The translations under genes were made by a program, and so were the position numbers. The notes under the pieces were generated by a model that worked only from the letters and a program-made list of their open reading frames with translations, was not told the origin of the DNA and ran no database searches. Of a stretch of DNA of 52,222 nt, positions 1 through 52,222 are shown piece after piece; within the stretch, counting starts at the first letter, position 1, and each line of letters opens with the position of its first letter. This stretch comes from Paludibacter sp. (GTDB lineage: Bacteria; Bacteroidota; Bacteroidia; Bacteroidales; Paludibacteraceae). The stretch is taken from positions 1 to 52,222 of the forward strand of contig WQYU01000003.1 in the NCBI GenBank assembly GCA_009781075.1. Direction: 5' to 3'.

Positions 1-54
1 AAACAATTAATAATAATGAGATAAATAAAAAAAGGATAGCAGTTTTTATTTTAG

Positions 55-86
55 CGGAGAATGGAAAAATCATTCTCCGTTTTTTT
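55..86 (+). terminator. Rho-independent terminator of an upstream gene
   Basis: A perfect 9-bp stem (55-63 with 71-79, CGGAGAATG/CATTCTCCG) with a 7-nt loop is followed directly by a T run at 80-86. It should end transcription of a gene lying left of the window. The first ATG of the thiL frame (61) lies inside this stem, which argues against that start. Confidence 0.8.
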
Positions 87-155
87 CATACCTTGTGTCA
101 GCAAGATTCTTTTGGCTTTTTTCCCTGCATTATTTTCAATAAGATTTGTTTTTTG

Positions 156-163
156 TACTTTTG
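156..163 (+). promoter_or_regulatory. Promoter -7 box for thiL
   Basis: TACTTTTG matches the Bacteroidota -7 consensus TAnnTTTG and lies 15 nt before the ATG at 178, giving a very short leader. I see no clear -33 box. It supports the 178 start. Confidence 0.55.
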
Positions 164-177
164 CAAAAATTTTAAGT

Positions 178-1203
178 ATGAAACATACGGAAATTTCAAC
201 ATTAGGAGAGTTTGGGCTGATAAAACGACTGACTGAAAATTTTCCTATCAAAAATAATTCTACCGAAAAAGGGATAGGCGACGACGCGGCTGTTTTAGAT
301 TATTCAAACAAAAAAACCTTAATAACCAGCGATTTGTTACTTGAAGGCATTCATTTTGATCTTACTTATGTGCCGTTGCGACATTTGGGCTATAAGGCAG
401 TAATTGTCAATTTGTCGGATATTTATGCGATGAACGGACAGCCAAAACAAATCATTGTGTCCATTGGGGTTTCAAAACGTTTTTCTGTTGAAAATTTAGA
501 AGAAATATACTCAGGCATTCGACTTGCATGCAATATATATGGCATAGATTTGATTGGCGGTGATACTTCGGCTTCGCTAACCGGATTGACAATCAGTATT
601 ACCTGTATCGGTGAAGGGCAGTATGGGCAAATTGTTTATCGAAACGGTGCAAAAGAAAATGATTTAATCTGTGTTTCAGGCGAATTGGGGTCTGCGTATA
701 TGGGCTTACAATTACTTGAACGTGAAAAAATTGTTTTCGAAACCAGCGGTGCTATACAACCAGATTTTCAAGGGAAAGATTATATTCTTCAACGACAACT
801 CAAACCCGAAGCACGAGCCGATATCATTGATAATTTGAAGAAACACAATATTTTACCTACTGCGATGATGGATATTTCAGATGGGCTGTCAAGCGAATTG
901 TTTCATATCTGTACTCAAAGTAATGTCGGTTGCCGTATTTTTGAAGATAAAATACCCATAGGCGAGCAAGCGGCAATTATGGCAGAAGAAATGAATTTTA
1001 ACATTATTACTGCGGTTCTGAACGGTGGTGAGGACTACGAACTGCTTTTTACCACATCGCTTAGCGACTATGAAAAACTTATTCAAATTGATGATATTGG
1101 AATTATCGGACATATCACATCGCCCGAAAAAGGGCTTGCTTTGGTCGGACGGCAAGGCGAAGAAATTAAATTGAAAGCGCAGGGATGGAATTCGTTGCAA
1201 TAA
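178..1203 (+). CDS. thiL: Thiamine-monophosphate kinase ThiL
   Basis: ThiL phosphorylates thiamine monophosphate with ATP to make the cofactor thiamine diphosphate in the cytoplasm. The translation shows the family motifs in order: GIGDDAAVL (about residues 32-40), TSDLLLEGIHF, GGDTSAS, MMDISDGLSSEL and GGEDYELLF. These cover the Mg/ATP-binding AIR-synthase-like fold. From the ATG at 178 the protein is 341 residues, near the usual 320-350. The frame is open back to an ATG at 61, but that start lies inside the upstream terminator and before the promoter, and the extra 39 residues are hydrophobic and unlike the family. No other thiamine genes are nearby. hutH follows after 24 bp on the same strand and may be co-transcribed. 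Confidence 0.93.
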   Translation: MKHTEISTLGEFGLIKRLTENFPIKNNSTEKGIGDDAAVLDYSNKKTLITSDLLLEGIHFDLTYVPLRHLGYKAVIVNLSDIYAMNGQPKQIIVSIGVSKRFSVENLEEIYSGIRLACNIYGIDLIGGDTSASLTGLTISITCIGEGQYGQIVYRNGAKENDLICVSGELGSAYMGLQLLEREKIVFETSGAIQPDFQGKDYILQRQLKPEARADIIDNLKKHNILPTAMMDISDGLSSELFHICTQSNVGCRIFEDKIPIGEQAAIMAEEMNFNIITAVLNGGEDYELLFTTSLSDYEKLIQIDDIGIIGHITSPEKGLALVGRQGEEIKLKAQGWNSLQ

Positions 1204-1227
1204 AAAGTTTGAAAATAAAACACAAAT

Positions 1228-2727
1228 ATGAATAATATGAATTATATAATTGGTCAAAGCGACCTTACTTTTGAGGTAATAGAAAAAATTTTCAGTGAAA
1301 ATCTTACGCTCGAACTGTCGCAGGAGGCGGTTGCGCGTGTGCAAAAATGCCGTGATTATTTAGACAGGAAAATGCAAAATTCCAATGTGCCAATATACGG
1401 CATTACAACGGGCTTCGGCTCACTTTGCAATAAAAATATTTCCGCAAACGAACTGACAGAATTGCAGGAAAACCTTGTGAAATCGCATGCTTGCAGTATC
1501 GGCAACCCATTGCCGGAAGAAATTATTCGCCTGATGATGTTGCTGAAAATTCACGCTCTTTCGCTCGGACATAGCGGAGTACAAGTGGCTACAATAGAGC
1601 GAATTATTGATTTTTATAATAAAAACATAACGCCTGTTGTATATGAACAGGGGTCGCTTGGAGCAAGCGGCGACCTTGCTCCGCTGGCAAATCTTTTTTT
1701 GCCGCTCATCGGAGAAGGTGAAGTAATTTTTGAAAATAATAAATATAAAACCGCCGAAATTTTGCAGCGATTTAACCTTCAACCAATTCGTTTGCAAAGC
1801 AAAGAAGGGCTTGCCCTGCTTAACGGCACTCAATTTATGGCTGCAAACGGCGTTTATGCGCTGTTGCGAGCAAAAAAACTGACTAAAATTTCGGATACTG
1901 TTGCGGCGCTGTCGCTCGATGCGTTTGACGGAAGAATTGAACCATTTGATGCGAGTATCCATAAAGTTCGGCAGCATAAGGGACAGGCACAGACGGCAGA
2001 ATTTTTTCGTTACATACTTTCGGGTAGCGAACTGACTTCACGTAAAAAACCACACGTTCAAGACCCTTATTCTTTTCGCTGCATTCCGCAAGTTAGCGGC
2101 GCAACAAAAGATGCGATTAGATATGTTGAGAGCGTACTTCTGACGGAAATTAACTCTGTTACCGACAATCCGACAATTTTTCCTGACGAGGATAAAATTA
2201 TATCAGGAGGAAATTTTCATGGACAGCCGCTTGCGTTAGTATTTGATTATCTGGCTATTGCGCTGTCGGAACTTGGAAATATTTCCGAACGCCGTATTGC
2301 ACAACTGATTCTTGGTCTTCGCGGGTTACCTGAATTTCTTGTTGCCAATCCCGGTCTTAATTCGGGATTTATGATTCCACAATATGCTGCTGCTGCGATG
2401 GTTAGTCAAAATAAGATGTATTGTTTTGCCGCCTCAAGCGACTCAATAGTATCATCAAACGGACAGGAAGACCACGTTAGTATGGGTGCAAATTCGGCAA
2501 TAAAATTGCATAAAATTTTAGATAATTTAGTAAAAATCATTGCAATAGAACTGATGAATGCTGCTCAGGCGATGGAATTTCGCCGTCCAGCAAAAACTTC
2601 TCCTGCACTCGAAAATTTTTTAAAAGAATTTAGAAAATCGGTTGCAGCAGTTACAGAAGATGTTGTGATGTATAAAGAAATTGAAAAAGCGGTAGAATTT
2701 GTTAATTCGCAAGTATTTTTGCATTAA
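1228..2727 (+). CDS. hutH: Histidine ammonia-lyase HutH
   Basis: HutH deaminates L-histidine to trans-urocanate, the first step of histidine catabolism. The 499-residue length is normal for the family. The Ala-Ser-Gly triad that cyclises into the MIO electrophile is at residues 146-148 in GSLGASGDLAPLANL. YGITTGFG (about 57-64) and the SVTDNPTIF motif are also present. An alternative ATG at 1237 would shorten it by three residues. It lies 24 bp after thiL with no obvious promoter of its own. Its last 26 bp overlap, tail to tail, the 3' end of the convergent TPR gene. The next two pathway genes are in this window but far away (hutU near 31 kb, hutI near 45 kb). Confidence 0.96.
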   Translation: MNNMNYIIGQSDLTFEVIEKIFSENLTLELSQEAVARVQKCRDYLDRKMQNSNVPIYGITTGFGSLCNKNISANELTELQENLVKSHACSIGNPLPEEIIRLMMLLKIHALSLGHSGVQVATIERIIDFYNKNITPVVYEQGSLGASGDLAPLANLFLPLIGEGEVIFENNKYKTAEILQRFNLQPIRLQSKEGLALLNGTQFMAANGVYALLRAKKLTKISDTVAALSLDAFDGRIEPFDASIHKVRQHKGQAQTAEFFRYILSGSELTSRKKPHVQDPYSFRCIPQVSGATKDAIRYVESVLLTEINSVTDNPTIFPDEDKIISGGNFHGQPLALVFDYLAIALSELGNISERRIAQLILGLRGLPEFLVANPGLNSGFMIPQYAAAAMVSQNKMYCFAASSDSIVSSNGQEDHVSMGANSAIKLHKILDNLVKIIAIELMNAAQAMEFRRPAKTSPALENFLKEFRKSVAAVTEDVVMYKEIEKAVEFVNSQVFLH

Positions 2728-4435
2728 TTTTTTGGGCATCTTCGCCCTCGTCTATGGCTTTTTTCCACATCTCAACGGCTTTTTCTCTGTTATCGTTTTT
2801 TAACAGAATATCTCCGTAATGGTCGTAAATTACGCCATTCTGGTCGTTTATATTAAGATTTGAAATTGCTTTTTCAATATAAAGTTTTGCTAACGAATAA
2901 CTTTCACGTTCATATAAAATCCACGCATAAGTATCTAAAAATGTAGGATTATTTGGCTCAGCCTCAACTGTTTTTGAACTCATTGTCTCGGCTTTACGCA
3001 AATCGCGCTTTGCAAGTGCAAGATAATAAGCGTAATTATTCATAACATACAAATTTGTAGGATTGGCTAAAAGAGCATTGTCGTATGCGACAAAAGCGCT
3101 GTCGGGCAAATTTATTTTGTAAAATGCATCCGCCATAATAGAATAAAAATCACCGGAAAACGATTGTGTTTCATTATTTAACAGACTGATACCCTTTTTA
3201 GCAGTCGATATTGTTTGTTCAAAATTTTCTAATTGAAAATTTGCAATTGTTTTAAAATAATAAAATTGGGGCAAATCAGGCAACATTTCAATCGCCTCAT
3301 CAGATGTTGTAATCGCTTTTTCATAATTTTTTTGTGATAAATAAAATTGAATGAACTCGCCCCACGCTTTTTCGTTTTTGGGATTAATATTAATCATTGC
3401 CTCAAGTTCGGCAATTGCCTCTTCCTGTCGATTTTGAGTTTGTAAAAAAAGATAGTAATAAGCGTGCGGCTGCTCTTCAAGCGGATAACGCTCAATAAGA
3501 AGTTTCAGCAAATTTTCCGTTTGAGCAACTGCCGACTCGTCTGAATATGTTTGCTTGATATATTCTCCCAAAATTTGAAGTTTAGTTTCAATATCCAAAT
3601 TATCGTTTTTCAAGGCTTGAGTTACCATTTCCAATGCTTCTTCTGACTTATTTTCTTGCATATAATAATCCGCCAAACTTACATAAACCAGTGGACTTTG
3701 AGGGTCTGCCCTTCGCACCTGCTCAAAAACTTCCAGAGCGGCATCTTTTTGTCCGGACTGCATTAAAAGATTGGCTTTGAGCAATTTATAACGTACATCA
3801 TAAGGATATTTATCTATCAAACGTTCAATTTCGGCAAAAGCAGAGCGCGTGTCGTTGTTTTGCAAATGAAGTTTAAATTTTTCAATGGAAATATCTTCGC
3901 TCATCCCTGTAAGTTTTTCCAAATCGTCATACGCTTTCAAAGCACGTTTTATATCTTTATTATAAATATAAATTGCAGCCAGAATAGGATAAATCTGTTT
4001 GTTTTGCGGGTGAAATTTCTGAGTTTGTTCTGCAAGTTCCAGCGCATTAATTTCGTCTCCGATGTCCATATATAGAGAAATAAGTTGATAACTGTACCAC
4101 CAGTCATCAGGTGTAATTTCTACTGCCTTTTGCAAATGCCCAAGCGCCTTTGCTATGTTGTGATATTGCAAAAACATCATTCCAAGTTCCGAATGAATTT
4201 CGGCATTAACGCTGTCAATTTCATTGCAACGCAATAGTGTTTCCAAAGCAGAGTCGTAATCACCGTCAAATTTGAAACGAATTGCCTCATAAAAAAGCGA
4301 ATCGCGCAACAAAAGTGCTGACTCACTAAGAGTTACAGCGGACTTTGGCTTTATTGATACCTGCTTTGTAACCGAACACGAATTTAATAAAATTGCTATT
4401 ATTATAAAAAACGGGAAAAATATTTTGTTTTTCAT
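2702..4435 (-). CDS. TPR-repeat lipoprotein
   Basis: This 577-residue protein begins with a lipoprotein signal ending in LLNSC, so Cys20 is the likely lipidated residue. The rest is a run of tetratricopeptide-like helical hairpins (for example ALETLLRCNEIDSVNAEIHSELGMM, then ALGHLQKAVEITPDD), with at least ten recognisable units. Such proteins act as envelope scaffolds; the partner cannot be told from sequence. The gene stands alone and its stop lies inside the hutH 3' end. A -7 box sits immediately upstream of the ATG, suggesting a nearly leaderless mRNA. Confidence 0.85.
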   Translation of the reverse strand: MKNKIFFPFFIIIAILLNSCSVTKQVSIKPKSAVTLSESALLLRDSLFYEAIRFKFDGDYDSALETLLRCNEIDSVNAEIHSELGMMFLQYHNIAKALGHLQKAVEITPDDWWYSYQLISLYMDIGDEINALELAEQTQKFHPQNKQIYPILAAIYIYNKDIKRALKAYDDLEKLTGMSEDISIEKFKLHLQNNDTRSAFAEIERLIDKYPYDVRYKLLKANLLMQSGQKDAALEVFEQVRRADPQSPLVYVSLADYYMQENKSEEALEMVTQALKNDNLDIETKLQILGEYIKQTYSDESAVAQTENLLKLLIERYPLEEQPHAYYYLFLQTQNRQEEAIAELEAMININPKNEKAWGEFIQFYLSQKNYEKAITTSDEAIEMLPDLPQFYYFKTIANFQLENFEQTISTAKKGISLLNNETQSFSGDFYSIMADAFYKINLPDSAFVAYDNALLANPTNLYVMNNYAYYLALAKRDLRKAETMSSKTVEAEPNNPTFLDTYAWILYERESYSLAKLYIEKAISNLNINDQNGVIYDHYGDILLKNDNREKAVEMWKKAIDEGEDAQKINAKILAN

Positions 4436-4439
4436 TTTG

Positions 4440-4447
4440 CAAAAGTA
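4440..4447 (-). promoter_or_regulatory. Promoter -7 box for the TPR lipoprotein gene
   Basis: Reading leftward, TACTTTTG lies 4 nt before the ATG at 4435, which would place the transcription start at or next to the start codon. Confidence 0.5.
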
Positions 4448-4545
4448 AATGAAATTATTGAAAAACAGACAAACATAGAATTTATTTGTTAAAATGATTA
4501 TCCGCGTAATGTACCTTTTAATTTTTTTTTTAATTTATTTTAATC

Positions 4546-4577
4546 TTTGCAGATAAAATAAAAAAACTTTATCTTTG
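4546..4577 (+). promoter_or_regulatory. Promoter (-33 and -7) for a long leader before the protease operon
   Basis: TTTG at 4546-4549 and TATCTTTG at 4570-4577 are separated by 20 nt, an excellent match to the Bacteroidota consensus. The start would be near 4584. The first convincing gene begins at 5129, so the leader is about 545 nt. Confidence 0.7.
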
Positions 4578-4608
4578 CACAAAATATTTAAAAATATTTA
4601 TTTAATTT

Positions 4609-4860
4609 ATGAAAATATGCTTTGACAAATATATTAAGTGGATTTTCGCCCTTGTAACAGGACAAATATTTTTTTTATTTCTTACAGAAAAACACAAAAA
4701 TTCTGCAAAAGTTCATTCTTTTGCTTTGTTTATTCCTTCTGTTATTAATTTTGGCACAAATTTTATTCCACATACTTACAATTACGGAATGATTTACCCA
4801 CGCTCCGGCACTCATCTTGTGTTCCCGCCGCTCTTGCTGCTTGCTGCCCCTCGTTTGTAA
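4609..4860 (+). CDS. Doubtful 83-codon ORF in the leader
   Basis: An ATG about 25 nt after the inferred transcription start opens an 83-codon frame. The N-terminus is hydrophobic and could be a signal or membrane segment. The C-terminal half (ending LVFPPLLLLAAPRL) reads through a palindromic repeat and does not look like a conserved protein. It may be a leader peptide, a decayed gene or chance. I recognise no family. Confidence 0.2.
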   Translation: MKICFDKYIKWIFALVTGQIFFLFLTEKHKNSAKVHSFALFIPSVINFGTNFIPHTYNYGMIYPRSGTHLVFPPLLLLAAPRL

Positions 4861-4949
4861 CGAGGAGGCTAATGGTAAAGCGTTTTTAACGTAAATATTT
4901 TATGTTAAAAACATAAAACCAAATTCCACTCGTTTATAAACGAATGGAA
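4849..4949 (+). repeat. Three consecutive hairpins in the protease-operon leader
   Basis: Hairpin 1 is CCTCGTT-TGT-AACGAGG at 4849-4865. Hairpin 2 has 14-bp arms (4882-4895 and 4899-4912) that pair except for one G-U, with loop TAT. Hairpin 3 has 13-bp arms (4924-4936 and 4937-4949) with one mismatch. None has a terminator T tract. The core of hairpin 1 recurs at 11670-11698 with one difference in 17 bases. They may be REP-like repeats or folded leader RNA. Confidence 0.75.
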
Positions 4950-4960
4950 ACAGGAGCGGT

Positions 4961-5078
4961 GATAAAATGCTGTTGTTTTTAAAATTATACTGCAAAAACG
5001 CCGGCACGGAACTAAAAACGGAAAAAAGCAGTATAAAAAAATAAATCTTTCCCTGTTTTATTTGTTTTAGTGCGGGGG
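4961..5078 (+). repeat. Dispersed intergenic repeat, copy 1
   Basis: This segment aligns along its length with 35441-35551. Shared blocks, in order, are GATAAAA, TGCTGTTGTTTTT, CGGCACGGAAC, AAAGCAGT, CTTTCCCT and TTTTGTTTT..GCGGGG. It ends about 50 nt before the ATG at 5129; the other copy likewise ends 52 nt before an ATG. An internal pair ATACTGC (4987-4993)/GCAGTAT (5028-5034) can close a stem. Its last module (5048-5078) recurs inverted at 9612-9639. It may be a mobile repeat or a 5' leader element. Confidence 0.7.
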
Positions 5079-5128
5079 ATAAAAAATAAAAAAAATAAAA
5101 TTCTTAATTTTAATAAACTTTTTCAAAT

Positions 5129-5629
5129 ATGACAAAATTTTACACAAAAAAAACGGTATCCGTTGTGTTGACTACAGCACTGTTTTTCCCAATTATGGTT
5201 TTTTTGAGCGGATGTAAGGAAACACATACTCCTGATAATATTGAAGGAGATATTGAAATCATAAATTTTCAACAGTCAGAGTGTATACCTGGTATAGATA
5301 ATTTATTTAAAGACGAGATTACGTTTGTATCGCAAGATTCTTTGCTACACGTTGAGTTGGGTAAAATAATGATGAATTGTTGTTTGGAAGGAATTGATTA
5401 TGAAATTTCCAAAGACAATGAAAACATTATTATCAATATCACTCAAATGATGATGTATAACGCTGGATGTAATTGTGTATGTCCTTACGATCTGAATTTT
5501 GATATTGCCAATCTTGCATTTGGCACATATATTGTGCAAATTCAAATTATTGGATTTCAAAAGTATAATAATGTTACTCTAAATTATGATTCAAATACGA
5601 ATCAAACTAACCCATTAATAAGGAACTGA
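5129..5629 (+). CDS. Cysteine-rich lipoprotein, first gene of the protease operon
   Basis: This is a 166-residue protein with a lipoprotein signal ending FLSGC (lipid Cys29), so it should be anchored in the envelope. The mature part has a CNCVCPYDLNFDIANL segment and a C-terminal GTYIVQIQIIG strand pattern, suggesting a small beta domain. I do not recognise a named family. The next gene starts one base after its stop, so it is co-translated with the type IX cargo and protease genes. Being small, anchored and co-expressed with a secreted cysteine protease, it could be an inhibitor or an anchor; that is inference from context only. Confidence 0.8.
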   Translation: MTKFYTKKTVSVVLTTALFFPIMVFLSGCKETHTPDNIEGDIEIINFQQSECIPGIDNLFKDEITFVSQDSLLHVELGKIMMNCCLEGIDYEISKDNENIIINITQMMMYNAGCNCVCPYDLNFDIANLAFGTYIVQIQIIGFQKYNNVTLNYDSNTNQTNPLIRN

Positions 5630-5630
5630 T

Positions 5631-6584
5631 ATGAGAAAGTTAAACATTTTAGTAACATTATTTATTTCCAGTGTAACTTTGATAAATGCACAAACAAATT
5701 TGATTGCCGACGAAGGCAATACGTGGAATGTTTTGTACTTCGGCTTTACATACGGGGTAGATGAGCATGGAATGCCTATAGAACAAATTTGGGAGGTAAA
5801 TACTGAACAATATGTAATCATTGGAGATGTTGTTTATAATGGAATAACATACAAACATGTTTTTAAAACTGATATGTCAACAGGAGAGCTCACACCTACA
5901 GCATTAATTCGACAAGAAAGTCAAAAAGTTTATATTCTTGGTGAAACAGCAGAAAAAGTTCTGTATGATTTCACTTTGGAAAATGGGGATATGACCGATT
6001 TAGCGTGTGGTTATTGGAATAATTTATATGCTAATGTTGATTATGTAAACATAAATGGCACGGATAGAAAACGAATACAACTGACACCTGAGTACGGTGC
6101 CAACCCAAGTTATTATACTATTGATACTTGGCTTGAAGGAGTTGGTAGTTTATATGATTTTATTTATTGCGGTCCTATCTCTGGCGGAGAAAGATATTTG
6201 TTGTGTATGTCTTATAATGACTCAATAATTTATCAAAATCCGCTTTTCCAAAAATGTTATTACAGCGGTGGAATAGACAGTGAAGATGTTCAGGAAATAG
6301 CTGATCTTCTTGGTTATCAAGTATATTCTACAGGTTTGGAACAAACGCAAAACATCAATATTTCTGTCAAAATCAGTGATGATAAAATTACTGTGGATTT
6401 TCCGACAAATGAAACCTCATTGCAAGTTGATATTTTTAATCTTTCCGGACAAAAAGTTTATTCTGAAAAATTGAATATAAATAAAAATGAAATTGAAGTA
6501 GGATTTTTAAGTAACGGTCTGTATTTTATTAAGATTCAAGGGAGTAACGGACAGATTAATAATTTTAAAATTTTAAAAAAATGA
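5631..6584 (+). CDS. Secreted protein with type IX C-terminal sorting domain
   Basis: The 317-residue product has a cleavable signal peptide (MRKLNILVTLFISSVTLINAQ) and a C-terminal sorting domain of about 75 residues containing VDIFNLSGQKVYSE and NGLYFIKIQ, ending in NFKILKK. It should cross the inner membrane by Sec and the outer membrane by the Por/type IX machinery. The middle (about 22-230) is unassigned. The start is 1 bp after the upstream stop and its TGA overlaps the next ATG (ATGA), indicating translational coupling. Function is unknown. Confidence 0.85.
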   Translation: MRKLNILVTLFISSVTLINAQTNLIADEGNTWNVLYFGFTYGVDEHGMPIEQIWEVNTEQYVIIGDVVYNGITYKHVFKTDMSTGELTPTALIRQESQKVYILGETAEKVLYDFTLENGDMTDLACGYWNNLYANVDYVNINGTDRKRIQLTPEYGANPSYYTIDTWLEGVGSLYDFIYCGPISGGERYLLCMSYNDSIIYQNPLFQKCYYSGGIDSEDVQEIADLLGYQVYSTGLEQTQNINISVKISDDKITVDFPTNETSLQVDIFNLSGQKVYSEKLNINKNEIEVGFLSNGLYFIKIQGSNGQINNFKILKK

Positions 6585-9500
6585 AGAAGAAAATTTTTAT
6601 TTTAGGATTTATATTCATGCAAGTCAATATGTTAATTGCACAAAACAGCATAATTGCTAATGCAAGGATCACAGACAATATGGAAATTGCAAAAGTTAAA
6701 CCTACAGATTTGTATGCAAAAACCGTATATGCTTCAGGGGAAGCACAATTTGCTTCAAAATCCGGATATGTCAGAATTTTATTGTCCGACAATTATGGAT
6801 ACGATATGCTTGTGTACGAAAGTTCTCCGCTTGTGGCAACTAATGGCATAGATATTTTTTCACAAAAAGTTGTCGAAAGCGTAAAAATACCATCCAATGT
6901 TGATTTGACAAAAGTTAGAGTTGAAATAAAGAATGCTGTATTATCAAGTCTTGTTGTTTCATTTTCCGATTCACATCCTACCGATTTGCAGATTAAAAAA
7001 GAATTATCAGATAAAATTGATTTGATAAACAGTAATTTGCGAGCGCGTAATGCATTGTGGCGTGCAGGAGAGACAGGACTGTCACAAATGACATATCAAG
7101 AGCGGAAAGCATTTTTCGGGGGTAATGTTCCTGATTTGGATGGCGCTGAATATTATATTGGTGGAATTTTTGAACTAAATCCCGATGCACAGTACAATAC
7201 GCCCACAAGTTCTAATTATGTCGAAGGATTTGACTGGCGCAACAGGCACGGAATTGACTGGACTACTCCTGTGAAATATCAAGGCACTTGTGGCGGATGT
7301 TGGGCTTTTTCTGCTGTTGGTTCAGTGGAAGGTTTGGTTAATCTGTATTACAATCAAAAATTAGATTTGGATTTATCGGAACAACAAATAATTTCATGTA
7401 CGCCACCTGCTCCTTTTTTTATTAACCCAACAACTAATGATACATCTTTTTATTCAAATGATTGTCATGGAGGTTACCCAGAATATGGTTTAAGGTATAT
7501 TGTAGGAAATGGGGTTGTTAATGAAAATTGTTTGCCGTATGAAGAGGTTGATGATAATTGTGATAATATTTGCGATAATTCATCGGAAAGTATTAAGATT
7601 GCAAATTATGAAGTATTTTATGGAGAAAATGGATTTAACACTAATGATGTACTTAAAAGTAAAATTATTCATAATGGTATGTTAGCAGGTGTTGTAGGGG
7701 GGTGGAGTCACGCCATGGTAATGGTTGGATATGGAACAGTACAATCAGGTGACATTGTCTTCTATCCAAATATGAGCCAAAATGCTACAATGGATGATGT
7801 TACAATTGTAGAGAATGACCCACGAATCGGACAAACGTATTTTATTTTTAAAAACAGTGGAACATGGGGACCTTGGTTTAATATTTTGGCAGACATGCCA
7901 AACAGTTTTTCTACAACTGCAATTCCTATAGGACCCATAACAAGTCTCAACTACTCTGATGCTGACATTGTATGCGAAGATCGTGACGGCGACGGATATT
8001 ATAATTGGGGAATAGGACCAAAACCTGCAACTTGTCCATATTGTCCAGACATTCCCGATTGCGATGATTCTGACCCAACTATTGGTCCAATGGACGAATA
8101 TGGTAATTGTATGCGTTTTGCAGATCTCCTTATCCGCGATGATTTGCAAGATGATGGGACAACTCCAAATCCGTGTCAAATTCTCTGGAATAGTCCTGAT
8201 ATTTCTTTGGTAGATGCAAACGGAATGATAATTAACAATTTGAGAAATTATAATGATGATAACATTTTTGTTAGAGTGAAAATAACGAACAGGGGAGATT
8301 TGGTAAGTACAGGGCAGGAAAAGTTGCATGCTTATTGGAGAACATCATCACTTAATACAGTATGGGATAATAGTTGGATAGTTAATTTTTCTTTACCGCA
8401 AGTTAGTTACTTATATGGTGAAATCACCCCTTCAGCAGGAATAGATATTCCAAATATCCAACCGCATAGTGAAATTACTATGTATGTTCCGTGGACTATT
8501 TCGGACTATTTACATTTGATACTTAACAATGAACTTGACTTGTCTTTTCAATCTCCAGGCACAATTAATTGGGGAGTTGCTTTTTTGGCACGGGTAGATG
8601 ACGGCAACGAAACATTTGGGGTAAATGAACATTCATTACCAACTGAAACATTCGCTCAAAATTCTAATAATGTTGCAGTTAGTAATGGTACCAAATTATT
8701 GTTTAAGAGTGATTTTTCTACTGCTGTAAGTTTAGAAGGCAAAAATATACCTTTTGAAATCAGTTATACCCAGATTCCAAATTCCAATTATATTCTTAAT
8801 GATTTTGCCGAACTTTATGCATTGTTAAGCAATGATTTAATGGAAAAGTTAGATGTTAATTCAAGCAAGGACATAAAGGTCATTGACCAAAACCGAGTGT
8901 TTTTAACTTCTGCCAATTCGGAACTTCATTTTGCACCTTTGGATAAGGAAGATGAAAAATATTTCATTGGCGCAGAGGCTCATTTTATATCCGACAAAAT
9001 GCCTGAACTCAATGAATTTGATTTTGACCTTACTTATCAAGAGAACGGTGAAAATGCAGAGTCAATGCGTTTTACCGCTGTTCGCGATGAAAATATATAT
9101 TTCAAAGCGCACGCAGAGGTTAACAATCCTAAAGTAGTGAAGGCAAAAGAGGAAGTTACTCTCACTGCAAATCAAATCATTGCTGACGCTGAATATATTT
9201 GGCATGATGAAACAGGTAATATTGTAGGCAAGGGTTACCAAATAACGCTAATGCCCGACCATTCACAAACCTATAAAATCGAGATTGAACAGAAAGATAA
9301 TGGCTACAAATCGTATGATGAGGTTCAGGTTATAGTTGTAGATGGGGTAATAAAATCGCTTGCACCAAATCCTGCAAACGATTATGTTACAGTTTCTTAT
9401 CTGCTTTCAGATAATGCAACGGATGCAGTCATTCAAATATCCAACATTTATGGCAATATTTCTGCTTCATACCCGCTTGCAATCAACCGAACCGAGCAGC

Positions 9501-9595
9501 AAATTTCTCTTTCGGGCTTAATGTCGGGAACTTATCTTGTAAAATTGCTAATCAGTGGCACTGCTGTTGATTCCAAGAACCTTTTAAAACAATAA
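6581..9595 (+). CDS. Papain-like (C1A) cysteine protease with type IX sorting domain
   Basis: This is a 1004-residue secreted peptidase. After a signal peptide (about 1-20) and a long N-terminal region (propeptide-like, to about 205) comes a C1A domain. It contains the oxyanion Gln234 and nucleophile Cys240 in QGTCGGCWAFS, His377 in GGWSHAMVMVGYG and Asn425 in FKNSGTWGPW, so the catalytic set is complete. At about 455-505 is an Asp- and Cys-rich stretch (DRDGDGYY, DCDDSDPTIGP) like calcium-binding loops. Beta-rich modules follow, then a type IX tail (LAPNPANDYVTVSY ... SGLMSGTYLVKLL). The start overlaps the preceding stop. It is probably an extracellular or surface proteinase; the substrate is unknown. 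Confidence 0.92.
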   Translation: MKKKIFILGFIFMQVNMLIAQNSIIANARITDNMEIAKVKPTDLYAKTVYASGEAQFASKSGYVRILLSDNYGYDMLVYESSPLVATNGIDIFSQKVVESVKIPSNVDLTKVRVEIKNAVLSSLVVSFSDSHPTDLQIKKELSDKIDLINSNLRARNALWRAGETGLSQMTYQERKAFFGGNVPDLDGAEYYIGGIFELNPDAQYNTPTSSNYVEGFDWRNRHGIDWTTPVKYQGTCGGCWAFSAVGSVEGLVNLYYNQKLDLDLSEQQIISCTPPAPFFINPTTNDTSFYSNDCHGGYPEYGLRYIVGNGVVNENCLPYEEVDDNCDNICDNSSESIKIANYEVFYGENGFNTNDVLKSKIIHNGMLAGVVGGWSHAMVMVGYGTVQSGDIVFYPNMSQNATMDDVTIVENDPRIGQTYFIFKNSGTWGPWFNILADMPNSFSTTAIPIGPITSLNYSDADIVCEDRDGDGYYNWGIGPKPATCPYCPDIPDCDDSDPTIGPMDEYGNCMRFADLLIRDDLQDDGTTPNPCQILWNSPDISLVDANGMIINNLRNYNDDNIFVRVKITNRGDLVSTGQEKLHAYWRTSSLNTVWDNSWIVNFSLPQVSYLYGEITPSAGIDIPNIQPHSEITMYVPWTISDYLHLILNNELDLSFQSPGTINWGVAFLARVDDGNETFGVNEHSLPTETFAQNSNNVAVSNGTKLLFKSDFSTAVSLEGKNIPFEISYTQIPNSNYILNDFAELYALLSNDLMEKLDVNSSKDIKVIDQNRVFLTSANSELHFAPLDKEDEKYFIGAEAHFISDKMPELNEFDFDLTYQENGENAESMRFTAVRDENIYFKAHAEVNNPKVVKAKEEVTLTANQIIADAEYIWHDETGNIVGKGYQITLMPDHSQTYKIEIEQKDNGYKSYDEVQVIVVDGVIKSLAPNPANDYVTVSYLLSDNATDAVIQISNIYGNISASYPLAINRTEQQISLSGLMSGTYLVKLLISGTAVDSKNLLKQ

Positions 9596-9611
9596 ATTAC
9601 AAAAACAAATT

Positions 9612-9639
9612 CCCCCGCACAAAACTAATAACAGGGAAA
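9612..9639 (-). repeat. Inverted copy of the 3' module of the dispersed repeat
   Basis: Read on the minus strand this is TTTCCCTGTTATTAGTTTTG followed by TGCGGGGG. It matches 5048-5078 apart from a few indels. The two face each other across the three-gene protease operon. Confidence 0.6.
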
Positions 9640-9646
9640 CACACAA

Positions 9647-9674
9647 GCCAAAGCCGCCGAATGGCGGCTTTGGC
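9647..9674. terminator. Strong hairpin between convergent genes
   Basis: A perfect 12-bp stem (GCCAAAGCCGCC/GGCGGCTTTGGC) with loop GAAT lies between the protease operon and convergent kamA. Neither strand has a clean T tract after it, so it may be a bidirectional terminator or an mRNA end stabiliser. Confidence 0.6.
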
Positions 9675-9727
9675 GATTGCGTAAGAAAAACAACTTATTG
9701 TATCCCTATAAAAAGACTTGCCGTACC

Positions 9728-10957
9728 TTATTTCCCAAATCGCATTGTACGTTTCAAATCCTTTGGCTCAATGGAAAGTTGTTTGCCTTCCAAAAGGGCT
9801 GCAACGCCTTCCGGCTCGTCAATTTCACAACAATTATTGTCCTGATAATCTGTTGGTTGGCTGTAAGTTGTGATAACGCCTTCGTAATTACGCAATACCA
9901 CTTTTTCGGGACTTTGCGAAATCAGATATGTTGGCATAACGGGGATTTTTCCTCCTCCTCCCGGCGCATCAACCACAAAAGTAGGCACGCAGTAGCCCGA
10001 AGTGTGTCCTCTCAAATTTTCAATAATTTCAATTCCTTTGGAAACAGGCGTGCGAAAATGCTCCAAGCCCATAGATAAATCACATTGGTATATATAATAA
10101 GGACGCACACGTATTTTTACCAAATCGTGTACTAAATCTTTCATTATCTTTACATTATCGTTCACTCCACGCAATAGAACAGATTGATTGCCAAGTGGAA
10201 TGCCGGCGTCAGCCATTCGCTCGCAGGCGGCGCGGCTTTCAGGGGTAATTTCCTGAGAATGATTAAAATGCGTATTTATCCAAATGGGATGATATTTTTT
10301 TAACATATTAACCAAATTGTCGGTTATTCTTTGAGGACAAACCACCGGTGTGCGCGTTCCTATACGAATTATTTCAACGTGCGGAATTTGCCGCAGCCGT
10401 TGAATAATATATTCAAGCCGCTCGTCGGCAATCATTAACGCATCTCCGCCCGACAGCAATACGTCCCGCACTTGCGGCGTGGCGGCGATATAATCAAGGC
10501 ATTTTTCAATATTATCACTATGGTAGGCAGCATCTTGTTGTCCTGCAAAACGGCGCCGCGTGCAATGCCGACAATACATCGAACACATATCGGTAACTAA
10601 AAAAAGCACACGGTCGGGGTAGCGGTGTGTCAGTCCCGGAGCAGGAGAATCTTCGTCTTCGTGTAAAGGGTCCAGCATATCGGCTGCGGTATTATGTGTT
10701 TCGGCTGCGGTAGGAATTGCCTGACGCCGAACAGGACAGTTCGGATCTTCGGTATTTATCAACGACAAATAATAAGGTGTAATTGCCATACGAAGCGTTT
10801 TCAAACTTTCCGTAATACCATTTTCTTCCTGTTCGGTAAGTACAATATATTTTTTTAATTGTTCTAATGTCTCTATTCGGTTGCGCACTTGCCAATGCCA
10901 ATCGTTCCAATCGGTATCCGACACATTTGGAAACATATTTTGTCTGTTATTTTTCAT
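9728..10957 (-). CDS. kamA: Lysine 2,3-aminomutase (KamA family)
   Basis: This radical-SAM, PLP-dependent enzyme interconverts L-lysine and L-beta-lysine, the entry step of lysine fermentation. At 409 residues it is near the usual length of about 416. The [4Fe-4S]/SAM motif is Cys125-x3-Cys129-x2-Cys132 in [15 protein letters not shown]. Near the C-terminus PGGGGK supplies the PLP-binding lysine. SGGDALM and RIGTRTPV are further family signatures. No other lysine-fermentation gene (kal, kdd, kce, lysine 5,6-aminomutase) or beta-lysine acetyltransferase is in the window, so its pathway role is open. It has its own promoter. Confidence 0.93.
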
Positions 10958-10988
10958 CTAATGTAAAAGATTTAAAAGTTTAGGTTTG

Positions 10989-11021
10989 CAAAAATACTGT
11001 TTTTTTTAGAAAAAAAATCAA
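10989..11021 (-). promoter_or_regulatory. Promoter for kamA
   Basis: Reading leftward, TTG (11021-11019) and TATTTTTG (10996-10989) are separated by 22 nt, with a leader of about 25 nt to the kamA ATG. The region up to 11155 shows no other gene, only a repeated CTGATTTAAC word. Confidence 0.5.
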
Positions 11022-11155
11022 TGTCTGATTTAACCTGATTTTTTCCATGTTATTTAATTGGAATTCCTGCCTCGCTGAATTTTCAGAGATTGTGCAACAA
11101 ATTTTGAAAAAAAATCTGTTTCCACCTGATTTAACAATATTCCGAGAGAATTTTT

Positions 11156-11305
11156 TTATTCTTTTGCTTGTATAAGTGCTTGAAGTTCCAAATCGGCAGA
11201 AGTATAAAAAATTGTTGCTTTTATTTTTTCCAAAACAGGTTTTATGTTGTTAATAATGCCTTTTTGTTTTGCCAAAATAATTATACCGATAGTTCCTGTA
11301 TTGTT
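11156..11305 (-). pseudogene. C-terminal remnant of a DUF3368 (PIN-like) toxin
   Basis: Directly after the UPF0175 stop, and in the same frame, 49 codons encode NTGTIGIIILAKQKGIINNI, then a helical tail ending LIQAKE and a TAA at 11158-11156. This matches what I know of the C-terminus of DUF3368 toxins (TGTLGVLLLAKKKGLI, then a Lys/Leu-rich helix). The N-terminal 100 or so residues with the PIN acidic residues are missing. The codons just before (Met-Tyr-Val-stop-Asn-Asn-Thr) could be the toxin's first residues fused to its tail by an internal deletion. The product is almost certainly inactive. Confidence 0.7.
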
Positions 11306-11533
11306 TTAGACATACATTTTTTCATTTTTGAGGTCGGAAGCAGGGTAATTAAAAATTGAAACTTTGTAATTACCCAAAAGTTCTGCAAATGTGCGTTTTG
11401 ACATGTTGGCAACCTCTGCTGCCTGTCCAAGCGACAATTTCCCCTGTTCGTAAAGACCGCTTGCAAGTATCATATATAATTGGAAGTTGTCAAGTCCCGA
11501 CATTTCCGGTATTTTTAAACTTATTGTTCTCAT
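11306..11533 (-). CDS. UPF0175-family antitoxin
   Basis: The 75-residue protein contains LYEQGKLSLGQAAEVANMSKRTFAELLGNYKVSIFNY, the helix-turn-helix-like signature of UPF0175. These proteins are normally encoded just before a DUF3368 PIN-like toxin and are thought to repress the pair and neutralise the toxin. The ATG at 11533 fits better than an upstream in-frame TTG (11560), which overlaps the promoter. Only a fragment of the toxin remains downstream, so the antitoxin is an orphan here; it could still act on a toxin elsewhere in the genome. Confidence 0.8.
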   Translation of the reverse strand: MRTISLKIPEMSGLDNFQLYMILASGLYEQGKLSLGQAAEVANMSKRTFAELLGNYKVSIFNYPASDLKNEKMYV

Positions 11534-11557
11534 TTTCTTATTTAAACATTTCAAATG

Positions 11558-11565
11558 CAAAGGTA
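11558..11565 (-). promoter_or_regulatory. Promoter -7 box for the UPF0175 gene
   Basis: TACCTTTG on the minus strand, 24 nt before the ATG at 11533. This spacing decides against the upstream TTG start. Confidence 0.55.
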
Positions 11566-11669
11566 TAAAAAATTTCTCAAAGGAGCATTTTTTTCCGTGT
11601 CGATGAAGAATCTGTTTAAATTTTCGTAGATAGCAATTTTAGATGATGTGAGTTTGATATATAAATACC

Positions 11670-11698
11670 GCTGCTCCTCGTTGCAAACGAGGAGCAGC
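11670..11698. repeat. 13-bp perfect palindromic hairpin
   Basis: GCTGCTCCTCGTT-GCA-AACGAGGAGCAGC, 13 perfect pairs with a 3-nt loop, lies just after the DUF5618-like gene. On the minus strand the core CCTCGTTTGCAACGAGG differs by one base from the hairpin at 4849-4865. There is no T tract, so it looks more like a dispersed palindrome than a classic terminator. Confidence 0.75.
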
Positions 11699-11730
11699 AA
11701 GGAAGTTTTGAGCAGTTTTAGGGAGTTTTC

Positions 11731-12138
11731 TTAAACTGTTTGCGGTTTATAATGTTTTGCTGCCCACGAAACCATTGTTTTGGCTTCTTCCATTCCCGAT
11801 TGCACTACTTTATAATTCAGAGTACCATCGTATCCCATTGCTTTGTGCAGTATATCGTATGAAGACATAAAACATTGATAATATTTTTTGTCCTTTTTTA
11901 AAACAGCATTTTGATAATCCTTTAAATCAAGACTTTGCCCTTTTTTAAGATTTGTTCGCACGTCCGTAACAGCGTCCAAAGCAACTAACACACCGCACCA
12001 CGCTGTATTACCAGCCATTTTTACATATTTTCTATCATTATAATAATTGCCATCCTTTTCGGCTTTTTCGGAAAGAATTTGCTTTGCATTGTCCAAATAA
12101 CGCTCTGCCTCTTTAATTGGATTTTTTAATTCTGCCAT
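11731..12138 (-). CDS. DUF5618-like small helical protein
   Basis: This 135-residue soluble, all-helical-looking protein contains YVKMAGNTAWCGVLVALDAV and MGYDGTLNYKVVQSGMEEAK. I associate these with DUF5618, a Bacteroidales family with a HEPN-like look, but cannot confirm it here. No enzymatic motif is certain. It has a strong promoter of its own and lies downstream of the lipase gene on the same strand, next to the degraded toxin-antitoxin pair. Its role is unknown. Confidence 0.65.
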   Translation of the reverse strand: MAELKNPIKEAERYLDNAKQILSEKAEKDGNYYNDRKYVKMAGNTAWCGVLVALDAVTDVRTNLKKGQSLDLKDYQNAVLKKDKKYYQCFMSSYDILHKAMGYDGTLNYKVVQSGMEEAKTMVSWAAKHYKPQTV

Positions 12139-12159
12139 AATTATAAAATTATTTCACTG

Positions 12160-12191
12160 CAAAGGTAATATTTTCTTTGTATTCTACCAAA
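12160..12191 (-). promoter_or_regulatory. Promoter for the DUF5618-like gene
   Basis: Leftward TTTG (12191-12188), a 20-nt spacer and TACCTTTG (12167-12160) fit the consensus fully. The start should be near 12153, a leader of about 15 nt. Confidence 0.7.
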
Positions 12192-12213
12192 TTATCAAAC
12201 AAAAATTTTGATT

Positions 12214-14034
12214 TTACTTATTTTTTTCAAGGGCTTCTTTTAAGTCGTCATCTCTTTGTTCAAGTGCCTGATAGAGGGGTTTGATGACATGTCCTTCATT
12301 ATTTTCCTTGATTACTATGGTATTTCCATATTTGATTTTTACTGTTTTTGTTGGATAATCAAACTCTCCTCCTGCCTTTTTCGTCATTCCTGATGAAATA
12401 TCGGGATAACTTACAGTACTGTTGGAAACACCTCCCGTAGCATTTTTCCCAACATCGCAAAAACCCACAGGAGTTCCATTCAGTGGGTCATTTACCGATA
12501 CATAATTTGTTATTTTTGAAGCATCTTTGATTTTTCCTTCTGCAATTTCTATTTTTGTGGTTTTTGATATATCCATTGAGTTGAATGTATATGCAGATAA
12601 ATCGGAATGCAATGCTGCTTCGGCTGCAAGATGTCCGCCAAGAGAATGTCCTGTTGTAACTATTTTATCCTTGTCAATATTATAAGGTGGATTTGTTAAT
12701 GTTTTCACAATATCGTTAGTTACACTTTTTGCAAGTTTTGTTTGCGGCATATCACTATCTAATAAACCCGTCCATCCGTTTATTTTGTCCGCATTGCCTT
12801 CTTTTGAAGATTTAAAAATATCATCTGTTCCACGAAAAGCGATAACATAATGATTATCATCCGTTTTCAATAAAACACACTCAAAACCAATTTTCTCCCC
12901 ATCTGTGTTAGCCCTATTGATTATTTTTGATAAATTTTCATCTTGAACAGGATGATATCCATCAGGAAAATCATTTGTATGATATGCACAATCGGAAATT
13001 TTAGCCATGTCTGCGGCAAATCTCATTGTGTCCTCTTTCAATTTCAATTCTTCAGGCGACATATTTTTTACTTTATTTTTCCATTCTTCTCTACCTTCAA
13101 TTCGCTGATTTATGGCTTCCATTTTATCCACTATTGGTTTAGTCAGATTCAGACAAGCATAATCTGATTTTGCATTTTTACACAAATCTAACATTTCCAT
13201 GTATTCTACTTCCAATGCCTTTTTTTGCGATAATAAAGAATCAATATTAAAAAGCCGATTCCTTTCATTTTCATCCTGTTCTTTTTTTCGTTCTGCATAA
13301 GACGGAGAACTGTCCGCTAAAATTGGAACTTCGGATAATGTTACTCCGCTGGGGCGATAATCCACGTAGTTTTTTTCTATGATTATTCCGTCTTGTGTGG
13401 AAGGATTTTTCTTCATCAATGCCTGATTTATTGGTGTTCTTGTTACAGACACATTTGCTTTTTGGTCTTGCGCAAAATGTGTTCCGACATCAAAATTTTT
13501 CAGCCCTTCTCTTTGCGATACATTCTGGTCAATTGCAGACACAATAACTCCACCAAGCTGTCTCGCTTCTTCTTCTCTTTCGGCTGCCTCCTCTCTCGCT
13601 TTCCTCTCAGCCTCTTCCTTTGCTCGTCTTGCAGCTTCTGCTCTCATCTCTCTTTGTTCTCTTACTCGTCTGGCATTTTCTTCCATTATTTGTCTGTTAT
13701 GTTCTTCAATTTGTCTATTACGTGCTTCCTGTTCTTGCCTTTGCCGCTCTTGCCGTTCCAGTTCCTGCCTTTGCCGTTCTCTTTCTATTTGCCTTTGCCG
13801 CTCTTTTTCAGCTTCACATCGTTGACAGCACTGACTATATGCACTACTATATTTGTCAAAAAAATTAGGTTTAAATGGTTGCAATCTTTTATTCGCATTT
13901 TCATTTTCCCATTGTTGTTGATCGGCAGCAGCCATTCTTTTATATTTTTCAAAACAGCCACAATCACCTTGTGCATTTACATACAATGGAATACTCCATA
14001 CCAATATTATAACTGTAAATAATGTCTTTTTCAT
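12214..14034 (-). CDS. Secreted lipase-fold (alpha/beta hydrolase) protein with coiled coil
   Basis: The 606-residue protein starts with a signal peptide (to about 21). A Cys-containing segment (GDCGCFEKY ... SQCCQRC) follows, then a very polar Arg/Glu/Gln-rich coiled coil (about 75-165). The C-terminal region resembles class 3 lipases: VIAFRGTDD, then GHSLGG with Ser464. Asp516 (VNDPLNG) and His582 (NEGHVI) complete a plausible triad. It is probably a periplasmic or exported esterase/lipase; the substrate is unknown. It starts 6 bp after the MORN gene stop, forming a two-gene operon. The coiled coil is coded by near-repeated DNA (13600-13820) that creates a long false antisense ORF. Confidence 0.75.
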   Translation of the reverse strand: MKKTLFTVIILVWSIPLYVNAQGDCGCFEKYKRMAAADQQQWENENANKRLQPFKPNFFDKYSSAYSQCCQRCEAEKERQRQIERERQRQELERQERQRQEQEARNRQIEEHNRQIMEENARRVREQREMRAEAARRAKEEAERKAREEAAEREEEARQLGGVIVSAIDQNVSQREGLKNFDVGTHFAQDQKANVSVTRTPINQALMKKNPSTQDGIIIEKNYVDYRPSGVTLSEVPILADSSPSYAERKKEQDENERNRLFNIDSLLSQKKALEVEYMEMLDLCKNAKSDYACLNLTKPIVDKMEAINQRIEGREEWKNKVKNMSPEELKLKEDTMRFAADMAKISDCAYHTNDFPDGYHPVQDENLSKIINRANTDGEKIGFECVLLKTDDNHYVIAFRGTDDIFKSSKEGNADKINGWTGLLDSDMPQTKLAKSVTNDIVKTLTNPPYNIDKDKIVTTGHSLGGHLAAEAALHSDLSAYTFNSMDISKTTKIEIAEGKIKDASKITNYVSVNDPLNGTPVGFCDVGKNATGGVSNSTVSYPDISSGMTKKAGGEFDYPTKTVKIKYGNTIVIKENNEGHVIKPLYQALEQRDDDLKEALEKNK

Positions 14035-14040
14035 AATATT

Positions 14041-15417
14041 CTACTTTTTAGTTATAAATTCATTATTTTTCCATATTCCCTCAGCGCTTTGTCCGTCTGC
14101 ATAAACCATTGTTCCTTTCCCTTTTGGTTCAAGTTTTTGCGTTCTTTTATTGAATGTACATTGTCCATTGAAACGGTCGCCATTTAGGTATGATATTGTA
14201 CCTTGTACAGGGTTTCCGTTTTTCCATGTACCTGCATACATACTCCCGATTGCATCCGTTAAAGTTCCTTCTCCGTTGAATTGTCCGTTTTTGAAAGTTC
14301 CTGTATATTCGGTAGTTACGTCATTGGTTATTGTATCACGGTAAGTGAGCGTACCTTCTCCCCAAAACACATTGCGGTTAAAATTACCGATATAAACTTC
14401 CCCGTTATTGCGTGTGTACACCCCTTGTCCTTTTATATAACCGTTCTTATCAACCCAACCTTCCAAGATTGCACCTCTACGCGTAAATTGTCGATAAGAA
14501 AGCCCTTCCGCTCCTTTTTCCAAACGCAATGCACAATCTTCAGCCAACTGTTCAAATTCAGGATTTGTTGTTGCTCTTGTAAGTAAGTAATTATTAATAG
14601 TTTCAGATAGTTTTTTGTAGGATTGTTTATTAAAATTACTTCTATTTTTCAACGTTTTCAACTGTTTGTAATCTGCCATCTGACGGGTTTCCTTTTCAGT
14701 GAAAGTAACATTTCCGAAAAATTCATTTCCCTGTGCTGCAAACAAAATGTTATCTTCTGGATATAATTTATATAACCTTATTTGCATAAGGTCGGATTTC
14801 TTTATTTTAAATCCTTCTTTATTAGTTTTTGCTACATAAGATTTAATTGCCAAATTAACATCCATGCATCCCACAAACAACCTCTGCATATTCAAAGACA
14901 TTGTTGTATTGGTACTGTTATCTTCGGTAGACAAAGCAAACAGACCTCCCAATACAGCACCTCCTAAATAACCCCAAGTACCCAAACTTGCTAACGGCAC
15001 CGCTATGGAATTTATCAATAATTTTGCGAATTCGGGATTCATTCCTTCTTCTAATTTCGTGTTTCCAAAATAAAAAAATGCACGTTCAGAATTGTCTGAA
15101 TACACAGAATCAACGGAAGATAACGCAAAATAACTTTTGAGATTCTCATTGTACTTCAATGAATATTTAAACGGTACACCTGTGTACATTCCGTATTCTT
15201 GTGCCAATGTACAGTAAGGCATTATTGTGGCTCTGTAGCGGTCACTAACATTTATGATGTTTATGACCAGATAAGGCGTACTTTGGTCGTATGCTAAATC
15301 GGAAACCCATACACCGCAAATGTCGTCTTCAAAAGGTGCTACATCTCTCTGTTGCGCCTGTAGCGACAACGTGAGCGATAGCGATAAAAACAAGATGAGA
15401 TAAAAATTTTTCTTCAT
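14041..15417 (-). CDS. Secreted MORN-repeat protein
   Basis: The 458-residue protein has a signal peptide (MKKNFYLILFLSLSLTLSLQAQ). Residues 23 to about 320 are unassigned and include a Gly/Ala-rich hydrophobic stretch near 150-165. The C-terminus carries about four MORN-type repeats (YIGNFNRNVFWGEGTLTY, YTGTFKNGQFNGEGTLTD, YAGTWKNGNPVQGTISY and a weaker one). MORN repeats form beta-hairpin rods used for binding. It is first in an operon with the lipase-fold gene, so the two may act together, for example as binding module and hydrolase. The mRNA leader is long and highly structured. Confidence 0.8.
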   Translation of the reverse strand: MKKNFYLILFLSLSLTLSLQAQQRDVAPFEDDICGVWVSDLAYDQSTPYLVINIINVSDRYRATIMPYCTLAQEYGMYTGVPFKYSLKYNENLKSYFALSSVDSVYSDNSERAFFYFGNTKLEEGMNPEFAKLLINSIAVPLASLGTWGYLGGAVLGGLFALSTEDNSTNTTMSLNMQRLFVGCMDVNLAIKSYVAKTNKEGFKIKKSDLMQIRLYKLYPEDNILFAAQGNEFFGNVTFTEKETRQMADYKQLKTLKNRSNFNKQSYKKLSETINNYLLTRATTNPEFEQLAEDCALRLEKGAEGLSYRQFTRRGAILEGWVDKNGYIKGQGVYTRNNGEVYIGNFNRNVFWGEGTLTYRDTITNDVTTEYTGTFKNGQFNGEGTLTDAIGSMYAGTWKNGNPVQGTISYLNGDRFNGQCTFNKRTQKLEPKGKGTMVYADGQSAEGIWKNNEFITKK

Positions 15418-15480
15418 AAGAACTTAATTTTAAATTTAATTTATAATTATATTGCATTTATTTTTAATCTCAGACAATAA

Positions 15481-15650
15481 AAATAGCGTGAAACAACCTG
15501 TCTGTGTTCAGGTTACCACGCCTATCCCTCTGGCAAGTAGCTCCACGCCGAATACACGGCGTGGAGCTGACCTATTCTTGAGGGATAACCCAATCTGGGT
15601 TATTATTTGTGGTAAATGAACACAAGAATATAGCAAGTAATTCGCTATTT
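15481..15650 (-). promoter_or_regulatory. Multi-stem structured leader element (candidate cis-acting RNA)
   Basis: Nested inverted repeats define a closed multi-helix fold. The outer stem is AAATAGCG/CGCTATTT (15481-15488 with 15643-15650, 8 bp). Next come 15503-15510 with 15617-15624 (8 bp) and 15513-15519 with 15609-15615 (7 bp). Then come TATCCCTC/GAGGGATA (15523-15530 with 15580-15587, 8 bp), a 12-bp hairpin AGCTCCACGCCG/CGGCGTGGAGCT (15539-15550 with 15557-15568) and ATAACCCA/TGGGTTAT (15585-15592 with 15596-15603). The last helix shares bases 15585-15587 with the TATCCCTC stem, so the two compete. It lies between the inferred promoter (15707-15714) and the MORN start, within a 5' UTR of about 280 nt. 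Confidence 0.7.
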
Positions 15651-15706
15651 ATATTTATTTTTTATTTTTTATTCCATTTTGTGAAAATTTATATTTAAAT
15701 ACGTTG

Positions 15707-15714
15707 CAAAGTTA
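15707..15714 (-). promoter_or_regulatory. Promoter -7 box for the MORN/lipase operon
   Basis: TAACTTTG on the minus strand. No clear -33 box is visible. The predicted start near 15700 puts the whole structured element in the leader. The remainder of the 15418-15855 divergent gap is plain AT-rich DNA. Confidence 0.5.
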
Positions 15715-15828
15715 CAAAATATTTTTAATTAAAAAAGAAAAAGGGAAAAAACTGTAAATTTAATTCCGTAGGAATTAGAACCTGACAAAATACAATCATC
15801 TTTTAAATAAAAGATAATCAAAAATCAG

Positions 15829-15836
15829 TAACTTTG
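15829..15836 (+). promoter_or_regulatory. Promoter -7 box for the radical SAM gene
   Basis: TAACTTTG lies 20 nt before the ATG at 15856, giving a short leader. It diverges from the MORN operon promoter. Confidence 0.5.
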
Positions 15837-15855
15837 CAAAAATAATTTTTTCCGA

Positions 15856-16881
15856 ATGAAAAACAAACAGTATTTTTTTGTGCAATTTTATTTAATATTT
15901 AAAAATTTTTCCATAAAAAAAATAATAAATTTATTAAAAATTAACATATCATATTTTTTTTCGATTTTTAAAATAAGTACAAAATATGATATGATGCCTG
16001 TATTTGCCTCTTTTGAGCCGTCAAATTTTTGCAATTTGCAATGCCCGCAATGTCCGGTATCAATGCGTACAAAACAGAATTTTAAAGGTGAATTGATGAG
16101 TTTTGATTTATTTAAAAACATTTTTAATGAATTGAAACACAATTTATTATATGCAATTTTCTATTTTCAGGGCGAGCCGCTGATAAACAAAAATTTAACA
16201 AAAATGATTGCTTTTGCTCACAAAAACAAAGTTTTTACAATGACTTCAACAAATGCACAACTACTTGATAATCAAACCTCTCGCGAATTAGTAGAATCCG
16301 GACTTGATAAAATTATTATTTCTATTGACGGAGCAACGCAGGAGAGTTATGAGCAATATCGCATTGGAGGCTCACTTGAAAGGGCGATTGAAGGTGTAAA
16401 ATTTATTCAAAATTGGAAAAAGAAATTGCATAGCCGAACTCCGTTAGTTGAAATTCAGTGCCTGTTGTTGAGTACAACGGAACAGCAAATCTTTGAAATG
16501 CAACAACTTACAAAAACATTAAATGCCGACAAACTTATTTTTAAAACTGCTCAATTCTATGATTTTGAGAACGGAAATATTCTTATGCCCAAAAATGAGA
16601 AATTAAGCCGCTATTGTCTAAATACTGATGGTAAATATATGATTAAGAATAAATTACATAATCGTTGCTTGCGGCTGTGGGCAGGCACGGTAATTACTTC
16701 CGACGGAAAAATTTTACCATGTTGCTTTGATAAAAACGCCGATTTTATTTTTGGAGAAATCGGAGAAAACTCAAAAGTTGGTTTTAAAGAAATTTTTAAC
16801 GGAAATATAGCACACACATTCCGCAAAAAAATCGCAGAAAACCGCAAACAATTCGCAATGTGCAGAAACTGCACAGAATAG
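15856..16881 (+). CDS. Radical SAM/SPASM-domain protein
   Basis: The 341-residue protein has the radical SAM cluster motif Cys59-x3-Cys63-x2-Cys66 (SNFCNLQCPQC). A barrel with FQGEPLINKNL and STNAQLLD follows. The C-terminal SPASM-like cysteines are in CLRLWAGTVITSDGKILPCCFD and CRNCTE, which would hold one or more auxiliary Fe-S clusters. Related proteins modify peptides or cofactors. No substrate peptide gene is evident next door: the flanking genes are a convergent hypothetical and a divergent structured leader. The basic, hydrophobic N-terminus (1-45) is unusual and might be trimmed by an internal start. The substrate is unknown. Confidence 0.85.
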   Translation: MKNKQYFFVQFYLIFKNFSIKKIINLLKINISYFFSIFKISTKYDMMPVFASFEPSNFCNLQCPQCPVSMRTKQNFKGELMSFDLFKNIFNELKHNLLYAIFYFQGEPLINKNLTKMIAFAHKNKVFTMTSTNAQLLDNQTSRELVESGLDKIIISIDGATQESYEQYRIGGSLERAIEGVKFIQNWKKKLHSRTPLVEIQCLLLSTTEQQIFEMQQLTKTLNADKLIFKTAQFYDFENGNILMPKNEKLSRYCLNTDGKYMIKNKLHNRCLRLWAGTVITSDGKILPCCFDKNADFIFGEIGENSKVGFKEIFNGNIAHTFRKKIAENRKQFAMCRNCTE

Positions 16882-16886
16882 AAAAT

Positions 16887-17237
16887 TCAGATAATAGCGC
16901 AAATAAATTTATTGAAAAATAAGATCGCCGTCCTTATCAAAGTTTTTATATCCTTGTGATACAGCCGAATTTTCGCTATTTTGCCGTTTGTTTGCTTCGC
17001 CATGCCGTTGCCGATATTTGTGCCAATTTGTGTTATTATATTGTAAATGTGCGATTTAAATGTTTTTTTAGCGGATTTCATATACTTATTTTTTAGATTT
17101 GAAAGAACAACTGATTCATAATAGCACCTCTCAAAATATATTTTTGCTTCCTGTTGATTTTTACAGTCGTACATTGCTATAAGTTTTTTCTCATTCTCCA
17201 CGCAGCAGCCGTCTTTGTCTTTATAATATTCTATCAT
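16887..17237 (-). CDS. Hypothetical 116-residue protein
   Basis: This frame lies between lpxK and the radical SAM gene. It encodes a basic protein with a helical N-terminal half and a hydrophobic tail ending KFICAII. I recognise no family. No TAnnTTTG box precedes it, and its stop is 5 bp from the convergent gene. The composition is protein-like, but it may not be expressed. Confidence 0.35.
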   Translation of the reverse strand: MIEYYKDKDGCCVENEKKLIAMYDCKNQQEAKIYFERCYYESVVLSNLKNKYMKSAKKTFKSHIYNIITQIGTNIGNGMAKQTNGKIAKIRLYHKDIKTLIRTAILFFNKFICAII

Positions 17238-17261
17238 AGTATATTAATAAAAAAAAATCTG

Positions 17262-17269
17262 TAAATTTG
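17262..17269 (+). promoter_or_regulatory. Promoter -7 box for lpxK
   Basis: TAAATTTG lies 15 nt before the lpxK ATG, the short-leader arrangement common in this window. Confidence 0.45.
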
Positions 17270-17283
17270 TACTCTCAAATTTT

Positions 17284-18396
17284 ATGAAATTTAATAATAA
17301 AAATAAAATATATTGTTGTCTTTCTATATTTTACGGAAAGATAATGCAAATTCGCAATGTTATGTACGACAAAGAAATTTTAAAATCTGTTGGCTTTAAA
17401 GTTCCGATTATTAGTGTTGGCAATTTGACAGTTGGAGGAACAGGCAAAACTCCGCATGTCGAGTTTTTAATTTATATTTTATCGGAAAAATATAAAACAG
17501 CAGTTCTCAGCCGTGGTTATGGGCGCAAAACGAGTGGTTTTGTTCTTGCTGACCAAAAATCAAAAGCAGAAACGATTGGAGACGAGCCATATCAAATTTT
17601 CAAAAAACATCCCGAAGTGATTGTTGCGGTTTGCGAAGACCGCGTTGCAGGTGTGAATGAAATTATTGCTCAATTCCCTGATATTCAAGTAATTATACTT
17701 GACGATGCTTTTCAACATCGTGCAATAATACCGGGTTTGTCAATTTTGCTTACCGATTATTTTAATCTTTATACCGAAGATACTATAATGCCTGCAGGCA
17801 ACTTACGTGAAGCAGCCGAAGGTGCGCAACGCGCTGATATTATTATAGTTACAAAATGTCCCCCTGACGAAGAAATGATGCCTGTTGAGTGGATACGCGA
17901 AAAACTCAACAATCCTGAGCAGCCGATATATATGACCCGATATAAATACGAAAATATTGTGCCTGTTTTTCCGGAATCGCAGGGCGAAATTCGTATTCTT
18001 TTGCAGCATTTGATAGAAAAAAATCCCATTAATGATATTCATCTTTTCCTTTTTGTTGGAATTGCCAATCCTGCGCCAATGTTTTCGTATCTTAATCAAA
18101 TGTTTGATAATGTATCACTTATGCAATATTCCGACCATCACAATTTTTCTAAAAAAGATTATAAAACATTAAAAGAAAAATTTGATAATTCAGAATTTCC
18201 AATAAAATATATTATCACAACCGAAAAAGATGCCGCCCGAATTGTAGATGACCGTAATTTTCCCCAAGAATTAAAACCGTACATTTTTGCGCTGCCAATT
18301 AAAACAAAACCTGTGCGTCACAATTCACGTTTTATTAGTAAAATGCGAGATTATGTGCAAAAAACATTGGAAAATAAGCCATACACACCAAAGTAA
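17284..18396 (+). CDS. lpxK: Tetraacyldisaccharide 4'-kinase LpxK
   Basis: LpxK phosphorylates the 4' position of the lipid A disaccharide precursor at the inner-membrane face. The P-loop is GGTGKT (51-56) in ISVGNLTVGGTGKTPHVE. RGYGRKTSGF, IGDEPYQIF and VIILDDAFQH are further family signatures. The 370-residue length is normal. The N-terminal helix (SIFYGKIMQIRNVMYDKEIL) is the expected membrane-associated segment. It is alone rather than with other lpx genes and is convergent with the next gene. Confidence 0.95.
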   Translation: MKFNNKNKIYCCLSIFYGKIMQIRNVMYDKEILKSVGFKVPIISVGNLTVGGTGKTPHVEFLIYILSEKYKTAVLSRGYGRKTSGFVLADQKSKAETIGDEPYQIFKKHPEVIVAVCEDRVAGVNEIIAQFPDIQVIILDDAFQHRAIIPGLSILLTDYFNLYTEDTIMPAGNLREAAEGAQRADIIIVTKCPPDEEMMPVEWIREKLNNPEQPIYMTRYKYENIVPVFPESQGEIRILLQHLIEKNPINDIHLFLFVGIANPAPMFSYLNQMFDNVSLMQYSDHHNFSKKDYKTLKEKFDNSEFPIKYIITTEKDAARIVDDRNFPQELKPYIFALPIKTKPVRHNSRFISKMRDYVQKTLENKPYTPK

Positions 18397-18419
18397 TTGT
18401 CAGAATAAAAATTTGTTTA

Positions 18420-19115
18420 TCAATATTTTTGCTCGCTGTCGCGAAAATAATACACAATTCCAAATTCGCTGCAAAGTTTGTAGCGAATTTGTGGCGGCTC
18501 GTTTTTAAAATGCTTTTCTACGGTATTCCAAATTTGCAGAATAATTTGGTCGGCTTCTTTGAGCAAGGCAGTAAAATCATCACGGCTTCGGTTGGTTGTC
18601 GATTTGTGAAATTGTTGGGTGGTATATTTCTCCTTAAAAATGTCGTAATGCACACGTACTTTGTTAATTGGCGGATTATAAATCGGAATTCCTCCGTTTT
18701 GCGTACGCATTTCTTCGCCCTCAATAATCTTTTCTCCCCAAAAAAGCACGTTCTCTTCTGAACTTAAATTCGGCACATTATTTTCGTTTTTCTCCATCCC
18801 GTAAAGTGTCTTATTTTCCTTCTTAATATCTCCGCGAATGACAGCCAAATTAAATACCTGAATAAAATGTGAAATATACATACGCGCCTGATTTAGTGTT
18901 TGTTGATAATGTTTTGATGCGTCAATTCGCGTTGAAAGTTTATTTTGATACTGCAAAAGTTTTTGCTCAAAATTATTGGAAAAAACCCTCGTCCGACTAA
19001 AAAGTTCCAACGGCAGAACTTTTTGATTATACGGCAGTTTTCCTTCTTTTTCAACGGCTGTGCGCATCGCAAGCAGGCGTGCATTATTTGTTTTTGGTAA
19101 TCGGCGATATGGCAT
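18420..19115 (-). CDS. Conserved hypothetical protein
   Basis: The 231-residue protein begins MPYRRLPKTNNARLLAMRTA, an opening I associate with an uncharacterised protein common in Bacteroidales. It is mostly helical with no signal peptide. Its C-terminal half contains GGIPIYNPPINKVRVHYDIFKE. No catalytic motif is visible. It has its own promoter inside the 3' end of the upstream polyprenyl synthase gene. Confidence 0.7.
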   Translation of the reverse strand: MPYRRLPKTNNARLLAMRTAVEKEGKLPYNQKVLPLELFSRTRVFSNNFEQKLLQYQNKLSTRIDASKHYQQTLNQARMYISHFIQVFNLAVIRGDIKKENKTLYGMEKNENNVPNLSSEENVLFWGEKIIEGEEMRTQNGGIPIYNPPINKVRVHYDIFKEKYTTQQFHKSTTNRSRDDFTALLKEADQIILQIWNTVEKHFKNEPPQIRYKLCSEFGIVYYFRDSEQKY

Positions 19116-19136
19116 TTGATTTTTTAATTTTTTTTA

Positions 19137-19168
19137 CAAAAATAAGAATTTTATTTATTCCTTTGCAA
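19137..19168 (-). promoter_or_regulatory. Promoter for the conserved hypothetical gene
   Basis: Leftward TTG (19168-19166), a 21-nt spacer and TATTTTTG (19144-19137), 21 nt before the ATG. It overlaps the last codons of the upstream gene. Confidence 0.5.
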
Positions 19169-20125
19169 TAACTCTTTTGCTAAAAGTTGTAAATATTCTT
19201 TCTTTGAACTATCAACTTTCACATTATCAAGATGTTCTAATGATTTTTTATAATATAAATTAATTTTTTCTTCTGTTAATTCTTTGATTTTTAAACTATT
19301 AAAAATTTCAATAACACACCGAATTTTATCTTCAGGCAAAATATTATCAGTATTTAAAAGGAAATTCAATTCTTGCCCGATTTGTCCTTTTGCAAGTTGT
19401 AAAGCATTGATTAACAGATATGTTTTTTTATTACATAGAATATCTCCCCCAATTTTTTTCCCAAAAGTTTGCTCGTTGCCCCAAACGTCTAACCAGTCGT
19501 CTTTGAGTTGAAAAGCCAGACCGAGATTAATTCCAAAATCATACATCGCTTGACAATCAGCATTTTGTGCATTTCCAATAATTGCGCCAATTTTGATAGC
19601 ACAGCCCAAAAGTACTGCTGTTTTCAATTTTATCATTTCCAAATATTCTTCGGTAGAAACATTTTGCCGGCTTTCAAAATCCATATCAAGTTGTTGCCCC
19701 CGACAAATTTCTTCTGCGGTTTTGGAAAAAATGTCAAGGACTTCCTTCAAATGCTCCGGTGGTGTTTGCGAAATATATTGATATGCAATTATTTGCATCA
19801 CATCTCCTGAAAGGATTGCCGTATTTTCGTTCCACTTTTTATGCACGGTTGGTTTGCCGCGCCGTACCTCAGCCTTGTCCATAATGTCGTCGTGCAAAAG
19901 TGTAAAATTATGAAAAATTTCAACGCCGATAGCCGGATAAATTGCAGGTAAAATATTGTCGGCAAATAAATTATACGCCATCAAAGTCAATGCAGGACGT
20001 AAGCGCTTTCCACCCAGTGAGAGCACATAATCAATCGGCGCATAGAGTCCTTTCGGTTCACGCTGCCATTGAATTTTATTAATTTGAATATCAATAATTT
20101 TTAAAATTTCCTCAAAAGTTTTCAT
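19151..20125 (-). CDS. Polyprenyl (isoprenyl) diphosphate synthase
   Basis: This 324-residue enzyme condenses isopentenyl diphosphate onto allylic diphosphates. The first aspartate-rich motif is Asp79-Asp80-x2-Asp83 (LLHDDIMDKAEVRRGKPTVH). The second is Asp209-Asp210-x2-Asp213 (FQLKDDWLDVWG). GGKRLRP binds the substrate diphosphate. Phe74, five residues before the first Asp motif, is a bulky chain-length stopper, so a short C15-C20 product is inferred rather than a long quinone tail. It is a single gene with its own promoter. Confidence 0.92.
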   Translation of the reverse strand: MKTFEEILKIIDIQINKIQWQREPKGLYAPIDYVLSLGGKRLRPALTLMAYNLFADNILPAIYPAIGVEIFHNFTLLHDDIMDKAEVRRGKPTVHKKWNENTAILSGDVMQIIAYQYISQTPPEHLKEVLDIFSKTAEEICRGQQLDMDFESRQNVSTEEYLEMIKLKTAVLLGCAIKIGAIIGNAQNADCQAMYDFGINLGLAFQLKDDWLDVWGNEQTFGKKIGGDILCNKKTYLLINALQLAKGQIGQELNFLLNTDNILPEDKIRCVIEIFNSLKIKELTEEKINLYYKKSLEHLDNVKVDSSKKEYLQLLAKELLQRNK

Positions 20126-20197
20126 TTTTTTTTAATTTTATAAAAAAAATAATTTTGCACAAGAATGTCCCTGTGCTTTGTTTGAAAAATGATATTG

Positions 20198-20220
20198 CAA
20201 AGGTAGCATAATTCTACCTT
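20198..20220 (-). promoter_or_regulatory. Promoter and overlapping inverted repeat before the polyprenyl synthase
   Basis: TACCTTTG (20205-20198, minus) is the -7 box, giving a leader of about 65 nt. It overlaps AAGGTAG-N7-CTACCTT (20200-20220), a perfect 7-bp inverted repeat that could be an operator. Confidence 0.5.
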
Positions 20221-20302
20221 TTTATAATTTTTGTTTTTACAAAAAAATACGAATTACGAGAATTTTCCGGCAATTCCTAATTAAATTTGTATTCCCCATG
20301 TT

Positions 20303-21619
20303 TCAATATATTTTTTCGCCGAGGGCAATTTTCAGTTTCAGCACGTTTAGGGTATAATCAATTTCGGCTTTATAGAGCGACAATTTACTGTCGGCAAGGT
20401 TGGTGTAACTGTCCAACAGGTCAAGGTTGGTTATAGCCCCTGCCTGATAACTTGTTTGGGCAAGTTTGTATGCCTGTTCTGCCTGCATAAGTTGCATATT
20501 CGATTGCTGGACTTTTTTCTGCGCCGCCTCAATAGACGATTTGCTTTCTATTACCGAATTTGCAATATCACGTTTAGCCAATTCAATATCCTGTTCATCT
20601 GCATCTATTTCGCTGTGGATTGCACTTTTGTTGAACATCGTTCGTCCGGAATCGAAAATCGGTATTTTCAGTCCGCCTCCTATTACATAATTTGCGGTGA
20701 ACTTGTTTATATCGGGTACAAAGCCGTTTTTCCATCCTCCGGAAGCCATCAAATTTACAGAAGGGAAATATTGAGCATTTATCAGAGCGAGTTTCTGTTC
20801 GCCGGCGTGCTTTTTTTCTTCTGCCATTTTCAGTTCAATACGGTTATCAAATGCTGTTTGCGTTAAGTTTTCCACTGTTTGGAGAGGTTGCGAAAGCAGC
20901 AGTTCCGATTTTACGGTCAATGTAGCATTTGGCGCTCGTCCAAGGAAGGAATTTAATTGGCTGATTTGAGTTTTCAGCGAAGTTTCAATGTCAGTTTTTT
21001 GATTTTCTATTGAGGAAATTCTAACCTGCGTACTGAGAACCTCATATTGAGTTGATGTTCCTGCTGCAAGTTTTTTCTGAACAAAATCCAAATGTTGTTG
21101 CAATGTTGCAAGTTCATCGTCTTTGATTTGAATTGCCTGTTGAAGGAAAGCGATATTATAAAAAGTGGCGGCGGCAGCGAGCGAAATTTGCTGTTTGGTC
21201 TGTTCCAAAGCCAATTCGCTAATTATTTTATTGCTTTGTTGAATATTTTTATTTTTCGATGTCCTTCCAAAATCATAAATCAACTGGTTGAGATTCAATG
21301 CAACGCTGTAATTGTCGGCAGGATTCATCTGCATCAAACCTAATCCTAATGCCGACAAATCAAATTCCTGCACCGGCGCAATGCGTGTATATGAGCCGCT
21401 AATGTTGATGTCGGGATAATATGCAGATTTAGCAAGGTTAATGTTTGCATTGGCGGCATCAATATTTTTCTGTGCCTTAATAACTGACGGATAGTTATCT
21501 ACAACCTGCGTTATTACCTGATAAAAGGCAAGCGAATCGTTAGTAAAGTCCGCTGTTTGTCCCAAACAAAGTCCTCGATACAAAAACATTATTCCAACTG
21601 TTATTATTCTTATTTTCAT
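20303..21619 (-). CDS. TolC-family outer-membrane efflux channel
   Basis: The 438-residue protein has a signal peptide ending near CLGQ and the two-fold outer-membrane efflux architecture. Long helices alternate with strands (INISGSYTRIAP, VALNLNQLIYDFGRTSKN, NLMASGGWKNG, GGLKIPIFDSGRT). It forms the trimeric outer-membrane duct of a tripartite pump. It is the last gene of the marR-emrA-emrB-tolC operon, 42 bp after the transporter gene. Confidence 0.92.
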   Translation of the reverse strand: MKIRIITVGIMFLYRGLCLGQTADFTNDSLAFYQVITQVVDNYPSVIKAQKNIDAANANINLAKSAYYPDINISGSYTRIAPVQEFDLSALGLGLMQMNPADNYSVALNLNQLIYDFGRTSKNKNIQQSNKIISELALEQTKQQISLAAAATFYNIAFLQQAIQIKDDELATLQQHLDFVQKKLAAGTSTQYEVLSTQVRISSIENQKTDIETSLKTQISQLNSFLGRAPNATLTVKSELLLSQPLQTVENLTQTAFDNRIELKMAEEKKHAGEQKLALINAQYFPSVNLMASGGWKNGFVPDINKFTANYVIGGGLKIPIFDSGRTMFNKSAIHSEIDADEQDIELAKRDIANSVIESKSSIEAAQKKVQQSNMQLMQAEQAYKLAQTSYQAGAITNLDLLDSYTNLADSKLSLYKAEIDYTLNVLKLKIALGEKIY

Positions 21620-21661
21620 ACGTTTATATTATTTATATTAAAAAATATTATTAAATAATTA

Positions 21662-23293
21662 TTAATCTAATTTAATTTCCCCTGTTTCAATTTTTCTATT
21701 AATTTTCTTTTTACTCCACATAAAAAATATGGGAATGAACCCTATTGCGGCAATAATTGTTGCAACCATAAAATCGTCGTTAACCCCTGAAATAAACGCT
21801 TGATTCGAGACGTTGGATAGTAATTCGCTGTGCGCTTGCTGCGTTGCTATTGCTTGCGAACTGCCTCCAAAATGTTGAATATTATATACTAATCCGCGAA
21901 TGGCATTTTTATATGAATCGCTGTTTGCGGACATTGCAGAACCGTAAATTTGCGAATGAAAAGTAGTACGCGAAGTAAGCAAAGTAGTCAAAATTGCTAC
22001 GCCCAAACTGCCCGCAATCTGCCTGACAGTGTTTGAAATCCCTGATGCTTGCGCCATTTTCACACGCGGCATCATTGCTAACGATATTGAATTTAAAGGC
22101 GTAAAAATCATTCCCATTCCAAAACCGCGTATATATAACGAAGTCATTATATAATGATGTTCGGTCATAAACGAAAGGTTAGTGTTCATAGTAAAACTTA
22201 TGGTGAATAACACCAAACCGAATAGCGCAATAATTTTCGGATTCGTTTTGTCGGACATTATTCCTGACAAAGGTGCAATCGCTCCCTGAATTATTCCCAC
22301 CGGCAAGAAAACTGCTCCCGACTGTGTGGCGGTGTAGCCCAATGCCGTTTGCAGATATAGCGGCAGAAGAAAAGTGCTGCCGAACATTCCCATAGAAAAA
22401 ACGAACATCAGAATATTTGCCATTGCAAAATTGTGATTTTTAAGCAGTCTCAAATCGAGCAAAGGGTCTTTTGTTGTTAATTCCTGTGTGATGAAAACCG
22501 TGAATGCAACCGCAGAAACAGCAAAGCAAGCAAGAATATACGGCGCATGCCAGCCCTCAGAATTTGTTGCGGCAGTGCCTTCCGAAAGGGCATACAATAA
22601 TACGGGCAAAAATATTATTGCCGAGATAAATCCTACAAAATCAAATTTGCGGGTATTATTGTTCCGATATTCGCGCTGAATTACAAAAGTTAATGCCAGA
22701 GCAATAATTCCTATCGGTACATTTACGTCAAAAATCAGTTTCCACGTAAAATTATCAACTAAATATCCGCCGATAAGCGGTCCGAACGATACCGATGCCG
22801 CCGAGGCGATAGACCAAAAACCCAATGCCACTCCACGTTGACGAGGCGGAAATTCTCGCGTAATAATTGCCATACCAAGTGGTTGTACCGTTCCGCCGCC
22901 AATTCCCTGAATTATCCGCGAACAAACAAGCATGGTGATATTTGTTGACATTCCGCATAAGAGCGAACCAATGGTAAAAAGTAACAAACCGGTAAAATAA
23001 ACCCGTTTGTAACCAAATTTGTCTGCTAACCAGCCCGAAGTGGGCAGCATTGAAGCCATTGCGAGCATATATGCCGTAATTACCCATTCAATACTGGAGA
23101 GTCCCACACCGAAAGACGACATAATTTTGGGCAAACTTACATTAACAATTGTAGAATCGAGCACTGCCATAAATGTACCGAGCATAATATTTGCCAATAC
23201 AAACCATTTGTAGCGCGGATTGGTTTCAGAAGTGATACGCCGCCTGTTACCTACCTTGCGGCGAATTTTACTAATATTATTTACTTTACGCAT
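21662..23293 (-). CDS. DHA2-family drug:H+ antiporter (EmrB/QacA type)
   Basis: The 543-residue major facilitator should have 14 membrane segments. LDSTIVNVSLP (first helix, about 45-55), GWLADKFGYKRVYFTG (motif A) and GIGGGTVQPLGMAII are typical of the EmrB branch. A basic N-terminal extension (KIRRKVGNRRR) precedes the first helix. It exports drugs or other small molecules using the proton gradient. It sits between the adaptor and channel genes. Confidence 0.93.
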   Translation of the reverse strand: MRKVNNISKIRRKVGNRRRITSETNPRYKWFVLANIMLGTFMAVLDSTIVNVSLPKIMSSFGVGLSSIEWVITAYMLAMASMLPTSGWLADKFGYKRVYFTGLLLFTIGSLLCGMSTNITMLVCSRIIQGIGGGTVQPLGMAIITREFPPRQRGVALGFWSIASAASVSFGPLIGGYLVDNFTWKLIFDVNVPIGIIALALTFVIQREYRNNNTRKFDFVGFISAIIFLPVLLYALSEGTAATNSEGWHAPYILACFAVSAVAFTVFITQELTTKDPLLDLRLLKNHNFAMANILMFVFSMGMFGSTFLLPLYLQTALGYTATQSGAVFLPVGIIQGAIAPLSGIMSDKTNPKIIALFGLVLFTISFTMNTNLSFMTEHHYIMTSLYIRGFGMGMIFTPLNSISLAMMPRVKMAQASGISNTVRQIAGSLGVAILTTLLTSRTTFHSQIYGSAMSANSDSYKNAIRGLVYNIQHFGGSSQAIATQQAHSELLSNVSNQAFISGVNDDFMVATIIAAIGFIPIFFMWSKKKINRKIETGEIKLD

Positions 23294-23386
23294 TTAAAAA
23301 CCTTTTAACCAAGTCCTTTGTATAAAAATTTCCGTCTTTTTGTGGCGAAAACATAAATGTTTCACATCGATGGTGTTGCTTAGAAA

Positions 23387-24391
23387 TTAATTTTTTAGTA
23401 TTTTTACTACTGCCGACATTCCTGTAAGCAACGGAAAATCAGACAGTTGCCTACCATCATTAGATTCTGCGCTATCAATAGAAATTTTTATCAGAATACG
23501 CTGGGTAACTTTTGTAAAGTTGCCTGATGCATTATTTGGCGGAATAAGTGAAAATTGCGCTGCTGTGGTTGAGCCGATGTCATAAATTTTGCCTTTGAAA
23601 GTAACATCCGGATATGAATCGATTGTAAAAATTGCTTCACGTCCGTTGGTGAGAGTACTCATTTTTGTTTCTTCCAAATAGACCTGAATCCAAAATATCT
23701 GATAATCATTGATTGTGAAAACGGACTGCCCCGGTTGTACAATGTCGCCCGGCAGCAGCCATCGTTTTGCAATAACGCCGTTGCATGGCGCATAGAGTTT
23801 GTAATTATGCAATTGTGAGTTTATTACGTCTATTTGTGCGCTGGCTACATTCACTCCTGCCGCCGCAGCGCCTATTTGCGTCTGCGATACCACAAGCGCT
23901 GCCTGCGAAGCGGCTAATTGTGCCTGTGCCGACTCGTATGTTCTTTTGAAATGGTCGTACTGTTCATGCGTGATTACTCCGCCGTCAAATTGCGTCTGGG
24001 CGCGGGTAAAATCATCTTTTGCTCTGGCAAGATTAACCTCTAATACTTTTTGATTTTCCTTGTCGTAATCTAATTTTGCAACCGATTGCGTTTCGTTTTT
24101 TTGCGATTGTGATTTTACCGCCTCCGTTTGCATTTTTTGTGCGTATAAATCTGTTGAATCCAATTCGGCGAGCAGTTCGCCGGCGCGAACAGTGTCGCCC
24201 TCGTCAACATACAATTTTACAATTCTACCCATCACTTTGGGCGAAACGGTTATTACATTGCTGCTTACGTAAGCATCGTCGGTGCGTACATATTTTGAAT
24301 AGTCGAGATACCACCATATTGCCAAAGTAAGAACGACGAGAATCACTATTGTCAATGGAATGTAAATTTTTAATCTGCTTTTCGTTGCCAT
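23387..24391 (-). CDS. HlyD/EmrA-family periplasmic adaptor
   Basis: The 334-residue adaptor has one N-terminal membrane anchor (IYIPLTIVILVVLTLAIWWYL). A biotinyl-lipoyl-like half motif follows (SPKVMGRIVKLYVDEGDTVRAGELLAELD). A coiled-coil hairpin (about 75-165), the second lipoyl half (APCNGVIAKRWLLPGDIVQPGQ) and a beta-barrel domain complete it. It links the EmrB-like pump to TolC. It is 38 bp downstream of marR and 93 bp upstream of the transporter gene. Confidence 0.92.
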   Translation of the reverse strand: MATKSRLKIYIPLTIVILVVLTLAIWWYLDYSKYVRTDDAYVSSNVITVSPKVMGRIVKLYVDEGDTVRAGELLAELDSTDLYAQKMQTEAVKSQSQKNETQSVAKLDYDKENQKVLEVNLARAKDDFTRAQTQFDGGVITHEQYDHFKRTYESAQAQLAASQAALVVSQTQIGAAAAGVNVASAQIDVINSQLHNYKLYAPCNGVIAKRWLLPGDIVQPGQSVFTINDYQIFWIQVYLEETKMSTLTNGREAIFTIDSYPDVTFKGKIYDIGSTTAAQFSLIPPNNASGNFTKVTQRILIKISIDSAESNDGRQLSDFPLLTGMSAVVKILKN

Positions 24392-24429
24392 ATCCTATTT
24401 TTTTATTATTATTTTTGATGTATATTTAA

Positions 24430-24897
24430 TTATTTTTTTTGAATATATTTGGTCATTATTTCCGTTAGAATTTCTTGTACTTGTGTCGAAGCCGTTTGCA
24501 GGACTGAAATTTTATTGCTCGGCAGCAAGTCAATGCGCTGCCGTAAATCCTCGCTGATGTCTGTTTTGAAATTTTCCAAACAATTTTTTCCTTTTTTTGT
24601 CAGTCGGATGTAAATGATTCGGCGGTCTTTTTCTTCGGGCAAGCGCTCAACCATATCATCAGCGAACAAACTGTTTACGTATGCAGTAACATTTGGTTTG
24701 GACATTCCCAATCGGGCGCCTATTTCCGACATCGACAAAATATCGTGCCGTTCCAATGAAAACAACAGTAATAATATAGACGGCGTTAAGTTTGTTTTTT
24801 TGCGTATAGTCTGTTTCCAATGATTTCCCAGCATGGTGTATATGGAAAACATATTGTCTGTAGAAGATTTGCTTTGTTGATAGTCAATTTTATTCAT
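24430..24897 (-). CDS. MarR-family transcriptional regulator
   Basis: The 155-residue protein has the MarR winged helix: recognition helix in MSEIGARLGMSKPNVTAYVNSL, and wing DDMVERLPEEKDRRIIYIRLTKKG. It is the first gene of the efflux operon and probably represses it until a ligand binds. The upstream DNA has an imperfect dyad next to the -7 box, consistent with autoregulation. Confidence 0.9.
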   Translation of the reverse strand: MNKIDYQQSKSSTDNMFSIYTMLGNHWKQTIRKKTNLTPSILLLLFSLERHDILSMSEIGARLGMSKPNVTAYVNSLFADDMVERLPEEKDRRIIYIRLTKKGKNCLENFKTDISEDLRQRIDLLPSNKISVLQTASTQVQEILTEIMTKYIQKK

Positions 24898-24929
24898 AAT
24901 ATATAATAATTATAAAAAAAAAATAATTG

Positions 24930-24957
24930 CAAAATTATAACTATTCTGATAAACAAA
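24930..24957 (-). promoter_or_regulatory. Promoter and possible MarR operator of the efflux operon
   Basis: TAATTTTG (24937-24930, minus) is the -7 box, with TTTG about 16 nt upstream (24957-24954). Between and over them runs the imperfect dyad TTATCAGAATAGTTATAA. The operator reading is a guess from position. Confidence 0.4.
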
Positions 24958-25112
24958 GGAATTTTTTAATGTCATTTAACAAAAAAAAATATTGTTTAAT
25001 CAAATAATTAAGACAAAAATATTTTGAAAAGAGATAACATAATTTTTGTAAGATGCAAAGTTTATGAAGAAGATAAGTTGTGAGCATATAAAATGGGAAA
25101 AATTTATCATTT

Positions 25113-25337
25113 TCAAGTCGACATTTTTATTTCTTCAAAATCTACATATTCACCTTCATATTTTTCAAAAATTTTCTTTTTAGGTGTATATTTTGCGCTC
25201 TGCTGTTTGGTAGAGCAGCCGCTAAACAATGCACGCAAATTACCTATAACTTTTGAAATAAAAAAAATTACTCTATTTAAAACAAAAATTATTATTATAA
25301 TTCCCAAAAATAAAATAAACAGAAAGAAAAAATACAT
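25113..25337 (-). CDS. DUF4834-like small membrane protein
   Basis: From the ATG at 25337 this is 74 residues: an N-terminal membrane helix (MYFFFLFILFLGIIIIIF), a basic linker and a C-terminal KYEGEYVDFEEIK box, which I recognise as the DUF4834 signature of Bacteroidota. The frame is open further upstream, but the promoter at 25383-25390 lies between, so the shorter start is right. The equally long ORF on the opposite strand is its shadow. Function is unknown. Confidence 0.75.
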   Translation of the reverse strand: MYFFFLFILFLGIIIIIFVLNRVIFFISKVIGNLRALFSGCSTKQQSAKYTPKKKIFEKYEGEYVDFEEIKMST

Positions 25338-25382
25338 TTTTAAGAAAAAAAATCTAAATGAAAGTGAAATTCTTATTTTTTG

Positions 25383-25390
25383 CAAATTTA
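25383..25390 (-). promoter_or_regulatory. Promoter -7 box for the DUF4834-like gene
   Basis: TAAATTTG on the minus strand, 45 nt before the ATG at 25337. It fixes the shorter start. Confidence 0.5.
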
Positions 25391-25441
25391 CATGAAATTT
25401 TTGAATTGGCATATTTTGTCTTGCAGGCGGTAAAATTTCAC

Positions 25442-25449
25442 TACCTTTG
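25442..25449 (+). promoter_or_regulatory. Promoter -7 box for the activase gene
   Basis: TACCTTTG, 38 nt before the ATG at 25488; no clear -33 box at the usual distance. It shows the short activase gene has its own expression signal. Confidence 0.5.
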
Positions 25450-25487
25450 CTGCGAAAAAAAGATAAAACAACAAAAGTATATAGTAG

Positions 25488-26702
25488 ATGAAAGCCTTTA
25501 GTATATCACAATTACAAACTCTTTTGAATGAAAAACAGGTGCAAACATTTGATAATTCTTTGCCGCCGCTTTTTGGAAATGAGGAAGATTATTTTATATG
25601 GAAAAACGAACGCAATATTAAGTCGCTGAGATTTAGAGAATTACAACGAGACGAAATATTGAATTGTTTTACCGGAATTGACAGCGGCTCAACTACTACA
25701 AAAATTTTGATTTTTGATGAAAATGAAAATATTATTTTTACTTATTACTCTGTTAATCAGGGCAATCCCTTGAAGAGAGTTATTGAAGGATTGAAACAAT
25801 TTGAGCAACAATGTTCACAAAAAAATATTACGGCAAATTTCGTTGCCTCCTGTTCGACCGGCTACGGCGAAGATTTGGTTAAATCGGCTTTAAATATGGA
25901 TTTCGGGATTGTAGAAACAATGGCTCATCTTTCAGGCGCTCAATGGGTTACACCCGATGTAAGTTTTGTATTAGATATTGGCGGGCAGGATATGAAGTCA
26001 ATCTTTGTGCGTAACGGAGTGATTGCCAATATTGAACTCAACGAATCGTGTTCATCGGGTTGTGGTTCTTTTTTGCAGAATTTTGCAGCTACGATAAATC
26101 TCTCACTTGCCGATTTCACCAATCAAGCGTGCATGGCGACCCACCCTGCCGATTTGGGAACTCGATGTACGGTTTTTATGAACTCAAAAGTAAAACAATC
26201 GTTGCGTCAGAATGCAACAATAGGCGACATTGCAGCCGGATTGGCTTATTCGGTGGTAAAAAACTGCCTTTTCAAAGTATTAAAAATTAGCAATTTGAAT
26301 ACTTTGGGTGATAATATTGTAGTTCAGGGTGGCACTTTTCGCAACGATGCAGTTTATCGTGCTTTGGAACTCCTTTCAGGCAAGTCTGTCGGCACAACCG
26401 ATATGCCCGAAATGATGGGTGCAGTTGGTGCTGCTTTGTATGCTAAAAAGATGATTAACAATAAATTAGGAAATAATATTAATAATAGACTGTCCTTTTT
26501 AAATCTTAATCCTGCTTTTGAAAGTAAGGAACTCCAATGTAAAGGCTGTTCAAATGTTTGTACGGTCATTCGTTTCGATTTTGAAAATGGGAATCGTTCG
26601 TATGCAGGCAATAAGTGTGAGAAAGTATTTTTCAGCCGTACATCCGCTCACAAAAAGGGTTTTAATGCTTTTGAAATGAAAAATAATGTAATTTTTAATT
26701 AA
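25488..26702 (+). CDS. Free-standing BadF/HgdC-type activase
   Basis: The 404-residue ASKHA-fold ATPase contains the phosphate loop FTGIDSGSTTTK (about 61-72), VLDIGGQDMKS and both cluster-ligand contexts (NESCSSGCGSFLQ and GTRCTVFMNS). Such activators donate electrons to 2-hydroxyacyl-CoA or benzoyl-CoA-type reductases. Bacteroidota usually carry this segment inside a protein of about 1,400 residues with two activase domains, DUF2229 and a dehydratase-like region. Here only the second activase domain, its linker (LPPLFGNEEDYFIWKNE) and a Cys-rich tail (CKGCSNVCTVIRF) are present. The frame is intact with a promoter, so it may be a working split form or a truncated relic. Confidence 0.8.
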   Translation: MKAFSISQLQTLLNEKQVQTFDNSLPPLFGNEEDYFIWKNERNIKSLRFRELQRDEILNCFTGIDSGSTTTKILIFDENENIIFTYYSVNQGNPLKRVIEGLKQFEQQCSQKNITANFVASCSTGYGEDLVKSALNMDFGIVETMAHLSGAQWVTPDVSFVLDIGGQDMKSIFVRNGVIANIELNESCSSGCGSFLQNFAATINLSLADFTNQACMATHPADLGTRCTVFMNSKVKQSLRQNATIGDIAAGLAYSVVKNCLFKVLKISNLNTLGDNIVVQGGTFRNDAVYRALELLSGKSVGTTDMPEMMGAVGAALYAKKMINNKLGNNINNRLSFLNLNPAFESKELQCKGCSNVCTVIRFDFENGNRSYAGNKCEKVFFSRTSAHKKGFNAFEMKNNVIFN

Positions 26703-26783
26703 AATAAAACAGGTGTTTAATCAAATATGTTATGTAAAATAAATTGTTTTTTTGATATTAAAACCTGCAATAAAATTTTCGCG

Positions 26784-26791
26784 TATTTTTG
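26784..26791 (+). promoter_or_regulatory. Promoter -7 box for maf
   Basis: TATTTTTG ends at 26791, so transcription should start near 26798. This rules out an in-frame TTG at 26789 and supports the TTG at 26822. Confidence 0.45.
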
Positions 26792-26821
26792 TGTTCAATT
26801 TTTTTTATTTTTAATAATTAT

Positions 26822-27394
26822 TTGGAAAATATAAAAAAATATAAAATTATTTTAGGTTCAGCCTCCCCACGTCGCAGAGAACTGTTAGCAAGTTTGGGAA
26901 TAGATTTTAGGGTTAAAAGCATTGATATGGACGAGTCGTTTCCTGCAGATTTGAACGGCAGAGATATACCTGTTTTTATTGCACGGAAAAAATCGCAAGC
27001 ATTTGATATTCAGCCAAATGAACTGCTTATTACAGCCGATACAATTGTTTTATTTAAAGATATGGTTATCGGTAAGCCTGCCGATTTTGCCGATGCAAAA
27101 AAGATTTTGCAAACACTTTCAGGGCAGGTGCATAAGGTTATTTCGGGTGTTTGTTTGCGTACTATTGATCAACAAAGGACTTTTGCGGTTACTTCCGAAG
27201 TAAAATTTGCAAAACTTACGGACGAAGAAATTGATTTTTATATAACAAATTATAGGCCGTACGACAAAGCAGGTGCATACGGAATTCAGGAGTGGATTGG
27301 TTATGTGGCTGTAGAATGGATTCGCGGGTCATTTTATAATATTATGGGGCTGCCCGTGCAGCAACTTTATTCAGAACTAAAAAAAAATTATTGA
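26822..27394 (+). CDS. maf: Maf-family nucleoside triphosphate pyrophosphatase
   Basis: Maf proteins hydrolyse dTTP/UTP or modified nucleotides to monophosphates, a house-cleaning role. IILGSASPRRRELLASLG (N-terminus), TADTIVLFKDMVIGKP, SGVCLRT and YDKAGAYGIQEWIG are classical motifs, including the catalytic Asp in ADT. The frame has no ATG. A TTG at 26822 gives the normal N-terminus and 190 residues, so it appears to use a rare start codon. It is convergent with murG. Confidence 0.88.
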   Translation: MENIKKYKIILGSASPRRRELLASLGIDFRVKSIDMDESFPADLNGRDIPVFIARKKSQAFDIQPNELLITADTIVLFKDMVIGKPADFADAKKILQTLSGQVHKVISGVCLRTIDQQRTFAVTSEVKFAKLTDEEIDFYITNYRPYDKAGAYGIQEWIGYVAVEWIRGSFYNIMGLPVQQLYSELKKNY

Positions 27395-27436
27395 GATTAT
27401 AAAAAATTCAAAAATTTACACAAAAATTTTGCGTAG

Positions 27437-28540
27437 TTAGTTTTTCTTTTGTAGTCTAATTATTACTTCTACAATTCTTTCTGCTGAATTTGGCTCAGCA
27501 AATTTAGCAATGTTATCAGACAAAGATTCTAAATTTTTATTATTTGAAATCAAATCCAAAGCAGTGGTAATCAGCATATTTTGCGCTTCTTTGTCAGGAA
27601 CAAGCACGGCGGCATTTCCTTTGACGAGTGCTAACGCATTTTTTGTTTGGTGGTCTTCTGCTACATTGGGTGATGGAACAAGAATTACAGGCTTTTTTAA
27701 CAAACAAAATTCAGAGATAGAACTTGCTCCTGCGCGCGAAATTACCAAATCTGCAACAGAATAGGCAAAATCCATTCGGCTAACAAAATCGGTAACAAGC
27801 AAGTTCGTGTTCTGACTAAATTCTTCTGTAGTTTTTTTTGCATTTTGGAAATATAATTTCCCAGTTTGCCAAATAATCTGTATGTTCGCTGACAGCAGAG
27901 TAGGCAAACTTTTTATCACACTATCATTTATTGTTTTTGCACCCAAAGAACCGCCAACGATAAGCAAAGTTTTTTTTTCAGTTGAAAATCCAAAAAATTC
28001 GTATGCTTCATTTGCCTTTGGTTCAACGTCAAACAAGTTTTGACGAACAGGACTGCCGGTTTTAACGATTTTTTCTATAGGGAAAAACTTTTCCATACCC
28101 TTGTATGCAACGCAAATAACACTCACATTTTTGGCTAACATTTTATTGGCAACTCCTGCATACGAATTTGGCTCTAAAATAACGGTAGGGATACCTACAG
28201 CTGCTGCCGCTCGCAGAGTCGGTGCACTTGCATAGCCTCCAACCCCAACCGCAACATCGGGCTGAAATCCTTTCACTATCTTTCGCGCCATTGAAATGCT
28301 CTTTTGCAAATTAAAAAGTACTTTTATGTTTTTAAGAATGTTTTTGCGGTCGAATCCGCTTACGGGCAGCCCTTGTATCTGATAGCCTGCCTGTGGAACG
28401 CGCTCCATTTCCATACGCCCTTGCGCACCTACAAAAAGAATTTCGGCATCGCTCTGACATTCTTTTAGGGCATTGGCAATACTGATGGCAGGGAAAATAT
28501 GACCACCTGTGCCTCCTCCGCTTATGATATATTTCGGCAT
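27437..28540 (-). CDS. murG: Undecaprenyl-PP-MurNAc-pentapeptide GlcNAc transferase MurG
   Basis: MurG converts lipid I to lipid II at the cytoplasmic membrane face. The 367-residue GT-B enzyme has the N-terminal glycine loop ISGGGTGGHIFPA (His14), GVGGYASAPTLRAA and the donor-side motif VISRAGASSISEF. LILEPNSYAGVANK-like residues for acceptor binding are also present. It is normally in the mur/fts cluster; here it stands alone between maf (convergent) and glgB. Confidence 0.95.
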   Translation of the reverse strand: MPKYIISGGGTGGHIFPAISIANALKECQSDAEILFVGAQGRMEMERVPQAGYQIQGLPVSGFDRKNILKNIKVLFNLQKSISMARKIVKGFQPDVAVGVGGYASAPTLRAAAAVGIPTVILEPNSYAGVANKMLAKNVSVICVAYKGMEKFFPIEKIVKTGSPVRQNLFDVEPKANEAYEFFGFSTEKKTLLIVGGSLGAKTINDSVIKSLPTLLSANIQIIWQTGKLYFQNAKKTTEEFSQNTNLLVTDFVSRMDFAYSVADLVISRAGASSISEFCLLKKPVILVPSPNVAEDHQTKNALALVKGNAAVLVPDKEAQNMLITTALDLISNNKNLESLSDNIAKFAEPNSAERIVEVIIRLQKKN

Positions 28541-28684
28541 AATGATTTTATTTGTTAAAAAAACAATGTTATAAAAAATGTACTAATTTTTTGTAATTTT
28601 TTTGTATCTTATTGTGTGTATTAACTGTAAATTTGAACGTATTTCTAATTTTAATTACAATCATACCAATTTATTCTTTGTTAT

Positions 28685-30688
28685 CTATTGTTTGAGTAGC
28701 GCTATGGCGCTATGAGCCGGCAGATAAATTTTTAACCAATGCTTATTATCTAATGAATTTGTATCATCGGGAGAAGTGAAATGCTCTATTGTGTCGTCGG
28801 TTAATCCAAAGCCACCAAAAGCAGGATTGTCGGTATTTAGAACAACTATATATTTACCCTGTTCTGTTAAGATGCCATAATCGGTAAACGATTTATTTCC
28901 ATTAAAATTAAAAACAAAAATAAAATTTCCACGCCGGTATGCTATTACCTGATCGGCTTCGTTGTCCCATATTTTATAATTAGATAAAAGGTTAAAATGC
29001 TCAACGCTTTTGATTAACTCAATCATTGCCTTATCGAACAACCACAATGCACGGTAGAGGTAATTTTCATTATCGACCAAATCCCATTGTCGCCTCGCAT
29101 ATTTATAACTCCAATTATTTTCTTTGCGGGGGAAATCAATCCATTCGGGATGTCCATATTCATTTCCCATAAAATTCAGGTATCCTCCGTTCATTGTTGT
29201 AGCCGTAATCAGGCGAATCATTTTGTGCAATGCAATTCCCCTGTCAACAAGTAAAGTAGTATCACCGCGCTGCATGTGCCAATACATATCAGCATCAATA
29301 AGTCGGAAAATAATAGTTTTATCTCCCACAAGTGCCTGATCGTGGCTCTCGGCATACGAAATTGTTCGCTCGTCGAGCCTACGGTTATTCATTTCCCAAT
29401 AAATATGCCCTGCTTTCCAATCTTCCTGTCGTACTTCTTTTAAATATTTTATCCAAAAATCGGGTTGCCCCATTGCTAAACGAAAATCAAAACCCATTCC
29501 TCCGTCTTCAATGTTACGGGTAAGCCCGGGCATTCCGCTCGTGTCTTCGGCAATGCTGATATGATCGCAGTCTAAATGGTGAATTAATTTGTTAGCCAAG
29601 GTAAGATAGCAAATTGCATCACCGTCCTGGTTTAGATTATAATAACTTTCATAATTTGAAAAGTCTTCTCCAAGCCCGTGTGAACGAAATAACATTGAGG
29701 TAACTCCATCAAAACGAAAACCATCAAACTGATATTCTTCAAGCCAAAACTTGCAATTTGACAAAAGAAAATGCAAGACAGCGGGTTTTCCATAATCAAA
29801 GCAAAGAGAATCCCATGCAGGATGTACCCTTCTGCTGCCTCCGTGAAAAAATTGATATGGTGTGCCGTCGAATCGCCCCAAACCTTCAATTTCGTTCTTA
29901 ACTGCGTGTGAATGAACAATATCCATAATTACTGCTATTCCCATTTGGTGAGCAGCGTCAATCAACATTTTGAGTTCTTCCGGCGTTCCAAACCGAGATG
30001 ACGCCGCAAAAAAACTCGAAACATGATATCCAAACGACCCATAATAAGGATGTTCTTGAATTGCCATCAATTGAATACAATTGTAGCCCAATTCGGCAAT
30101 ACGAGGCAACACTTTCAAACGAAACTTATCGTAAGTAGCAACTTTTTCATCTGCGCTGCACATGCCAATATGCGCTTCATAGATAAGTAAAGGTTTTTTT
30201 TGTGGAATAAATTTTTTGCTCTTAAAAATAAAATTCTTTTGAGGATTCCACACTTGTGCCGAGAATATTTTGGTATTTTCATCCTGAACTACCCGACGAG
30301 CCCATGCAGGAATACGCTCCCCGCTGCCACCCATCCATTCAACAAGCAATTTATAATATTGTTCGTGTACAATGGCATTTTTGGGCAAAATTATTTCCCA
30401 AATCCCATCGTGAAGAGGCTGTAATCTAAACTCTTCTCTTTTTTGCCAATTGTTAAAATCGCCTATTAGAAAAATTGCCGTAGCGTTTGGCGCCCATTCT
30501 CGAAAAATCCAACTTTCTTCTGTCAGATGTAAGCCAAAATATAAATAACCGGAGGCAAAATCGGACAGCGACCCAACTCCTTCGGTAAGGCGTTTTTCCA
30601 TAAGTTTGTAATATTCGTGCCGTCCCCAAATTGCACCGGCATAGGGGGCAAGGTATGGATCTGACTTTATAACTGGTAGAATTTCCAT
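28685..30688 (-). CDS. glgB: 1,4-alpha-glucan branching enzyme GlgB
   Basis: The 667-residue GH13 enzyme makes alpha-1,6 branches in glycogen. An N-terminal CBM48-like domain (about 45-140, FREWAPNATAIFLIGDFNNW) precedes the barrel. Conserved regions are DIVHSH (256-261), FRFDGV with nucleophile Asp327, IAED with acid/base Glu381, and YAESHDQAL. The overall sequence resembles the eukaryotic-like GH13_8 branch. It lies 44 bp downstream of hutU on the same strand and may be co-transcribed, though the functions are unrelated. Confidence 0.94.
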   Translation of the reverse strand: MEILPVIKSDPYLAPYAGAIWGRHEYYKLMEKRLTEGVGSLSDFASGYLYFGLHLTEESWIFREWAPNATAIFLIGDFNNWQKREEFRLQPLHDGIWEIILPKNAIVHEQYYKLLVEWMGGSGERIPAWARRVVQDENTKIFSAQVWNPQKNFIFKSKKFIPQKKPLLIYEAHIGMCSADEKVATYDKFRLKVLPRIAELGYNCIQLMAIQEHPYYGSFGYHVSSFFAASSRFGTPEELKMLIDAAHQMGIAVIMDIVHSHAVKNEIEGLGRFDGTPYQFFHGGSRRVHPAWDSLCFDYGKPAVLHFLLSNCKFWLEEYQFDGFRFDGVTSMLFRSHGLGEDFSNYESYYNLNQDGDAICYLTLANKLIHHLDCDHISIAEDTSGMPGLTRNIEDGGMGFDFRLAMGQPDFWIKYLKEVRQEDWKAGHIYWEMNNRRLDERTISYAESHDQALVGDKTIIFRLIDADMYWHMQRGDTTLLVDRGIALHKMIRLITATTMNGGYLNFMGNEYGHPEWIDFPRKENNWSYKYARRQWDLVDNENYLYRALWLFDKAMIELIKSVEHFNLLSNYKIWDNEADQVIAYRRGNFIFVFNFNGNKSFTDYGILTEQGKYIVVLNTDNPAFGGFGLTDDTIEHFTSPDDTNSLDNKHWLKIYLPAHSAIALLKQ

Positions 30689-30732
30689 AATTTATTCTCG
30701 CTGCGGCTTAAATATAAAGCGATAAGTGTTAA

Positions 30733-32718
30733 TCAATCTAACAGGTCTTCCAAAATCTTTTCATCAACCAGATTCGGCATTGTAATTTGGTAATTATCTG
30801 CAAATTGGTGATTAAAATCTTCGCAGGTTTCTATTGCATGCGGATTTCTTGCCCAGGCACGGCGTGCAACGCCACCCATAACATCCCACAACATTGCCGA
30901 GCGTATAATTTCATCTATGCGCCGGCTGCCGTCGAGTACTAACCCAAAGCCGCCGTTAATTGCTTTGCCGATTCCCACTCCGCCGCCGTTGTGCAAAGCC
31001 ACAAGCGACATCCCGCGTGCTGCATTGCCGACAAAACATTGTACCGCCATGTCAGCCATCACATTGCTGCCGTCTTTAATATTGGCTGTTTCACGAAAAG
31101 GGGAGTCGGTGCCGGAAACATCGTGGTGGTCGCGCCCGAGCATAATGGCTCCAACCTCTTTATTTCTAACCATTTCGTTAAATTTGAGCGCAATATTCAT
31201 TCTGCCGACAGCATCTTGATATAAAATTCTTGCCTGTGTTCCAACCACAAGTTGATTTTTTTCGGCATCGCGCAGCCAGATATAATTATCCTTATCTTGC
31301 CCGCGCCTGTCAGGGTCAATACATTCCATTGCAGCATGGTCTGTTTTAATTAAATCCTCGTGTTTTCCACTCAAACATACCCAGCGAAACGGTCCGTAAC
31401 CGTAATCAAACAATTCCGGTCCCATTATATCTTCCACATAGGAAGGAAAAATAAAACCGTCCTTTTCGTCCGTTCCGTTGCGTGAAATCGCTTTTTCGCC
31501 TGCATCATAAACGGCTTTCATAAACGAATTTCCATAATCGAAAAAATATACGCCGCGCTCGGTTAATTTTTTTATAATATTAAAATGACGAATTAACGAT
31601 TTATTAACCAATGAATTAAAATTTTCCCTATCGTTTTTTAATAAAAAAGTCCGTTCTTCGAACGATATGTCAGCAGGGCAATAGCCTCCTTCATAGGCGG
31701 CGTGGCACGATGTTTGGTCGGAAAGCAGGTCAATTTTTATATTTTTTTCATAAATATATTCCAATAAATTAATGATATTGCCGTGATAAGCAATGCTGTA
31801 CGGCTTTTTTTGTTCCAAATATTTATTTGCCAAAATAAAACATTCATCTAAACTATCGGAAATTGTTTGCACCCATCCCTGTTTTTTCCGTGTCTCAATT
31901 CGACTCAAATCTACTTCTGCAATTACCGAAACCGCGCCGGCAATATCAGCGGCTTTGGGCTGCGCACCGCTCATTCCTCCCAATCCTGAGGAAACGAACA
32001 ATTTTCCACGCAAATCGCCGTCTTGTGAGATGCCTAATTTCAGTCGTCCTGCATTCAAAAGAGTATTAAAAGTGCCGTGAACAATGCCCTGCGGACCGAT
32101 ATACATCCAGCCGCCTGCTGTCATTTGTCCGTAATTGGCAACGCCCATTTGCGCTGCAACTTCCCAATCGTGCTGATTATCAAACATTCCGACCATCATC
32201 GAATTTGTGATAATCACACGCGGAGCGTCAGGACGTGATTTGAACAGCCCAAGCGGATGTCCGCTTTCAACAACGAGCGTCTGTTCGGAGGTTATCTGTT
32301 CCAAATATTGTTTTATTAAACGGTATTGAAGCCAGTTTTGACAAACTTGTCCTGTTTCGCCATAAGTAACTAATTCATAAGGATATAATGCAATGTCAAA
32401 ACAAAGATTGTTATCTATCATCACTTGAAACGCCTTGCCTTCAATGCAATTTCCTTGATATTGAGCAATTGGTTTTGCATTCATATCACCTTCCGGGCGA
32501 AAGCGATAGGCGTAAATTTTTCCGCGTGTTTTCAGTTCGTCTAAAAATTCGGGCGCCAAAGTTGCGTGCAATTCTTTAGGAAGGTATCTCAAAGCATTTT
32601 GCAGCGCAATTTTTGTCTGATTTTTATTCAACCGAAAACCTCTATCGGGCGCACGGCGAATATTTTCTACAAACTTCGGATAATCAGGCAATTGATTTGA
32701 TAATGTAATGTTTTTCAT
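30733..32718 (-). CDS. hutU: Urocanate hydratase HutU
   Basis: Urocanase hydrates urocanate to imidazolone-propionate using tightly bound NAD+, the second step of histidine catabolism. Motifs include GQMTAGGWMYIGPQGIVHGT, SGLGGMSGAQPKAADIAG and YGPFRWVCLSG with the active-site-region Cys448. At 661 residues it is about 100 longer than the pseudomonad enzyme, as expected for the Bacteroidota form. It has its own promoter and is about 28 kb from hutH and 12 kb from hutI. Confidence 0.96.
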   Translation of the reverse strand: MKNITLSNQLPDYPKFVENIRRAPDRGFRLNKNQTKIALQNALRYLPKELHATLAPEFLDELKTRGKIYAYRFRPEGDMNAKPIAQYQGNCIEGKAFQVMIDNNLCFDIALYPYELVTYGETGQVCQNWLQYRLIKQYLEQITSEQTLVVESGHPLGLFKSRPDAPRVIITNSMMVGMFDNQHDWEVAAQMGVANYGQMTAGGWMYIGPQGIVHGTFNTLLNAGRLKLGISQDGDLRGKLFVSSGLGGMSGAQPKAADIAGAVSVIAEVDLSRIETRKKQGWVQTISDSLDECFILANKYLEQKKPYSIAYHGNIINLLEYIYEKNIKIDLLSDQTSCHAAYEGGYCPADISFEERTFLLKNDRENFNSLVNKSLIRHFNIIKKLTERGVYFFDYGNSFMKAVYDAGEKAISRNGTDEKDGFIFPSYVEDIMGPELFDYGYGPFRWVCLSGKHEDLIKTDHAAMECIDPDRRGQDKDNYIWLRDAEKNQLVVGTQARILYQDAVGRMNIALKFNEMVRNKEVGAIMLGRDHHDVSGTDSPFRETANIKDGSNVMADMAVQCFVGNAARGMSLVALHNGGGVGIGKAINGGFGLVLDGSRRIDEIIRSAMLWDVMGGVARRAWARNPHAIETCEDFNHQFADNYQITMPNLVDEKILEDLLD

Positions 32719-32777
32719 TTGTAAAAATTTGATATATTATTTAGTATGATTAATTTTTATATCTGAAAATAATTCCG

Positions 32778-32785
32778 CAAAGTTA
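32778..32785 (-). promoter_or_regulatory. Promoter -7 box for hutU
   Basis: TAACTTTG on the minus strand about 60 nt before the ATG, giving a leader of about 53 nt. Confidence 0.5.
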
Positions 32786-32859
32786 TCAATTTTTATGTAT
32801 AAAAATAAAACAAATTGTATGAACGAACAGAACTCTTTTCTATGAGATTTTTTTGCACT

Positions 32860-34908
32860 TTATTTTTTATATCTTTTAATCAGATTGTATGCCTCAACTA
32901 TACCAAGTTCGCCTGCTTTGCTCAAATCGTCGAGTCCTTGTTGTTCGTTTGCCAAATAGAGATTTGCAATTCCACGATTGAAATATGCCTCAGCAAAGTC
33001 AGGCTCTTTTTCTATTGCTCGAGAATAATAATCAACAGCGTCAGTAAAACTGCGCACCGAGCAGAGAGCATTTGCGCGGTTAAAATAGGCAAAGCCAAAA
33101 TCAAGTGCAATCGAAATAACCTTGTCATAATCGCTCATCATCAGTTCATAATCGTATTGACGCTGTTTTTGGGCTATTTTTCGTTCATCTTCGTTTCCAT
33201 AAGTTTGATTTGTGCTTATTTCCAATGATTTATAACGAACATTTGCGCGTTCAAAAAATGCCAGCATGAAATCGGGTTTCAATTCAAGGGTGCGGTTGAG
33301 GTCATCTATTGATGAGATAAAATCTTTTACAAGGGCAAAGTTAATAGCGCGGTCGAAATAAAGATTTGCCGTGGGGGCATCGGCGATTTGCTTTGTAAGT
33401 TGTTCTATTCGGTCAAAATGTGTTTTAATCAAATCTTCTGTTAGCGGTAGTTCACGGTTAGTCAGTTTGAGAGTGCCGTTTGTCTTGTTTCCTTTATTAT
33501 ACTGTTCCAAATAAAGGTAATAAAGAGGTGTTCTGCGAATCTCATCGTTTCTTGAATAGTAATTCAGTTCAAAATTCTTTTCAAGTTTAATATTAGCATA
33601 TTTATCTTGAACATTACCTCGCAGCGAATCATTTGGGTAACGGATAATGACATTGTCTTTCTTATTATTCGTATTTTGAGTAGCAGACGATGAGAAAAAA
33701 CTATCACGTTTTTTGCTAATGCTTGCTTGCGAAGCCGCAAGAATATTTTCTCCTGTGGGTTCCTTCTCGTCTGTTTGTTTATTGGAGGAGTTGAGTCGCT
33801 GTTTTATTTTATCTCGGTTTTTTTCAATATTATATGCTTTTTCGCGCGCCAAAAATGCGTTTCGTGTGTCAGAACGGGCATCATAAATTTGCGCTATTTG
33901 CTGATATGCAGGAGTAAAATAAGGATATTTTTTTAGAATAATATCAAAATCAGACAAGGCATTGTCGTATTGTTTTAGCGTTTGATAAACCAGCGCACGT
34001 CTCAGCCGTGCCTCGTAGTTCAACGAATCATCGTCAAGTACGATGTTCAAATCGACTATCGCATTGTTGTTATCTCCTAATGAGGCACGCAATAGTCCGC
34101 GATTATAATATGCTAGAACGTTACCGTCAATGTCTATTGCCTTGTCGTAATCGTCGAGTGCAAGTATATACTTATGTTGGCGAACATAAAGGATTCCTCG
34201 ATTGATATAATCTCCGGCAAAATCGGAACCGAGAGCAATGGCGCGATTTATATATTTTAATGCTGTTGTGTCGTCTGTTTCGATTTTCAACATAGCCAGC
34301 ATCGACCACACAGCAGTATTGATAGTGTCTTTTTGAGTATATTTTAATAAATTTTCTTCCGCTGCAATAGTATCTTTTTTAAAAAAACTTAACCTCCCGC
34401 GCTCAAAAAGCCAATCCTTATTTTTAGGGTCAAGTTTTTCGAGGGCATTTAAATCATCAAAAGCTCCATTGTAATTATTATTTTGTGCGCGTGCATACAT
34501 TCTGTTTTGCAGTAGATTTACATTTTCAGGATTAAATTCCAGCGCTTTGGTAAAATCATCTTCTGCCTGAGTAAATTTTTCGAGGCGAAGACGAGCAAAG
34601 CCGCGCGCATAATATGCTTGCGGTACAAAAGGATTAATGCTAAGCGCTTGAGTACAGTCGATGTCAGCCCCTGCATAATCGCCCAATTGAATTTTAGCTA
34701 TCCCGCGAAACATATACGGCTCATACATATACGGCTTGGCAGCGATGACCTGATTGAAATACTGAATTGAAAGCATATAATCTTCAAAATAAAGAGCATT
34801 CTGCCCGATTGACATAATGCGGTCAGTATTAGGTTGTGCCACAGCCGTTGCTCTCAAAACCAGAAAAAAATATAAAATAATTTTTTTTGACATAAATATA
34901 TTCTCCAT
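32860..34908 (-). CDS. Secreted TPR-repeat protein
   Basis: The 682-residue protein has an N-terminal signal peptide; the better start may be the internal ATG at 34893 (MSKKIILYFFLVLRATAVAQ). It has two TPR blocks, about 30-370 and about 520-680, with repeats such as AYYARGFARLRLEKFTQAEDDFTKALEFNPE. They are joined by a polar Ser/Asn/Lys-rich linker. It is probably a periplasmic or outer-membrane scaffold, with the client unknown. It has its own promoter with a leader of about 60 nt. Confidence 0.85.
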   Translation of the reverse strand: MENIFMSKKIILYFFLVLRATAVAQPNTDRIMSIGQNALYFEDYMLSIQYFNQVIAAKPYMYEPYMFRGIAKIQLGDYAGADIDCTQALSINPFVPQAYYARGFARLRLEKFTQAEDDFTKALEFNPENVNLLQNRMYARAQNNNYNGAFDDLNALEKLDPKNKDWLFERGRLSFFKKDTIAAEENLLKYTQKDTINTAVWSMLAMLKIETDDTTALKYINRAIALGSDFAGDYINRGILYVRQHKYILALDDYDKAIDIDGNVLAYYNRGLLRASLGDNNNAIVDLNIVLDDDSLNYEARLRRALVYQTLKQYDNALSDFDIILKKYPYFTPAYQQIAQIYDARSDTRNAFLAREKAYNIEKNRDKIKQRLNSSNKQTDEKEPTGENILAASQASISKKRDSFFSSSATQNTNNKKDNVIIRYPNDSLRGNVQDKYANIKLEKNFELNYYSRNDEIRRTPLYYLYLEQYNKGNKTNGTLKLTNRELPLTEDLIKTHFDRIEQLTKQIADAPTANLYFDRAINFALVKDFISSIDDLNRTLELKPDFMLAFFERANVRYKSLEISTNQTYGNEDERKIAQKQRQYDYELMMSDYDKVISIALDFGFAYFNRANALCSVRSFTDAVDYYSRAIEKEPDFAEAYFNRGIANLYLANEQQGLDDLSKAGELGIVEAYNLIKRYKK

Positions 34909-34973
34909 GCGAATTTACGTTTTCACAAGAGATTTTTCTTCGAATTTTTATAAATTCAATTTTTTTTAAACGA

Positions 34974-34981
34974 CAAAGGTA
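34974..34981 (-). promoter_or_regulatory. Promoter -7 box for the secreted TPR gene
   Basis: TACCTTTG on the minus strand, transcription start near 34967. Confidence 0.5.
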
Positions 34982-35440
34982 GAAAAAAGTTGGGAAGTTG
35001 GAAAATTGTTAAGCAGAATTTTAATTTTATGCCGCTATTGGATTAACCCCTAACTCCGCATAAAATTACCCCCTCTAATCTCTAATCTTTAATCTCTAAA
35101 ATATAAAAAATCGGCATTACATTTGGTAATATCCTGAAAAATCAATTACTTAGTATTATTAGTAGGACATTATGCGGATTATCATTTTAGTTTTTTTATC
35201 TAACTTTGTGGCAACTTAATTAAGTTGCTTGTTAACAATTTTGTTTGACATAAAATTATAATGTGAAGGCCATTCTAAAAATATTAATTAGAACTTAACA
35301 ATCCTGCTTTTAACATATGGATACATTAATTTTTCTGCATGAAAAAAAAATACTAATTTTGCAGGCAATAATTTTGCAAGTTATATATTATTTCTCATTT
35401 ATAATCTGTCATTTGCATAATAATTTATTTTTTTTAATAT
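34982..35440. other. AT-rich divergent intergenic region with palindrome and several -7 boxes
   Basis: No credible gene is seen. On the plus strand TAACTTTG (35201-35208) is followed at once by an 18-bp perfect palindrome GCAACTTAATTAAGTTGC (35211-35228) covering the predicted start site. Two more TAATTTTG boxes occur at 35354-35361 and 35369-35376. Any of these would drive a long leader running through the repeat at 35441-35551 to the gene at 35604. Confidence 0.5.
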
Positions 35441-35551
35441 GATAAAAAAATGCTGTTGTTTTTCTTTTTGTAACAAAAAACAACGGCACGGAACGTAAAA
35501 TACAAAGCAGTTAAAAAAAACAAACTTTCCCTTTTTTTGTTTTGCGCGGGG
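35441..35551 (+). repeat. Dispersed intergenic repeat, copy 2
   Basis: Aligns with 4961-5078 in the same orientation and ends 52 nt before the ATG at 35604. An internal stem GTTGTTTTT/AAAAAACAAC can form. Just beyond it, at 35553-35560, a minus-strand TACCTTTG faces back into the repeat, so an antisense transcript through it is also conceivable. Confidence 0.7.
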
Positions 35552-35603
35552 CACAAAGGTAATAAAATTTATTGTAATTCTAAAAAAAAATATTTAAAAA
35601 AAT

Positions 35604-36551
35604 ATGAAAGAAAAAATTGAACTTTACAAAATGCGTACATTTACCGAAATGTTAAGCGACACTTTTTTGTTTGTACGTCAGAATTTTAAACCGTTTTTCA
35701 AAGGGCTGTTTTTCATTACTTCTCCGGCTCTTCTGCTTACCGTCATTGCAGGATTTTTCTTTTGGAACGGCTACAGGTCGATGTTTCATAATTTAGAATA
35801 TGGACAAGTCGGAACAGCACTGCCTATGGAAATGTTTATTTGGATGTTACCGATGATGCTGTCTGTATTAGTTGTATCTACATTAATAATGGATGTAACG
35901 TTTTCGTACATAAAACTTTACCGACAGGACAAAGACAGTGCAATTCCCGTTTCGATGCTTTGGCAGGAATGTAAAAAACATTTTTGGAAACTTATCGGAG
36001 CGCAGTTTACAATCGTAATGATTGTAGTGGTTTTAATGTTTTTGTTTGTTTTGCTCGGAAGGTTAATGACAGGTGGAAATGTTTTTATTATGGTAATGTT
36101 TTTATTATTTTTATTATTTTTATTATCAATTCTTGGCATGTTTTTCGGTGTGAAATTAATATTTTACCCGTTTTTCATTGTCGTTGGCGATAGCGATATA
36201 ATAGATTCTTTTTCAGGTAGTTACAATTTTACGCGAGGAATTTTTTGGAAAACTTTCGGCTTTCTGTTAATTCTCGGGATGATAGTCGGTTTTGCATCTT
36301 ATATTTTTTATATACCGGGCTATATAATGGTCGTTGTAAGTGCGATTATGGGAATCTCTCAACACACCGATAATAATTCGTTCTTTTCTTTGCTTAGCAG
36401 TGCAATAATGTCTATTGGGATGGCTTGTGCATATCTGCTTTATTCTGTGGTATTTATAGGAGAGTCAATTTTTTATTTTTCCGAAATAGAAAAAGAACAG
36501 GGAATTGTGGCAAACAGAGAAATAGATGAAATCGGAAGGCACGATGATTAA
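35604..36551 (+). CDS. Multi-pass membrane protein, paired with the DUF4129-like gene
   Basis: The 315-residue protein has about six hydrophobic segments (about 32-52, 78-98, 135-155, 160-190, 215-245, 265-290). A cytoplasmic-looking N-terminus (RTFTEMLSDTFLFVRQNFKPFFKG) and an acidic C-terminus (EKEQGIVANREIDEIGRHDD) flank them. It resembles uncharacterised membrane proteins encoded beside DUF4129 proteins in Bacteroidota. The role is unknown. It starts after a long leader containing a dispersed repeat. Confidence 0.8.
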   Translation: MKEKIELYKMRTFTEMLSDTFLFVRQNFKPFFKGLFFITSPALLLTVIAGFFFWNGYRSMFHNLEYGQVGTALPMEMFIWMLPMMLSVLVVSTLIMDVTFSYIKLYRQDKDSAIPVSMLWQECKKHFWKLIGAQFTIVMIVVVLMFLFVLLGRLMTGGNVFIMVMFLLFLLFLLSILGMFFGVKLIFYPFFIVVGDSDIIDSFSGSYNFTRGIFWKTFGFLLILGMIVGFASYIFYIPGYIMVVVSAIMGISQHTDNNSFFSLLSSAIMSIGMACAYLLYSVVFIGESIFYFSEIEKEQGIVANREIDEIGRHDD

Positions 36552-36574
36552 TTTTTTTGTTATATTTTAATATT

Positions 36575-37300
36575 TTGAAAATAAAATTATTTTTAATATT
36601 AACATTTTGTTTATCAGTATTTTATTGCGAGGCAAAGCAGGTACAGTTGCGTTATGACACTGCATCTGTTACTCCGCGACACTTGCCGCAACCTCCTTCG
36701 GAGATTTACACCGGCAATGATTTTAATTACAACGAACAGCCGGAAGAACCGAATATTGTTGAGCGGTTTTTTTATTACATTTGGGAAAAAATTATACATT
36801 TTCTGAACAATTTGTTTGATTGGAATTTACGTTCCGATTCGTTTTCTGGGAGGCAAATATTGTGGATTACGCTTTCGGCATTGCTAATTGTGATAATTGC
36901 CGTTGGTGCTTATATTTTTTTCAAAAAATTCCGAAAAACATTAGGCAGAAACGATGACAGTACAATTCTCGTTGATGAAGTGGAGCGCAACCTGGCTGAA
37001 ACCGACCTTGACAAACTGATTGAAAATGCTGTTGCTGCTGATAATTTCCGACTTGCCGTAAGGTTTGTTTATCTGAAAATATTAAAATTGCTCGCTCAAA
37101 GGCAAATTATTGAATATCAATATCAAAAAACTAATTATGAATATGCTTACCAAATTGAAAATCTCGATTTACGTACAGTTTTTCGTGAGGTTTCATTTGT
37201 CTTTGATTATTGCTGGTACGGCGAACACATTGCCATAGAAGATGATTATTTATTTGTAACACAAAAATTTAACAAAATTGCAGCATCAACCGATGAATAG
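36575..37300 (+). CDS. DUF4129-like membrane protein
   Basis: The product (about 242 residues) has an N-terminal signal or anchor (KIKLFLILTFCLSVFYCEA), an extracytoplasmic Pro-rich segment, one strong membrane helix (ILWITLSALLIVIIAVGAYIF) and a cytoplasmic C-terminal domain with RFVYLKILKLLAQRQIIEY, the DUF4129 pattern. No ATG precedes the signal; TTG at 36575 is the best start, with another TTG at 36557. The gap to the upstream gene is about 23 bp, so they form an operon. The MoxR/DUF58 genes often found nearby in related genomes are absent here. Confidence 0.75.
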   Translation: MKIKLFLILTFCLSVFYCEAKQVQLRYDTASVTPRHLPQPPSEIYTGNDFNYNEQPEEPNIVERFFYYIWEKIIHFLNNLFDWNLRSDSFSGRQILWITLSALLIVIIAVGAYIFFKKFRKTLGRNDDSTILVDEVERNLAETDLDKLIENAVAADNFRLAVRFVYLKILKLLAQRQIIEYQYQKTNYEYAYQIENLDLRTVFREVSFVFDYCWYGEHIAIEDDYLFVTQKFNKIAASTDE

Positions 37301-37361
37301 TTTTTATTCAAAAGGAATTAATTTTCGGCTTGTAAACAAAAATTTGTGGTTAGACAATTTC

Positions 37362-38252
37362 CTAACATCCAACCTGCTCGTAAATACTTATTACATCATT
37401 TTTTGTGATTTTGTTGAAATGTGCTGCTATCGGAGTTATCAATATTCCGCTCATTTCTACGCTTCCTGGACTGATAAGTAAACGTTCTGATTCATTTTCG
37501 GCAAAAAACTGTTGTGGACGAAAAGCGCGGCGCGGAAAAATAAAAATTTGAAAGTTCCCGCTCTCAAATACCGCAACAATATTAATTTTATTTGTATCAA
37601 ACATTTTTTTATTTTTCATAAAATCAAACGCTTGATTTGCACTTTCTTCTCTTGAAGTTTCAATACAATACACTTTTCGCAAATAATTATTGAGTAAAAA
37701 TATTTCATAATTATTTGTCGAAAAAATTAATTTCGCATTTTTTTGTTTTAAATTTTTATAATCATTAATTACAGGTAAAAAATTTTTTGTTCCTGCCTGA
37801 AAATGCAAATGGTCGGGTGCAGAGGCACCACAACCTGCTGCATTAAAAAAAACGACAAAATCGGAAAGATTTTTTGTAAAATTTAAGAAATCAGAAAAAT
37901 AACCGTCGATTTTTTGAGGTTCATGCTGTTTAGAGGCAATAGTAAAATGTTGTGGAAAAATCGGGTACGGATTTACTAACAGCTCAAAATGAGAACAATC
38001 AACACTTCGCTGCCCTATTGGGCGATTTTTGGCACAAAGAAAACATTGACATTCCCGAATACTTAATGTATCAAGTTTTGCTGCCGCCGAGCGTAGCCGC
38101 GACTGATTCAAATGAACTTCAACGCTAAATCCTTCAAAATTCAGCGATTTAATCTCTACATTTTTCAAATTTTCGAAATTTTCACGCGCAGTTGTCCAAT
38201 CTTCAAATTCCGATTGTAAAAGTACTATTGCTTTGGTATTTAGTGAGTTCAT
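37362..38252 (-). CDS. DUF4922 / GDP-hexose phosphorylase-like HIT-fold protein
   Basis: The 296-residue protein has the HIT-superfamily signature DHLHFQAG (middle of the chain, after FNAAGCGASAP). It also has an N-terminal CQCFLC segment that may bind metal. PYPIFPQHFTIAS is typical of Ap4A-phosphorylase/GDP-L-galactose phosphorylase relatives. It probably acts on a sugar-nucleotide or dinucleotide; the substrate cannot be read from sequence. It is convergent with the DUF4129-like gene and has no obvious partner. Confidence 0.8.
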   Translation of the reverse strand: MNSLNTKAIVLLQSEFEDWTTARENFENLKNVEIKSLNFEGFSVEVHLNQSRLRSAAAKLDTLSIRECQCFLCAKNRPIGQRSVDCSHFELLVNPYPIFPQHFTIASKQHEPQKIDGYFSDFLNFTKNLSDFVVFFNAAGCGASAPDHLHFQAGTKNFLPVINDYKNLKQKNAKLIFSTNNYEIFLLNNYLRKVYCIETSREESANQAFDFMKNKKMFDTNKINIVAVFESGNFQIFIFPRRAFRPQQFFAENESERLLISPGSVEMSGILITPIAAHFNKITKNDVISIYEQVGC

Positions 38253-38341
38253 TTATTATTAAGAAAAATAAAAAAATATTCCCCAACTTGATTTTATTAA
38301 TAAATTGTGCATCAAAAACATATCATTCTTATTTGTAATTC

Positions 38342-39907
38342 TTAATATTCATCCCAACTTTTTATCAGTAAATCATCTATTGTTTTTGTGCAAAATGCTA
38401 TAATAAAGGCACTTGCCAATCGCGCATTTGTCATCAAAGGAACGTTAAAGTCAATTGCAGCACGGCGAATTTTGTAACCATTTGTCAATTCGCGATGGCT
38501 GGTATTTTTAGGAATATTAATTATCAAATCAAATTGTTTATCACAAATCATCGTAACTACATTTTGTTTTACGTTTTCATCCGGAAAAAATACAAGCGTA
38601 TTCTCTATTTCATTATCTTTCAAAAATTTATGTGTTCCTTTTGTAGCAAAAAGTCGATAATTATTTTTTTGTAAAAGTCGACAGGCATCAAGCAGGTCAA
38701 CTTTTGATTTTGTTTCGCCGGATGAAATCATGATTTTGTTATTTGGAATACGATAACCCACAGATAATAAGGATTTTAAAATTGCTTCCGAAAAATCGTC
38801 TCCAATGCAACCTACCTCGCCTGTAGAAGCCATATCAACTCCCAGAACAGGGTCTGCCTGCTGCAAACGGGCAAACGAAAATTGTGATGCCTTAATCCCA
38901 ACATAATCAAGGTCAAAAGCCGATTTTTCGGGCTTTTCGGCAGGTAAACCAAGCATTATTCTCATAGCAAGGTCTATAAAATTAATTTTCAATACTTTAC
39001 TCACAAACGGGAAACTTCGGGAGGCACGCAAATTACATTCAATAACCTTAATATAATTGTCTTTTGCCAAAAATTGAATGTTAAAAGGACCTGAAATATT
39101 GAGCGTTTTTGCAATTTTTCTTGCAATATTTTTGATTCGACGAATTGTCTCTACATAAATTTTTTGAGGTGGAAACTGCGTCGTTGCATCGCCTGAATGC
39201 ACTCCTGCATATTCCACGTGTTCTGAAATGGCATACAGCAAAATTTCTCCGTTTTGCGCCACAGCATCTATTTCAATTTCTTTGCAGCGTTCCAAAAATT
39301 CCGACACAACAACAGGATTTTTCTTTGAAACATCGGTTGCAAGGTTGAGAAACATTTCGAGTTGTTCATCATCATAACAAACATTCATTGCCGCACCGGA
39401 AAGTACATACGACGGGCGCACAAGCACAGGAAAACCGATTTTTTTTACAAAATTTTTCACCTCATCGAAAGTTGTAAGTTCTTTCCATCGCGGCTGGTCA
39501 ATTCCCATCTCATCACACATCTGAGAAAATTTATGTCTATCTTCGGCGCGGTCAATATCAACTGCCTGAGTGCCAAGTATTTTCACATTTTCGTTTGCTA
39601 ATTTGAGAGCAAGATTATTCGGAATTTGACCTCCTGTAGAAATAACAATACCTTCGGGCTGTTCAAATTCCAAAATATCCATCACTCTCTCAAACGATAA
39701 TTCATCAAAATACAGACGGTCACAAGTATCGTAGTCGGTACTGACAGTTTCCGGATTGCAATTAATCATTATTGATTTGTAACCATTTTGGCGTATGGTT
39801 TTCAGTGCATTGACGCCACACCAGTCAAATTCTACCGATGAACCAATCCTGTAGGCGCCACTGCCAAGAACAACAATCGAAGATTTGTCAGAATTATTTG
39901 TTTCCAT
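38342..39907 (-). CDS. carB: Carbamoyl-phosphate synthase large chain, C-terminal half only
   Basis: The 521 residues correspond to the second synthetase half plus the MGS-like allosteric domain of CarB (normally about 1,070 residues). Seen are VLGSGAYRIGSSVEFDW, NCNPETVSTDYDTCDRLYF, SEHVEYAGVHSGDA and ECNLRASRSFPFVSK, and a C-terminal KGTHKFLKDNEIENT allosteric region. This half phosphorylates carbamate. The break is at the natural domain junction with an ATG of its own (METNNSDKSS). The N-terminal half is not in the window: its usual place is taken by the type IIG gene, 8 bp upstream. It could be a split gene or a truncated copy. Confidence 0.88.
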   Translation of the reverse strand: METNNSDKSSIVVLGSGAYRIGSSVEFDWCGVNALKTIRQNGYKSIMINCNPETVSTDYDTCDRLYFDELSFERVMDILEFEQPEGIVISTGGQIPNNLALKLANENVKILGTQAVDIDRAEDRHKFSQMCDEMGIDQPRWKELTTFDEVKNFVKKIGFPVLVRPSYVLSGAAMNVCYDDEQLEMFLNLATDVSKKNPVVVSEFLERCKEIEIDAVAQNGEILLYAISEHVEYAGVHSGDATTQFPPQKIYVETIRRIKNIARKIAKTLNISGPFNIQFLAKDNYIKVIECNLRASRSFPFVSKVLKINFIDLAMRIMLGLPAEKPEKSAFDLDYVGIKASQFSFARLQQADPVLGVDMASTGEVGCIGDDFSEAILKSLLSVGYRIPNNKIMISSGETKSKVDLLDACRLLQKNNYRLFATKGTHKFLKDNEIENTLVFFPDENVKQNVVTMICDKQFDLIINIPKNTSHRELTNGYKIRRAAIDFNVPLMTNARLASAFIIAFCTKTIDDLLIKSWDEY

Positions 39908-39915
39908 AATTAAAA

Positions 39916-42345
39916 TTAATTCATTAAAAATTCATATTCATAAATTTTCGGTTCTATTTTTTGTGCAAGATTTTTCATTGCAAAATTCAAATCTTCATTC
40001 AATCTGTTAAACTCTTTATCGGCAGATTTTTGATTAACCGAACCTTTTTCATTTCGCCCCTTGAAATATTCTTTTATGTCATACAAACTTGCATTGACAT
40101 TGATATTTTTTTGCTTATGGTAATATTTCCACAATTCGCGTCCTGCATCAAAAACTGCAGTGGCTTCGGGAGAAAATTCGCGTTTCAGGCAAAATTTTGC
40201 CTCTTCCTGCTCAAACAAATCGGAATAGCCGTTCTGTATTATCTTTCCGCTAATAAAACTTACCATAAAATGACTCTCAAACTTATCTTTCGCATTTACT
40301 TCCTTTTCCATAAACGGAATCCAGTGATTAACACCATGTTTTGCCGAAATTCGATTTTGACTATGAAATAAAGTGTAAGCAAGGCAATCATTTTGAAATT
40401 CTGTATCTTTTTCCCATTTTTTATTTGGAAAATAAAACTGGTCGCGGTCGTTAAGCCAAGTGGGTTTTGTACAGAGCCGAACCGCAAAATAGACACAACC
40501 TTCTACAATATTTTTAGCAGTAAAGGCAAAATGATTGGCGTGCCGCTTTCCTATATTGGTTTCAATGTACGGTGCGTGCAATCGCTGAAAATCAGGTGCC
40601 AGATTATCCATATATCCTATCGCTAAATTATGCCTTCTTTTGTCATCAAACAACTTAATCCATTGATTTATAGATTGTTTAAAACCATCATAGAATTTCT
40701 TTTTTATATTTTCTTCAGGCACATCAACCTCTATAAATTCGGGGAATTTTTTGCCTGCCAAATCCCAAATTGTAAATCCAATCGGAAAATTGCCCGTTAC
40801 GTTATCAAAAGTATTGGCGTGAATAGCAAATCCTTTTTCAAAATCTGCCTTAAAAAAATGACGAAATTTTATAAAATTTTGAGTACAAACAAATTTAAAC
40901 TTTGAAAATAACGCCAATTTACATTGCGAAATCTCATTATAAATTCTTGCCATAAAATGTGCTGAAATTTCATTTGTTGCAGCACCAATCAAGTGTTTAT
41001 AATTGTCTTTTGTTTTGTGTTTCGTTGCCACTTTTGCCTTGTTTTCTCCCGTTCCGCTTGTGGTTCGTGCGGTTGTCGCCTCCGCATACGGCGGATTGAT
41101 GTAAATTATCAACTTTTTACGCCGTTTTTCATCGTTGATAATGTCCTGCAAACCTTGCGGCAACTTTGAAAAATCATCATTGAGAAAATCAAACTGAAAA
41201 ACGTGGCTGTCCAAAAGATTTGCTCCGTTTTCTATGCGGTCTCGCATCACATCGACATCGGCTTCGTCGAGCGTGGATGCCCAAATGTTGTATTTATTGG
41301 TCAAACCGACAAGCAAATTACCTGTTCCTGCACAACAATCCCACACATAATATTCCTCTTGCCAATTCTCTCCAAAAACGTCCGCCAAATATTTTTGCGA
41401 AAGTTCTACCCAAATTCGCGGAGTGAAAAAACTGCCCTTCCGCTCCCTAATATCCTGAGGGACAAGCAAATCGCGGCGATTGATAATATAATCCCAATAC
41501 TCTTCCAACGGCGGACGCTCATATTTCGCCCAAAAATGATTATACGCTTTTTGATTGTCAGTAAAATATGCCTCACGAAAAATCTCGCCCAAATCATCCG
41601 TCTGTTTATTGTATTTGTAGAGATTGCTTTTAAGCAAAACAAAAAGTTTTTCCCTGATGGTCTCGTTGTTAAACGATAGTAAATCAGCAAGATAAAAATC
41701 AGCATCAATGATGTCAATTTTTTTTGCGGCATCCCAATTTACTCCGATTGTCGGCTTCACAGCATCATACCATTTGTTATAAATAGTGAGAAAATTATTT
41801 TTATCAATCTTAATTTTTGTTGCATCACTTTTGCCGATAACAAAATTTTCCTTGATAAATTGCCTTAAATCTTTCTCGTCTTTTTCAAAATAAAAAATAT
41901 AAGTATTGAACGGAATATCGTTATTTATAACTCTATCTATTTGATTATAAACGAGTTGGAACTCTTTGGTTTTTGTGTTTGAAGGGGCAACATTCCAGTT
42001 AAAATCGTTTTGGTAAAAAATATCCTGAATTTCGGAATACGGAATGAAAGCAATTTTCTCGCTGTCGAAACAACCCAAAAAAGCGGGCGGCAAAATCTCG
42101 TTAAAAGTGCGCGCCTTGCCGATAGTGATTACGAGTTGGGCGAGCATTGAGATAATATTTTCGCTGTCTTTTTTCGCCTCCGCCCACAACAAATATTCGT
42201 CGGGAAAATCAATAGTATTCGCAGGACGTTTTATTTTTACCGCAAAATCGATTTTGCCCAAAATTTTTGTGCAGTCAAATTTCGAGAAAAAATCCTGTGA
42301 AATCCTGTTTTTTACCTCTTCCTCTTGAATATCGGAGTATTTCAT
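39916..42345 (-). CDS. Type IIG-like restriction-modification enzyme (N6-adenine methylase fused to nuclease)
   Basis: From the ATG at 42345 the protein has 809 residues (an in-frame TTG at 42396 is unlikely). An N-terminal PD-(D/E)xK-like segment (FPDEYLLWAEAKK, ExK at 56-58) suggests a nuclease. The methylase part has motif X-like ERKGSFFTPRIWV (301-313), SAM motif I DCCAGTGNLL (336-345) and catalytic NPPY (417-420). The C-terminal half would be the DNA-recognition region. Together this is a one-protein restriction-modification system. It lies between half-carB and murF-alr and looks like an acquired island. Confidence 0.82.
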   Translation of the reverse strand: MKYSDIQEEEVKNRISQDFFSKFDCTKILGKIDFAVKIKRPANTIDFPDEYLLWAEAKKDSENIISMLAQLVITIGKARTFNEILPPAFLGCFDSEKIAFIPYSEIQDIFYQNDFNWNVAPSNTKTKEFQLVYNQIDRVINNDIPFNTYIFYFEKDEKDLRQFIKENFVIGKSDATKIKIDKNNFLTIYNKWYDAVKPTIGVNWDAAKKIDIIDADFYLADLLSFNNETIREKLFVLLKSNLYKYNKQTDDLGEIFREAYFTDNQKAYNHFWAKYERPPLEEYWDYIINRRDLLVPQDIRERKGSFFTPRIWVELSQKYLADVFGENWQEEYYVWDCCAGTGNLLVGLTNKYNIWASTLDEADVDVMRDRIENGANLLDSHVFQFDFLNDDFSKLPQGLQDIINDEKRRKKLIIYINPPYAEATTARTTSGTGENKAKVATKHKTKDNYKHLIGAATNEISAHFMARIYNEISQCKLALFSKFKFVCTQNFIKFRHFFKADFEKGFAIHANTFDNVTGNFPIGFTIWDLAGKKFPEFIEVDVPEENIKKKFYDGFKQSINQWIKLFDDKRRHNLAIGYMDNLAPDFQRLHAPYIETNIGKRHANHFAFTAKNIVEGCVYFAVRLCTKPTWLNDRDQFYFPNKKWEKDTEFQNDCLAYTLFHSQNRISAKHGVNHWIPFMEKEVNAKDKFESHFMVSFISGKIIQNGYSDLFEQEEAKFCLKREFSPEATAVFDAGRELWKYYHKQKNINVNASLYDIKEYFKGRNEKGSVNQKSADKEFNRLNEDLNFAMKNLAQKIEPKIYEYEFLMN

Positions 42346-42371
42346 TGTTGATTTTGGTGGAAATAAATGCA

Positions 42372-42427
42372 CAAAAATAAAAAAAAATTGCAACAAAACT
42401 CTAATTTAAAAAAAAATAATATTTTTG
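42372..42427. promoter_or_regulatory. Divergent promoters of the restriction gene and murF-alr
   Basis: A minus-strand TATTTTTG (42379-42372) faces the restriction gene. A plus-strand TATTTTTG (42420-42427) lies 20 nt before the murF-alr ATG. The 102-bp gap holds nothing else. Confidence 0.5.
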
Positions 42428-42447
42428 TAAGTTTTTAAAATAAAAAT

Positions 42448-44907
42448 ATGACTCTTTTTGAAATTTCCAATATAATAAATAATAAAAAGACGGTTCGTAA
42501 TAATCATAATATCAAGTGGTTACTTACAGATAGTCGCAATTTGTCATTTCCACAGGAAACGCTGTTTTTCGCTCTTAAAACCGAGCGAAACGATGGTCAT
42601 CGTTACATAGTTGATTTGTATGAAAACGGCGTTAAATATTTTGTTATCAGTGAGTTATACGAAGAGTATAATAATCTGAAAGATGCAGAATTTTTTTTAG
42701 TAGAAAATACTTTATCTGCTTTGCAGCAAATATCAGAATATCAACGAAATAGATTCAATATTCCAATTATAGGAATTACCGGCAGCAATGGCAAAACTGT
42801 TGTCAAAGAATGGCTTTATCAACTGTTACACAGCGATTTACGTATTGTGCGTTCGCCGCGCTCGTATAATTCACAAATCGGCGTGGCGCTTTCGGTTTGG
42901 GGACTTAACGAAAATACGGAACTCGGAATTTTTGAAGCGGGAATTTCTAAAATGGCGGAAATGATTAATTTACAGAGAATTATCCGCCCAACTATTGGTA
43001 TTTTTACAAATATTGGAACGGCTCATCAGGAAGGATTTGAAAGTTTGCAACAAAAATGCGAAGAAAAACTCAAATTGTTTACACAATCTGAAATATTAAT
43101 TTATAATTCTGATTATCAAATAATTAGCGATTGCTTCAAGAAAAATAATATGCAGACAAAAATTTTTACTTTTGGGAAAAAAGAAAATGATGATTTGCAA
43201 ATACTTTCACTTTGTACCGAAAATGAGTTTTCAAATATTAAATTGAAAAATGATAACAAAATTTTTGATATAAAAATTCCTTTTACCGATAATGCTTCAA
43301 TAGAAAATACGCTACATTGCTGTTGTGTGATGTTGATTATGAATTATGATTTTGAAACAATTGTCAAACGCATGCTGGAATTGGAAACTATTGCTATGCG
43401 TTTGGAATTAAAACGCGGTATTAGTAATTGTTTGATTATCAATGATTCATATAATTCTGATTTTAATTCGCTGGAAATTGCACTCGATTTTCTTTCTCAT
43501 CAGGCTGCATTGAAAAATCTTACACGTGTAGCAGTGCTGTCGGATATTTTACAAAGCGGACAAAACAATAACGAACTTTACGGCGAAGTTGCTAAATTAT
43601 TGAAACTTAAGAATATACAACATTTTATCGGCATTGGTACTGAAATTTCAAAACACCGTCAATGTTTTAACCAAATTGACAGTGATTTTTTTGACAATAC
43701 AAATCAATTTATTAATTCATTGATAATCAATAAGTTTAACAATTCAATAATACTTCTTAAAGGTTCGCGGATTTTTCATTTTGAAGATATTTCAGCCGCT
43801 TTGGAGGCAGTTGCTCACCAAACGGTGTTAGAAATTAATTTGAATGCTATTGTTGATAATTTCAATTATTTTCGTTCAAAATTGCATTCAAAAACGAAAA
43901 CCGTATGTATGGTAAAGGCATTTGCGTATGGCAGCGGGCTTGTGGAAGTTGCAAGAATATTGCAGCATCATCGTGCTGATTATTTGGCTGTTGCTGTGGC
44001 TGACGAAGGCGCTGAACTTCGATACGAAGGAATTGCCCTTCCTGTCATTGTGATGAATCCCGAAAAGCATTCATTTTCAATAATTTTCGACAATTCGCTT
44101 GAACCTGAAATTTACAATTTTAACATTTTGGAAGATTTTATTTCTTCCGCAGAAAAACTTGGTATCATCGACTATCCTGTTCATATTAAGATAGATAGCG
44201 GAATGCACCGGCTTGGTTTTGAGCCAAAAGAAATTCCGTCATTGATTGAAAAACTTAAAAATCAAACGCAGGTTAAAGTACGCTCCGTTTTTTCGCACCT
44301 TGCCGCTGCTGACGATTCCCAGTTTGATAACTTTACGCACCTGCAAATCAATACTTTCGTTGCAGTTGCCGATGAAATTCAGGCATCTTTTGAACACAAT
44401 ATTTTGAGGCATATTCTCAATTCGGCAGGAACTGAGCGTTTCCCTGAATTTATGTTTGATATGGTGCGCTTGGGAATTGGTTTATACGGAGTTAGCGCAT
44501 TGCAAAATGAAAAACTTAGTACCGTTTGTACACTCAAAACTATTGTGTTGCAAGTGCGTGATGTAAAAGCAGGTGAGACCGTTGGTTATGGTCGTAGTGG
44601 CTTGATTACAAACGATTCACGTATTGCTATCCTGCCAATTGGTTATGCTGATGGCTACGACCGCCGACTTGGAAACGGAATTGGAGAGGTTTTTATCAAT
44701 GGAAAACGTGCTAAAACGGTTGGGAATATTTGCATGGATTTGACAATGGTTGATGTAACGTATATTAATGTAAATCAAGGAGATACAGTCGAAATTTTTG
44801 GTGAAAATATTACAATATCGGAAGTTGCTCAGAAAGCAGGTACAATTCCTTATGAAATTTTTACCGGCATTTCCAGACGCGTAAAAAGGGTTTATTTTCA
44901 AGAATGA
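42448..44907 (+). CDS. MurF-alanine racemase fusion
   Basis: This is an 819-residue bifunctional protein of a kind common in Bacteroidota. The N-terminal half (to about 455) is MurF, which adds D-Ala-D-Ala to UDP-MurNAc-tripeptide; the ATP loop is GSNGKT (112-117). The C-terminal half is a PLP alanine racemase, which makes the D-alanine. The PLP lysine is Lys490 in VKAFAYGSG and the catalytic tyrosine Tyr714 in VGYG; IGYADGYDRR and NICMDLTMVDV follow. The usual YGHG appears as YGSG. Fusion couples D-Ala supply to peptidoglycan precursor synthesis. Confidence 0.94.
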   Translation: MTLFEISNIINNKKTVRNNHNIKWLLTDSRNLSFPQETLFFALKTERNDGHRYIVDLYENGVKYFVISELYEEYNNLKDAEFFLVENTLSALQQISEYQRNRFNIPIIGITGSNGKTVVKEWLYQLLHSDLRIVRSPRSYNSQIGVALSVWGLNENTELGIFEAGISKMAEMINLQRIIRPTIGIFTNIGTAHQEGFESLQQKCEEKLKLFTQSEILIYNSDYQIISDCFKKNNMQTKIFTFGKKENDDLQILSLCTENEFSNIKLKNDNKIFDIKIPFTDNASIENTLHCCCVMLIMNYDFETIVKRMLELETIAMRLELKRGISNCLIINDSYNSDFNSLEIALDFLSHQAALKNLTRVAVLSDILQSGQNNNELYGEVAKLLKLKNIQHFIGIGTEISKHRQCFNQIDSDFFDNTNQFINSLIINKFNNSIILLKGSRIFHFEDISAALEAVAHQTVLEINLNAIVDNFNYFRSKLHSKTKTVCMVKAFAYGSGLVEVARILQHHRADYLAVAVADEGAELRYEGIALPVIVMNPEKHSFSIIFDNSLEPEIYNFNILEDFISSAEKLGIIDYPVHIKIDSGMHRLGFEPKEIPSLIEKLKNQTQVKVRSVFSHLAAADDSQFDNFTHLQINTFVAVADEIQASFEHNILRHILNSAGTERFPEFMFDMVRLGIGLYGVSALQNEKLSTVCTLKTIVLQVRDVKAGETVGYGRSGLITNDSRIAILPIGYADGYDRRLGNGIGEVFINGKRAKTVGNICMDLTMVDVTYINVNQGDTVEIFGENITISEVAQKAGTIPYEIFTGISRRVKRVYFQE

Positions 44908-44967
44908 GATAGTTTTTACTTCATTATTTCTGATTAAACCCCTAACACGAAAGTGTTATTAATATAA

Positions 44968-44997
44968 TTTGTTAAGGTATTATTAATTTTATCTTTG
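44968..44997 (+). promoter_or_regulatory. Promoter for hutI
   Basis: TTTG (44968-44971), an 18-nt spacer and TATCTTTG (44990-44997); the start should be near 45004, leaving a leader of about 105 nt. Confidence 0.65.
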
Positions 44998-45109
44998 CAC
45001 AACATAATTGATAGCTCTTTAATAATCAAAGCATTAAACTTGAAAGTTCAAACTTAAGAAATAAATACATACAATTAACAAAATAATTTATGTTTAACAA
45101 TAAATAATT

Positions 45110-46375
45110 ATGATTCAAGCAATTAATAAAAATTTAATTATTCGCAATGCGGCACAAGTCGTGCGTTGCAGTGGACGGACGGCAAAGTGTGGTGTTCAAA
45201 TGTCCGAATTGAATATTATTGAAAATGCTAACGTTGTAATTACCAATGGGATAATAACTTACGTTGGCAATAAAATTGAATTGCCGCATTACACAAATCC
45301 GTATGAATATAAAACCATTGATGCAACGGGCAAGGCAGTTCTGCCGGGTTTTGTTGATTCACACACGCATCTTATTTTTGGAGGTTACAGGCAGGATGAA
45401 TTCTCGTGGAGAATGCGCGGCGATTCTTATATGTCGATAATGGAGCGCGGCGGCGGTATTCACAACACGATGGAGGCAACACGCAACGCAAGTTTTGAAG
45501 AACTTTACACGGAGGCAAAATCCCGACTGACACGTATGTTGAAACTTGGCGTTACCACCGTTGAGGCAAAAAGCGGATATGGAATGGATAAAGAAACCGA
45601 ACTCAAACAACTTGCTGTGATTCAAGAACTTAATCGTACTCAACCTGTGAGCATTGTGCCGACTTTTATGGGTGCACACGCCACACCGAAAGAATTTAAA
45701 GGGCGTGAAGATGATTTTATTGATTACGTTACACAGGAAATTATGCCTGATGTAAAAGAAAAAAAATTAGCAACATTTTGTGATATTTTTTGTGAAAAAG
45801 ATGTATTTTCAATAGAACAATCACGTAAATATTTGCAAAAAGCAAAAGAATTAGGATTTTTACTTAAAATACACGCAGACGAAATTGTACAGTTTGGCGG
45901 AGCGGAACTTGCCGCCGAAATGGGTTGCACTTCCGCTGACCATCTTTTGCAGGCATCAGACGAAGGAATACGCAAAATGGCTGAAAAAGGTGTCGTAGCA
46001 ACATTATTACCCTGTACTGCTTTTTCTTTAAAAGAAAATTTTGCAAACGCACGAAAGATTATCGATAGCGGTTGTGCGGTCGCCTTAGCAACAGACTTAA
46101 ACCCCGGCAGTAGTTTTACCTCATCAATTCCTCTTACTTTTGCCCTGGCATGTATTTATATGAAAATGTCGCCCGAAGAAGCTGTAACTGCGCTTACCAT
46201 CAACGGTGCAGCGGCTGTTGCCCGTGCCGAAAGCATTGGTAGCATCGACGAAGGCAAACTCGCTGACATCGTAATACTTGATTTCCCGTCATACAAATTC
46301 CTACCCTATCATATCGGAATGAATATTGTAGGAACCGTAATAAAAAATGGAGAAATCGTTGCTCAAAATGGATAA
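45110..46375 (+). CDS. hutI: Imidazolonepropionase HutI
   Basis: HutI hydrolyses imidazolone-propionate to N-formimino-glutamate, the third step of histidine catabolism. The 421-residue amidohydrolase has the metal motif DSHTHLIFGG, then AKSGYGMD, HADEIVQFGGAELAAE and ATDLNPGSSF with the metal Asp. The length is normal. It has its own promoter and is separated from hutH and hutU. The formimino-glutamate-handling gene is not in the window. Confidence 0.95.
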   Translation: MIQAINKNLIIRNAAQVVRCSGRTAKCGVQMSELNIIENANVVITNGIITYVGNKIELPHYTNPYEYKTIDATGKAVLPGFVDSHTHLIFGGYRQDEFSWRMRGDSYMSIMERGGGIHNTMEATRNASFEELYTEAKSRLTRMLKLGVTTVEAKSGYGMDKETELKQLAVIQELNRTQPVSIVPTFMGAHATPKEFKGREDDFIDYVTQEIMPDVKEKKLATFCDIFCEKDVFSIEQSRKYLQKAKELGFLLKIHADEIVQFGGAELAAEMGCTSADHLLQASDEGIRKMAEKGVVATLLPCTAFSLKENFANARKIIDSGCAVALATDLNPGSSFTSSIPLTFALACIYMKMSPEEAVTALTINGAAAVARAESIGSIDEGKLADIVILDFPSYKFLPYHIGMNIVGTVIKNGEIVAQNG

Positions 46376-46379
46376 AAGA

Positions 46380-47066
46380 TTACTCCGCTGGATTAATATC
46401 CAATAATTCTACATCAAAAATCAGTGTAGCAAAAGGCGGAATAGGACCCTGTCCGCGCTCACCATAGGCGAGGTTGTATGGAATGTAAAATCTGTACTTT
46501 GAACCGACTGACATCAGTTGAAGACCTTCTGTCCAACCCGGAATAACTCCATTAAGCGGAAAGGTTATCGGCTCGCCGCGTTCAACAGAACTGTCGAACA
46601 CCGTACCGTCAATCAAAGTACCTGTATAATGTACCTTTACTTTGTCGGTAGCCAATGGCTTTGCGCCTGTTGTCTGTTGCAAAACTTCGTATTGCAATCC
46701 GCTTTCGGTAACATTTACTTCGGGGCGTTGTTTGTTTTTGTCTAAAAATGCCTGACTCTCTGCCTTTTTCACGTCGGCTTCCTTTTGCTGCGCTGCCATT
46801 ACGTATTGCTGAAAATACTGATTGGCAAATTCAACGTCCATCGGCTCGTTACTTCCATCAAATGCCTGACGCATTCCGTTAAGCATAATATCGGTATTAA
46901 CCTGCATTCCCGGAAATGATTTTAGATTACGAGATAAATCATTGCCCAGATATACACCAAAGGCATAACTTACAGAATCTACCTTGTTTTGCAAAACTTG
47001 TGCTTGCGCATTAACGCCTATAAAACAAAGCGTTACAATAATTGTTATAAAACTAATTTTCATCAT
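46380..47066 (-). CDS. FKBP-type peptidyl-prolyl isomerase, exported
   Basis: The 228-residue protein has a signal peptide ([20 protein letters not shown]). A Mip-like helical dimerisation region (about 25-115, [16 protein letters not shown]) precedes the FKBP domain ([52 protein letters not shown]). It probably assists folding in the periplasm. The two adjacent ATGs at the start are equivalent. It is convergent with hutI with only 4 bp between stops. Confidence 0.93.
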
Positions 47067-47145
47067 TTTATTTTTATTAATAAATTATAATTTCTTTGTT
47101 AAAATAAATAATTTCTAATTTGAGAAGTAGAAAAAATTTGAGGCG

Positions 47146-47177
47146 CAAAAATATTATTTTCTATCGAAAATAACAAA
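47146..47177 (-). promoter_or_regulatory. Promoter for the FKBP gene
   Basis: Leftward TTTG (47177-47174), a 20-nt spacer and TATTTTTG (47153-47146): full consensus, leader about 73 nt. Confidence 0.65.
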
Positions 47178-47322
47178 ATTTTTCAAAAATTTTTTGCTGA
47201 AAAAACAAATATAAAAACCAAAAAAGTTATAATTTTTTGTTTGGAAATAAAAAAAACTTTTTTTTGAATTACGCAGTTATATATTTTACGTATAAAAAAA
47301 ATATTTTTTTTATAAAATTGAT

Positions 47323-47330
47323 TAACTTTG
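47323..47330 (+). promoter_or_regulatory. Promoter -7 box for the flavin-reductase-like gene
   Basis: TAACTTTG, 28 nt before the ATG at 47359. The rest of the 47067-47358 gap is very AT-rich and otherwise empty. Confidence 0.5.
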
Positions 47331-47358
47331 CATTTTAAAATTTATAATTATTATTTTT

Positions 47359-47976
47359 ATGAAAAAATATATTTTAACATTTTTAATTTTGATAACAATG
47401 ACAAATTTTGCTTGTAGTAAATCTCAAACAGGAGATGCAAAAACTCTATCAGACGATTCGGTAAGAGTTAAAACTTTTCAAAAAATCAATGTCAGCGAAT
47501 TGAAGTGCAGCCCTGATTCGCTTTTTAGTCGTGGGTGGTTTGTTGTTGCAGCGGGCGACTCAAGCAATTTTAACGAAATGACAATCAGTTGGGGAGCACT
47601 CGGAACTGTTTGGGCATTACCTGCAGTAACTATTTACATTCGTAATACGCGATACACTTTTCAATTTCTCGAAAACAGCAAATATTTTACACTTTGCGCA
47701 TTTGAGGAACAATATCGTGAAAAACTTGAATTTATAGGCTCAAATTCGGGTCGAGACATAGACAAAGTGGCTGCTACAGGACTAACACCGCGATTTACCG
47801 AACTTGGAACACCATATTTTGAAGAGGCATGGCTTGTGATAGAATGTGAAAAAGTTTATTGGAACGACATCGACCGAAAAAATCTTTTTGAAGACGCTCA
47901 AAAAATGTATTCAAACCCCAAAGAAACACACCGAATGTATATTGGTGGCATTGTAAATATGTGGGAGAAGCGATAA
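47359..47976 (+). CDS. Flavin reductase-like (FMN-binding split barrel) protein, probable lipoprotein
   Basis: The 205-residue protein starts with a signal peptide ending in NFAC, an imperfect lipobox (Cys19). It is followed by a flavin-reductase-like domain (TISWGALGTVWALPAVTIYIRNTRYT and FTLCAFEEQYREKLEFIGSNSGRD). The family binds FMN and may pass electrons to it. Export of such a domain is somewhat unusual. No partner oxidoreductase is adjacent. Confidence 0.8.
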   Translation: MKKYILTFLILITMTNFACSKSQTGDAKTLSDDSVRVKTFQKINVSELKCSPDSLFSRGWFVVAAGDSSNFNEMTISWGALGTVWALPAVTIYIRNTRYTFQFLENSKYFTLCAFEEQYREKLEFIGSNSGRDIDKVAATGLTPRFTELGTPYFEEAWLVIECEKVYWNDIDRKNLFEDAQKMYSNPKETHRMYIGGIVNMWEKR

Positions 47977-48001
47977 GCAACAAATTTATATTGAATGTTA
48001 A

Positions 48002-48133
48002 ATGTTTAAAAAGCGGCAAGTCCCAGAACATTGGCTACAAGTGAGAACAAAAGTGCGAAAAGAAGTGTTTTACTTATATTTACGACAACAAAAGACAAAA
48101 CTTGTGAATTTGTTAGAATTTTGGATAAAATAA
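48002..48133 (+). CDS. Possible 43-residue basic ORF before the PRTase fusion
   Basis: ATG at 48002 opens directly after an in-frame stop and ends with TAA at 48131-48133, 13 bp before the next gene. The product (MFKKRQVPEHWLQVRTKV...) is strongly basic with an aromatic middle. No ribosome-binding site or family is recognised. It may be a small partner, a relic or chance. Confidence 0.25.
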   Translation: MFKKRQVPEHWLQVRTKVRKEVFYLYLRQQKTKLVNLLEFWIK

Positions 48134-48146
48134 ATATTATAATACT

Positions 48147-51100
48147 ATGAATAACTTAATAGAATTATTTCCTGCTGAACATAGAGAGACAATTACTCGA
48201 TATAAAAACAATCTCTCTGATATTTTTGACAATTATGATGTAGCAATTTTTATGGCTCGCAAAGCAATATGTTTTTATAAAGCTCTTGTTTTAGAGAAAC
48301 ATTTACAAAAGCCAACTCATTGCAAAATTGTTTCAAGTCGTGTGCTTGATTATAACGTCTTTGATGATTTCAAAGGCAAAAAAATCATTGTTATTGATGA
48401 TTTTGTAGTACGGGGTGAGTCTTTGACAAGAACCATACAAAAGTTGTCCGACAACAACATAGAAGCCGATGTGTATATTTTGGCATGCTCTGAAGATGCT
48501 TTTAATTTAAGCAAACCTGATAGTCAAAACATAATTGATTCATATTCAATATTGTCGAATAATGACACATTTCTCTTATCACAATATATAACAACTTTTA
48601 TTGAAGCTGCAATGTGTCCATATAATATAGATCAACCTATATACAGCTTAGAGTACTCCACACTTGAGGAGTTTGATATGCTTGTAAAAAGTCTTAAACT
48701 GGTCGATATAACAAGTAATGTTCAAGGCGCACATGGAATTGAAAGTTATGTGTTCAATGTTCCGAAAGAGATATTACCGTGCGAAGATATTAAGTCAAAA
48801 ATAGAATTGTGCAAAATCAGATTTTTGTGTAAAAAAACAGATAATAAAGTTTCTATTGTAATTATTCCATTTGTGTTATTAAAGACATTAACATACGAGG
48901 AATTAGATACTTTTTTTGCTGCACATATACAAACGAATAAGATTATTCAGTTTATTAATAATAAGAATGAGTGTATTGTTAGTGAAAACAAACTAAAAGT
49001 TTTACATTTCGTTCTTGCAATGAAGTTAATGCGGTTATTTTCTAATGTTGCTAAAATAAGCGGACTGACTCGACTTCGTGGAAATGATGACTTCGTTTTT
49101 GCCGCAAATATAGAGAAGTTTATTTCTGAGTCAGATGGTAAATCCACACTAAATTTTATTGATATAAAAGAGTCTTCATTTGACTCATTTTTGCAAAATG
49201 AGTATATTAGTATAGCATATGATTTTCTTTATTCAGATAATATAGATAAAACAAAGTATAATGACGCATTAGGTAGTAAAATAAAGGTACCACTGCTGAT
49301 TTTATCGGAATTAAAAGATTTTATTGCATCAAAAATCACAATGAATAATATTGATACTTTATTGTTTTCAAATATTATTGATATCTTTATTGACAAAGGA
49401 TTAATTATTCCTTCTATTGTGCATTTTGAAAAAACAATCGTTCGGGGATATAAATGTGGTGAAGTTTATCATTTAGGAGAGGAGCATTTTCGTCTTTTTG
49501 CTTTTGTCCTTAGCCAGTACTCCAGTTTTATTAATCGTGATTTGTATAAAACTGAACTGGAAAAGTTATGCGTACTGTTTTTTAGAGATGCTGCACAACA
49601 GCATTTTATTCCCTATGGGGAAGCGAGTGGGGGGCAAGATGAGTATAGTATTTGTTTTTCCAAATTTGGTCCACGTGTTTCAACAAGTAAACCAATTTAT
49701 AGTGCATCTGAAGATTCAGTATTAGCTTCTAAATTGTTTGGTGACAGATATATAAAAAAATCATCAGGTAGAAATACTAGAATTTTAGGTGACAGGTCTG
49801 AACCCAGCTATCAAATTTGGAATGAAGGTTTTTTAAAACCACTTAATCCTGCTTGGCATAGAAGATCTACAGTATTTGCAAGCAAATATTCTGAATTACA
49901 GAAAGCTTACGAAAAGGTACGTAAGTACAGCGGATATCATCTGAACTCATACATTGAATTGCTTACAATGTTATCAATTGGTCTCAATCAAAGAGATCAA
50001 TTACTGTCATTACTGGCAGAAATTTATCTGTTCAAGACGGTACGAGCCAAAGATGTCAATATAAGAAACATTTTGCGGGATTGCAATAGAATACTTGATG
50101 GTATTACAAGCGGAATGTGGAAATACATGTGCTATAGTTCAAAGACACATCCCTTGGAAAAATTGCTTAATGAACTTTTAAACAATGAAACTACACGTAT
50201 GATAGGTGTAAGTGTTGGCGAAATCATTGATGCGAATCCTAATGCTGATGCAAACCCAAATATTGAAAAATTGATAAATGCTAGTGGAAATTTAATATTT
50301 GACATAGCCTATGTTGTTCATTTTCTTTGCGAAAAGTATAGCATTAAATGTGCGATTGATTACAGAAATTTTTATAAGCGTGAATTTTACGAACTGAGTA
50401 TGCGACCAAAAAGGAAGGATATTGAAGAACGACTTAGTGCAAGCACACAAGACGATGACCTGATTTTGTTGTACGATTTGCATCAACGTGCTACGCAATT
50501 ACTTGAAGATTACGAAAAAAATGTTCAAAATGGTGCACCAAAAAATGAGAATAACATAACAATTGGGATAGTTACTGCATTGCCAATAGAGTTTGCTGCA
50601 ATGGAAACCATGTTGCACAATCCACTACTTCCCAAAGATATACCTTCTGATGACCCAAATGATTACAAAATTGGAACAATAGAGACTAAAACAGGAAAAA
50701 AGGTAAAAGTAATACTCGCTTGCTTGAAAGAAATGGGAACAAACAATGCATCAAGTGTTACAACACATATGCTGCGCACATTTACTGATATAGGTGAAGT
50801 AATTCTTGTTGGAATTGCAGGTGGCATTCCTTGTCCCGCTAATTCAGAAAATCATGTTAGATTAGGAGATATTGTTTGCTCTAATAGTATCCTTCAATAT
50901 GATAATATTAAGGAAGAAGATAATGAAATAAAAATTAGAAGTAACACAGATAAACCATCAGCAGCAATGATAGGTAAACACAACATGTTAGTAGCTGATG
51001 CTTGTTTGGGCAAATATACATGGGAGGATTATATCAGTAAAACCATTTCTTTACATAACACTTTTAAAAGACCAAGTGAACAAACTGATATTTTGAAAAT

Positions 51101-51419
51101 TAACGAAATAGATATAATTCATCCTACAGATGATAGAAGACGAAATGAAGTTCCAAGAGTTTTCTTGGGCAAAATAGGCTCTGCAAATATCTTATTAAAA
51201 AAGGAATCAAAAAGAGACTATTTAAGAGATAATTACGGATGTAGAGCAATAGAAATGGAGAGTGCAGGTGTTGCAGATGGCACTTGGAGTTGTCATAAAT
51301 CTTATTTTGTTATTAGAGGGATTGTTGACTATTGTAATCCATCAAAAGGAGATATATGGCACCCCTATGCTGCATTATGTGCTGCTGCGTATGCAAAATC
51401 TTTGATAGAGTTATTTTAA
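48147..51419 (+). CDS. Phosphoribosyltransferase-nucleosidase fusion protein
   Basis: This is a large, cytoplasmic-looking 1090-residue protein. The N-terminus (about 1-170) has a PRTase core: hydrophobic strand then VIDDFVVRGES (82-92), a PRPP loop close to the DDSIVRGTT type of amidophosphoribosyltransferases. Residues about 170-800 are a long, mostly helical unassigned region with no P-loop. The C-terminus (804-1090) is a PNP/UDP or MTA/SAH-nucleosidase-type domain: IGIVTALPIEFAAM, GIAGGIP (889-895), IEMESAG (1035-1041) and IRGIVDY with Asp1061. Related nucleosidase domains act as antiviral effectors that cleave ATP or other nucleotides in bacteria. No STAND ATPase or separate sensor is seen, so the middle region may be the sensor. 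Low-complexity-free, AT-rich and without a visible promoter, it looks like accessory DNA. Confidence 0.8.
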   Translation: MNNLIELFPAEHRETITRYKNNLSDIFDNYDVAIFMARKAICFYKALVLEKHLQKPTHCKIVSSRVLDYNVFDDFKGKKIIVIDDFVVRGESLTRTIQKLSDNNIEADVYILACSEDAFNLSKPDSQNIIDSYSILSNNDTFLLSQYITTFIEAAMCPYNIDQPIYSLEYSTLEEFDMLVKSLKLVDITSNVQGAHGIESYVFNVPKEILPCEDIKSKIELCKIRFLCKKTDNKVSIVIIPFVLLKTLTYEELDTFFAAHIQTNKIIQFINNKNECIVSENKLKVLHFVLAMKLMRLFSNVAKISGLTRLRGNDDFVFAANIEKFISESDGKSTLNFIDIKESSFDSFLQNEYISIAYDFLYSDNIDKTKYNDALGSKIKVPLLILSELKDFIASKITMNNIDTLLFSNIIDIFIDKGLIIPSIVHFEKTIVRGYKCGEVYHLGEEHFRLFAFVLSQYSSFINRDLYKTELEKLCVLFFRDAAQQHFIPYGEASGGQDEYSICFSKFGPRVSTSKPIYSASEDSVLASKLFGDRYIKKSSGRNTRILGDRSEPSYQIWNEGFLKPLNPAWHRRSTVFASKYSELQKAYEKVRKYSGYHLNSYIELLTMLSIGLNQRDQLLSLLAEIYLFKTVRAKDVNIRNILRDCNRILDGITSGMWKYMCYSSKTHPLEKLLNELLNNETTRMIGVSVGEIIDANPNADANPNIEKLINASGNLIFDIAYVVHFLCEKYSIKCAIDYRNFYKREFYELSMRPKRKDIEERLSASTQDDDLILLYDLHQRATQLLEDYEKNVQNGAPKNENNITIGIVTALPIEFAAMETMLHNPLLPKDIPSDDPNDYKIGTIETKTGKKVKVILACLKEMGTNNASSVTTHMLRTFTDIGEVILVGIAGGIPCPANSENHVRLGDIVCSNSILQYDNIKEEDNEIKIRSNTDKPSAAMIGKHNMLVADACLGKYTWEDYISKTISLHNTFKRPSEQTDILKINEIDIIHPTDDRRRNEVPRVFLGKIGSANILLKKESKRDYLRDNYGCRAIEMESAGVADGTWSCHKSYFVIRGIVDYCNPSKGDIWHPYAALCAAAYAKSLIELF

Positions 51420-51540
51420 TGAAGGGTCAAGTCAATATATAAATAAACACATGGCAGATAGCTATCAGTTTGGCGTCAGGTGGTGGGCAGCGCTGTGACT
51501 GACAATGAAACTGAGATTTGAATGTTAAAGATTTTTCTGT

Positions 51541-52116
51541 ATGAAACAAGTATTTTTTTCAATTTTAGCAATGCTTTTGCTGATGACAAGTTGCAAAGAC
51601 GATACGACAGCGATTATACTATTACAACAGCAAAAGACCATATTGTGATTTCTGTTGCCGGCAGTTTCTTGGGTACATTCGGCATTGACTGGGGAGATGG
51701 TTCGCCAATTAAAAAACACAGGATTCGGTCGCCTTACTGGGCTTGGTCTGAAAATTATAAACCCAAAATGTCCATTAGAACAATTGTTAATAAATATTTA
51801 ATTTTCTAATGGATGTCATTAGAAAATGTTATCTATAATGAATTGATAATCAGCGCATAATTTTGCATTAATTGTTCAAAAAACACGAGAAATAAATGTT
51901 AATAATGCCTAATTTAACATTTGAGGTTCTAATGGACATTTTGGGATAAATACACTCACATCTATTACAATGTTTCTTTACATACAGTAAAAATAATTGG
52001 CATAAAAGTGACGCATTTAGATTGCGGAAATAATCAATTAACAAGTTTAGATGTGAGCAAAAATACTAAATTGAGAGAATTGCATTGTGACGTTAACCAA
52101 TTATATAATTTCTAAT
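51541..52116 (+). pseudogene. Leucine-rich-repeat surface lipoprotein, broken by frameshift and insertion
   Basis: ATG at 51541 gives a lipoprotein signal (MKQVFFSILAMLLLMTSCKDD). The frame then must shift (between about 51590 and 51620) to continue as DYTITTAKDHIVISVAGSF and IDWGDGSPI, the usual N-terminal module of Bacteroidales LRR/BspA-like proteins. At 51761 a 184-bp inverted-repeat element interrupts it. Coding resumes at 51951 (YTHIYYNVSLHTVKI, HLDCGNNQLTSLDVSKNTKL) and stops at 52116 after barely two repeats. With one insertion and at least one frameshift it is not functional as it stands. The last 106 bases of the window hold nothing I can name. Confidence 0.8.
51762..51945. mobile_element. 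MITE-like element with 20-bp terminal inverted repeats
   Basis: The left end CCCAAAATGTCCATTAGAAC (51762-51781) is the exact reverse complement of 51926-51945. The element is flanked by ATAAA on both sides (51757-51761 and 51946-51950), a 5-bp target duplication. It has no coding capacity. An internal 11-bp hairpin (51801-51811 with 51817-51827) repeats part of the end sequence (TTCTAATGGA). Removing the element plus one ATAAA joins ENYK to YTHIYYN in frame. Confidence 0.85.
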
Positions 52117-52222
52117 AATTAATTACACAAATATTTTTCAGTAAATTATTTGGTTTTAAAGAGAGTGAAAATAGTTTCCAAAAATTGGCAATTCTATCTT
52201 TTATAGATGATAAATAACGATT

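Follow-up and report, generated by a model that had tools for sequence, protein, structure and literature searches.

Tn3-derived miniature elements (TIMEs) are small, with inverted ends and 5-bp AT-rich duplications, and Tn3 ends are about 38 bp long and start with GGGG. The piggyBac elements have ends that start with CCC and a T/A-rich target. TIMEs are treated in PMC4133298, piggyBac transposases have been described as distantly related to IS1380 (PMC10140906), and 5-bp duplications are made by IS1247 and ISEcp1, both members of the IS1380 family (PMC3281130, PMC2887853). We analysed a 52,222-nucleotide stretch of Paludibacter sp. (contig WQYU01000003.1, the window), which carries a short inverted-repeat element. 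On sequence grounds, this element is very probably a MITE mobilised in trans by an IS1380-family DDE transposase, because it shares its ends with such insertion sequences, is spread in many copies, occupies a strict N-T-W-A-N site, is flanked by target duplications and has a body resembling an insertion sequence (IS) leader.

The element and its host gene

The features of the locus are listed below (window coordinates, strand where there is one, description and evidence).

51541..51603, + strand: apparent lipoprotein signal peptide at the start of the host gene (MKQVFFSILAMLLLMTSCKDD); translation inspected by eye
51606..51761, + strand: left part of the interrupted frame (...WGDGS...WAWSENYK); translation, homologue search
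51757..51761: putative target-site duplication, copy 1, ATAAA, fits N-T-W-A-N; sequence, junction survey
51762..51945, + strand: putative 184-bp MITE, IS-leader-derived end on the left; end repeats, genome copies, consensus, leader alignment
51762..51781, + strand: left terminal inverted repeat, CCCAAAATGTCCATTAGAAC; sequence, end-pattern search
51762..51908, + strand: segment alignable with an IS1380-family 5' leader, to about the start codon; leader alignment
51806..51822: internal palindrome, repeating the terminal-repeat core; copy alignment, leader comparison
51926..51945, - strand: right terminal inverted repeat, perfect complement of the left; sequence, end-pattern search
51946..51950: putative target-site duplication, copy 2, ATAAA; sequence, junction survey
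51951..52115, + strand: right part, leucine-rich repeats (LRR_4), stop after about two repeats; translation, domain search

The initial annotation had described perfect 20-bp terminal repeats between ATAAA flanks, and both were borne out by the sequence at 51757-51950. It had also given the element a 184-bp non-coding body. The non-coding character held (stops are present in all three forward frames, and there is no open frame and no transposase gene), but 184 bp is the length of the whole element with both ends counted, and the body between the ends measures 144 bp. As a single strand, the element folded far better than shuffled sequences (z = -7.8). The internal palindrome has the family consensus CTAATGGACACCATTAG, from which the window copy differs by three bases; related full-length IS carry this palindrome too, in their 5' leaders.

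Together with one ATAAA the element spans 189 bp, or 63 codons, and the open frames on either side (...WAWSENYK and YTHIYYN...) are in the same phase. The proposal that its precise removal restores an LRR reading frame was thus correct for the local junction but not for a whole normal LRR gene, because the apparent signal peptide (MKQVFFSILAMLLLMTSC...) lies in another frame than the ...SENYK part and only about two repeat units precede the stop; in relatives, LRR genes extend over hundreds of residues. The left part had no homologue in seven genomes. The right part matched only generic LRR repeats, with no orthologue and no empty site, so that neither an uninterrupted allele nor an orthologous LRR gene holding the same 184-bp segment was found. 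In two relatives, a short stretch of similar sequence, '...YY...TI-VYG-', came before generic LRR units. The host gene was probably already decaying before the insertion, or else there are assembly errors in this region.

At 48147-51419 the window encodes a protein of 1090 aa that ends in a nucleoside-phosphorylase (PNP_UDP_1) domain; its N-terminal part gave weak matches to phosphoribosyltransferases. It matched the PADLOC effector model PDLC00759 (PN-superfamily) at 1.9e-18 and, because of this match, is possibly a phage-defence protein.

Genomic copies and target site

A search of the organism's own genome (2.48 Mb in 203 contigs) with the element returned matches of 91-98% identity, 17 of them exceeding 85 bp in length and two below it. 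Contig ends truncate ten of these pieces to half-elements (five left and five right halves), which puts the count of distinct insertions at 14-19. The 20-bp end pattern, which the initial annotation had proposed to look for elsewhere in the genome, was matched at 25 places, compared with one for the reversed control; copies of the ends are therefore not confined to this locus. Taken together, the identity of the copies, the excess of end matches and the fold score put the observation far beyond chance. Aligning the copies gave a 184-bp consensus from which they differ by 0-4.6%. The idea of a recent insertion was moderately supported by this spread, but the window copy differs at 7/184 positions (3.8%) and is among the more diverged.

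Elements with the same or near-same ends were present in five genomes of the same family (G021, G079, G183, G235, G241), and no copy turned up in either of the other two genomes of the genus. A plasmid search gave no match of the element, and no solved structure was matched by sequence. A single exact 17-bp match in viral contigs (L115) stood alone in unrelated sequence and was taken as chance. One copy (L016 816-999; G000:C1:21615-21798) is centred in a perfect 17-bp inverted repeat, TTGCAATGTGAAATAAT / ATTATTTCACATTGCAA, which looks like a hairpin split in two by the insertion. Two recombinase-like coding pieces in different frames meet at L044 1049-1065 (G000:C60:12748), and at their junction lies a single 17-bp terminal repeat, which may be the deletion scar of an element.

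To describe the target, 61 distinct element/host junctions of MITEs and IS from several genomes were compared. The 5 bp before CCC followed the pattern N-T-W-A-N, with T at -4 in 61/61 and A at -2 in 60/61. Because the site is so constrained, one ATAAA pair is weaker evidence of duplication than it looks, but the whole set is strong. With relatives pooled, 6 of the 13 two-sided elements had exact 5-bp duplications (ATAAA, ATTAT, ATTAA, TTAAT, ATTAT, ATAAA), where the site preference gives a chance of 0.116 per pair (P = 0.002). Within the own genome, the duplication was exact in 2/5 two-sided elements, and two further ones matched at 4/5 bases. Duplications with one mismatch were seen in four elements (C119, C1, G079 and G235), the last being the only two-sided full-length IS (TTTAG/TTTAT, 4/5 bases). 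Three others (C50, L122, L139) had no matching duplication. Recombination, mutation or misassembly may account for the missing or mismatched cases.

These data bear on whether the repeat is mobile at all. A structured non-mobile repeat, REP/BIME-like or a regulatory hairpin, kept for its function and transposed only in the distant past, would fit the strong hairpin, the position of most copies outside open frames and the retention of promoter-like leader sequence. However, near-identical full-length copies, 5-bp duplications, a strict target site and ends shared with IS show that the copies were inserted by transposition, and the search of both remaining genomes of the genus, which gave no copy, also speaks against such a repeat; we consider this explanation very unlikely. 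More improbable still is an assembly artefact, in which a repeat was misjoined into the LRR region of a metagenome-like contig. Many copies do lie at contig ends, some with non-matching flanks, and the window copy is itself only ~280 bp from one, but ATAAA on both flanks together with in-phase reading frames would be rare in a random join.

The probable parent insertion sequence and a likely origin of the miniature elements

The full-length IS with the same ends whose existence had been put forward as a check was found in a Bacteroidales MAG (Gx481_bin90, L116). It is 1476 bp long (2024-3499), and both of its ends are exactly CCCAAAATGTCCATTAG, identical to the MITE ends over 17/17 bp. Its transposase, which has one frame break near the start, matched NCBIfam NF033539 (236.9 bits) and PF13701 (2e-41); the NF033539 scores of transposases between such ends were 236.9 and 202.3 bits, with a cut-off of 180. 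Ends that had matched no namable family can now be assigned to IS1380 by the transposases lying between them. With this assignment, the multiple copies and the ends shared with full-length relatives, the initial reading as a small non-autonomous transposon with a target duplication was supported.

The named genomes were scanned with the conserved C-terminal part of the transposase, the own-genome copy included. G235 contains two such ends 1314 bp apart, with a decayed transposase giving PF13701 matches between them, and the C-terminal part of the own-genome transposase was 66-70% identical to these pieces. A search of the own genome with PF01609 gave six places, and a PF13701 search was used instead. 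Contig C40 holds an IS 5' end, consisting of the exact 17-bp end, the leader and the start MQTTEIKFID, and is then truncated. C16 and C32 hold transposase 3' ends with CCCAAAAAGTCCATYAG directly behind the gene, the C32 copy running off the contig end. The own genome thus contained only truncated or contig-end pieces and no intact full-length IS, so that an active transposase there is inferred; given these remnants, a complete IS may be present in the organism yet missing from the assembly. PF13701 fragments at C5, C13, C34 and C40:6086 had no such ends nearby and were set aside as other IS1380-type elements. A shortened IS1380 element with closely similar ends was also seen in a Chitinispirillales MAG, of another phylum (L122 3007-3496), which suggests horizontal spread.

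An origin from Tn3, as a TIME, would match the common size, the inverted ends and the 5-bp AT-rich duplication but is scarcely credible, given that the ends are 20 bp starting CCCAAAA (CCCAAAATGTCCATTAGAAC) rather than ~38 bp starting GGGG, and that elements sharing them encode IS1380 transposases.

Under the IS1380 reading, the body of the MITE can be compared with IS leaders. The alignment runs from the end through the palindrome CTAATGGACACCATTAG and the motif TTGCATTAATTG to about the start codon, after which the right end is joined. With the terminal repeats excluded, the MITE scored 95 against the C40 leader and 88 against that of L116; the maxima over 300 shuffles were 68 and 54. The rightmost ~35 bp beyond the terminal repeat had no clear source.

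A shorter element of G079 (L091 895-968, G079:C19) is 74 bp long and consists of the first ~67 bp of the G079 IS leader followed by the right end. The join falls at the core CTAATGGACA, which is common to the palindrome and the end. Judged from this join, the 74-bp element likely records the birth of miniature elements. The 74-bp elements occur between near-perfect duplications, suggesting that movement does not require the complete palindrome. The palindrome itself is made of two inverted terminal-repeat cores, and it has been conserved both in the IS leaders and in the majority of the MITEs of this IS1380 branch. Prompted by the 74-bp elements, we tentatively raise a dual role, which we regard as possible but doubtful: the palindrome could be a transposase-binding operator that regulates the IS gene and, at the same time, the deletion point that gives birth to miniature elements.

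Proposed mode of movement and comparison with known systems

In the scheme that we propose, the IS1380 transposase would bind both ends and excise the element, which would then insert, with a 5-bp stagger, at WTWAW. Loss of the transposase gene through an internal deletion would have given rise to the MITE; a parallel may be seen in the 74-bp element of the relative, where a deletion would have fused the core of the internal palindrome with the right end. As for the window copy, it would have inserted into an LRR lipoprotein gene that looks damaged otherwise too. The repeat is real, is an ordinary kind of mobile DNA and is now assignable to a family. For what was an unnamed repeat, the finding supplies the transposase family, a rule for the target site and a plausible way of arising; general knowledge of transposition is unchanged by it. 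Repeats of this kind break assemblies of these Bacteroidales genomes.

The element resembles bacterial MITEs in being shorter than 200 bp, with inverted ends, a target duplication, multiple copies, no gene and the ends of an autonomous IS. It differs from bacterial MITEs generally in its parent, here IS1380. The part of the literature that was searched gave no paper describing a MITE derived from IS1380, though one may exist. Like the IS1380 family (IS1247, ISEcp1), the element has a 5-bp target duplication, within the 4-5 bp expected for that family, at an AT-rich target, and full-length elements with the same ends encode the IS1380 equivalog transposase; unlike these, the 184-bp element lacks a transposase gene. 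Identity of the related transposase reaches at most 41% with annotated plasmid-borne members and is 27% with ISEcp1. With the piggyBac elements of eukaryotes it shares CCC-starting ends and a T/A-rich target, but piggyBac uses a fixed TTAA site whereas the site here is a degenerate 5-bp WTWAW.
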